Below, piece after piece: positions 1-39,770 of a DNA stretch of 39,770 nucleotides; position 1 is the first letter of the stretch, and the number at the start of each line of letters is the position of its first letter. The translations under genes were made by a program, and so were the position numbers. The DNA is from Deltaproteobacteria bacterium. Lineage in GTDB: Bacteria; Desulfobacterota; Binatia; UBA12015. The stretch is taken from contig VGTG01000042.1 of NCBI GenBank assembly GCA_016874795.1, positions 1-39,770 of the forward strand, given 5' to 3'. A model generated the notes under the pieces. That model searched no databases, was not told where the DNA came from, and saw nothing but the letters and a program-made list of their open reading frames with translations.

Positions 1-994
1 GGACGCCCGCGAGCGGAGGACCGGCGGAGCCGGAGCGCGGCGTCGCGCCGACCGGCTCGAGCGTGACGACGCCCGCGTCCGTCGAGCCGAAGCACTCGAG
101 CACGTCTGGCACGCGAAATCTTCGCTTCACCTCGGCGCGGATCGGCGCGGAGCCGAGCCCGAGGATCAGGCGAAGGCGGCTCGTCGACTCGAGCGACCCG
201 CGATCCTCGGCGAGGAGGATCGCGAGGAACGTCCCCAGGGTGAAGAGCACGGTCGCGCCGGTCTCGTGCACGAGCGGCCAGAACGCGGAGGCGGAGAAGG
301 TCTTCGGGAAGGCGAGGGTGCAGCCGACGTCCATCGCGACGGAGGCGGCGCCCCAGGCGTTTCCGTGGAAGAGCGGACCGACGGCGAGCACCACGTCGCC
401 CGGCACGATCCCGAGACCGGTGACGAACGCGCCGCTCACGCCGGGGCGATCGTGCGTGAAGAGAACGCCCTTCGGTGCTCCGGTCGTTCCCGAGGTGTAG
501 AGCAGGAGCGACGCGTCGTCCGCACCGAACGTCACGCCCGGCGGACCGTCCGGGGACTCCGCGAGGAGAGGCTCGAGGGCGATCGCGTCTGCGAGCTCGT
601 CTTCGGCTCCTCCGAAGAGCGCGACGCGCGCGTCCTTCGGTCGCACGTCCGCCGCGCGGACGGTCGGCGGCGCGGCCCTGTCCGTCACGATCACGCGCGG
701 ATCGGCGTGCGCGAGGATCCAGCCGAGCTCGCGCGCGCCGAGCGCCGGATTGACGGGATGGAGGAGGGCGCCCGCCTTGAGCGCGCCGTACGCGGCAGCG
801 AGCCACTCGACGGAGTTCCCCATCGCGAGCGTGACGCGATCGCCCTTCTCCACGCCGAGCCGCCGGAGAGCGTGCGCGGCGCGGTTGGAGCGGCGGTCGA
901 ACTCGGCGAAGTCGACGGTCTCGTCGCCGTGCCGGAGGTAGGGATGGTGCGGGCGCTCGCGACGATTTCGCTCGAGGCTGTCGAGAAACGACAT
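1..994 (-). CDS. Acyl-CoA synthetase / AMP-dependent ligase (3' end cut off by window edge)
   Basis: This is the N-terminal 331 residues of an ANL-superfamily acid-CoA ligase, which activates a carboxylic acid through an acyl-adenylate to its CoA thioester. The ATP/AMP-binding P-loop YTSGTTGAPKG is at about residues 166-176. Upstream is the usual family N-terminus (a GDRV stretch near residue 51, then SVEWLAAAYGALKAGA), and near the window edge lies the conserved ECFGSTDAG segment. The ATG at 994-992 is the natural start. The gene is divergent from an MFS transporter, so both may be controlled from the short region between them. The substrate cannot be told. The C-terminal domain with the catalytic lysine lies outside the window, so completeness is unknown. 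Confidence 0.88.
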   Translation of the reverse strand, partial: MSFLDSLERNRRERPHHPYLRHGDETVDFAEFDRRSNRAAHALRRLGVEKGDRVTLAMGNSVEWLAAAYGALKAGALLHPVNPALGARELGWILAHADPRVIVTDRAAPPTVRAADVRPKDARVALFGGAEDELADAIALEPLLAESPDGPPGVTFGADDASLLLYTSGTTGAPKGVLFTHDRPGVSGAFVTGLGIVPGDVVLAVGPLFHGNAWGAASVAMDVGCTLAFPKTFSASAFWPLVHETGATVLFTLGTFLAILLAEDRGSLESTSRLRLILGLGSAPIRAEVKRRFRVPDVLECFGSTDAGVVTLEPVGATPRSGSAGPPLAGV

Positions 995-1101
995 GCGGTG
1001 GACCTGCGAAGCTTGTGGACGAGGCGCGAAGCGGTGTCCAGCGCCGTCGCCGTCGCCGCTCCGCTGGCCAGGACGGGGAGGGGCGTAGTACGGCACTCGT
1101 C

Positions 1102-2385
1102 GTGCGCGGGCAGGACGTCGAGACGCCGTCGTACGCCGAGCCCGCGAGTCGCGGGCCCCTGGGCGAGTCGTGGCGCGCGTGGACCGCTCTCGCCGTCGGC
1201 GTTCTCGCGGTCAGCGCGCAGTCCGCTCTGGCCTACGGGATGTCGCCGCTCCTGAAGTCGATCACGGAGGAGCTCTCGTGGAGCCGGAGCGAGTACGCGG
1301 CGGCGATGAACTTCCGGCTCCTGCTGATCGTCGCGATGGTCCCGGTGGTCGGTCGGCTCGTCGACCGGCTCGGCGCGCGCGTCGTGCTCTTCTCCGGCGC
1401 GTTCGCGATCGGCCTCGGCACGCTGCTGATGGCCCAGATGAGCTCGCTCTGGGGGTTCTGGATCTCCGGCCTGTTGACCGGCCCCGGGCAAGCCGCGGTC
1501 GGGACGGTCGCGAGCTCGGCTCTCGTCCTGCGGCTCTTTCGTCGCCGGCAAGGTCTCGCGATCGGGATCCTGAACGGCGGCGACAACCTGATCACGAGCG
1601 GCGTGCACATCGGCTCCGCCTACCTTCTCGTCCACGCCGGATGGCGCGGCGCCTTCGGCGGGCTCGCGGTCGGCTACCTGGCGCTCGCCGTCCTCGTCCT
1701 CGTGGCGCTCCGCTCCGGCGAGGGCGGAGAGGAGTCGGAGCCGAAGGAACGCGAGAGCAGCGGTGCTTCGCCCATCCCGTGGGGGGAAGCGCGCTTCTGG
1801 CTCCTGATCGTCGTCTACGTCATCCTGTACGGCTACGTGACGACGATCGGGCTCCACTTCCCCGCGTTCCAGCAGGATCTCGGGCGAACCGCCGACGTCG
1901 CCGCCTGGATCTACGGATTCAGCACGATGGTCGGCGCCGGCGGCTCGATTCTCGCCGGCTGGACGAGCGAGCGGATCGGCTCCGTCGCGACGCTGCGGTG
2001 GGTCGTCCTCGGTCTCCTCGCGAGCTCGATCGCGCTCTGGTCGTCGATCGGGGTCGGAGCGTACTACGTCTGGGCCGCCGGATACGGGATCGTCAACGCC
2101 GGAGCCGTGGCCCTTCTCGCGCTCGTCGTGCGCGACGTGTTCCGCGGCGCGAGCTTCGGCCGGCTGATGGGCGTCGTCTACGCGTTCTGCATGGCGGCGA
2201 CCGTCGCCGCGAACACCTTCGCGTCCGCGATCTTCGACGCGTCGCGGAGCTACATCCTCGTGTGGCAGGTGTACAGCGTGCTGCTGCTCCTGGCTCTCGT
2301 GCCGCTCCAGATGCTCGTGCGGCGCACGCGCCGCGTCGCCGAGGCGGACGCTCCGTTGCATCGCCCCGGTCGAACTGCTTCTTAG
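1102..2385 (+). CDS. Major facilitator superfamily transporter
   Basis: About 12 hydrophobic helices are visible. The typical MFS loop-2/3 signature region VGRLVDRLGARVVLF follows helix 2, and a charged cytoplasmic loop (GEGGEESEPKERES) separates the two six-helix halves. The overall look resembles monocarboxylate or oxalate/formate-type MFS carriers. I chose the GTG at 1102, just ahead of the first helix. An in-frame GTG at 1015 would add 29 Arg-rich residues unlike a membrane-protein N-terminus and leave only 20 bp to the divergent synthetase start. The next gene (XRE-cupin regulator) begins 5 bp after the stop, so the two are probably co-transcribed. Substrate is unknown; a carboxylate activated by the divergent ligase is a reasonable guess. 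Confidence 0.85.
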   Translation: MRGQDVETPSYAEPASRGPLGESWRAWTALAVGVLAVSAQSALAYGMSPLLKSITEELSWSRSEYAAAMNFRLLLIVAMVPVVGRLVDRLGARVVLFSGAFAIGLGTLLMAQMSSLWGFWISGLLTGPGQAAVGTVASSALVLRLFRRRQGLAIGILNGGDNLITSGVHIGSAYLLVHAGWRGAFGGLAVGYLALAVLVLVALRSGEGGEESEPKERESSGASPIPWGEARFWLLIVVYVILYGYVTTIGLHFPAFQQDLGRTADVAAWIYGFSTMVGAGGSILAGWTSERIGSVATLRWVVLGLLASSIALWSSIGVGAYYVWAAGYGIVNAGAVALLALVVRDVFRGASFGRLMGVVYAFCMAATVAANTFASAIFDASRSYILVWQVYSVLLLLALVPLQMLVRRTRRVAEADAPLHRPGRTAS

Positions 2386-2390
2386 AAACC

Positions 2391-3071
2391 ATGCGCGCGC
2401 CCGAAGCGCCGGGTGAATCTTCGCTCGACGACGCCGTCCTCGACGACGTCCGCGCCGAGCGGGTCACGACGCTGAGCGGGCCCGACAGCCCCGAGGGACG
2501 CGAGCTCGGACGAGCCGTCGGCCGGAACGTCGCGCGCATCCGCGCCGAGCGCGGCATCGCGCTCGCAGCACTCTCGCACCGGAGCGGCATCCGCGAGGAG
2601 CTTCTGAACGCGCTCGAGGAGGGCCGCGCCGTGCCGAGCCTGCGCGCCGTCTGGCACCTCGCGACCGGACTCGAGGTTCCGTTCGGGAGCCTGCTCGCGC
2701 ACACGATGCTGTCCGCCGCGGGCGATCCCGACTTCCGGGTGCAGCGCTCGAGCCGCGGGCGCGTGATCGCGTCCTCTACGAATCAGTTCCGCTCGCGCGT
2801 GCTCTTCCTGGAAGGCGACCCGCGCGTTCCCGAGGTCTACGAGCTCACGCTCGCGCCGGGCTGCGTCGAGGAAGCCGAGCCGCACGCGGCGGAGACGTTC
2901 GAGCACATCGTCGTCACCCGCGGCACGATGATCATCCGCGCGGGCGGATCGCAGGCGAAGCTCGAAGCGGGCGACAGCTTGTTCTTCCGCGCCGACGTGC
3001 CGCACGGGTACGAGAACGCCGGCGACGAGCCGACGCGCGCGCTGCTCATCATGAGCTACGCCCAGGTTTGA
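2391..3071 (+). CDS. XRE-family transcriptional regulator with C-terminal cupin domain
   Basis: A 226-residue regulator. The helix-turn-helix lies at about residues 43-100 (GRNVARIRAERGIALAALS, then SGIREELLNALEEGRAVPSL), and the cupin_2 sensor domain at about 140-226 (ELTLAPGCVEEAEPHAAETFEH, GDSLFFRADVPHGYEN). Proteins of this HTH-cupin type commonly control small transport or catabolic operons, with the cupin as ligand sensor. The ATG at 2391 follows the MFS stop by 5 bp, so it is the second gene of a two-gene unit and probably regulates that unit and the divergent acyl-CoA synthetase. The last two points are inference from position. Confidence 0.85.
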   Translation: MRAPEAPGESSLDDAVLDDVRAERVTTLSGPDSPEGRELGRAVGRNVARIRAERGIALAALSHRSGIREELLNALEEGRAVPSLRAVWHLATGLEVPFGSLLAHTMLSAAGDPDFRVQRSSRGRVIASSTNQFRSRVLFLEGDPRVPEVYELTLAPGCVEEAEPHAAETFEHIVVTRGTMIIRAGGSQAKLEAGDSLFFRADVPHGYENAGDEPTRALLIMSYAQV

Positions 3072-3175
3072 TCGCACGAGAGGGGCGTCGCCCCTCTCCC
3101 CTGTCGGGCAACGCCCGTCGGACCCCCTCACCCCGCTCGCTGTCGCTTGGCCGCGCGCCCTGCGCGCGGAGAAGC
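3072..3175 (+). repeat. Intergenic two-hairpin element, copy A
   Basis: It sits between the XRE gene and the convergent aceE. The first hairpin at 3078-3098 has a 9-bp stem (GAGAGGGGC, loop GTC). A shared core TCACCCCGCTCGCT lies at 3128-3141. The second hairpin CCGCGCGC/GCGCGCGG spans 3151-3169. The same order and sequences recur at 10703-10812 and 29099-29200. No T-run follows, so it may act as a transcript end or 3' protector rather than a classical terminator. Confidence 0.6.
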
Positions 3176-3182
3176 CTCGGCG

Positions 3183-5846
3183 TCAGCTCCGCGCGGGATC
3201 CGGCTTCGTCGGGTCGAGGCCGAGCCGCTCGATCGCCTCGGCGACGCGCTCGGGCGCGATCTCCTCGCGTCTCGCGAGGGCGTGAAGGGCGGTGACGCAG
3301 ATCGATTCCGCGTCGACCTCGAAGAAGCGGCGCAGCTCGGGCCGGTCGTCGCTTCGACCGAAGCCGTCCGTGCCGAGCGCGTGCAGGCCGTCCGGCGTGA
3401 ACGCGGCGAGCGTTGCCACGAGGCCGGACACGTAGTCGCTGACTGCGACGACGGGGTAGGGCTCGTCGGCGAGCGCTTGCTGGAGATACGAGAGTCGCGG
3501 CGCTTCGAGCGGATGCAGACGGTTCCAGCGCTCGGTGGCGCGCGCGTCGCGGTAGAGCTCGGAGTAGCTCGTCACGCTCCACACGTCCGCGGCGACACCC
3601 ACCTCCGCAAGAAGCGCTTGCGCGCGCATCGTCTCCGGGAGGAGCGCGCCGCTCCCGAACAGGTGGATTCGTTGCGCCGTCGGATCGGGTGCGGCGCGGA
3701 ACTTGTAGAGCCCTCGCAGGATGCCTTCCTCCGCACCCGGCGGCATCGGCTCCTGCACGTACGCGTCGTTCGTGACCGTCAAGTAGTAGAAGCAATCCTC
3801 GCGATCGACGTACATCCGGCGAATCCCGTCCTCGACGATCACCGCGAGCTCGAAGGCGTACGCGGGATCGTAGGCGCGGATCGTCGGGACGACGCTCGCG
3901 AGCACGTGGCTGTTCCCGTCCTGGTGCTGCAGGCCCTCGCCTGCGAGCGTCGTCCGGCCCGCAGTCGCTCCGACGAGGAAACCCTTGCCGCGCGCGTCGG
4001 CGTGCTGCCAGATCAGGTCCCCGATCCGCTGGAAGCCGAACATCGAGTAGAAGATGAAGAAGGGGATCGTGTTGACGCCGAGGGCGCCGTACGCGGTGCC
4101 CGCGGCGGTGAACGATGCCATTCCGCCGGCCTCGGTGATCCCTTCTTCGAGAAGCTGCCCGTCGACCGCCTCGCGATAGAACGCGACGACGTCGGAGTCG
4201 ACGGGCTCGTAGCGCTGGCCCTGCTGCGAGTAGATGCCGAACTTGCGGAAGAGGGCGTCCATCCCGAAGGTCCGCGCCTCGTCCGGCACGATCGGTACCA
4301 CGAGGCGGCCGATCTCGGGATCGCTCATCAGATGGCGGAGGAGGGCGACGAACACCTGCGTCGTCGCGACGTCGCGCGTGCGGCTGCCTTCCTTGTAGGT
4401 CGCGAAGATCGCGGGATCGACCGGCGAAAGCGGTTTGGAGCGGACCACGCGCCGGGGCACGGCGCCGCCGAGGGCCTCGCGACGCTCGCGGAGATACTGC
4501 ATCTCCTCGATCTCCGCGGGCGGGCGGTAGAACGGGACGTCCTCGAGGTCGCGGTCGCTGATCGGGATGCCGAGGCGGTCGCGGAACTGGCGAAGCGCCT
4601 GCGCGTCGAGCTTCTTTGCTTGATGGCTGACGTTTCGTCCCTGCGCGCCCGCGCCGAGGCCGTAGCCCTTGATCGTCTTCGCGAGGATCACGGTCGGCGC
4701 GCCCTGATAGGCGGCCGCCGCGGCGTACGCGGCGTAGACCTTCTCGGGATCGTGGCCGCCGCGGCGCATCTTCATGAGCTTCGCGTCCGTGAGCCCGGCG
4801 ACGAGCTTCAGGAGCTCCGGATACTTCCCGAAGAAGTCCTCGCGGATGTAGGCGCCCGACTCGACGGCGTACTTCTGGTACTGGCCGTCGACGACCTCGC
4901 CCATGCGGCGAACGAGGAGGCCGGTGTCGTCGCGCGCGAGGAGCGGATCCCAGTCGTCGCCCCAGATCACCTTGATCACGTTCCAGCCGGCGCCGCGGAA
5001 CGCCGCTTCGAGCTCCTGGATGATCTTGCCATTGCCGCGGACGGGTCCGTCCAGCCGCTGCAGGTTGCAGTTGACGACCCAGACGAGGTTGTCGAGCCGC
5101 TCGCGCGAAGCGAGCGTGATCGCGCCCATGCTCTCGGGCTCGTCCATCTCGCCGTCGCCGAGGAACGCCCAGACGCGCGAGCGCGACGTGTCGGCGAGCC
5201 CGCGCGCGTGCAGATAGCGGTTGAAGCGCGCCTGGTAGATCGACGAGATCGCGGAGAGTCCCATCGAGACGGTGGGGAACTCCCAGAACCCGGGCATCAG
5301 CCAGGGATGCGGATACGAGGAGAGACCACCCTCCGGTGCGAGCTCATGCCGGAAGTTCTCGAGGTCGCGCTCGTCGAGACGTCCTTCCAGGAAGGCGCGC
5401 GCGTAGACGCCCGGCGCCGAGTGGCCCTGGAAGTAGACGAAGTCGCCCGGCGCCTCCTCGGTGTGGGCGCGGAACATGTGATTGAAGCCGACCTCGAGGA
5501 GCGTGCTCAGCGAGGCGTACGTCGAGATGTGTCCGCCGATGCCCGCGCGTGCGCGGTTCGCGCGCACGACGGTCGCCATCGCGTTCCAGCGCACGAGACT
5601 CCGGATCCGCCGCTCGAGCCCGACGTCACCCGGATACACGGGCTGCTCCGCGAAGGGGATCGTGTTCACGTAGGGCGTGTTCGCCGTGAACGGCGTGATC
5701 AGGCCCTGATGCTGCGCGCTCTCGAGGAGGCGGCCGAGAAGCTGGCGGCCGCGGTCCTTGCCCTCCAGGCGGACGAGGCGATGGAACGCTTCGACCCACC
5801 TCTCGGTTTCATCCGGATCGACGTCGGGCTGCGGCTCCAGGTCCAT
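3183..5846 (-). CDS. aceE: Pyruvate dehydrogenase E1 component (homodimeric type)
   Basis: 887 residues, full length for AceE. It decarboxylates pyruvate with thiamine diphosphate and acetylates the lipoyl group of the E2 subunit. The ThDP/Mg-binding segment starts GDGEMDEPES at about residue 230 and ends with the N of VVNCNLQRLDG about 30 residues later. The AceE-specific GHISTYASLSTLLEVGFNHM stretch is at about 105-124, and the transketolase-type central and C-terminal domains are intact. It is 61 bp downstream of acetolactate synthase on the same strand, so co-transcription is possible. There is no clear Shine-Dalgarno before the ATG. The E2 and E3 genes are not adjacent but lie 18 kb away on the other strand. 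Confidence 0.97.
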   Translation of the reverse strand: MDLEPQPDVDPDETERWVEAFHRLVRLEGKDRGRQLLGRLLESAQHQGLITPFTANTPYVNTIPFAEQPVYPGDVGLERRIRSLVRWNAMATVVRANRARAGIGGHISTYASLSTLLEVGFNHMFRAHTEEAPGDFVYFQGHSAPGVYARAFLEGRLDERDLENFRHELAPEGGLSSYPHPWLMPGFWEFPTVSMGLSAISSIYQARFNRYLHARGLADTSRSRVWAFLGDGEMDEPESMGAITLASRERLDNLVWVVNCNLQRLDGPVRGNGKIIQELEAAFRGAGWNVIKVIWGDDWDPLLARDDTGLLVRRMGEVVDGQYQKYAVESGAYIREDFFGKYPELLKLVAGLTDAKLMKMRRGGHDPEKVYAAYAAAAAYQGAPTVILAKTIKGYGLGAGAQGRNVSHQAKKLDAQALRQFRDRLGIPISDRDLEDVPFYRPPAEIEEMQYLRERREALGGAVPRRVVRSKPLSPVDPAIFATYKEGSRTRDVATTQVFVALLRHLMSDPEIGRLVVPIVPDEARTFGMDALFRKFGIYSQQGQRYEPVDSDVVAFYREAVDGQLLEEGITEAGGMASFTAAGTAYGALGVNTIPFFIFYSMFGFQRIGDLIWQHADARGKGFLVGATAGRTTLAGEGLQHQDGNSHVLASVVPTIRAYDPAYAFELAVIVEDGIRRMYVDREDCFYYLTVTNDAYVQEPMPPGAEEGILRGLYKFRAAPDPTAQRIHLFGSGALLPETMRAQALLAEVGVAADVWSVTSYSELYRDARATERWNRLHPLEAPRLSYLQQALADEPYPVVAVSDYVSGLVATLAAFTPDGLHALGTDGFGRSDDRPELRRFFEVDAESICVTALHALARREEIAPERVAEAIERLGLDPTKPDPARS

Positions 5847-5907
5847 GCCCGGAGTCTACCACCCCCGCCCGACAACGGGAGCTTGGCGCGCGATCCGGCG
5901 CGAGTGG

Positions 5908-7737
5908 CTAAAACCCGGCGTTCTTGTCGACGACGACGTCGCGTCGCGCGCGCGGCTTGATGTACTGGCCGGTGATCATGTCCTTGTAGCCCATGCCCGG
6001 ACCGATCATCGGGTACACGTGCGCGTTCTGGTCGACCACCACCTCGAGGAACGACGGGCCGGGGTAGGCGATGAACTCCTGGAGAGCCTCGCGCAGCTCG
6101 CCGCGCTCCGTCACGCGGCGGTAGAAGCCGAAGCCGTCCGCTTCGGCCGCCTTCACGAAGTCCTTGCGGTGGAGCGTCTTGTCGCTGCCGGAGTAACGGT
6201 TCGCGTAGAAGAGGTCCTGCCACTGGCGGACCATTCCGTCGCCGTAGTTGTTCAGCAGCAGCACCTTCACGGGGATGTTGTAGTTCGTGAGCGTCTCGAG
6301 CTCTCCGAGGTTCATCCGGATGCTGCCGTCGCCGTCGACGTCGACCACGAGCTTGTCGGGACAGGCGAGCTGCGCCCCGACGGCGGCCGGGAGACCGAAA
6401 CCCATCGTCCCCATGCTGCCGGACGTGAGGAACGTCCGCGGCTCGACGAAGTCGAGGTACTGCGCGGCCCACATCTGATGCTGGCCGACGCCGGTCGAGA
6501 CGATCGCCTTGCCGCGCGTGATCTCGTTCATCGCGGCGAGGACTTCCTCGGACTGGAGGGTCGGAGACTCGCGGTTGTAGTCGAGCGGGTGGCTCTTCCG
6601 GAGCTCGCGCACGTGCTGCAGCCACGGCGAGAAGTCCTTCTGGATGCCCTTGCCCGCGCGGAGGAGCTGCGCGAGACCGCGGCGCGCGTCGCAAACGAAG
6701 GCCCAGTCGACGCCCTTCACCTTGCCGATCTCGGAAGCATCGACGTCGAGGTGCGCGATGCGCGCGCCCGGGGCGAACTCCTTGACCTTGCCGGCGACGC
6801 GGTCGTCGAAGCGCGAGCCGACGGCGATCAGGAAATCGCAGTCCTCGACGGCGTAGTTCGCGAAGGCCGTGCCGTGCATGCCGAGCATGCGAAGCGAGAG
6901 GTCGTCCGTCGTGTCCATCGCGCCGATGCCGAGGAGCGTCGTCACGACGGGGATCTGGAAGCGCGCCGCGAACTTCCGCAGATCCTCGGACGCGTCGCCG
7001 TTGATCACGCCGCCGCCCGCGTAGATCAGCGGACGCTCCGAAGCTTCGAGCAGGTCGTAGAACGAGCGCGCGGCCTCCTCGCCGAGGGCGACCTGCTGGA
7101 GGCGGCCGATGCGCTCGTCGTAGCCGCGGAGCTCGAGGAGTCCCTCTCCCCTGTACGTTCCCTCGCTGAGCTGCACGTCGCGCGGGATGTCGACGACGAC
7201 CGGGCCCGGACGGCCGGAGCGCGCGAGCGCGAAGGCGGTGCGGATCGTCTCCTCGATCTTCGTCTCGTCCGTGACCAGGAAGACGTGCTTCGCGCAGGCC
7301 GACATGATGTTGAAGACCGGCGCCTCCTGGAAGGCGTCCGTTCCCATCGCGGCGCGCGGCACCTGCCCGCAGATCAGCACGACCGGGATCGAGTCGGCGT
7401 GACAATCGCGGATCGGCGTGACCGAGTTCGTGGCTCCGGGACCCGATGTCACGATGAACACGCCGACGCGGCCCGAGGCGCGCGCGTAGCCGGCCGCCAT
7501 GAAGCCGGCGCCCTGCTCGGTCGCAGGAACGATCAGCCGGATCTCCTCCGCCGACCCGCGGCCCTCGTTGTACCGGAAGACCGCGTCGTACGTGGGCAGG
7601 ATCGCCCCGCCGCTGTAGCCGAAGACCGTGTCGACGCCCTCGTCGGCGAGGACCTGGACGACCATGTCGGCGCCCGTCATCTTCTTGCCCGCGAGAGGAT
7701 GTTGCTCGATCCGTTTGGCTTCGCGCAGTGTGCTCAT
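5908..7737 (-). CDS. ilvB: Acetolactate synthase, large (catalytic) subunit
   Basis: 609 residues. A ThDP- and FAD-type enzyme that condenses two pyruvates, or pyruvate and 2-oxobutyrate, in valine, leucine and isoleucine synthesis. The catalytic glutamate of ATEQGAGF is E74. The Rossmann-like middle domain follows, and the ThDP motif GDGSIRMN is in the C-terminal third. The ATG at 7737 is preceded on its strand by GGAAGGG at a good distance; a longer in-frame reading back to 7800 adds an atypical tail. No small regulatory subunit (ilvN/ilvH) is next to it, so that subunit would be elsewhere. It is divergent from tadA with 116 bp between the starts. Confidence 0.95.
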   Translation of the reverse strand: MSTLREAKRIEQHPLAGKKMTGADMVVQVLADEGVDTVFGYSGGAILPTYDAVFRYNEGRGSAEEIRLIVPATEQGAGFMAAGYARASGRVGVFIVTSGPGATNSVTPIRDCHADSIPVVLICGQVPRAAMGTDAFQEAPVFNIMSACAKHVFLVTDETKIEETIRTAFALARSGRPGPVVVDIPRDVQLSEGTYRGEGLLELRGYDERIGRLQQVALGEEAARSFYDLLEASERPLIYAGGGVINGDASEDLRKFAARFQIPVVTTLLGIGAMDTTDDLSLRMLGMHGTAFANYAVEDCDFLIAVGSRFDDRVAGKVKEFAPGARIAHLDVDASEIGKVKGVDWAFVCDARRGLAQLLRAGKGIQKDFSPWLQHVRELRKSHPLDYNRESPTLQSEEVLAAMNEITRGKAIVSTGVGQHQMWAAQYLDFVEPRTFLTSGSMGTMGFGLPAAVGAQLACPDKLVVDVDGDGSIRMNLGELETLTNYNIPVKVLLLNNYGDGMVRQWQDLFYANRYSGSDKTLHRKDFVKAAEADGFGFYRRVTERGELREALQEFIAYPGPSFLEVVVDQNAHVYPMIGPGMGYKDMITGQYIKPRARRDVVVDKNAGF

Positions 7738-7853
7738 GTCCGCCCTTCCTTCGCCTCGGCTAGCACTTCGCGTCATCTGCTGCCATCGAGGAGCTTGCAC
7801 GAGCGAGCCGTCTCGGCTTCGCGCGGGCTCGCCGCATATGGCAAGCGAGCGTC

Positions 7854-8345
7854 ATGGCGAGTGAAGCGCACCCTCTCGAGGAGCGAGACCGCCAGTGGAT
7901 GGAGGTCGCCCTCGGGGAAGCGCGTCGCGCGCTCGAGGCAGGGGAGGTCCCGATCGGAGCGGTCGTCGTCCTGGAGGGCCGGGAGCTCGGGCGGGGACAC
8001 AACGCGCCGATCGGGCTTTGTGATCCGACGGCACACGCGGAGATCCTGGCGTTGCGCCGCGCCGCCCGAGCCACCGGCGCCTACCGCCTCCCCGGGGGAA
8101 CCCTCTACGCGACGATCGAGCCGTGCTGCCTCTGCTTCGGAGCGGCGCTGCACGCGCGGATCGAGCGCATCGTCTTCGGTGCGACGGATCCCAAGGGCGG
8201 GGCGGCGGGCTCGGTCGTCGATCTCCGCGCGCTTCCCGGCGTGAACCACCGCATCGCGGTCACGGGTGGGGTTCTCGCCGAGCCGAGCGCGCGGATCCTG
8301 CAGGATTTCTTCCGCGTACGTCGCGGCGGCGGCTCGGCCGTCTGA
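7854..8345 (+). CDS. tadA: tRNA-specific adenosine deaminase
   Basis: 163 residues. A zinc deaminase that converts the wobble adenosine of tRNA-Arg(ACG) to inosine. The zinc and catalytic motif HAE is at residues 61-63 and PCCLC at 90-94 (C91, C94), with the spacing of TadA. Family members usually have an M or T in the PCxxC gap where this one has C-L. The location just upstream of three tRNA genes fits a translation neighbourhood. A more general cytidine/deoxycytidylate deaminase is possible but less likely given the length and the motif context. Confidence 0.9.
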   Translation: MASEAHPLEERDRQWMEVALGEARRALEAGEVPIGAVVVLEGRELGRGHNAPIGLCDPTAHAEILALRRAARATGAYRLPGGTLYATIEPCCLCFGAALHARIERIVFGATDPKGGAAGSVVDLRALPGVNHRIAVTGGVLAEPSARILQDFFRVRRGGGSAV

Positions 8346-8408
8346 GGCTCGATCGCTTCGCCGGGTTGCGAGGGCACCAGTCGAGCGGTAGACCGACGCG
8401 ACGCGCCG

Positions 8409-8497
8409 GGAGAGGTGGCCGAGCCTGGTTGAAGGCGCACGACTCGAAATCGTGTATGCCCGGAAGGGCATCGTGGGTTCGAATCCCACCCTCTCCG
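8409..8497 (+). tRNA. tRNA-Ser (CGA)
   Basis: 89-nt class II tRNA. The acceptor stem GGAGAGG/CCTCTCC is perfect with discriminator G. The anticodon loop CTCGAAA gives anticodon CGA, reading UCG. There is a long variable arm, and the T-loop is TTCGAAT. CCA is not encoded. Confidence 0.96.
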
Positions 8498-8539
8498 CTT
8501 TCCAACGGCGACGTCGCCGAGCGAGGCTCCCGCCGTGGT

Positions 8540-8629
<90 letters not shown>

Positions 8630-8694
8630 GTTTCTCTCGGTGATCCGGTTGCTGGCGGCGACGGGCTCGATTAAGTAGGGGACGTTCGCGACGC

Positions 8695-8768
8695 GCGGGT
8701 GTAGCTCAGCTGGCTAGAGCGCAACCTTGCCAAGGTTGAGGTCGCCGGTTCGATCCCGGTCACCCGCT
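8695..8768 (+). tRNA. tRNA-Gly (GCC)
   Basis: 74-nt tRNA with acceptor stem GCGGGTG/CACCCGC. The anticodon stem CAACC/GGTTG encloses loop TTGCCAA, anticodon GCC, reading GGC and GGU. The discriminator is U and CCA is not encoded. It is the third tRNA of a same-strand cluster. Confidence 0.96.
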
Positions 8769-8871
8769 TCGTTTCTCCCCTCGGTCCTCTTCGCTTTCTC
8801 TCGGGCGTCGCGGCTCCGCGAGCGGAGTTTTCGTATGGCCTTGGTTCGCGCCATCGTGGTACGCGAACGAC

Positions 8872-9348
8872 ATGGGCTCCACGACGCTCTTCGTCAGCAA
8901 CTTCCCGTTTGCCATCACCGAATCCGACCTGCGTACGACCTTCGAGGAGTATTGCACCGTCAGCAGCATCCGGATCATCACGGATCGTCAGACGGGCCGG
9001 AGCCGCGGCTTCGCATTCATCGAGGTCGCCGACGAAACGGGCGGCGACCAGGCGATCGAGGCTCTCAACGAGTCGATGTTCCACGGAAGGCGCCTCGTCG
9101 TGAGCCGCGCACGCGGTCGAGCGGGAACGGCAGGCGGCGCGCGCGAATCGCCGCCGAGCTCGAGCTCGATCATCGAGCCGTTCAAGCACCGGATCGTCGT
9201 GGACTGGTGCGAGGACGAGCACGAGTACGCGGCGGAGGTACCCGACCTCGGGCTCTCGGCGCGTGCCGAGACGATCGAGGAAGCCGTCCGTCGCGTTCAG
9301 GGTCTTCGTCGTCGCAGCGCCGCGGGCGCGGGCAGCGGGGTCGGCTGA
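8872..9348 (+). CDS. RNA-binding protein: RRM domain fused to a HicB-like domain
   Basis: 158 residues in two parts. Residues about 4-82 are an RNA recognition motif with RNP2 LFVSNFP and RNP1 RGFAFIEV, like the small glycine-rich RRM proteins of bacteria. After a Gly/Ser linker, residues about 104-147 (HRIVVDWCEDEHEYAAEVPDL, then ETIEEAVRRVQ) match the HicB/UPF0150 antitoxin fold pattern: a strand, 'aevPdL', then a helix starting T-xEEA. No HicA-like toxin is next to it, so it is probably not a toxin-antitoxin pair. The start ATG at 8872 has no good Shine-Dalgarno. RNA binding is well supported; the role of the second domain is unknown. Confidence 0.8.
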   Translation: MGSTTLFVSNFPFAITESDLRTTFEEYCTVSSIRIITDRQTGRSRGFAFIEVADETGGDQAIEALNESMFHGRRLVVSRARGRAGTAGGARESPPSSSSIIEPFKHRIVVDWCEDEHEYAAEVPDLGLSARAETIEEAVRRVQGLRRRSAAGAGSGVG

Positions 9349-9489
9349 GCTTGACATTCGCGTGAAGTTGCGACAGCCGTCGAGCGGACGCGGGGGGCGA
9401 AGACGGCGACGAAGGGACGGCAAGGGAATCCGCGGGCCCGCGCAGAGCCCGCCGAGAAGAACCCGTCGTATCGACAGACGAGCCGCTCG

Positions 9490-10542
9490 CTGCTGCGCGG
9501 CAAGCGGGTCGCTTTTTCCGGCCGGCTCCTCTCCTGCGATCGCCGCGTCGCGCGGCGTCTCGTGGTGGGCGCGGGCGGCAGCCTCGCGAGCGCGCGCGAA
9601 GCGGATTTCGTCGTCGTCGGCGTCGGTGCGCGGCCGAACGATCCGCGCTCCGCTCGCATCGTGGACGAGTCGCAGTTCCTGCAGCTCGTCGGCACCGCGG
9701 CGGCCGAGCTCGGCGTACGGAACCTTGAAGGGCTCCGCGACCTCGTCGCGTCGAGCCAGGCCGCGCGGCTCTATCCGCGCGTCAACTGGGCGCGTCGCCG
9801 GCGGCTCGCGCGGCATGGCTTGCTGCAGCCGGTCCCGCTCGCGAACGGAACGGGCTACGGCTTCCGTGATCTGCGCGTTCTTCGCGAGGTCGACGAGATG
9901 CTCGCCGCCGGGCTGACGCTCACTCAGGCGATCCACCGCTTGCTGCCGCGCCTCGGCGGACAGCTCGAGCTCCGCTTCCCGATGGCCGCGGTGCGGCCGC
10001 AGCCGAAGCGGATCGACCTGCGGATGGAAAAGGAGACGGCGGACGCGTGGTTCGACGTCGGCTTCTGCGCCGACCGCGAGCGCTCGGGATTTCCGACGGC
10101 GATCGCGGCGTATCAGCGGGCTCTCGAGATCGATCCGGATCACGTCCCGTCGCTCATCAACCTCGGCAACGTGTACTACGAGCTCGGCGAGTTCGTGCGC
10201 GCGCGCGACATCTACGCTCGGGCCGCAGCCGTCGACGGCGACAACCCGCGGACGCACTTCAACCTCGCGAACGCCTGCGACGAGACGGGCGATCTCCTCG
10301 GCGCGACGCGCGCCTACCGTCGCTCGCTCCGTCTCTGGCCGGGGTACGCGGACGCACACTTCAATCTGGCCCTCGTCGCCGAGAAGCTCGGGAGCTGGAC
10401 GCTCGCGCTGACCCACTGGAAGCGCTTCCTCGAGCTCGAGCCCGGGAGCGACTGGGCCGCGGTCGCACGCTCCCATCTGGAGGACGCGCGTCGGAAGGGC
10501 GCGATCCAGGCGCGGCAACGGAAGCGTCTCCGGCCGCACTGA
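9490..10542 (+). CDS. BRCT - MerR-type HTH - tetratricopeptide repeat protein (start uncertain)
   Basis: Three domains can be read. The first is a BRCT domain whose first strand is LLRGKRVAFSGRLLS, followed by RLVVGAGGSLASAREADFVVVG. The second is a MerR-like winged HTH (ARLYPRVNWARRRRLARHGLLQPV, then GYGFRDLRVLREVDEMLAAG). The third is three to four TPR repeats (AIAAYQRALEIDPDHVPSLI, and further copies ending near LELEPGSDW). No ATG, GTG or TTG lies in frame between the stop at 9352-9354 and the BRCT start. The first usual start is GTG 9562, which would delete the BRCT core, so I placed the start at CTG 9490. A frameshift in the G6 run at 9392-9397 is another explanation. I read it as a regulator or scaffold of unknown target. 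Confidence 0.7.
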   Translation: MLRGKRVAFSGRLLSCDRRVARRLVVGAGGSLASAREADFVVVGVGARPNDPRSARIVDESQFLQLVGTAAAELGVRNLEGLRDLVASSQAARLYPRVNWARRRRLARHGLLQPVPLANGTGYGFRDLRVLREVDEMLAAGLTLTQAIHRLLPRLGGQLELRFPMAAVRPQPKRIDLRMEKETADAWFDVGFCADRERSGFPTAIAAYQRALEIDPDHVPSLINLGNVYYELGEFVRARDIYARAAAVDGDNPRTHFNLANACDETGDLLGATRAYRRSLRLWPGYADAHFNLALVAEKLGSWTLALTHWKRFLELEPGSDWAAVARSHLEDARRKGAIQARQRKRLRPH

Positions 10543-10628
10543 CGGGTCGGAAAAGGTCGTCCGGGGTAGCGTGCCCTCGGGCCCCGTGGTAGCCAAGGGC
10601 CGCGCGATCGAAGCGCTCTGCACCCCCC

Positions 10629-10701
10629 GGCGGCGTACCCAAGTGGCTAAGGGGAAGGTCTGCAAAACCTTTATTCGCGAGTTCGATTCTCGCCGCCGCC
10701 T
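10629..10701 (+). tRNA. tRNA-Cys (GCA)
   Basis: 73-nt tRNA with acceptor stem GGCGGCG/CGCCGCC. The anticodon loop CTGCAAA gives anticodon GCA, and the T-arm is GCGAG-TTCGATT-CTCGC. The discriminator is U, as expected for cysteine tRNA. CCA is not encoded. It is followed directly by copy B of the intergenic two-hairpin element. Confidence 0.95.
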
Positions 10702-10702
10702 T

Positions 10703-10812
10703 TTCATTGAGAGGAGGGGGGCGCCGCCCCTCTCCTCCACGCGGCAAAGCCTGAGCTGCGCCTCCTCACCCCGCTCGCTCGCGCTCGCCCGCGCGCTGCG
10801 CGCGCGGAGATG
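10703..10812 (+). repeat. Intergenic two-hairpin element, copy B
   Basis: It starts just after tRNA-Cys. An imperfect GGGG/CCCC hairpin spans roughly 10711-10737. The core GCGGCAAAGCCTGAGC is at 10741-10756, CTCACCCCGCTCGCT at about 10765-10779, and the hairpin CCGCGCGC/GCGCGCGG at 10789-10807. It matches copies A (3.1 kb) and C (29.1 kb) in order and sequence. Unlike them, it lies between co-directional genes, not convergent ones. Confidence 0.6.
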
Positions 10813-10868
10813 CATCGGTGGGGCGGTATGGTGGCGCCCGTGAGCGAGCACGGTATAGTGCCCCCCGG

Positions 10869-12146
10869 ATGGGCAGGGGAACGGGCGGACCGCAGTGGAT
10901 CGACACCGACCGGGACCTCGACGCCATCGTCGACGTGCTGGCCGGCGTGCCCGCCTACGGGTTCGACACCGAGTTCCACCGCGAGCGGTCGTACTATCCG
11001 CACCTGGCGCTGGTGCAGCTCTCCTGGGAGCAGGGCGTCGCCGTCGTCGATCCCCTCGCCGTGGATCTCGCGCCGCTGCGGAAGGTGCTCGAGGGGAAGG
11101 GCCTCGGCGTTTGTCACTCGGCCGAGCAGGACCTCGAGGTCCTGCAGCACGCCTGCGGTGCGGTGCCCGCGCGTCTCTTCGACACGCAGATCGCGGCGGC
11201 GTTCTCCGGGCTCGGCTTCGCTTCGCTCGCGAAGCTCGTGGCCGCGATCGCCGGCGAGAGGCTTCCAAAGGGAGATCGTCTCACCGACTGGACGCGCCGG
11301 CCGCTCGACGAGAACCAGATCGCGTACGCCGCCTCCGACGTGCAGTTCCTCCTGCCGATCGCGGCCGAGCTCCGGACGCGCGCCGAGGAGGCGGGCACGC
11401 TCGCGTGGATCGAGGAGGAGTGCGAGCGCGTCCGCACGCGCCCGATCGGACCGGCGGAGCCCGAGACCGCGTGGTGGCGCATCAAGGGAAGCCGGAGCCT
11501 TCGCGGCGCTTCTCGTGGGATCGCGCAGGAGGTCGCCGCGTGGCGCGAGCGCAGCGCTGCGAAGCGGGACCTTCCGCCGCGCTTCGTGCTCCCGGACCTC
11601 GCCCTCGCGGCGATCGTGCAGCGCGGCCCGCACAACCGCGAGGAGCTCGCGCGCGTGCGCGGGCTCGACGGACGCTACCTGAAGGGACCTCTCGAGCGGG
11701 AGATCCTCTCCGCGGTCGCACGCGGACGGGAGCTTCCCGCCGAGTCGCTGCACTTGCCGGCACGCGGCGAGGCGCCGCTCGAGGAGATCGGACCGACGGT
11801 CGCGCTCGGGCTCGCCCTCGTGGCTCAGGTCGCGGAGGAGCGCGGGATCGAGCCGTCGATGCTCGCGAGCCGTGCCGACGTGCACGCGGTCTCGTCCGGA
11901 CGAACCAGCGGAAAGCTCGCTTCGGGATGGCGCGACCAGCTCGTCGGCGAGAAGCTTCGTGCGCTCTTGTCGGGCCGCTCGGCGCTCACCGGCGACGGCC
12001 GCGGCGGCGTGCGCCTCATCGGGTGCGACGCGGACGGGAGCCGACCTGCGGCGGGCGTCGACGGCGCCGAAGTCGCGAGAGGCGCGAAATCGCGCGCGAG
12101 CGTGCGCGCAGCGGCGCGAGCGGCGGACGCAGCAGAGGACGCGTAG
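10869..12146 (+). CDS. rnd: Ribonuclease D
   Basis: 425 residues. A 3'-5' exoribonuclease of the DEDDy family that trims tRNA and other stable RNA 3' ends. Catalytic residues are visible: D33 and E35 in GFDTEFHRE, D88 in HSAEQDLEVL, and Y153/D157 in IAYAASDVQF. One HRDC domain follows at about 195-280 and a second helical segment resembling HRDC at about 310-385. The last 40 or so residues are Ala/Gly/Arg-rich and look disordered. The ATG at 10869 is taken as start; an in-frame GTG... start region 51 bp upstream would add an Arg-rich stretch overlapping the repeat. Neighbouring tRNA genes fit its job, though that link is only positional. Confidence 0.92.
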   Translation: MGRGTGGPQWIDTDRDLDAIVDVLAGVPAYGFDTEFHRERSYYPHLALVQLSWEQGVAVVDPLAVDLAPLRKVLEGKGLGVCHSAEQDLEVLQHACGAVPARLFDTQIAAAFSGLGFASLAKLVAAIAGERLPKGDRLTDWTRRPLDENQIAYAASDVQFLLPIAAELRTRAEEAGTLAWIEEECERVRTRPIGPAEPETAWWRIKGSRSLRGASRGIAQEVAAWRERSAAKRDLPPRFVLPDLALAAIVQRGPHNREELARVRGLDGRYLKGPLEREILSAVARGRELPAESLHLPARGEAPLEEIGPTVALGLALVAQVAEERGIEPSMLASRADVHAVSSGRTSGKLASGWRDQLVGEKLRALLSGRSALTGDGRGGVRLIGCDADGSRPAAGVDGAEVARGAKSRASVRAAARAADAAEDA

Positions 12147-12206
12147 GGCGAAACCTGGGCTTGCTGCGCGTCGATCTCGCGCGTAGGCCGCGTCGAAGAC
12201 GGGCTT

Positions 12207-12530
12207 TCATCGGATGGCCGGCAACCCGTTCCAACCGGCTAGCGACCCGGAGGTCAGGTTCACGATCGTGCCGCCACGGCGGTCGATCATTCCCGGCAGC
12301 ACCTTCTGCGTGAGGTACGCCGGCGCGACGACGCTCGCGATGAGGATCGTCTCGACGACGTCCACCGGCACGTCGAGGAAGCGATCCATCCGCCCGGGCC
12401 CCTGATCGATCGCGTTGTTGACCAGCGGGTCGATGCGACCGAAGCCCCGCAGGGTGGCGGCGAGCGCCAGGCTCGTCGCGCGGCCGATCCCGCGGCTCGC
12501 TCCGGTCACGAAGGCGACGCCACGTTCCAC
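12207..12530 (-). pseudogene. Short-chain dehydrogenase/reductase, internally deleted and truncated
   Basis: The reading begins as a normal SDR (FVTGASRGIGRA, the TGxxxGxG cofactor motif). It jumps directly to the segment before the NNA motif (FGRIDPLVNNA), so the roughly 50 residues normally between them are missing in frame. It then runs to INLTSGSLAG and stops within ten residues. The catalytic YxxxK pair and the whole C-terminal half are absent; a normal SDR is about 250 residues and this has 107. It cannot be a working oxidoreductase. It lies 14 bp downstream of the TonB receptor on the same strand and is probably a remnant carried with that gene. Confidence 0.75.
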
Positions 12531-12544
12531 GGCGGAGACGGGAA

Positions 12545-14965
12545 TCAGAAGCGGTGGCTGATCTCGATGCCGAGCGCGCGCGGCGGCTCGTAGTAGCGGA
12601 GGATGTTCCCGAGCGTGCTCGCGGTCGGCAGGACCTGCTGGAAATATTCCTGGTCGGTGAGGTTCTGTCCCCAGACGGCGAACTGCGAGCGGTCGTCGTT
12701 GAAATCGTAGCTGATGCGCGCGTGCAGCAGGTTGTAGGCGGGCTGCGTCGCCTGCGGGAGCTCGGGGAAATAGAAATTGACCGCGCTCCGGTAGTACCAG
12801 TCGAGCCGCGGCGTGAGCCAGCCGTTGAGCCAGGCGGGGCCGAACTCTGGAAGCGCGAAGGAGTACAGCAGCGTCAGGCGCGACTGGAACTTGGGCGAGT
12901 TGTTGAACGGCTCGCCCGCCCGGTCGATCTCCGAGTTGTTGAGCGCGCTGACGCTGGTGAACTCGTCATACTTGGCGTCCAGCAGGCCGATGGAGCCGAT
13001 CACGCTCGCTCCCTCGAAGGGGAGCAGGTTCAGCTCGAACTCTGCGCCCTTGGTGGTGGCCTTGGCGGCGTTCCGGATGACGATCTCGGCGAGGAAGCCG
13101 GTGCCCGGCTCGATCGTCGAGACCTGGATGTCGTCGTACTTGCCATAGAAGAATGACGTGTTGAAGGTGAGCTTCTGCTCCCAGCCGATCGTCTTGAAGC
13201 CGATCTCGTAGGACTCGAGCGTCTCGGGGGCGTAGGGCACGAGCTGCTCCGGTACGCCGCTGCGCGTGCTGCCGTTGAAGCCGCCGCCCTTGAAGCCCTC
13301 GCTGTAGGTGAAGTAGCCCATCAGGCTGTCGAGGTAGAGCTCGTCGAGCCAGTCGTCCGGCGCGCGCAACGTCAAGTTGCCCATCGGACTCCAGTTGGTG
13401 AAGATCGTGCTCTCGTTCGCGTCGACCAGAATCGGGTTCGCGCCAGGCGGAAGCTCGAGGATGTTCACCTGGTACTTGGCGAAGCCCTTCTTCTCCTCCG
13501 TGTAGCGGACGCCCCCCGTCAGGCCGAGCCAGTCGAAGATATCCCAGGTACCCTGGCCGAAGAGAGCCCAGCTCCAGTTGTCGACGTTGACCTTCGCGTT
13601 CGAGGTCGAGCCGAGGGTCGGCGGACCGAGCAGGGGCGACTCGATGGTCTGGTTGAAGCTCGCGGTCTCCCAGTACACGAAGTAACCGCCGATGTAGCTG
13701 AGATCGCCGTCGAGGGCGTTGCCTTGCAGCTGGATCTCCTGGCTGATCTGCTGCTGGAAGCCGGGGCCGCCGACGAACGTCTCGTCATTCTGGGGGCCGT
13801 AGTCGTCGAGCTGGAGGACGCGGATCGCGGTCCCGTCTCCCTCCTCGCGGATCTTCGGGATCTGCTCGCGCCACGCGGAGATCGACTTGACGAGCAAGCT
13901 CTCGAGGGGTCCCAGGTCGCCCACCTCGTAGTCGGCGACGTTCCAGATGCCGTACGTCTCGATGTCGCTGATCGCGGCGGTGTCGGCCTCGAACATGTAG
14001 GGGTGATTCGAGCGCTCGCACGCTTCCACGAAGCCGGGTGGAACGAGCGAGCCGAGCGGCGGCGGCTGGACCGGGACGCACTCGCCGCCCTTGCTGTTGC
14101 CGTGATCGCGGAACCAACTCCCCTTCAGCGTCGTCGTGAAACGATCGGTCGGAGTGAAACGTATCGCGCCGAGGAAGGCGAGCGAGTTCGTCGTGTTCCC
14201 GGGCCGGTCCTGCAGGGTGTTCAGGGTGTAGCCGGTGTTGTTCTCGGAGGAGAAGGCGAAGCGCGTGAAGAGCTTCCCGTCGAGCCACCCCGACTTCACC
14301 GGGACGTTCAGCATCGCGCGCGTCTGCACCTGATTGAAGCTCCCCGCCCGGAGCATCGCGAAGCCTTCCAGCTCCTCGCGCGGCTGGATCGTCGTGATGT
14401 TGATCGCGCCGCCGACGGTGTTCTTGCCGAACAGCGTGCCTTGCGGGCCGCGCAGGACCTCGACCTGCTCGATGTCGGAGACGTTCAGGATCGAGCCGGC
14501 CTGGCGCGCCAGGTAGACGCCGTCGACGTAGATGCCGACTCCGGGATCGAAGGTGATCACCGGATCGGGCTGGCCGACGCCGCGGATGAAGACGGCCGAG
14601 GTGAGGCCGGCGCGTCCGGAGTAGAAGCTCAGGTTCGGAACGAGGTCCTGGATCTGGTCGAGGCGCGTGACGCCGGTCTCGCGCAACGTCGCTTCGCCGA
14701 GCGCGGTGACCGAGATCGGCGTCTCCTCGAGGAGCTCTTCGCGCCGCCGCGCGGTGACGACGATCTGCTCGACTCGGCGGCGCTCCGTTTCGCTGAGGCC
14801 AGTCGCTTGGTCTTCTGCCTGCGTTTCCGCAGCCGTCTCGGGGGCGGAAGGATCGGGCGTGTCTGCCGGGGTGTCCGAAGGAAGCTCTTGTGCACGCGCG
14901 GCAGCGACCGCACCGCACGTGCACCCGATCAGCAGCAGGATTGCGCGCAAGCGGTGGGTCCGCAT
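12545..14965 (-). CDS. TonB-dependent outer-membrane receptor
   Basis: 806 residues. It has an N-terminal signal peptide (MRTHRLRAILLLIG, then AAARAQ) and a possible TonB box around VEQIVVTARRREE. The plug domain follows (TPISVTALGEATLRETG, VFIRGVGQ, VEVLRGPQGTLFGKNTVGG), then a 22-strand type beta-barrel ending in a terminal aromatic residue (EISHRF). It resembles the large receptor group common in sphingomonads and related bacteria, which take up siderophores, vitamin B12 or hydrophobic organics; the ligand cannot be told. The start at 14965 is chosen for the signal peptide. Third-position base use looks less GC-extreme than the flanking genes. Together with the SDR remnant and the integrase stump, this suggests acquisition by transfer. 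Confidence 0.93.
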   Translation of the reverse strand: MRTHRLRAILLLIGCTCGAVAAARAQELPSDTPADTPDPSAPETAAETQAEDQATGLSETERRRVEQIVVTARRREELLEETPISVTALGEATLRETGVTRLDQIQDLVPNLSFYSGRAGLTSAVFIRGVGQPDPVITFDPGVGIYVDGVYLARQAGSILNVSDIEQVEVLRGPQGTLFGKNTVGGAINITTIQPREELEGFAMLRAGSFNQVQTRAMLNVPVKSGWLDGKLFTRFAFSSENNTGYTLNTLQDRPGNTTNSLAFLGAIRFTPTDRFTTTLKGSWFRDHGNSKGGECVPVQPPPLGSLVPPGFVEACERSNHPYMFEADTAAISDIETYGIWNVADYEVGDLGPLESLLVKSISAWREQIPKIREEGDGTAIRVLQLDDYGPQNDETFVGGPGFQQQISQEIQLQGNALDGDLSYIGGYFVYWETASFNQTIESPLLGPPTLGSTSNAKVNVDNWSWALFGQGTWDIFDWLGLTGGVRYTEEKKGFAKYQVNILELPPGANPILVDANESTIFTNWSPMGNLTLRAPDDWLDELYLDSLMGYFTYSEGFKGGGFNGSTRSGVPEQLVPYAPETLESYEIGFKTIGWEQKLTFNTSFFYGKYDDIQVSTIEPGTGFLAEIVIRNAAKATTKGAEFELNLLPFEGASVIGSIGLLDAKYDEFTSVSALNNSEIDRAGEPFNNSPKFQSRLTLLYSFALPEFGPAWLNGWLTPRLDWYYRSAVNFYFPELPQATQPAYNLLHARISYDFNDDRSQFAVWGQNLTDQEYFQQVLPTASTLGNILRYYEPPRALGIEISHRF

Positions 14966-15065
14966 GGGCGTCCATAGACCGGCTCGCGGCGGGCTGGCAA
15001 GCACGGCGTGACCCTTACCTGTCGTCCACGATGACGCCGGGCATCGCTGCGCCGCATCGAGTGGC
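14966..15065. other. Intergenic stretch upstream of TonB receptor
   Basis: It contains the upstream region of the receptor gene. I see no recognisable promoter, operator or further coding remnant here. Together with the integrase stump, it forms a gap of about 460 bp without an intact gene between the receptor and tRNA-Leu. Confidence 0.4.
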
Positions 15066-15416
15066 GTGGTCGACTGGGACGATCGTTCAAATCGCCGAAC
15101 ACATGGGAAGGGCATCCGGTATCCCTGGCAGACCTGGCGCCGAGCTTGTAAGGCCGCGATGCTCGAGGGAAGACTGATGCACGACTTCAGGAGGACAGCG
15201 ATCCGAAGTTCGGTCCGGGCGGGAGTTCCGGACGGCGTGGCGATGAAGCTCTCTGGGCACAAGACGCGGGCGGTGTCCGACCGGTACGCGATCGTCTCCG
15301 ACCGGGACCTTCGGGACGCGGCAGAGCGCCTGGACGAGGCGTTTGGACCGCGAGCAGACACAAACTTGGACAGAGACAGCCTTCTAGCCGACTCGGTACA
15401 GGAGTTAACCCATTGA
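15066..15416 (+). pseudogene. Tyrosine recombinase / phage integrase, C-terminal fragment
   Basis: About 80 residues match the end of a phage-type integrase catalytic domain: WQTWRRACKAA, then the HxxR box HDFRRTAIRSSVRAGV, then SGHKTRAVSDRYAIVSDRDL with the second His and the nucleophilic Tyr. Upstream, the frame closes at a stop (15009-15011) with nothing recognisable of the core-binding domain or the first catalytic Arg, so the gene is truncated and inactive. Homologues of this subtype often end R-Y-x-I-V-S followed by DL, as seen here. It ends 12 bp before tRNA-Leu. tRNA genes are favoured integration sites, but no duplicated tRNA end was found at the far side. Confidence 0.75.
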
Positions 15417-15427
15417 TTCTCCAACGG

Positions 15428-15513
15428 GCCGGGGTGGCGAAATTGGCAGACGCAGAGGACTTAAAATCCTCTGGTGGGTGACCACCGTGAGGGTTCGATT
15501 CCCTCCCCCGGCA
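15428..15513 (+). tRNA. tRNA-Leu (TAA)
   Basis: 86-nt class II tRNA with acceptor stem GCCGGGG/CCCCGGC and discriminator A. The anticodon stem GAGGA/TCCTC encloses loop CTTAAAA, anticodon UAA, reading UUA and UUG. The variable arm is TGGGTGACCACCG-like and the T-arm GAGGG-TTCGATT-CCCTC. CCA is not encoded. Its 3' end is only 9 bp from the next start codon. Confidence 0.96.
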
Positions 15514-15522
15514 CTGGCTGCG

Positions 15523-16962
15523 ATGAGCCGCACGGTCGCCGCGGCGCTTCTCTTGTGGGCGCTCGCGCTCGGCTGCGAGAAGAGCGAGAGCGACCCGGCG
15601 CCGCCTTCGGCTTCTCCGACCGAGAAGTCTGCCGCCGCGGCGAAAAGCGACGACGGCTTCCGCCGCGTCGTGGTCGTGCACCTCGACACGACGCGCGTCG
15701 ACGGCATCGGCTGCTTCGGGGGCATCGCGAAGACGCCGAACATCGACGAGCTCTGCCGGCGGGGTCGCCGCTACACGAACGCGATCGCGCCGACGCCGCT
15801 CACCTCGCCGAGCATCGCCTCGTTCATGACGGGTCGCCTGACCCACCGGAGCGGGGTCTACAGCGTCGGCGGCGCGCTCCGCGACGAGCTCGTCACGCTC
15901 GCCGAGGTGCTCGGGCGGAACGGCTTCGTCACCGGCGGGTTCACCAGCAACATGGTCGTCGCGAACCGCTCCGACGGGCTTTCCTGGGGCTTCGATCAGG
16001 GCTTCCAGACCTACCGCGCCGCGCTCGACGAGCCGAAGGCGACCGCGAGCGGCCAGCCGCACTCGATCGCGCGCGACAACGCGGCGGTCCTGACGCGCGA
16101 GGCTCTCGCCTTCGTCGACGAGCACGCGGACGAGAAGTTCTTCCTGTGGCTGCTCTACATCGACCCGCACGCGCCGTACGCACCGCCCGCGCCCTACGAC
16201 ACGATGTACGCGGAAGAGCCTCGCGTGCTCGCCGATCGCCGCGATCTCGATCCGGAGACCGTCGGGCGTCAGGCGTACGTCGAGCCCGTCGTCGATTCGG
16301 CGTACTACGTCTCGCGCTACTACGGAGAGATCAGCCTCGTCGATCGCTCCGTCGGCGAGCTGCTCGAGCGGATCGACGCGCTTCCCGGCGAGACGCTCTG
16401 GGTGGTCACCGCGGACCACGGCGAGAGCCTCGGCGACTACGACGACTGGTTCGAGCACGGCGCGACGGTGCGCCATTCGTGCGTCAACGTTCCGTTGATC
16501 CTCGTGGCGGACGGCGTCCCGCCCGGAGAGAGCGCAGCGCTCGTCGCGAACGTCGATCTGGCACCGACGATCCTGGATCTGCTCGGGCTCTCCGCGGAGC
16601 CGCTCGCGGCCGACGGACGCTCGCTCCGGCCGACGTTCGAGAGACCCGACCCGTGGCCCGACCGCCTGATCCCGATCAACCTCGGACGCGGCAGGAGATG
16701 GCGCGGCGTGCGGAGCCGTGATTTCGTCTTGCAGACCGAGCTCGACCTGCGCTCGGCCCGCGAGAAGAGCTCGTCCCTCTACGATCTCCGCAACGATCCG
16801 GAGGAGACGAAGGACGTCGCCGCCGCGAATCCGGCCGAGTTCCGGCGCCACAAGAGGTACGAGCGGAAGTGGTTCCGCGGAACGGGCGCGCTTCCTCCGC
16901 GCGACGTCCGCACCGACTACGAGATGAGCGAGCGACTGCGCGCGCTCGGCTACGCGGAGTGA
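15523..16962 (+). CDS. Sulfatase-fold lipoprotein (alkaline phosphatase superfamily)
   Basis: 479 residues. An N-terminal lipoprotein signal ends with LALGC (C18), so it should be membrane-anchored outside the cytoplasm. The sulfatase fold starts at VVVVHLDTTRVDGIGCFG. The usual formylglycine box C/S-x-P-x-R is replaced by TSPSIAS, with T in the Cys position and I in the Arg position. Metal ligands in VTADHGESLGDYDDWFEHG are kept. It may therefore be a Thr-nucleophile phosphohydrolase or phosphoglycerol-type transferase rather than a sulfatase. It ends 4 bp before the glycosidase-glycosyltransferase gene and probably shares its transcript. No promoter space exists between tRNA-Leu and this gene. 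Confidence 0.85.
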   Translation: MSRTVAAALLLWALALGCEKSESDPAPPSASPTEKSAAAAKSDDGFRRVVVVHLDTTRVDGIGCFGGIAKTPNIDELCRRGRRYTNAIAPTPLTSPSIASFMTGRLTHRSGVYSVGGALRDELVTLAEVLGRNGFVTGGFTSNMVVANRSDGLSWGFDQGFQTYRAALDEPKATASGQPHSIARDNAAVLTREALAFVDEHADEKFFLWLLYIDPHAPYAPPAPYDTMYAEEPRVLADRRDLDPETVGRQAYVEPVVDSAYYVSRYYGEISLVDRSVGELLERIDALPGETLWVVTADHGESLGDYDDWFEHGATVRHSCVNVPLILVADGVPPGESAALVANVDLAPTILDLLGLSAEPLAADGRSLRPTFERPDPWPDRLIPINLGRGRRWRGVRSRDFVLQTELDLRSAREKSSSLYDLRNDPEETKDVAAANPAEFRRHKRYERKWFRGTGALPPRDVRTDYEMSERLRALGYAE

Positions 16963-16966
16963 CGGC

Positions 16967-19492
16967 TTGGCGCGCGTCCGCGTGCACGGAAAGTTCTTCT
17001 GGAGCGGCACCGAGAAGGTCTTCGTCCGCGGCGTGACGTACGGCCCGTTCCGCCCGGACGCCGCCGGCGATCCGCTGCCGCCCCTCGCCGTCGTCCGCCA
17101 CGACTTCCGGCGCATCGTCGATCTCGGTGCGAACACCGTGCGGACGTTCACACCGCCGCCGGCGTGGCTTCTGGACGAGGCGGAGGAGGCCGGCCTTCGT
17201 CTGATCGTCGGGATCCCGTGGGCACAGCACGTCGCCTTCCTCGGCCGCCCCGCGGAGCGCGACGCGCGCGCGAGGATCGAGCGCACGGCACGCGACGTGG
17301 GGGGCCACTCCGCCGTGCTCGCCCTCCTTCTCGGCAACGAGACCCCGCCGGACGTCGTGCGGTGGGAGCGTGCCGCGCGTGTCGAGCGCTTTCTCACCGA
17401 GATGGCGGACGTCGCGCGACAGAGCGCCCCCGAGGCTCTCGTGAGCTATGCGAGCTTCCCGCCGACGGAGTACCTCGATCTCGACTTTTGCGATTTTCTC
17501 TCGTTCAACGTCTACCTGCACCGGGAGCACGATCTCCGTCGTTACCTCGCGCGGCTGCAGAACCTCGCCGGAGAGCGACCGCTCGTCCTGACCGAGATCG
17601 GCATCGACTCGCGTCGCCACGGGGCGGAGGCGCAGGCGGAGACGCTTCGCGGGCAAGTGCGTGCCGTCTTCGAGTCGGGCGCGGCCGGAGTCGTCGTCTT
17701 CGCCTACACGGACGAGTGGTTCGCCCTCGAGCCCGACCGGCCCGAAGGCGGCTTTGCGGTGGAGGACTGGAGCTTCGGACTCGTCGACGCGCACCGCGCG
17801 CCGAAGCCCGCGTGGACGGCGGTACGCGACTGCTTTCGTGGCGGGATCCCGGAGGTCCCGGCGGAAGCGCCGCTCGTCTCGGTCGTCGTGTGCGCGTTCA
17901 ATGCAGAGCGAACGCTGCGCGCGTGTCTCGCGTCCCTCGAGCGCCTTCGCTATCCGCGCTTCGAGGTGCTCGTCGTCGACGACGGCTCGACCGACGGGAC
18001 GGGTGCGATCGCCGCTTCGCTCGCGAGCGAGCGCATTCGCGTCCTCTCGCAGGAGAACCGCGGGCTCTCCGCGGCGCGGAACCGTGGCGTCGCCGAGGCG
18101 CTCGGGAGCGTCGTCGCGTTCACCGACTCGGACTGCGTCGTCGACCCCGACTGGCTGACCTACCTCGCCTACGCGATCCGCGACGGCGCCGTCGCGGTCG
18201 GCGGACCGAACCTCGCGCCGACGGACGCGGCTCTCGTTCCCGCCGTCGTGGCGCTCGCACCGGGCGGCCCGACGCACGTGCTGCTCGACGACGACGTCGC
18301 GGAGCACATCCCCGGCTGCAACATGGCCTTCGACCGTGCGACGCTCCTCGCGACCGGCGGATTCGACGAGCGCTACACGACGGCCGGCGACGACGTCGAC
18401 GTCTGCTGGCGCCTGCAGGACGCGGGGCATCCGATCGCGTTCAGCCCGGCCGCGGTCGTCTGGCATTTTCGTCGCGACACGGTGCGCGCGTACCTCCGAC
18501 AGCAGGGCGGCTACGGTCGCGCGGAGGCGCAGCTCTACTTCGATCATCCGCGTCGCTTCAACGCGCTCGGGCAGTCGACCTGGGCGGGGCGCATCTACGG
18601 GGGACTCGTCGGAGGGCTCGCCGCGGAGCGGACCCGCATCTACCGCGGTCCGCTCGGGCAAGGCCTCTTCCAGGCGGTCTACGCGCGGCCCGCCTCGATC
18701 TGGTGGCACCTGCCGGCGACGTTCGAGTGGAACCTCTTCGCGGCGGCGCTCCTCTTCGCTGCGCTCCTCGGACGGGGAGGCGTGCTCGTGGCGGCCGTAC
18801 CGCTCCTCGTCTCCCTCGCAGCGGCGACGGTGACCGCACTTCGTGCGCCGCTCGACGCGCGGCTGGGCGCGCAGGGGAGGGTGCTTCTCGCCGTCCTCTC
18901 GTACCTCGGCCCGCTGACGCGCAGCCTCGCGCGGACGAACGCCCGCGTGACGGGCGCGGGTCGTTCCGAGCCGAAGCCGGCGAGCCTTTCGGGCGTCGTG
19001 CCGGAGGTCTCGCTCGCTCGCGCCGAGCTCCTCTCGGCGTACTGGAGCGAGGAGGGCGTCTCGAAGGAGGTCCTTCTCGGCGAGGTCGAGCGCGTGCTCG
19101 CGGGCGCGCCGTACCGGCTCGCGTACGACGCGGGCTGGAACGCGTGGGACGTGGAGCTCGCGCGGGGACCGTGGACGACGGCGCGCATCGAGGTCGCCGT
19201 CGAGAACCACGGCGGTTCCCGCCGCCTGCTTCGTGTCCGCGCCGCTCTTCCCGCGGCTCGCATCGCGACGCTCGTCGGAGTCCTGTGCGCGGCCGTCGCG
19301 CTGGTCGCGAGCGCGAGCTTCGGATCGTCCGGAGCGATGCGCCTCGTGCGGGCCAGCGCGTGGATCGGAGCCGCGGGCGCCGCGACGATCGCCCTCTGGA
19401 ACATGCGCCTCGCGGCGCGCTGGACGCGATTCCTCGACGCGGCCGCCTTCGCTCTCCGCCTCGTTCCCGTCCAGCGCGGACCCGGTCGATGA
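16967..19492 (+). CDS. Glycoside hydrolase - glycosyltransferase 2 fusion membrane protein
   Basis: 841 residues. Residues about 8-295 form a GH-A clan TIM-barrel: FVRGVTYGPF, LGANTVRTF, acid/base E125 in LLGNETPPD, nucleophile E210 in LVLTEIGIDS. From about residue 300 comes a GT2 inverting glycosyltransferase: SVVVCAFNAERT, DDGSTDGTG near 337, DSDCVVDPDW near 387 and GDDVDVCWRL. Hydrophobic helices lie at about 590-630 and 755-800, with a soluble segment between. The TTG start has GGAG 7 nt upstream; the next in-frame GTG is five codons later. The stop overlaps the ABC gene by 4 bp (ATGA). A single protein that both cuts and builds sugar chains suggests remodelling of an envelope glycan; the substrate is unknown. 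Confidence 0.88.
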   Translation: MARVRVHGKFFWSGTEKVFVRGVTYGPFRPDAAGDPLPPLAVVRHDFRRIVDLGANTVRTFTPPPAWLLDEAEEAGLRLIVGIPWAQHVAFLGRPAERDARARIERTARDVGGHSAVLALLLGNETPPDVVRWERAARVERFLTEMADVARQSAPEALVSYASFPPTEYLDLDFCDFLSFNVYLHREHDLRRYLARLQNLAGERPLVLTEIGIDSRRHGAEAQAETLRGQVRAVFESGAAGVVVFAYTDEWFALEPDRPEGGFAVEDWSFGLVDAHRAPKPAWTAVRDCFRGGIPEVPAEAPLVSVVVCAFNAERTLRACLASLERLRYPRFEVLVVDDGSTDGTGAIAASLASERIRVLSQENRGLSAARNRGVAEALGSVVAFTDSDCVVDPDWLTYLAYAIRDGAVAVGGPNLAPTDAALVPAVVALAPGGPTHVLLDDDVAEHIPGCNMAFDRATLLATGGFDERYTTAGDDVDVCWRLQDAGHPIAFSPAAVVWHFRRDTVRAYLRQQGGYGRAEAQLYFDHPRRFNALGQSTWAGRIYGGLVGGLAAERTRIYRGPLGQGLFQAVYARPASIWWHLPATFEWNLFAAALLFAALLGRGGVLVAAVPLLVSLAAATVTALRAPLDARLGAQGRVLLAVLSYLGPLTRSLARTNARVTGAGRSEPKPASLSGVVPEVSLARAELLSAYWSEEGVSKEVLLGEVERVLAGAPYRLAYDAGWNAWDVELARGPWTTARIEVAVENHGGSRRLLRVRAALPAARIATLVGVLCAAVALVASASFGSSGAMRLVRASAWIGAAGAATIALWNMRLAARWTRFLDAAAFALRLVPVQRGPGR

Positions 19493-21258
19493 CCGCTCGC
19501 AGCCGGCTCGTCCTTCGCCACCTCCGGCCTTACGGCGGCCGCGTCGCCGTCGGGATCGCGCTCGTCACGATCACGAGCCTCGTCGAGCTCGCGAAGCCGT
19601 GGCCCCTCAAGATCGCCGTCGACAACGTGCTCGGCGATCGTCCGCTGCCGCTGCTCGGCTATCCCGAGCGTCTCGGGCCGGAAGGCCTGCTCGCGATCGC
19701 GGTGTTCGGGCTCGTCGGCCTCCACGTGCTGCTGGGTGTCCTCTCGCTCCTCGGCAACCGCCTGACGATCGACGTCGGCCAGCGGATGGTACAGGCGCTT
19801 CGCGGCGAGCTTTTCGATCACCTGGAAAAGCTGTCGACGCGATTCCACGACCGCCGCAGCGCCGGGGAGCTCGTCTACCGGCTCGCCGCCGATACGATGG
19901 CCCTCCAGACCCTCGCGATGAACGCCGTCTTCCCGACGCTCTCCGCGCTGCTCTTCCTCGCCGGCATGGCGATCGTGATGCTGCAGATGAACGTCGGCTT
20001 GACGCTTCTTGCCCTCGCGGTCACGCCGGTCGTCGGTCTCGCCGTGCGCGTCCTCGGACGGCGCCTCAGCGAGGTCGCTGCCGAGGCTCGCGAGCGGGAG
20101 AGCGAGCTCTACGCGGCGGCGGAGCGGAGCATGACCGCGATCCGGGTGACGCGCGCGTTCTCCGCGGAAGCGGCCGAGGCGAAGCGCTTCCGGGGCGCGA
20201 GCGCCGCGAGCCTCGCGCGGCATCTCGAGCTCTACACGACGCAGACGGCGTACGGCATCGCCGTCAGCATCCTCGGAGCCGTCGGCGCGGCGGCGGTGCT
20301 CTGGATCGGAACGCGTCTCGTGATGCGCGGCAGCTTGACGGTCGGCGATCTCCTCGTCTTCACGAGCTACCTCGCTTCTCTCTACGCGCCGATCCAGACC
20401 TTGAGCCACACCTTTGGGCTCGTGCAGGAGGCGCGCTCGGGGCTCGGGCGCGTGTTCTCGGTGCTGGAGATCGACCCCGAGGTGCGCGACGGGGCGCGAG
20501 GCCTCGATCCCGCGGCCGTGCGCGGCGCCATCGAGCTCCGGAACGTCGAGTTCGCGTACGAGCCCGGGTTGCCGGTCCTGCAGGATTTCTCTCTCGAGAT
20601 CGCGCCCGGAGAGAAGCTCGCGCTCGTCGGCGCGAGCGGCTCCGGCAAGACGACGACGGCACTTCTCTGCCTGCGTTTCTTCGATCCCTCCGCGGGCACG
20701 ATCCTGCTCGACGGAGAGGGCGTCCGTGCCTACCGGCTCGACGCGCTGCGGAGCGCCTTCGGCGTCGTGCTGCAGCCGCCGCTCCTCTTTCCGGGCACGC
20801 TGCGCGAGAACCTCGTCTACGGACGCGCCGAAGCGGGCGAGGCGGAGATCGCGGCCGCGATCGAGACGGCGCAGCTCGGCGACCTGATCGCGCGGCTCCC
20901 CGAGGGGCTCGAGACCGTCGTCGGGTGGACGACGCTCTCCGCGGGCGAGCGTCAGCGAGTGACGGTCGCGCGGGCTCTCGTCCGCAGAGCCCCGATTCTT
21001 CTGCTCGACGAACCGACGGCGTCGCTCGACGTCGACACCGAGGCGCGTCTCCTCGCGGCGCTCGAGGCGCACCGGCGGGGCCGCACGTGCCTCCTGATCA
21101 CGCACAGCCGCGCGACGCTCGAGTGGGCGGACCGGATCGCTGTCCTGCAGGACGGACGGATCGCCGCCGTCGGGCGGCTCGACGAGCTGCGCGCGCAGGG
21201 CGGGCTGGCGGCGACCCTCCTCGCGGAGCCGTCGCCGGCCGGGCGGAGCCTGACGTGA
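19489..21258 (+). CDS. ABC exporter, fused permease and ATPase
   Basis: 589 residues. The six-helix ABC transmembrane domain covers about residues 1-320, with a MsbA/lipid-exporter-like arrangement. The nucleotide-binding domain has Walker A GASGSGKTT near residue 380, Q-loop VVLQPPLLFPG, signature LSAGERQR (canonical LSGGQ altered at A and E), Walker B ILLLDEPTASLD and switch His in LITHSR. It would work as a homodimer exporting a lipid or glycan. Translation is coupled on both sides: ATGA overlap with the upstream gene and GTGA overlap with the glycosyltransferase downstream. The role as exporter of the product of these glycan genes is inferred from this. Confidence 0.9.
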   Translation: MTARSRLVLRHLRPYGGRVAVGIALVTITSLVELAKPWPLKIAVDNVLGDRPLPLLGYPERLGPEGLLAIAVFGLVGLHVLLGVLSLLGNRLTIDVGQRMVQALRGELFDHLEKLSTRFHDRRSAGELVYRLAADTMALQTLAMNAVFPTLSALLFLAGMAIVMLQMNVGLTLLALAVTPVVGLAVRVLGRRLSEVAAEARERESELYAAAERSMTAIRVTRAFSAEAAEAKRFRGASAASLARHLELYTTQTAYGIAVSILGAVGAAAVLWIGTRLVMRGSLTVGDLLVFTSYLASLYAPIQTLSHTFGLVQEARSGLGRVFSVLEIDPEVRDGARGLDPAAVRGAIELRNVEFAYEPGLPVLQDFSLEIAPGEKLALVGASGSGKTTTALLCLRFFDPSAGTILLDGEGVRAYRLDALRSAFGVVLQPPLLFPGTLRENLVYGRAEAGEAEIAAAIETAQLGDLIARLPEGLETVVGWTTLSAGERQRVTVARALVRRAPILLLDEPTASLDVDTEARLLAALEAHRRGRTCLLITHSRATLEWADRIAVLQDGRIAAVGRLDELRAQGGLAATLLAEPSPAGRSLT

Positions 21259-22409
21259 AGACGGACCGCCTGCTCGTCCTCGGGCTGATGGGGCGCTATC
21301 CGCTCGCCGGCGTCGGCTGGCAGGCGGTGCACTACCTCGTCGGCCTCGAGCGGCTCGGATGGGAGGTCTTCTACGCGGAGGACTCGGGAGCGCCGCCCTA
21401 CAGCCCGGGCCGCATCGCGCTCGGCTCCGACGCGGAGGAGAACGTCGCCTTCGTCCGCGACGTCATGGCTTCGATCGGTCTCGCGGATCGCTGGGTGTAC
21501 TGGGACGTGCTCGAGGACCGCCATCACGGCCTCGGTCGCGACGCTCTCGAAGAGCTCTACGCGACGAGCGCGCAGATCTGGAACCTCTGCGGCGCGACGC
21601 GTCCGCGCGCGGAGCATCGTCGTGGCGGCGTCCTCGTCTACGTCCAGACCGATCCGGGCGTCGAGCAGGCGGCCGCCGCTGCGGGCGACATGGACGTCGC
21701 CGCGATGCTCGAGGCGCACGACGTCCTCTTCACCTACGCGGAGCGCTTCGGGCGTCCGGACTGCCTCGTTCCGGTGGACCGGCGACGGTGGCTGACCACG
21801 CGACCGCCCGTCGTCCTCGACTTCTGGGAGTCGCCGCCGCCCCGGAGCGGAAGTCCCTTCACGACGGTCGGCACGTGGGAGAACCGTGGCAAGGACGTCG
21901 TCCACGCGGGTGCGCTCTGGCGCTGGTCGAAGCACGCGAGCTTTCTCGACCTGATCGACGTGCCGGCGCGCGCGGGCGTGCGCGCGGAAGCGGCGCTCGC
22001 TCCGCCGGACGACGTTGCTGCTCGCTTCCGCGCGAGCGGCTGGAGTCTCCGCGATCCGCGCGAGGTGTCGGCGAGCCTCGAAGCGTACCGTGACTTCGTG
22101 CGGAGCTCCTGCGGCGAGCTCACCGCCACGAAGGAGATCTACGTCCGCTCGCGCAGCGGCTGGTTCAGCGACCGGAGCGCCTGCTACCTCGCCGCCGGCC
22201 GGCCCGTCGTCACGGCGGACACGGGTCTCGGCGACGTCCTTCCGTGCGGACGCGGGCTCCTCGCGTATCGAACTCCCGACGAGGCGGTCGCCGCCCTCGA
22301 GGCCGTGCGCGACGATCTTCCGGCCCATGCGCGCGCCGCGCGGGCGCTCGCGGAGGAGCACTTCGACGCCTTGCGCGTCCTCGGCGCGATGCTCGAGCGA
22401 ATCCGCTAG
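21255..22409 (+). CDS. Glycosyltransferase, GT-B-like
   Basis: 384 residues. The N-terminus LLVLGLMGRYPLAGVGWQAVHYLVGLERLG and the C-terminal motif SGWFSDRSACYLAAGRPVVTADTGLG are typical of GT-B glycosyltransferases that use a nucleotide sugar, here with the acceptor side poorly conserved. It starts at a GTG overlapping the ABC gene stop (GTGA) and ends in TAG at 22407-22409, inside the CTAG flanking the MITE-like element. It is the last gene of the putative glycan-export cassette. Its donor and acceptor sugars cannot be inferred. Confidence 0.8.
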   Translation: MKTDRLLVLGLMGRYPLAGVGWQAVHYLVGLERLGWEVFYAEDSGAPPYSPGRIALGSDAEENVAFVRDVMASIGLADRWVYWDVLEDRHHGLGRDALEELYATSAQIWNLCGATRPRAEHRRGGVLVYVQTDPGVEQAAAAAGDMDVAAMLEAHDVLFTYAERFGRPDCLVPVDRRRWLTTRPPVVLDFWESPPPRSGSPFTTVGTWENRGKDVVHAGALWRWSKHASFLDLIDVPARAGVRAEAALAPPDDVAARFRASGWSLRDPREVSASLEAYRDFVRSSCGELTATKEIYVRSRSGWFSDRSACYLAAGRPVVTADTGLGDVLPCGRGLLAYRTPDEAVAALEAVRDDLPAHARAARALAEEHFDALRVLGAMLERIR

Positions 22410-22571
22410 TGCACCGCCGTCGAGATAGCGTCAAGCAGATTGCCGTTCATCGGCGTCCCTCGCAAGGAACGCCGACGAAGGAATATCTGGCATATTTCGA
22501 GGAGGTGTGACGCCGCGAGGGGCGTCGAGGGGCGGTAAGATGTTGACGCTATCTCGACGGCGGTGCACTAG
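22406..22571. mobile_element. MITE-like element with perfect terminal inverted repeats and CTAG duplication
   Basis: Arms at 22410-22434 and 22543-22567 are perfect 25-bp inverted repeats (outer end TGCACCGCCGTCGAG). Each is flanked by CTAG (22406-22409 and 22568-22571), fitting a 4-bp target duplication. The 108-bp interior holds two hairpins (22451-22474 and 22509-22526) and no transposase. Both convergent genes end within the flanking CTAG copies: TAG for the glycosyltransferase, CTA read on the minus strand for the acyl-CoA dehydrogenase. If one CTAG is removed with the element, the two stop codons would overlap. CTAG fits the YTAR duplication of some IS5-family members, so an IS5-like transposase may move it; that is inference. 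Confidence 0.75.
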
Positions 22572-23746
22572 TCGTCGCGGACGTGCTTCGGGCGGACGTA
22601 GCCCGCGCGCTTCAGGAGGCCGCGCGCGATCACGATCCGCTGGATCTCGTTCGTCCCCTCGCCGATGATCATCAGCGGCGCGTCGCGGTAGTAGCGCTCG
22701 ACGTTGAACTCCTGGCTGTAGCCGTAGCCGCCGTGGATGCGCATCGCCTCGAGCGCGACCTCCTGGCAGATCTCGGACGCGAAGAGCTTCGCCATGCCCG
22801 CTTCGAGGTCGCTCCGCTCGCCGCGGTCCTTCGCGGCGGCCGCGTTCCGCACGAGGAGGCGCGCGGCCTCGATCTTCGTCGCCATGTCGGCGAGCTTGAG
22901 CTGGATCGCCTGGTGCTCGCAGATCGGCTTCCCGAAGGTCTCGCGCTCCGTCGAGTACTTGAGCGCGTCCTCGAACGCCGCCTGCGCGACGCCGACGGCA
23001 CGCGCCGCGATGTTCACGCGGCCGACCTCGAGCCCCGCCATGACGTACTGGAAGCCTTCACCCTCGTTGCCGACGCGGTTCGCGACGGGAACGGGGAAGT
23101 CCTCGAAGGCGACCTCGGCCGACTCGACGCCCTTGTAGCCGAGCTTCGGAAGGTCGCGGCTGATCGTGCAGCCCGGCGCTCCCTTCTCGGCGAGAAGGAG
23201 CGTGATGCCCTTGTGCGGTGGATTCGCGGTGGGGTCCGTCTTGCAGACGAGGCCGAACATGGTCCCGGTGCGGGCGTTGGTCGACCACATCTTCGTGCCG
23301 TTGACGATGTACTGGTCGCCTTGACGCTTCGCGACGGTGCGGATGCGCTGCGCGTCGCTGCCGGCGTGCGCCTCCGTCAAGCCGAACGCGGCGCGCTTCT
23401 CGCCGCGGGCCATCGCAGGGAGGAACCGCTGCTTCTGCTCTTCGTTCCCGTAGGTGCGGATCGTGTAAGCGATCATCAGGTGGGTGTTGAGCACGCCGGA
23501 GAGGCTCATCCAGCCGCGGCAGAGCTCCTCGACGATGCGTGCGTACGTCGACACGGAGAGCGCGAGTCCGCCGTACGCCTCCGGGATCGTCGCACCGAAG
23601 AGGCCGAGCTCCTTCATGCGGTCGACGAGCGCCTGCGGATACTCGTTCGCGTGCTCGAGCTCGTTTGCGACGGGCTTGACTTCCTTCTCGACGAAGGTTC
23701 GGACTCCCTCGATCAAGTCGCGGTCGAAATCGCTCTCTGGCGCCAC
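22568..23746 (-). CDS. Acyl-CoA dehydrogenase
   Basis: 392 residues. An FAD-dependent enzyme that introduces the alpha-beta double bond in acyl-CoA. The FAD/substrate motifs AFGLTEAHAGSDAQ and WSTNART lie in the middle domain. The catalytic Glu region, REM... type in other families, is here near YRDAPLMIIGEGTNEIQ, with the base E in GEGTNEIQR. The start is a GTG at 23746-23744 with GAGGAGG just upstream on the minus strand; a longer reading to 23851 adds an unlike-looking Arg-rich tail. It ends in the CTAG beside the MITE-like element. It is divergent from the aceF operon. Isovaleryl-, butyryl- or short-chain type cannot be separated from sequence alone. Confidence 0.93.
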   Translation of the reverse strand: MAPESDFDRDLIEGVRTFVEKEVKPVANELEHANEYPQALVDRMKELGLFGATIPEAYGGLALSVSTYARIVEELCRGWMSLSGVLNTHLMIAYTIRTYGNEEQKQRFLPAMARGEKRAAFGLTEAHAGSDAQRIRTVAKRQGDQYIVNGTKMWSTNARTGTMFGLVCKTDPTANPPHKGITLLLAEKGAPGCTISRDLPKLGYKGVESAEVAFEDFPVPVANRVGNEGEGFQYVMAGLEVGRVNIAARAVGVAQAAFEDALKYSTERETFGKPICEHQAIQLKLADMATKIEAARLLVRNAAAAKDRGERSDLEAGMAKLFASEICQEVALEAMRIHGGYGYSQEFNVERYYRDAPLMIIGEGTNEIQRIVIARGLLKRAGYVRPKHVRDD

Positions 23747-23874
23747 GGCGGCCCTCCTCGGGGGGAATTCAACAGGCGTGCGCGCGCGCCGCAACCGGCA
23801 CGAGAAAACGAGGTCGCGACCGTGGGACTGAGCGCGCGTGAGCCGGTACACTGGGAGCGGGAGGAGTCGACGCG

Positions 23875-25401
23875 ATGCCGGACATCACGATGCCGAAGCT
23901 CTCCGACACGATGGAGGAGGGCAAGATCCTCCGCTGGCTGAAGGAAGCCGGCGAGCAGGTCTCCGCGGGGGAGATCCTCGTCGAGGTGGAGACCGACAAG
24001 GCCGACATGGAGATCGAGGCGGAGCAGGGCGGCGTGCTGCGCGAGATCCGGCTACAGGAGGGCGACACGGCACCGGTCGGTGCGGTGATCGCGGTGATCG
24101 ACACCGGCGACGTCGAGAGCCGCGCCGCGTCTGCACCTTCGAAGCGTGCCTCCGACGCGCCGAAGGAGCAGCCCGCGGCCCGGCGCGAGGCCCCTCGGCA
24201 AGAGCCGTCGAAGGAAGCTAAGAAGGAAACGCAAGACGAGGCGAGGCACGAGGCGCGAGCCGAGGCGCGGAGCGCCGCCCGAGACGCGCGAGAAGAGAGG
24301 CGCGAAGACGAGGGAAGCGAGTCCGTTGCCGAGGCGGCGGACGTTCCGGTCGAGGGAACGAAGGCCGACGCGGAGAGGACGAACGGCAGCGCTCCTCCGC
24401 CACCGCGCGCCGGAGCTCGCGTCTCGCCGCTCGCGCGCACGCGCGCGGCGGAGCTCGGGATCGATCCGACCTCGATCCGCGGCACCGGCCCGGCCGGTCG
24501 CGTGACGCGAAAGGACGTCGAGGATGCGAGCCGCGCCGCGAGCGCCCCCGGGGAGCTTGGCGCGACCGAGAAGGCTCGCACCGCACCGGCGCCGGAACCG
24601 CGTCCACGAACGGGTTCGGGAACGGTACGCGTCCGTCCCGTCGACCGCGCGGCCCCGCCGGTCGCGCGGGAGCCCGCGTCCGCTCCGGAAGCCGCCCAGG
24701 GCGACGTTCGCCGGATCCCGCTCTCCGGCATGCGCGCCTCGATCGCGCGCCGCATGAGCGAGAGCAAGCGCGAGGCGCCGCACTTCTACGTCACGGCCGT
24801 CGCCGACATGGACATGGCCGTTCGCTTCCGCGCCGCCCTGAAGGAAGGCGGCGAAGCCGCCGCGGGCGTCACGTACAACCACCTCGTCCTGAAGGCTTGC
24901 GCCGACGCGCTCGCCGCGATCCCCGAGATGAACGCACGTTTCGCGGGCGACGCGATCGAGGTCCTGCCCGAGGTGAACCTCGGCGTCGCGACCGCCGTCC
25001 CCGAAGGGCTGATCGTCCCGGTGATCCACGCGGCCGACCGCCTGAGCCTCTTCGAGATTGCGGCACGGGCGCGCGAGCTCGGTGAGCGGGCCCGCAAGCG
25101 GAGCTTCACGCGCGAAGACCTCTCCGGTGCGACCTTCAGCGTCTCGAACCTCGGGATGTACGATGTCGAAAGCTTCATCGCGGTGATCAATCCGCCGCAG
25201 GCGGGAATTCTCGCCGTCGGCTCCGTGCAGGAGGTGCCGGTCGTCCGCGACGGGCAGATCCGCCCCGGCCATACTCTTCACTTGACGGTGTCCTGCGATC
25301 ATCGCGCGGTCGACGGTGTCCGCGCCGCGGAGTTCCTCGCCGACCTGCGGCGACGGCTCGAGAACCCGATGCTCCTCGTGATCCCGACCGGAGAGGCATG
25401 A
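23875..25401 (+). CDS. aceF: Dihydrolipoamide acetyltransferase, E2 of pyruvate dehydrogenase
   Basis: 508 residues. One lipoyl domain covers about residues 1-78, with lipoylated K42 in VETDKADMEIE. A long linker follows, rich in Glu, Arg, Lys and Ala rather than the usual Ala-Pro. The E3/E1-binding domain is at about 183-220 (VSPLARTRAAELGIDPTSIRG) and the catalytic domain at 275-508, with HRAVDGVRAAEFL carrying the active His. It transfers acetyl from E1 to CoA. A good GGGAGGAG lies upstream of the ATG. The stop overlaps lpdA by ATGA. A 2-oxoglutarate E2 is less likely because the neighbours (lipoate genes) and aceE point to pyruvate. Confidence 0.95.
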   Translation: MPDITMPKLSDTMEEGKILRWLKEAGEQVSAGEILVEVETDKADMEIEAEQGGVLREIRLQEGDTAPVGAVIAVIDTGDVESRAASAPSKRASDAPKEQPAARREAPRQEPSKEAKKETQDEARHEARAEARSAARDAREERREDEGSESVAEAADVPVEGTKADAERTNGSAPPPPRAGARVSPLARTRAAELGIDPTSIRGTGPAGRVTRKDVEDASRAASAPGELGATEKARTAPAPEPRPRTGSGTVRVRPVDRAAPPVAREPASAPEAAQGDVRRIPLSGMRASIARRMSESKREAPHFYVTAVADMDMAVRFRAALKEGGEAAAGVTYNHLVLKACADALAAIPEMNARFAGDAIEVLPEVNLGVATAVPEGLIVPVIHAADRLSLFEIAARARELGERARKRSFTREDLSGATFSVSNLGMYDVESFIAVINPPQAGILAVGSVQEVPVVRDGQIRPGHTLHLTVSCDHRAVDGVRAAEFLADLRRRLENPMLLVIPTGEA

Positions 25402-26786
25402 TGGACGAGGGCTACGACCTCGCGGTCGTCGGCGGCGGGCCGGGCGGCTACACGGCCGCGATCCGTGCGGCGCAGCTCGGGATGCGCACCGTGCTCGTCG
25501 AGCGGGAAAAGCTCGGCGGCGTCTGCGGCAACTGGGGCTGCATTCCCTCGAAGGCGATCATCCGCTCCGCCGAGATCTACGACCTCGCGCGCCGCGGCGA
25601 GAGCCTCGGGATCGTCGCCGACGGGCTTCGCTTCGACTACGAGCGCATCGTCGCGCACAGCCGCGAAGCGGCGGACCGCGTCTCGCGCGGCGTGCAGACG
25701 TTGATGAAGAAGAACCGCATCGACGTCGTCGCGGGCGAGGGGCGGATCGACGGCGAGCATCGGCTCGTCGTCGACGGCAAGGACGTCGTGGATGCGGAGC
25801 GGATCCTCCTCGCGGCGGGCTCCGCGGAGCGGCTCCTTCCGGGGATCGAGGTCGATCCCCCGCGTGTGATGACCTCGCGCGAGCTTCTCGCGGACGCGAC
25901 GCTGCCCGCGAGCGTGGTCATCGTCGGCGGCGGCGCGATCGGAGTCGAGTTCGGCTACGTCTTCTCCTGTCTCGGCGTGGAGGTGACGATCGTCGAGCTC
26001 GAGCGGCATCTCCTTCCCGGCGTCGACGAGACGATCGCGCGCGAGCTGCAGCGGTCGTTCTCGAAGCGAAAGGTCACCGTCAAGACGCAGTGTGCCTTTG
26101 CGAGCCTCGAGAGCGGAGAGTCGAGCGTCACCGTTCGGGTGCGCGGTCCGAAGGGCGAGGAAGCGATCACGGCGGAGCGCTGCGTGGTCGCCGTCGGGCG
26201 GCGACCGCGGGCGGCGGAGCTCGGTCTCGCGGAAGCCGGCATCGCGGTCGATCGCGGGCTCGTGCGCGTGAACGATCGCTACGAGACGAGCGTCCCGCAC
26301 ATCCTCGCGATCGGGGACCTGATCGACTCGCCGCCGCTCGCGCACGTCGCTTCGTCGGAGGGAATCGCCGCGGTCGAGATCGCGCTGGGCCGCCGTCCGC
26401 CGGGCCGCCTCGACGCGACGCGGATCCCGGCGTGCGTCTACTGCCATCCGGAGGTCGCGACGATCGGACGGAGCGAGGCGCAGGCGAAGGCGGACGGGTA
26501 CGACGTCCGCTGCGGCACGTTCGCTCTCCGCGCGCTCGGACGCGCCGTCGCGAGCGGCGATCTCGAGGGCATGGTCAAGGTGGTGACCGACGCGCGCACG
26601 GGCGAGCTCCTCGGCTGCCACGTGATCGGCGGCTCGGCGACCGAAGTGATCGCGGAAGCGGCGATGCTGATGAACCTCGAAGGGACGATCTGGGACATGG
26701 CGCACACCGTGCACGCGCACCCCACGTTCGCCGAGGGAACGATGGAAGCGGCCCTGAACGCGCTCGGCGAGGGTCTCAGCGCATGA
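25398..26786 (+). CDS. lpdA: Dihydrolipoamide dehydrogenase, E3
   Basis: 462 residues. An FAD enzyme that reoxidises dihydrolipoamide with NAD+. FAD-binding GGGPGGYTAAI is near the N-terminus and the redox disulfide GGVCGNWGCIPSK has C43 and C48. The NAD-binding GGGAIGVEFG and C-terminal His-Glu region HAHPTFAEGTMEA are present. Two ATGs in tandem (25398 and 25401) could start it; GAGAGG sits nearer an ideal distance from the second. It overlaps aceF by 4 bp and lipB by 4 bp, so it is translated as part of one operon. Confidence 0.96.
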   Translation: MMDEGYDLAVVGGGPGGYTAAIRAAQLGMRTVLVEREKLGGVCGNWGCIPSKAIIRSAEIYDLARRGESLGIVADGLRFDYERIVAHSREAADRVSRGVQTLMKKNRIDVVAGEGRIDGEHRLVVDGKDVVDAERILLAAGSAERLLPGIEVDPPRVMTSRELLADATLPASVVIVGGGAIGVEFGYVFSCLGVEVTIVELERHLLPGVDETIARELQRSFSKRKVTVKTQCAFASLESGESSVTVRVRGPKGEEAITAERCVVAVGRRPRAAELGLAEAGIAVDRGLVRVNDRYETSVPHILAIGDLIDSPPLAHVASSEGIAAVEIALGRRPPGRLDATRIPACVYCHPEVATIGRSEAQAKADGYDVRCGTFALRALGRAVASGDLEGMVKVVTDARTGELLGCHVIGGSATEVIAEAAMLMNLEGTIWDMAHTVHAHPTFAEGTMEAALNALGEGLSA

Positions 26787-27481
26787 GCGTCGCTTCGGCC
26801 CACGCTCCGGCGCGCGAGCTTCGCGCTCGCTGGCTCGGACGGATCGACTTCGAGTCGGCGCTCGCGCTGCAGGAGGAGATCGTGCGGGAGCACGCGCGCT
26901 GCGGCGACACGCTGCTCCTCCTCGAGCACGAGCCGGTCTACACGACGGGACGGTTGGGCAAGATCGAGAACCTTCCCGGATCGAGGGAGGACGGGATCGG
27001 GGACGTCCCCGTGCGACGCATCGGCCGCGGCGGCGACGTGACCTATCACGGACCGGGACAGCTCGTCGGCTACGCTCTCGTCGATCTGCGCGCGCGCGGC
27101 GGCGACGTGCATCGGTTCCTCCGCGCGCTCGAGGCGGGCGTCCTCGGTTGCCTGCAGGACTTCGGCGTGTTGGCGGGACGCTGGCCCGGACGGACGGGAG
27201 CTTGGGTCTTCGGTGCAGCACCGAACGCGCCGGTCGCGCCGCGGAAGATCGCCTCGATCGGGATCGGCGTCCGGCGCGGCATCTCGATGCACGGCTTCGC
27301 GGTGAACCTGTCGGTCGATCTCCGCCGCTTCGAAACGATCGTTCCGTGCGGTATCGAGGGAGTCGAGATGACGTCGGTCGAGAGGGAAACGGGACGATCG
27401 CCCACGGTCGAGGTCGCGGCGGAAGCGGCTGCGACGCGCCTCGCGAGCGCGCTCGACGAGCTCGCGGAGGCGGCCCGATGA
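26783..27481 (+). CDS. lipB: Octanoyltransferase, lipoate-protein ligase B
   Basis: 232 residues. It transfers octanoyl from acyl carrier protein to the lipoyl domain lysine. The active Cys is C189 in VPCGIEGVEMTS and the catalytic Lys is K155 in RKIASIGIG. The conserved RGGDVTYHGPGQLVGY stretch starts near residue 82, and GDTLLLLEHEPVYTTGR is at 41-56. An extra GAAPNAPVAP loop precedes the Lys. It is coupled to lpdA upstream and lipA downstream through ATGA overlaps, so its product acts on the E2 of the same operon. Confidence 0.95.
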   Translation: MSVASAHAPARELRARWLGRIDFESALALQEEIVREHARCGDTLLLLEHEPVYTTGRLGKIENLPGSREDGIGDVPVRRIGRGGDVTYHGPGQLVGYALVDLRARGGDVHRFLRALEAGVLGCLQDFGVLAGRWPGRTGAWVFGAAPNAPVAPRKIASIGIGVRRGISMHGFAVNLSVDLRRFETIVPCGIEGVEMTSVERETGRSPTVEVAAEAAATRLASALDELAEAAR

Positions 27482-28353
27482 GCGCGACCTCCGCTCCGCG
27501 CGCGCGGCGGCACCCGGAGTGGATCCGCGCGCGGATGCCCTCCGGGGAGGGCTACCGCCGCACGCGCGCGATCGTCGCCGAGTCGGGGATCGCCACGGTC
27601 TGCGAGGAGGCCCGCTGCCCGAACCTCGGCGAGTGCTGGGCACACGGCACCGCCACATTCATGCTGATGGGCGATACGTGCACGAGGAACTGCGGCTTCT
27701 GCGCCGTCTCGCACGGACGCCCGAAGCCGCTCGATCCGCTCGAGCCGGAACGCCTCGCGACCGCGGTCGAGCGACTCGGTCTCGCGCACGTCGTGATCAC
27801 CTCCGTCGATCGCGACGACCTCGCGGACTTCGGCTCGAGCCACTTCGCGGCCGCTGCGCGCGCCGTGCGGGAGCGGGTGCCGTCGTGTCGGATCGAGGTC
27901 TTGACGCCCGACTTCCAGGGTCGGCGCGAGAGCGCGCGCGAGGTCGCGAGTGCGCCGATCGAGGTCTACAACCACAACCTCGAGACCGTGCCTCGTCTCT
28001 ACAAGCGCGCGCGCGCCGGAGCGCGCTACGAGCGCTCACTGGACGTGCTGCGCGTCGCGCGCGAGACCCGCGTTGGCCTCTTGGTCAAGGCGGGCTTGAT
28101 GCTCGGGCTCGGCGAGGAAGAGAGCGAGGTCCTCGCGGTTCTACGCGATCTCCGCCAGGTCGGCTGCGACGTTCTCACGCTCGGTCAGTATTTGCAGCCG
28201 ACGCGCGACCATCTGCCCGTGGAGCGCTATCTCCATCCCGACGAGTTCCGGAGCCTCGGCGAAGCGGCTCGTACGCTCGGCTTTCGACACGTGGAATCGG
28301 GCCCGCTGGTACGAAGCTCGTACCACGCGTGGTCGCACGTGCCCGAAACTTGA
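27478..28353 (+). CDS. lipA: Lipoyl synthase, radical SAM
   Basis: 291 residues. It inserts two sulfurs into the octanoyl chain on the E2. The auxiliary cluster ligands are C42, C47 and C53 in VCEEARCPNLGEC, the radical SAM cluster ligands C68, C72 and C75 in CTRNCGFC, and the C-terminal RSSYHA carries the conserved Ser. All signature residues are present, so it should be functional. It is the last gene of the aceF-lpdA-lipB-lipA operon. Downstream lies a run of eight T residues (28368-28375 region) but no clear stem. Confidence 0.96.
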   Translation: MSATSAPRARRHPEWIRARMPSGEGYRRTRAIVAESGIATVCEEARCPNLGECWAHGTATFMLMGDTCTRNCGFCAVSHGRPKPLDPLEPERLATAVERLGLAHVVITSVDRDDLADFGSSHFAAAARAVRERVPSCRIEVLTPDFQGRRESAREVASAPIEVYNHNLETVPRLYKRARAGARYERSLDVLRVARETRVGLLVKAGLMLGLGEEESEVLAVLRDLRQVGCDVLTLGQYLQPTRDHLPVERYLHPDEFRSLGEAARTLGFRHVESGPLVRSSYHAWSHVPET

Positions 28354-28458
28354 GCGTTACGTTTTTTTTCGATCGCCGTAGCAATTGCGTCGCCGGCCCG
28401 TTTCCCGTAGGGACACCCCGGCCCCGAACCGACCCGCGGGTGGGTCCGGAGGAAGCGG

Positions 28459-29097
28459 ATGCTCAAGCTCTACGATTACCCTCAATGTCCGTTCAGCCAG
28501 AAGACGCGAATCGTGCTGGCGGAGAAGCAGCTCGACTACGAGAAGATCATCGTCGACCTGAGAAAGAGGGAGCAGTTCGACCCGTCGTTCCTCGCCCTGA
28601 ATCCGTTCCACAAGGTTCCGGTCCTCGTCGAAGAGGAAGAAGGCGAAGAGAACCCGACGGTCATCTACGACTCGACGGTCATCGACGAGTATCTCGAGGA
28701 CGAGTACCCCGAGCCCGCGCTGCTTCCACCCCCGGGCGACTCCGCGGCGCGGAGCCGGATCCGCCAGCTCGAGGACTACGCCGACATCGCGTTCGTGCTG
28801 CCCGCCGGGAACCTCCTCACCGAGCACGTGAAGCGTGAGGAGGAGCGTGACGTCGAGCGCCTCCGCCGCGCCAAGGAAGAGGTCGATCGCGCGTTTCTCC
28901 TGCTCGAGCGCGAGCTGCAGGGCGGGCGCCAGTTCCTCGGCGGCGACCAGTTCACCCTGGCGGATGCGGCCTTCGCGCCGAGGCTTCTCCTCCTGATGAG
29001 CCGGAACGTCGAGCTCCCCGAGGGCACGCGTGCGCTGCGGGGCTACATCGACCGCCTGCGCCAGCGCGAGAGCGTCCGCCGCCTCGACGGGATTTGA
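28459..29097 (+). CDS. Glutathione S-transferase-like protein
   Basis: 212 residues. The N-terminal thioredoxin-fold domain has the Cys of PQCPFSQKTRIVL in place of the usual Ser/Tyr. The conserved NPFHKVPVL (cis-Pro) and YDSTVIDEYLEDEYPEP follow, and the C-terminal all-helical domain includes FTLADAAFAPRL. The pattern is that of beta/omega-type GST or stringent-starvation-like proteins. It conjugates glutathione or works as a chaperone-like regulator; the substrate is unknown. A GGAGGAAG lies upstream of the ATG at 28459. Confidence 0.85.
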   Translation: MLKLYDYPQCPFSQKTRIVLAEKQLDYEKIIVDLRKREQFDPSFLALNPFHKVPVLVEEEEGEENPTVIYDSTVIDEYLEDEYPEPALLPPPGDSAARSRIRQLEDYADIAFVLPAGNLLTEHVKREEERDVERLRRAKEEVDRAFLLLERELQGGRQFLGGDQFTLADAAFAPRLLLLMSRNVELPEGTRALRGYIDRLRQRESVRRLDGI

Positions 29098-29098
29098 T

Positions 29099-29200
29099 TG
29101 AACCAGGGGCACGCGCCCCCGCCCCGCGCGGCGAAGCCTGAGCCGTGCCGCACTCCCGCGCTCGCTTTCGCTTTCGGCCGCGCGCTGCGCGCGCGGAGCT
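29099..29200 (+). repeat. Intergenic two-hairpin element, copy C
   Basis: It lies between the GST gene and the convergent glgC. The hairpin GGGGC/GCCCC is at 29106-29119, GCGGCGAAGCCTGAGC at about 29129-29144, and the hairpin CCGCGCGC-TGC-GCGCGCGG at 29178-29196. It matches copies A (3.1 kb) and B (10.7 kb) and begins 4 bp after the GST stop. Confidence 0.6.
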
Positions 29201-29214
29201 GCTCGCCGCTCTCT

Positions 29215-30447
29215 CTAAACGTCAGGCCGGTTGTTCTTGGGGATCACGACCACGCCGCCGGACGTGACGGTGTAGCGCTCGCGGTCGCGGGCGAGGTCGT
29301 GGCCGAGCGTACCGCCGTCCTCGACGACCACGTTCTTGTCGAGGATCGCCCGCTGGAGACGCGCGCCCCGGCCGATCGCACAGTTCTCGAAGACGACCGA
29401 GTCGACGATCTCGGCGCCGTCGTGCACGACGACGTTCCGACCGAGCACGGAGCGGATCACGCGCGCTCCATTCACGATGCAGCCTTCCGACACGAGGGAG
29501 TCGCGCACCTCCACCGAGCGTCCGCCGCCGGCGTCGGCGAACTTCGCCGGCGGATTCGGAAACGGTGCCGTGCGGAGCGGCCAGCGCGGGTTATAGAGGT
29601 CGAGCTCCGGCAGCGGAGCGATCAGGTCCATGTTCGCCGCGTAGTAGCTGTCGAGCGTGCCGACATCGCGCCAGTAGCGATTGCTCTCGACCGTCGTTCC
29701 GGGGAGGCGGTTCGACGTGAAGTCGTACGCGAACGTGCGCGCGCGATCGAGATGATCCGGGATGAAGTGACGCCCGAAGTCGTGCGAAGCTTGCCCGCCG
29801 ACGCGTGTCAGGCTGTCGAGGAGGAACTCCGCGTCGAAGAGGTAGTTGCCCATCGAGGCGAGACAGAGGCCCGGCTGCCCGGGAATCTCCGGCGGCACGG
29901 ACGGCTTCTCGTCGAAGCGGACGACGCGGCGCTCGGCGTCGACCTCGAGGATGCCGAGGCCCGAAGCGTCCGCGCGCGGCACGGGAAGGCTCGCGACCGT
30001 GACCTCGGCTCGCGTCGCGACGTGCTGCTCGACCATCTGACGCACGTCCATCCGATAGATGTGATCGGCCCCGAAGACGGCGACGAGATCCGGCCGATAG
30101 TTCTCGATCAGGTTCAGATTCTGGAAGATCGCGTCGGCCGTGCCCTGGTACCACACGTTTCCACGGCGCATCTGGGCGGGCACGGGCGAGACGAAGTGCT
30201 CGCGAAGAAGGCCGCCGAGCTGCCAGCCGGCCGCGAGATGCTCGATCAAGGACTGCGACTTGAACTGCACCATCACGTAGATGGACAGGATCCCCGAGTT
30301 GACGAGGTTCGAGAGCACGAAGTCGACGAGCCGATACTTGCCGCCGAAGGGCACCGCCGGCTTTGCACGCTCGCGCGTCAGCGGCTGGAGGCGGGTCCCT
30401 TCGCCGCCCGCCATCACCATCCCGAGGATCCGCAGGTCTCCCGCCAT
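29215..30447 (-). CDS. glgC: Glucose-1-phosphate adenylyltransferase
   Basis: 410 residues. It makes ADP-glucose for glycogen synthesis. The signature [20 protein letters not shown] starts near residue 11, with [26 protein letters not shown] and GADHIYRMD in the catalytic domain. The C-terminal left-handed beta-helix repeats ([14 protein letters not shown] and [13 protein letters not shown] type) are full length. No glgA or glgB is next to it. It is divergent from a small ferredoxin gene and convergent with the GST gene. Confidence 0.96.
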
Positions 30448-30568
30448 GCTCCGGGGGAGACTGGCCGCCGGTGCGCGGGCGAGTCAAGATCAGCGACCCG
30501 AGAATGCGGCCTGACGCGGCGCGCATGGTAGGAAGTCGATCGTAAGGAAGCCGGCTGGACGAAGAGGA

Positions 30569-30787
30569 ATGGATCCGGAAGAGGAAGAGCGGCGGCGCCT
30601 CGCGATCGTCGAGTCGTACAAGGTCGTCTGCATCTGCAACAAGATCCGGCGCGGCGTGATCCAGCGTGCGATCGACGACGGGGCGGCGACGATCGACGAC
30701 GTGCGCCGTCGGACGCGCGCCGCGACGGGGCCGTGCGGCTCGAAGCGCTGCGGTCCGGTGATCCAGCGCATGCTGCGGCGGGATTGA
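30569..30787 (+). CDS. Bfd-like [2Fe-2S] small ferredoxin
   Basis: 72 residues. Two Cys pairs in VVCICNKIRRGVIQRAI and GPCGSKRCGPVIQRML, with the C-x-C ... C-x4-C spacing of bacterioferritin-associated ferredoxin and the BFD-like domain. It would bind one [2Fe-2S] cluster and pass electrons; in Bfd the partner is bacterioferritin. Here the nearest iron-related genes are rubrerythrin, 100 bp on, and the Fur-family regulator, so rubrerythrin is a plausible partner. That last link is inference from position. Confidence 0.75.
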   Translation: MDPEEEERRRLAIVESYKVVCICNKIRRGVIQRAIDDGAATIDDVRRRTRAATGPCGSKRCGPVIQRMLRRD

Positions 30788-30830
30788 GCGCGGCTTGCGG
30801 CACCGCACCTTCGTCGATAGGTTCGCCAAA

Positions 30831-30845
30831 CGAGAATTATTCTCG
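30831..30845. promoter_or_regulatory. 7-1-7 palindromic operator (Fur/PerR-like)
   Basis: CGAGAAT-T-ATTCTCG is a perfect 7-1-7 inverted repeat, the geometry of Fur and PerR boxes, 47 bp upstream of the rubrerythrin start. A Fur-family gene lies 1.1 kb downstream, so it is a likely binding site for that protein. A 6-bp hairpin GGAGCC/GGCTCC at 30849-30864 follows in the leader. Confidence 0.6.
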
Positions 30846-30891
30846 ATAGGAGCCTGCGGGCTCCCGGCACGAACAAAGGAGGAGAACGATC

Positions 30892-31311
30892 ATGCCGAAG
30901 CTGGAGGGGTCGAAGACCCACGAGAATCTGAAGGCTGCCTTCGCCGGCGAGTCGCAGGCGAACCGCCGCTACCTCTACTTCGCGCGGCGCGCCGACATCG
31001 AGGGGTATCCGGACGTGGGAGGCCTCTTCCGTGACACCTCCGAGGCGGAGACCGGACACGCGTTCGGCCACCTCGACTTCCTGAAGGAGGTGGGCGACCC
31101 GGCGACCGGTCTGCCGATCGGCGACACCGACGCGAACCTGAAGGCCGCCGTCGCGGGCGAGACCTTCGAGTACACGGAGATGTATCCCGGCTACGCGAAG
31201 ATCGCGCGGCAGGAGGGGTACAACGAGATCGCGGAGTGGTTCGAGACTCTCGCGAAGGCCGAGAAGTCGCACGCCGGCCGCTTCCAGAAGGGCCTCGACG
31301 GCCTCGGGTGA
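30892..31311 (+). CDS. Rubrerythrin (diiron peroxidase, without rubredoxin domain)
   Basis: 139 residues. A four-helix ferritin-like protein with diiron motifs EAETGH and EKSH, plus E residues in AFAGESQANRR and GETFEYTEMY. It reduces hydrogen peroxide in the cytoplasm. The usual C-terminal rubredoxin domain with two CxxC is missing, so it needs another electron donor. The strong ribosome site AAAGGAGGAG precedes the ATG. It is preceded by a palindromic operator and followed by DUF3501 and a Fur-family gene, which points to peroxide-responsive control. Confidence 0.92.
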   Translation: MPKLEGSKTHENLKAAFAGESQANRRYLYFARRADIEGYPDVGGLFRDTSEAETGHAFGHLDFLKEVGDPATGLPIGDTDANLKAAVAGETFEYTEMYPGYAKIARQEGYNEIAEWFETLAKAEKSHAGRFQKGLDGLG

Positions 31312-31317
31312 GACGCT

Positions 31318-31362
31318 CCGCGGGGAGAGGACGGCCGCTGCGCTGGCCGTCCTCTCTCGCGG
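31318..31362 (+). terminator. Strong hairpin after rubrerythrin
   Basis: A 12-bp perfect stem (31325-31336 with 31345-31356; GAGAGGACGGCC and its complement, loop GCTGCGCT), extended by a 5-bp CCGCG/CGCGG stem outside. It lies in the 77-bp gap between rubrerythrin and DUF3501. It lacks a T-run, so it may partly terminate transcription or protect the rubrerythrin 3' end. Confidence 0.5.
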
Positions 31363-31388
31363 CAGACGAGGGTCTGAGGACGGCTCAC

Positions 31389-31967
31389 ATGCGAAAGGTC
31401 TCGCTCGACGACGTGTCGGGCATCGAGCGTTACGCGAAGGTGCGCGACGACGCGCGCCGGCGCATCATCGAGATCAAGCGTCACCGGCGCATCCCGCTCG
31501 GGGATCGCGTGACGCTCGTGTTCGAGAACTTCGATACGGTGCTGTACCAGATCCAGGAGATGTGTCTGGTCGAGCGGATCGTCGACATCGACAAGGTTCG
31601 CGAGGAGATCCGCGTCTACAACGAGCTCCTGCCTTCGGAGCGCGAGCTTTCCGCAACGCTCCTGATCGAGGTGACGGACCCGACGAGGATCGTGGAGGAC
31701 CTCCACTCGCTCGTCGGAATCGACGAGTGCGTTCGCTTCGTCGTGAACGGGAAGGAGTTCCCGGCGCACTTCGCTCCCGGGCAGAGCACCGAGGACCGGC
31801 TCTCGGCCGTCCAGTACGTGCGCTTCGCGCTTTCCGAGGAGGCGGCGAGCGAGCTCGCCCGCGCCGGAAGCCGCGTCGAGGTCAAGATCGAGCATCCACG
31901 CTACCGCGCCGGCCACGCGCTCAGCGAGGACGAGCGCGCGAGCCTCGCGCGGGATCTCGCCGCGTGA
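31389..31967 (+). CDS. DUF3501 family protein
   Basis: 192 residues. Sequence features such as YAKVRDDARRRIIEIKRHRRIPLGD near the start, then FENFDTVLYQIQEMCLVERI and LPSERELSATLLIEV, match the DUF3501 family, found beside rubrerythrin and Fur-type regulators in many genomes. No catalytic motif is known to me. It is soluble, without signal or membrane helices. It overlaps the Fur-family gene by GTGA, so translation is coupled; a role in peroxide or iron response is inferred only from the neighbours. Confidence 0.85.
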   Translation: MRKVSLDDVSGIERYAKVRDDARRRIIEIKRHRRIPLGDRVTLVFENFDTVLYQIQEMCLVERIVDIDKVREEIRVYNELLPSERELSATLLIEVTDPTRIVEDLHSLVGIDECVRFVVNGKEFPAHFAPGQSTEDRLSAVQYVRFALSEEAASELARAGSRVEVKIEHPRYRAGHALSEDERASLARDLAA

Positions 31968-32398
31968 AGGCCGGCGCGTACGCCGCGGGTGAGGGGCGCG
32001 AGCGCCGCTCGACGCGTCAGCTCGAAGCGACGTATCGCGCGCTCTGCGAACGCGACGATCATCCATCGGCGGAGCAGGTCTACGCCAGCGTTCGAGCCGC
32101 GCTTCCGTCGACGAGCCGCGGGACGGTCTACCGAAACCTGCAGAAGCTCGTGGAGGACGAGCGGATCCGCGTCGTTCCCGTCGCCGGCCGCTCGGCGCGC
32201 TACGACGGACGCGTCGAGCCGCACGATCACTTCGTCTGCACCGCATGCGGGGATCTCGTGGACGTCCATCGCGCGGATGCTCCCGTCGCGAAGCCGCCGC
32301 GCGGTCTCGGCGGACATCGCATCGAAGCGGTCGCTGTGACGTACTTCGGTCTCTGCCGCGGCTGTCGACCTGCGACGTCGCCGCGTGCGATGGATTGA
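31964..32398 (+). CDS. Fur-family transcriptional regulator (PerR-like)
   Basis: 144 residues. The winged helix at about 20-80 contains TSRGTVYRNLQKLVEDERI, and PHDHFVCTACGDLVDV has the H-D-H metal residues (H87, D88, H89). C92/C95 and C131/C134 form the structural zinc site. It starts at the GTG overlapping the DUF3501 stop. Since rubrerythrin genes are PerR targets in other bacteria, I read it as a PerR-type peroxide sensor acting on the palindrome at 30831. Fur (iron) or Zur (zinc) cannot be excluded. Confidence 0.88.
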   Translation: MKAGAYAAGEGRERRSTRQLEATYRALCERDDHPSAEQVYASVRAALPSTSRGTVYRNLQKLVEDERIRVVPVAGRSARYDGRVEPHDHFVCTACGDLVDVHRADAPVAKPPRGLGGHRIEAVAVTYFGLCRGCRPATSPRAMD

Positions 32399-32405
32399 GG
32401 CCGCG

Positions 32406-33053
32406 ATGAGCTTGCCCGAGGAGATCGCGCTCTTTCCGCTGCCGAACGTCGTCCTGTTCCCGACCGTCGACCTGCCGCTGCACATCTTCGAGCCGCGCTA
32501 CCGAGAGATGGTCGCGGACGCGATGAAGGCGGACCGCCTGATCGGGATGGTGCTCCTGCGCGGCGACTGGCGGCGCGAGTACCACGCGCACCCCGACGTC
32601 TACTCGATCGGCTGCGTCGGCCGGATCGAGAAGTTCGACCTCCTGCCCGACGGACGCTCGAACCTCGTATTGCAGGGCCTCGAGCGCTTCGAGATCGTCG
32701 AGGAGCTCGGCGGCCGGGCCTACCGTCGTGCTCGCGTACGCTGGACGCCGACCGCGCCCGAGGAGGCTCCGCCCGGCGTCCGTGAGCAGCTTCGGCAGGG
32801 CGCTCTCGGCCTCCTCGCCGAAGGGGGCCGGAGCCGCGCGGAGAAGATCTGGAGCGGTCTTCCCACCGAGTGGGACAAGCTCGTCAACCTGCTCTCGTTC
32901 GGGCTGCCGTTCGGCGAGGTCGAGAAGCTCGCCCTCCTCGAATGTGCCGAGACGAATCGCCGCGCTTCGCGGCTGATCGAGATCATCGAGTTCCGCCTGG
33001 CCGAGCAGGCCTGTCTCGGGCCTGGTTTCGGCGAGAACGAACCGAGACACTGA
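32406..33053 (+). CDS. LON-substrate-binding-domain protein
   Basis: 215 residues. The N-terminal domain of Lon protease alone: FPLPNVVLFPTVDLPLHIFEPRYREM, GCVGRIEKFDLLPDGRSNLVLQG and RAYRRARVRWTP. There is no ATPase or protease domain. Single-domain LON proteins are widely distributed and of unclear function, perhaps protein quality control. It begins 7 bp after the Fur-family stop and may be co-transcribed with it. Confidence 0.88.
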   Translation: MSLPEEIALFPLPNVVLFPTVDLPLHIFEPRYREMVADAMKADRLIGMVLLRGDWRREYHAHPDVYSIGCVGRIEKFDLLPDGRSNLVLQGLERFEIVEELGGRAYRRARVRWTPTAPEEAPPGVREQLRQGALGLLAEGGRSRAEKIWSGLPTEWDKLVNLLSFGLPFGEVEKLALLECAETNRRASRLIEIIEFRLAEQACLGPGFGENEPRH

Positions 33054-33139
33054 GACCGCCGCCCCGACCGTGGAAACACCCGGTCCGGCGTGAATGGGCG
33101 GGCGATGCTACACGTCGAATCAGCCCCTGGAGGCTCACC

Positions 33140-34333
33140 ATGAAGAAGACGTTCGACGACATCATGAGAGAGGCGCGCGAGGTCGTGCCCGAGGTCTCGG
33201 TGGACCAGGTCCGCGACCGGCTCGCCGGAAACGGCAAGCACGTCGTGCTTCTCGACGTGCGTGAGCGCGAGGAGTACCGCGAAGGCCACCTGGCCGGCGC
33301 CCTCTCCGTGCCGCGCGGGTTCCTCGAGATGAAGGTCGAGGAAGCGGTTCCCGAGCGCGACGCCGAGATCATCGCCTACTGCGCCGGCGGCACTCGGTCC
33401 CTGATCGCGGGCTGCGCGCTGAAGGAGATGGGCTACACGAACGTGAGCTCGATGACGGGCGGCTTCGGCGCGTGGAAGGGCGGCGGCAACAAGTGGGTCG
33501 CCGATCGCCAGTTTACGCCGGACCAGCTCCAGCGCTACAGCCGCCACTTCATCCTGCCCGAGGTGGGAGAGGAGGGGCAGGCGAAGCTCCTCGACGCGAA
33601 GGTCCTCCTGATCGGCGCGGGCGGGCTCGGCTCGCCGACGGCCTACTACCTCGCGGCGGCCGGCGTCGGGACGCTCGGCATCGTCGACGACGACGTCGTC
33701 GACCGCTCGAACCTGCAGCGCCAGATCCTCCACACGGACGATCGCGTCGGCATGCCGAAGATCGAGTCCGCGACGTTGACGCTGAAGGGCCTCAATCCCG
33801 ACTTGAACGTGATCGGCTACCGCGAGCGCGTCACCTCCGAGAACGTGCGCCGCCTCTTCGCCGACTACGACATCATCGTCGACGGCTGCGACAACTTTCC
33901 GACGCGCTACCTCGTGAACGACGCTTGCGTGTTCATGAACAAGCCGAACGTGCACGGCAGCATCTTCCAGTTCGAGGGACAGGCGACCGTGTTCCATCCG
34001 GGGAAGGGCCCCTGCTACCGATGCCTCTTCCCGGAGCCTCCTCCTCCGGGAGCCGCGCCGTCCTGTCAGGAGGCCGGCGTTCTCGGCGTGCTGCCCGGCC
34101 TCGTCGGCTGCGTGCAGGCCGTCGAGACGATCAAGCTGATCCTCGGCGTCGGCAATCCCCTGATCGGACGGCTCCTCCACTTCGACACGCTCGCGATGGA
34201 GGTCAAGCAGCTGAAGCTGCGCAAGGATCCCGACTGCCCGGTGTGTGGCGAACGGCCGACGGTCACGGAGCTGATCGACTACGAGGAGTTCTGCGGTCTG
34301 CGCGGCGGGCACGGAGCCGAGGCGAGCGCCTAG
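33140..34333 (+). CDS. Rhodanese - E1-like (MoeB/ThiF) fusion
   Basis: 397 residues. An N-terminal rhodanese domain at about 20-115 (VVLLDVREREEYREGHLAGA, active C81 in AYCAGGTRS) is joined to a MoeB/ThiF/UBA-type adenylyltransferase with ATP site LLIGAGGLGSP near residue 157 and SRHFILPEVG before it. An active Cys sits in PSCQEAGVLGV. Zinc pairs CYRC and CPVC are present. It activates the C-terminus of a sulfur carrier protein (MoaD/ThiS type). In the common form the rhodanese is C-terminal; here it is N-terminal. Partner sulfur carriers are not in the window. Confidence 0.9.
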   Translation: MKKTFDDIMREAREVVPEVSVDQVRDRLAGNGKHVVLLDVREREEYREGHLAGALSVPRGFLEMKVEEAVPERDAEIIAYCAGGTRSLIAGCALKEMGYTNVSSMTGGFGAWKGGGNKWVADRQFTPDQLQRYSRHFILPEVGEEGQAKLLDAKVLLIGAGGLGSPTAYYLAAAGVGTLGIVDDDVVDRSNLQRQILHTDDRVGMPKIESATLTLKGLNPDLNVIGYRERVTSENVRRLFADYDIIVDGCDNFPTRYLVNDACVFMNKPNVHGSIFQFEGQATVFHPGKGPCYRCLFPEPPPPGAAPSCQEAGVLGVLPGLVGCVQAVETIKLILGVGNPLIGRLLHFDTLAMEVKQLKLRKDPDCPVCGERPTVTELIDYEEFCGLRGGHGAEASA

Positions 34334-34373
34334 CTCTGCGCCCGCGCTCCGTCCGGGCCAAGAGCGAATCTCG

Positions 34374-35009
34374 ATGCAGCCGTTCGCGGGCCGCGGCCGA
34401 CTCTTCCTGCTGCGGCACGGCGAGACGGAATGGAACCGCGCGCGCCGCGTGATGGGGCGTACCGCGGTTCCGCTCTCGGACGCGGGCCGCGAGCAGGTGC
34501 GTCTCCTCACGCCGCATCTCGAGGGGCTCGGAATCGGCGCGATCTGGACGAGCCCGCTCGCCCGCGCGCGTGAGACCGCGGAGATCCTCGCAGCCGCGCT
34601 CGGGGGCCTTCCGGTCCACGACGAGGAGGGCCTGACCGAGGTCCACTACGCGGCGTGGGAAGGACGCCACTTCCACGAGCTCGTCCGCGAGCCCGAGTTC
34701 GAGCTCCTTCGCAACGATCCCGTGCGGACGGCGATCCCGGGCGGGGGAGAGAGCCTCGAGCACGTCCGGGACCGCGTCTTCCCGGCGCTCGAGCGGGTCC
34801 TCGCCGCCTCGGGGGGGAAGCCGGCCCTCGTGGTCTCGCACGGCGACCCGCTGCGGGTCGTCCTCGCCGCATGCCTGGCGCTCGACCTGCTCCACCTGCG
34901 GCGTCTTCGCCTCGACAACGGCGCGCTCTCCGCGCTCGAGCTCACCGGCGACTGGGTCGAGGTCAAGTTCGTGAACATGCGCCCCGATCTCGCCGCGATG
35001 ATCGGCTGA
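34374..35009 (+). CDS. Histidine phosphatase (phosphoglycerate mutase-like)
   Basis: 211 residues. The phosphohistidine motif LRHGETEWNRARR has H15. The second catalytic His is in ALVVSHGDPLRVVLA, and TSPLARARETAEI carries the usual Arg. The length fits the cofactor-dependent branch, which also covers fructose-2,6-bisphosphatase, alpha-ribazole phosphatase and broad-specificity phosphatases; specificity cannot be told. It lies upstream of the structured intergenic region. Confidence 0.87.
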   Translation: MQPFAGRGRLFLLRHGETEWNRARRVMGRTAVPLSDAGREQVRLLTPHLEGLGIGAIWTSPLARARETAEILAAALGGLPVHDEEGLTEVHYAAWEGRHFHELVREPEFELLRNDPVRTAIPGGGESLEHVRDRVFPALERVLAASGGKPALVVSHGDPLRVVLAACLALDLLHLRRLRLDNGALSALELTGDWVEVKFVNMRPDLAAMIG

Positions 35010-35017
35010 GCAGCGGG

Positions 35018-35156
35018 AAAAAAGAACCCCGAGGGCGCCTTCGCGAACGTATGCGAGATCGTTCGGCCTCGCCCGGTGCAGCGAGGAGCCCTCGGGGTCG
35101 GTGGTGCCTGGTTTCTCCAGGCCACCACGAAAAAACGCGGTTGGCCTAGGAGGCCA
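35018..35156 (-). ncRNA. Candidate structured RNA, minus strand
   Basis: Several stems can be read. P1 ACCCCGAGGGC/GCCCTCGGGGT is an 11-bp stem (35026-35036 with 35088-35098). P2 CGAACG/CGTTCG is at 35044-35065 and P3 CCTCGC/GCGAGG at 35067-35086. P4 is an 11-bp stem with one bulge (35101-35111 with 35117-35128), and P5 TGGCCT/AGGCCA is at 35142-35156. On the minus strand the outer P1 arm is followed by TTCTTTTTT, like an intrinsic terminator. It does not match tmRNA, RNase P or SRP landmarks that I know. The same stems could fold on the plus strand as a leader of the enoyl-CoA hydratase. Confidence 0.35.
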
Positions 35157-35527
35157 CCACCTCACAGATCACCGATTGAAGACTACCCACTGTACGATCA
35201 CCCCCTTTCTCGGCGCCGACGGACCGCTTTTCGCTGCGGCCGCCATCCTCGCGGGTCCCAGTCCCGCCCCCGGCTCTCGACCGCCGACTGTCTCGAACCG
35301 GCACGGCCCACCAACCCCGAGGGACCTGTTCCCCCGGAGCCGGTTCACGGGTCCTGTTTCACCCGGACCGTTGCGTGAATCATAGGCCGATCCCCGATGG
35401 GAGTCCAGAAAGGGAGCGCTCGGAACGCTCCCCGCGTCGCCACGAAGGAAGAGACGCGAACGGGCTTGCGGCCTCCGCCAGACCTCGAATACCGTCCCTC
35501 CGGCCGAGGCCCGGCCGGGAGGTTCTC
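35157..35527. other. Intergenic region upstream of enoyl-CoA hydratase
   Basis: About 370 bp without a gene. I see a weak resemblance to a promoter near 35175-35195 but spacing is poor. No coding sequence or repeat is clear. The GGTCC/GGACC pairing at about 35351-35370 is weak. Confidence 0.4.
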
Positions 35528-36310
35528 ATGAGCGAGGAGTTCGTCCGGTACGAGAAGCGCGACCGCGTCGCGTGGGTCACCATCCAGCGCCCCGAGGTGA
35601 TGAACGCGCTCCACCCGCCGTGTCACGACCGGATGGAGGCGATCTGGGACGACTTCGCAGCCGACCCCGAGCTCTGGGTCGCGGTCCTGACCGGAGCCGG
35701 GGAGAAGGCCTTCTCCGCCGGGAACGACCTCAAGTGGACGGCGCAGAACGGCGGTAAGATGCCTCCGCTGCCCCCGGGCGGATTCGGCGGCCTCTGCAAC
35801 CGCTTCGACCTGACGAAGCCGGTGATCGCGGCCGTCAACGGATTCGCCCTCGGCGGCGGCTACGAGCTCGCGATGTCGTGCGACCTGATCGTCGCGGCGG
35901 AGCACGCGCGCCTCGGCCTGCCCGAGCCGAAGGTCGGGCTGATGGCGGCGGCGGGCGGCGCGCAGCGCCTGCCGCGGCAGATCCCGCTCAAGATCGCGAT
36001 GGGAATGATGCTGACGGGCGAGCCGATCTCGGCGGCGCGCGGAGCGGAGCTCGGGATCGTGAACGAGGTCGTGAGCGCGGCCGAGCTTCCCGCCGCGGCG
36101 GAGCGCTGGGCCGCTCGGATCTGCGAGTGCTCGCCGCTCAGCGTGCGCGCGACGAAGCAGGCAGCCTTGAACAGCCTCGATCGTCCGCTGCGCGAAGCGG
36201 TCGCGGTCCAGCAGTACCCCGCGGTCCTCGACCTGTTTCGCTCGGAAGACTGCCTCGAGGGTCCGCGTGCGTTCGCGGAGAAGCGGAAGCCGGTCTGGAA
36301 GGGGCGCTGA
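35528..36310 (+). CDS. Enoyl-CoA hydratase/isomerase family protein
   Basis: 260 residues of the crotonase fold. The oxyanion-hole segment GEKAFSAGNDLKWTA and VIAAVNGFALGGGYELAMSCDLIVA are conserved, followed by EPKVGLMAAAGGAQRLPRQIPL, with A where many hydratases have E in the second catalytic position. Activity may thus be isomerase or hydrolase type rather than a simple hydratase. The start ATG at 35528 follows GGGAGG. It is convergent with efp, and acyl-CoA genes elsewhere in the window could supply substrates. Confidence 0.88.
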   Translation: MSEEFVRYEKRDRVAWVTIQRPEVMNALHPPCHDRMEAIWDDFAADPELWVAVLTGAGEKAFSAGNDLKWTAQNGGKMPPLPPGGFGGLCNRFDLTKPVIAAVNGFALGGGYELAMSCDLIVAAEHARLGLPEPKVGLMAAAGGAQRLPRQIPLKIAMGMMLTGEPISAARGAELGIVNEVVSAAELPAAAERWAARICECSPLSVRATKQAALNSLDRPLREAVAVQQYPAVLDLFRSEDCLEGPRAFAEKRKPVWKGR

Positions 36311-36334
36311 GCGTCCTGCGGGTCGACCCGCTCA
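36308..36334. terminator. Palindromic hairpin between convergent echA-like and efp
   Basis: The perfect 14-bp palindrome GCGGGTCGACCCGC at 36318-36331 lies within an outer TGAGCG/CGCTCA pair and overlaps both gene ends. The position between convergent stops suits a bidirectional terminator; no T-run is present. Confidence 0.4.
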
Positions 36335-36901
36335 GTCCCCCTTCGCGCGCGAGACGTACGCGGCGGTCTCCGTGTCGATCCGGATCACGTCGCCGACGTC
36401 GATGAAGTTCGGCACCTGAACGACGAGACCGGTCTCGAGCGTCGCCGGCTTGAGCGCGTTCGTCACCGTCGCGCCCCGCAAGCCCGGCGCGGTCTCCGTG
36501 ACCGTCAAGTCGACGCTCTTCGGAAGCGACACACCGATCGGCTTCGAGTCGTGGAACTCGACGTTCACCTTCGAGTTCGGCAGGAGGAACTTCTGCGCTT
36601 CGCCGAGGTCGTCGGAGGAGAGACCGATCTGCTCGAACGTCTCGGTGTTCATGAAGTGGAACTGGTCGCCGTCCGTGTAGAGGAACTCCATCTCGTGCTG
36701 CTCGAGCGTGACGCGCTCTACCTTGTCTTCCGACCGGAAGCGGTGCTCCGTCGAGTTCCCGCTGCGCATGCTGCGCATCTTCGTCTGCACCATGCCGCGC
36801 CAGTTTCCGGGCGTCACGTGAGTCACGTTCATCACGCGGTGCAGCTCGTCCTTGTGCATGAGGACCATGCCTGCACGGAGCTGAGTGGCGGAGATGATCA
36901 T
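36332..36901 (-). CDS. efp: Elongation factor P
   Basis: 189 residues, three domains of EF-P, which relieves ribosome stalling at proline runs. The tip loop normally reads PGKGQA with a modified Lys (K34 in E. coli); here it reads PGNWRGM with N33 at that place and R35 two residues on. The length and rest of the sequence (YTDGDQFHFMNTETFEQI, PGLRGATVTN, VQVPNFIDVGDVIRIDTETA) are normal. No modifying enzyme (EpmA, EpmB, EarP) is seen nearby. It is the last gene of a minus-strand run after a cupin and a membrane protein. Confidence 0.95.
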   Translation of the reverse strand: MIISATQLRAGMVLMHKDELHRVMNVTHVTPGNWRGMVQTKMRSMRSGNSTEHRFRSEDKVERVTLEQHEMEFLYTDGDQFHFMNTETFEQIGLSSDDLGEAQKFLLPNSKVNVEFHDSKPIGVSLPKSVDLTVTETAPGLRGATVTNALKPATLETGLVVQVPNFIDVGDVIRIDTETAAYVSRAKGD

Positions 36902-36943
36902 TGAAACCTCCTCGATGGAAAAACTTCGACGACGACGCCCGAC

Positions 36944-37264
36944 TCAGGGCTTCGGCGACATGAACACCAGCAACCGGACGCGCGCCGGGCCCGGATTCTT
37001 GACGGCGTGCGCGACGCCGGGAGCGGCATGCGCGAGGCCGCCGACCTCGAGCCGGCGCGTCTCGTCGCCGATCTGCACGTCCGCGGTGCCCTCGAGCACG
37101 TAGTAGACCTTGTCGGAGCCTGCGTGGGCGTGCGCTTTCTGCTCCTGGCCGGGCTCGAGGCCGTAGACGTCGCAGAACATGTGCGTCGAGTCGAACACGT
37201 TCTGCTTGGTCATCTTCTCGGTGGAGAAGGCGACCTTCTCGGAGACCGTCGCGAAGGCTCCCAT
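36944..37264 (-). CDS. Cupin-domain protein
   Basis: 106 residues, one cupin_2 barrel. Metal-binding His residues lie in AHAHAGSDKVYYVLEG, and the second motif is GLAHAAPGVAHAVKNPG. It is a small single-domain cupin of unknown substrate. The start at 37264 is 5 bp after the stop of the membrane-protein gene (37270-37743), so they are probably co-transcribed. It sits 42 bp upstream of efp. Confidence 0.8.
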   Translation of the reverse strand: MGAFATVSEKVAFSTEKMTKQNVFDSTHMFCDVYGLEPGQEQKAHAHAGSDKVYYVLEGTADVQIGDETRRLEVGGLAHAAPGVAHAVKNPGPARVRLLVFMSPKP

Positions 37265-37269
37265 CGATC

Positions 37270-37743
37270 CTACTTTACGATCGAGAACACGACCGTCGCC
37301 AGGGTGACCGCGATCGTGATCCAGGCGGCGCCCCGCAGCCGCGAGACCATCCCCCCGAGCTTGCCCTCGTCGACCTCGTCGCCCCAGTCCTCTTCCCGCA
37401 CGATCCGGTGGCCGAGGCCCATCGCGACGTAGGTGCCGCTCATCACGACCAGGAACGCGAGGCCGAGCTTCCACACGAGCTGCCGGCCGAACGTCTCGAA
37501 ATACGCTTCCCCGAGCGTCTCCTTGTAGCCCGTGATGGTCCACGCGCCGGTCATGACCATCACGCCGAGCAGCCCGATCGCGATCGGATCGTAGGCGCGG
37601 AGCACCCGTGCAAGGCGCCGGCGTCGCGTGCGCGGCGTCTCCGCGCGTGCCGCGCTCGGCAGCGCGAACGCGGCGAGGCCGGCGGTCGTTCCGAGGTAGA
37701 GGCCGGTCGCGGCCAGGTGGATCCAGAGAAGCACCCCGAGCAC
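37270..37743 (-). CDS. CopD-like four-helix membrane protein
   Basis: 157 residues with four hydrophobic segments (MLGVLLWIHLAATGLYLG, AIGLLGVMVMTGAWTI, WKLGLAFLVVMSGTYVAMG, ITIAVTLATVVFSIV). The first contains His and the overall shape is like the CopD/YoaA family of small membrane proteins. No catalytic motif is seen. Function is unknown; copper or haem involvement is possible through the conserved His but not shown. Confidence 0.7.
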   Translation of the reverse strand: MLGVLLWIHLAATGLYLGTTAGLAAFALPSAARAETPRTRRRRLARVLRAYDPIAIGLLGVMVMTGAWTITGYKETLGEAYFETFGRQLVWKLGLAFLVVMSGTYVAMGLGHRIVREEDWGDEVDEGKLGGMVSRLRGAAWITIAVTLATVVFSIVK

Positions 37744-37824
37744 CTAACCAATCGGGAACGGAGGCGAAAGGCGGAGCGTCTGCGGCAGCTTGCGCGCTTT
37801 CGGGAGAGTTGCTTTCACGCGGAC

Positions 37825-38130
37825 GTGAGGCTCGACGAGACCGACTCCCCGGACGAAGGAGCGGTCGAGCCGCTCGGGACGCCGCACTATCTCGGCTCCA
37901 TCTCCCGCTTCTCGCCGGGGCGCGGCGTCGGCGCGGTGCGGAGCGATTCGGGGCGCGAGATCCTCTTCGACCTGCGCTTCGTGCGCGTCGCGGGCATCGG
38001 CGCGGGCGAGCGGGCGGCACGGCTCCTCCACGAGGGCGTGCGGATCGGCTTCGACGTGGGCTGGACGTCGCGCGGGCTCCGGGTCACGTGGATCCGCCCG
38101 CTCGAGGAAGCAGACGCTTCAGAACGGTAA
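37825..38130 (+). CDS. Small protein with a degenerate cold-shock domain
   Basis: 101 residues. The stretch LGSISRFSPGRGVGAVRSD, then ILFDLRFVRVAG and LLHEGVRIGFDVGWTSRG, follows the cold-shock domain pattern (G-x-V-x-x-F ... G-x-G-x-I, ... F ... L-x-E-G-x-x-V-x-F-x-V). The aromatic RNP residues are mostly replaced by other hydrophobics, so nucleic-acid binding is unproven. The GTG at 37825 is the only reasonable start. It overlaps the convergent membrane-protein gene by 12 bp. Confidence 0.55.
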   Translation: MRLDETDSPDEGAVEPLGTPHYLGSISRFSPGRGVGAVRSDSGREILFDLRFVRVAGIGAGERAARLLHEGVRIGFDVGWTSRGLRVTWIRPLEEADASER

Positions 38131-38925
38131 TCCCGTCCGGAAGGTGAAGTAGCGGCCGAGGAAGCTCCCGACGAGGACGGCGAGCGTCGCGATGTAGAAG
38201 AGGCCCGTGGCCGCCATCGTCTGCGGGATCGCGAGGACGCGCTGGATCATCGCCGCCATGGCGAGCGTCGCGAAGGGGCCGAGAACGAGACGCATCGCCG
38301 CGAGGTGCCAGTAGGCCGCGAAGCGCTCCGCGCCGCCCTGAGCGGCGCCGAGAAGGACCGCGATCGCGACGACGGCGAGAAGGCCGAGCTCGATCACCAC
38401 CGTCGCGACGAAGTAGCGAAAGCAGCGCCGGAACGGCTCGATCTCCATCCCCGGATCGATCAGGTACCAGTGACCGATCAGCATCCCCGACGTGACCGAC
38501 CCGAGAGCTCCCGCGCCGGCGAGAGCGTTCGCGACCGCGAGCACGGCGAGGAGCCCGCCGTCGCCGCCCGCCACCGCGACGGCGCTCGTTCCGAGCGCCA
38601 GGATCCCGATCCCGAGCGACGCGACGAAGAGGCGCGCACGGGCCACCATCGCGTCCCCCCAGAGCGTCGAGAGGTAGAGCGCGAAGAGCACCAGGAAGAC
38701 CGCCCAGAGGATCGCCTCGCCCGTGCCGACCGCCTCCGCGCCGCGTGTCGAGCGCAGGTAGATCGAGCCGCCGCCGCCCGCGAGAGCCATCGTGAAGAAG
38801 ACACCGGCGCTCGACTTGTAGAAGCCGCGCGCGATGTCGTTGAACGGCGGCACCGCCAGGGAAAGAAGGCCGCCGACGCCGAGCTGCACGAAGACGAGCA
38901 GGAAGCAGCGTGCGAAGTGCGTCAT
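38119..38925 (-). CDS. Multi-pass membrane protein of unknown function
   Basis: 268 residues with about seven to eight hydrophobic segments, starting MTHFARCFLLVFVQLGVGGLL. A charged loop near GMEIEPFRRCFRYF separates the halves. I recognise no family motif. It is divergent from the DsbA-type lipoprotein gene (80 bp apart), and a link to envelope redox is possible but not shown. Confidence 0.75.
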   Translation of the reverse strand: MTHFARCFLLVFVQLGVGGLLSLAVPPFNDIARGFYKSSAGVFFTMALAGGGGSIYLRSTRGAEAVGTGEAILWAVFLVLFALYLSTLWGDAMVARARLFVASLGIGILALGTSAVAVAGGDGGLLAVLAVANALAGAGALGSVTSGMLIGHWYLIDPGMEIEPFRRCFRYFVATVVIELGLLAVVAIAVLLGAAQGGAERFAAYWHLAAMRLVLGPFATLAMAAMIQRVLAIPQTMAATGLFYIATLAVLVGSFLGRYFTFRTGLPF

Positions 38926-39006
38926 TCGCCGTCGCTTCTGCTCGTGCTATCGTGGCTCTCTCGCCGCGAGGAGCCGAGCCCGGCTCCGGATTTCCACAGG
39001 AGTGAC

Positions 39007-39770
39007 ATGAACCGAATGACTTTCCAGACCATGGCGTACCACGCCCTCGCCGCGACCGCGTTCCTCACGATGGCGGCTTGCCAAAGCGAGGCCCCGAGCG
39101 AGAGCCAGGTGCTCCACGAGATCCGCGAGACCCAGCAAGCGCTCCTCAAGGAGATCAAGCAGGTGAAGATCGCGATCAACTCCATGTCGCGACGCGGTCT
39201 CACCATCAACATGGAGCCGCAGGGCGGGACGCGAACGGGAAAGGGTCGCTTCGATACGGCCGAGTCGCCGCGGCTCGGGCCCGAGGGGGCGCGCATCGAA
39301 GTCGTCGAGTTCGCCGACTTCGAGTGCCCATACTGCAAGCGGTCCGCGGGCTTCGGAAAGAAGCTCGTCGAGGACTTCCCGGGCGAGGTCGCAGTCGTGT
39401 TCAAGCACTTCCCGCTACGTCGGCACGAGAACGCGCGCTACGCGGCCCAAGCCTCGTGGGCCGCAGGACGACAGGGCAAGTTCTGGGAGTTCCACGACGC
39501 GATGTTCGCCGCGCCGACGCCCTCCAAGGAGCAGGCTCGCAGCGTCGCGGAGTCCATCGGACTCGACATGGCGCAGTTCGAAAAGGACGTCGCCTCGCCC
39601 TTTTCCAGGGCCGCGGTGCAGAAGGATCGGCGCGAGGGAAAAGAGAACGAGGTGCGGGGCACCCCGACGTTCTTCGTGAACGGCGAGCTGGTGCGCGGCG
39701 ACGCGAAGCTGGTTCGAGCGAAGGTGGCGCGTGCGGTCGGGGCCGGGACGGCGCAAAACGTGGGCGGCGC
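39007..39770 (+). CDS. DsbA-family thiol-disulfide lipoprotein (3' end beyond window)
   Basis: 254 codons seen before the edge. A signal peptide with lipobox LTMAAC places it at the membrane outside the cytoplasm. A predicted coiled coil (ESQVLHEIRETQQALLKEIK) precedes the thioredoxin-fold domain with active CPYC in ADFECPYCKRSAG, and a cis-Pro loop RGTPTFFVNG. It resembles DsbA/DsbG-type or ScsC-like oxidoreductases. The reading frame is still open at the window end, so the C-terminus is unknown. Confidence 0.88.
   Translation, partial: MNRMTFQTMAYHALAATAFLTMAACQSEAPSESQVLHEIRETQQALLKEIKQVKIAINSMSRRGLTINMEPQGGTRTGKGRFDTAESPRLGPEGARIEVVEFADFECPYCKRSAGFGKKLVEDFPGEVAVVFKHFPLRRHENARYAAQASWAAGRQGKFWEFHDAMFAAPTPSKEQARSVAESIGLDMAQFEKDVASPFSRAAVQKDRREGKENEVRGTPTFFVNGELVRGDAKLVRAKVARAVGAGTAQNVGG

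Follow-up and report, generated by a model that had tools for sequence, protein, structure and literature searches.

MITEs derived from IS630 are a known kind of element, and a CTAG-targeting, stop-supplying transposon of the IS481 family has already been published. IS630 of Shigella reportedly prefers CTAG as its target. IS630-type elements insert into TA, which they duplicate (PMC2170065), and IS630 is among the families over-represented between convergent genes (PMC9208149). The IS481 transposon, TnRErm46 (ISRe46), targets CTAG such that the TAG is the stop of some host genes, which stay intact, and the target TAG also supplies the stop of its own transposase (PMC6794481). Another short MITE, MITEPsy1 of P. 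syringae, has CTAG among its duplicated targets (PMC3189936). A literature search, with thin coverage of subscription papers, turned up no MITE reported at gene stops or between genes that converge.

The element described here lies in a stretch of 39,770 nucleotides from a deltaproteobacterial assembly (GCA_016874795.1), hereafter the window (Table 1). Like the MITEs of the IS630/Tc1-mariner group (IS630 of Shigella, ISY100), it is short and geneless, has TA (within CTAG) at both edges and shares its ends with an element encoding an IS630 transposase. Unlike them, it is predicted to fold over its whole 158 bp as one hairpin, and no resident transposase was found; moreover, related families here keep the central hairpin while their ends differ. 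It resembles TnRErm46 in its CTAG target and in the use of TAG as the stop of intact host genes, but TnRErm46 has an IS481 transposase, a length of 6.9 kb and a 6-bp NCTAGN repeat, and the accessible part of its description mentions no MITE (PMC6794481). MITEPsy1 differs in its 100-nt length, in its 18-nt ends, which are tied to ISPsy2 (IS5), and in a 4-nt duplication of CTAG or YTAA (PMC3189936).

We consider it very probable that the element is a MITE of the IS630 (Tc1/mariner) family, mobilised in trans and inserted at the TA of a CTAG such that both convergent stops survived. Specifically, an IS630 transposase recognising TGCACCGCCGTCGA... ends would cut out the geneless element and paste it into the TA within a CTAG, a motif that is rare in this high-GC genome and, where it does occur, is often a gene's TAG stop. 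Since insertion would duplicate the core, a complete stop would be kept on each flank, and at a CTAG common to two convergent genes both stops would survive. We infer the TA duplication and the trans mobilisation, and the excess at gene ends would reflect the distribution of targets together with the removal of harmful insertions. The site preference would thereby be largely explained.

Table 1. Features of the window and of related elements elsewhere in the genome and in relatives.
Feature	Position	Strand	Remark
Glycosyltransferase-like gene, 3' part (PF13524)	21660..22409	+	start uncertain
Left CTAG	22406..22409		glycosyltransferase-like gene (plus strand) stops with TAG at 22407-22409
Non-autonomous element, 158 bp	22410..22567		geneless; one long imperfect hairpin (predicted)
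Left terminal inverted repeat, 25 bp	22410..22434	+	resembles ends of relatives' IS630-family elements
Right terminal inverted repeat, 25 bp	22543..22567	-	exact complement of left
Right CTAG	22568..22571		acyl-CoA dehydrogenase gene (minus strand) stops with CTA at 22568-22570
Acyl-CoA dehydrogenase gene	22568..23851	-	PF00441, PF02770, PF02771
Family-2 copy, own genome	L034:1319-1504
158-bp kind with ends TGTCCTGAGTCAGA	C111
158-bp kind with ends TGTCCCGTCCCTGA	C59, C75
CTAG-flanked elements, exactly 158 bp long, other ends, family-1 core	L062:2252-2417, L065:2021-2186, L066:1932-2097
IS5-like element, ends CAGGTYGCTGAAGAA	L107:109-1493 (C167)		flanks CTAG/CTAA; sits at edge of TGTCCCGTC-type end
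TIR-like sequence (possible remnant) beside CTAG in G002	L265:1460-1478	minus	end match 17/19

The initial annotation had described, at 22406-22571, a CTAG-flanked 158-bp element with perfect 25-bp inverted ends and no transposase, each flanking CTAG being the stop of one gene; all of this was confirmed, and none of 100 shuffles of the window held a match to the exact inverted ends. When the flanks are merged on a single CTAG, the stops of the convergent genes overlap by two bases, as had been proposed. The claim that the insertion left both genes undamaged appears to hold as far as their reading frames go, both of which end at their own stops; the PF13524 score of the glycosyltransferase-like frame is barely above the cut-off. 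In place of the two interior hairpins that had been suggested, the 166 nt from CTAG to CTAG are predicted to fold into one long, imperfectly paired hairpin of -121.5 kcal/mol, with z = -15.4 relative to 200 dinucleotide shuffles. An Rfam search of the window returned only tRNAs, and five tRNA genes lie at 8409-15513.

The proposed search for the 25-bp end elsewhere in the 6.27-Mb genome gave, at up to 3 mismatches, 27 + 22 = 49 matches, whereas the reversed control gave 0 + 0. The element, which we call family 1, is present at 33 places, where the matched parts are 97-100% identical; the count rests on the 40 candidates scored out of 72, and the 49 end matches fall on the same 33 places. The assembly consists of 360 contigs, many of which end within these repeats, and because many of the 33 places are at contig ends, halves of one copy have perhaps been counted twice. 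One copy, on C19, is 100% identical, hence the family spread recently, and an internally deleted derivative (C11:12506-12602) retains 89 bp between CTAGs. The element is thus short, free of a transposase, multicopy and near-identical among its copies, as expected of a MITE. We also identified a second CTAG-flanked hairpin, family 2, of 178 bp with ends CCTGCATTTCTCACC, which has 123 + 124 end matches in the same genome; of its 258 candidates, 40 copies were scored and are 99-100% identical.

That the element was inserted, as the initial annotation proposed, is borne out by these 33 places and by an empty site in a relative. A search with the glycosyltransferase part matched 11 of 15 genomes, own genome included. 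In G001, of the same genus, the same two genes converge as neighbours, with the element absent and a single CTAG present, which is the single-CTAG site that had been predicted for a relative. This CTAG is the dehydrogenase stop; the glycosyltransferase is read through it in a different frame, and its own stop is a TGA 7 bases further on. The genes are likewise adjacent and element-free in G007, of the same family, where CTCA aligns at the position of CTAG. G002, of the same genus, has one CTAG, at which tblastn places the dehydrogenase end, with GTCGACGTCGGTGCG directly before it; together they match 17 of 19 bases of the element end found in G002 itself, which none of 200 shuffles did. This TIR-like sequence may be what is left of an earlier, independent insertion here, which suggests repeated use of the site. 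A third genome of the genus, G003, gave no match to the glycosyltransferase part.

Family-1 ends, at up to 3 mismatches, occur in 6 of 58 genomes, own genome included. In G006, family-1-like ends bound an element with an intact frame for a 350-aa transposase, which scores 193 bits against the NCBIfam IS630 model (NF033545; cut-off 100) and 52 bits against PF13358 (cut-off 28.6). Over alignments of 32-41 bases, the ends of the MITE are 83-91% identical to the ends of L138 and L154 (G006) and L139 (G020); its interior has no clear match in these three elements. By its ends and the family of its partner, the element would therefore be an IS630-derived MITE, and the comparison assigns likely IS630 partners to small hairpin families within one bacterial class. 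Homologues of the G006 transposase (E <= 1e-30) were found in 16 of 118 genomes, the own genome not among them, and several are bordered by CTAG|TG...CA|CTAG. Among 14 homologue loci scanned for the transposase stop, four (L138, L139, L154 and L147) take their stop from the TAG in the flanking CTAG, eight use another stop (six of these 6-52 bases before a CTAG) and two gave none. A resident IS630 was sought in the own genome by PF13358 (0 matches at E <= 0.001) and with the transposase query P0001 (no match at 1e-30, a threshold that would hide weaker matches), and the candidate was dropped; the mobilising enzyme would accordingly be absent, diverged or unassembled. The search for a full-length element with the same ends, which the initial annotation had called for, thus succeeded in relatives, where similar ends belong to IS630 elements, but not in the own genome.

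Two other transposase families could produce a similar picture. The initial annotation favoured an IS5-like partner, with a 4-bp YTAR/CTAG duplication; CTAG on both sides agrees with this, MITEPsy1 of P. syringae, probably derived from an IS5 element, duplicates CTAG or YTAA (PMC3189936), and the only PF01609 (DDE_Tnp_1) match in the own genome is an IS5-like transposase, on C167, that adjoins a CTAG. However, the ends of that IS5-like element, CAGGTYGCTGAAGAA, differ from the MITE ends, TGCACCGCCGTCG, and we rejected it as partner. The matching ends belong instead to full-length IS630-family elements of relatives, so that an IS5 origin is largely refuted and, in our estimate, highly improbable. 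An IS481-type MITE is scarcely credible: although an IS481-family transposon has TG... ends and targets NCTAGN, and although TnRErm46 takes its transposase stop and some host stops from CTAG (PMC6794481), the transposase with matching ends, above the IS630 cut-off, reaches only 42 bits against the IS481 model, far under its cut-off of 224.

The IS630 assignment also bears on the length of the duplication. In an 839-kb sample, CTAG was observed 152 times against 673 expected from trinucleotides, an approximately fourfold depletion. The flanks were compared for the 68 copies whose two ends were each within 8 bp; CTAG bounds 57 of these at either side (family 1, 10/17; family 2, 47/51). The remaining 11 comprise four cut short by the end of a contig, one (L207) with a misaligned end, and six in which one flank departs from CTAG (CTGG in three, and CTAC, TTAG and CCGG in one each). 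The single CTAG/CTAC copy, of family 1, is allowed by a TA duplication, and the three with CTGG are predicted by neither duplication model without later mutation. As most copies are CTAG/CTAG, the sequence alone fits TA and 4-bp duplications alike; the ends shared with IS630 make TA within CTAG the probable duplication. Of the 4-bp CTAG duplication described by the initial annotation, the CTAG on both sides therefore stands, but with an IS630 partner the duplicated part is most likely the TA inside it. Replacement of CTAG by CCAG/CTGG at one flank was seen in C53, C63 and C55 of the own genome and in L113 and L119 of relatives. This is the change expected of very-short-patch repair, and it may also bear on the depletion of CTAG.

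Insertions coincide with gene stops more often than empty CTAGs do. Genes and stops were called with a home-made codon-usage score trained on the own genome; in the run reported here, sites with under 400 bp of flank were dropped and tandem neighbours merged, leaving 55 of the 68 copies against 104 empty CTAGs (another classification run, differing in detail, had 14 occupied and 112 empty sites). With the families pooled, at least one exact stop is supplied by 36/55 insertions and 30/104 empty CTAGs (p = 1e-5), and both stops by 7 insertions versus 1 empty CTAG (p = 0.003). Insertions lie between convergent gene ends in 27/55 cases versus 11/104 (p = 1.4e-7). The 839-kb sample alone gave 8/16 versus 11/104 for convergent sites (p = 5e-4) and 9/16 versus 30/104 for at least one stop (p = 0.04). 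With away/toward sites (one-direction genes or intragenic) removed from both groups, the figures were 27/48 versus 11/72 and 36/48 versus 30/72, respectively. Family 1 alone supplies at least one stop at 5/7 sites (p = 0.03), while its convergent fraction, 1/7, does not differ from the control; three of the 48 sites assigned to family 2 are family-1/family-2 pairs. Counted by intact CTAG flanks, exact stops make up 17/34 visible flanks of family 1 versus 31/208 empty-CTAG sides (p = 1.6e-5) and 36/99 of family 2 (p = 5e-5 against the same sides), the latter possibly including a few family-1 flanks. The stop-codon position is thus a tendency of both families in the own genome, and the convergent excess is shown for family 2 only. 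For the related family in G002, the stop excess was not significant (11/52 versus 21/186, p = 0.10), and 0 of 4 two-sided copies were called convergent. More generally, the counts show that a depleted palindromic target that doubles as a stop on both strands is a near-harmless niche for transposons.

The same distribution could be read differently, with the hairpin serving the host's convergent genes as a two-way terminator or to stabilise their 3' ends, and not, or no longer only, as a mobile element; we regard this as quite unlikely. It would account for the great stability of the hairpin and for the pooled convergent excess, but the latter comes from family 2 and not family 1, near-identical copies are dispersed over the genome, and G001 has an empty site. 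Moreover, a simple scan requiring a T-run found 0 terminator-like sites in 22300-22700, and hence no G+C-rich hairpin with a U-tract as in an intrinsic bidirectional terminator. Pairing within the hairpin also speaks for it. In an alignment of 10 hand-picked elements, two-sided changes occur in 19 of 42 predicted pairs; such changes are expected within the ends, given that one end has to match the other. Of the 14 pairs interior to the ends, 8 have two-sided changes and 95.6% of cells pair, and 95.6% aside, five measures were set against 500 shuffles: on four of them no shuffle reaches what was observed, and on the remaining one, pair types, 39 do, the structure being derived from the same alignment as tested. 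Nevertheless, the interior changes could stem from arm-to-arm copying.

The central sequence of the IS630-type family 1 recurs in two further kinds of 158-bp element with different ends, TGTCCTGAGTCAGA and TGTCCCGTCCCTGA, which resemble the ends of other IS630 homologues (L143 and L147). Family-1-like elements of relatives are 149-161 bp long, with one shortened copy of 80 bp (L126). This common core with differing ends offers a way to test how hairpins of this kind persist. We can imagine that a core of about 158 bp swaps ends for different IS630 transposases and is kept preferentially where convergent gene ends overlap or adjoin, as a two-way transcription barrier, an unlikely scenario in our view; if true, CTAG-targeting elements would build 3'-end insulators across a bacterial class.

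Family-2-like ends, at up to 3 mismatches, occur in 21 of 116 genomes, own genome included. A full-length parent with ends CCTGCATTTCTCACC was not found among the loci with such ends, and the exact ends were absent from 20 loci of PF13701 matches. One locus, L295 (G057:C2), holds a CTAA-flanked, PF13701 IS1380-type element with ends CCCGGATTATTCACGG, which are loosely like those of family 2; as a lead only, it represents a possible partner type. Families 1 and 2 abut with one CTAG in common on C10, C53, C118, C71, C175, C255 and C117, where the CTAG at the edge of one family seems to have served as the target of the other.
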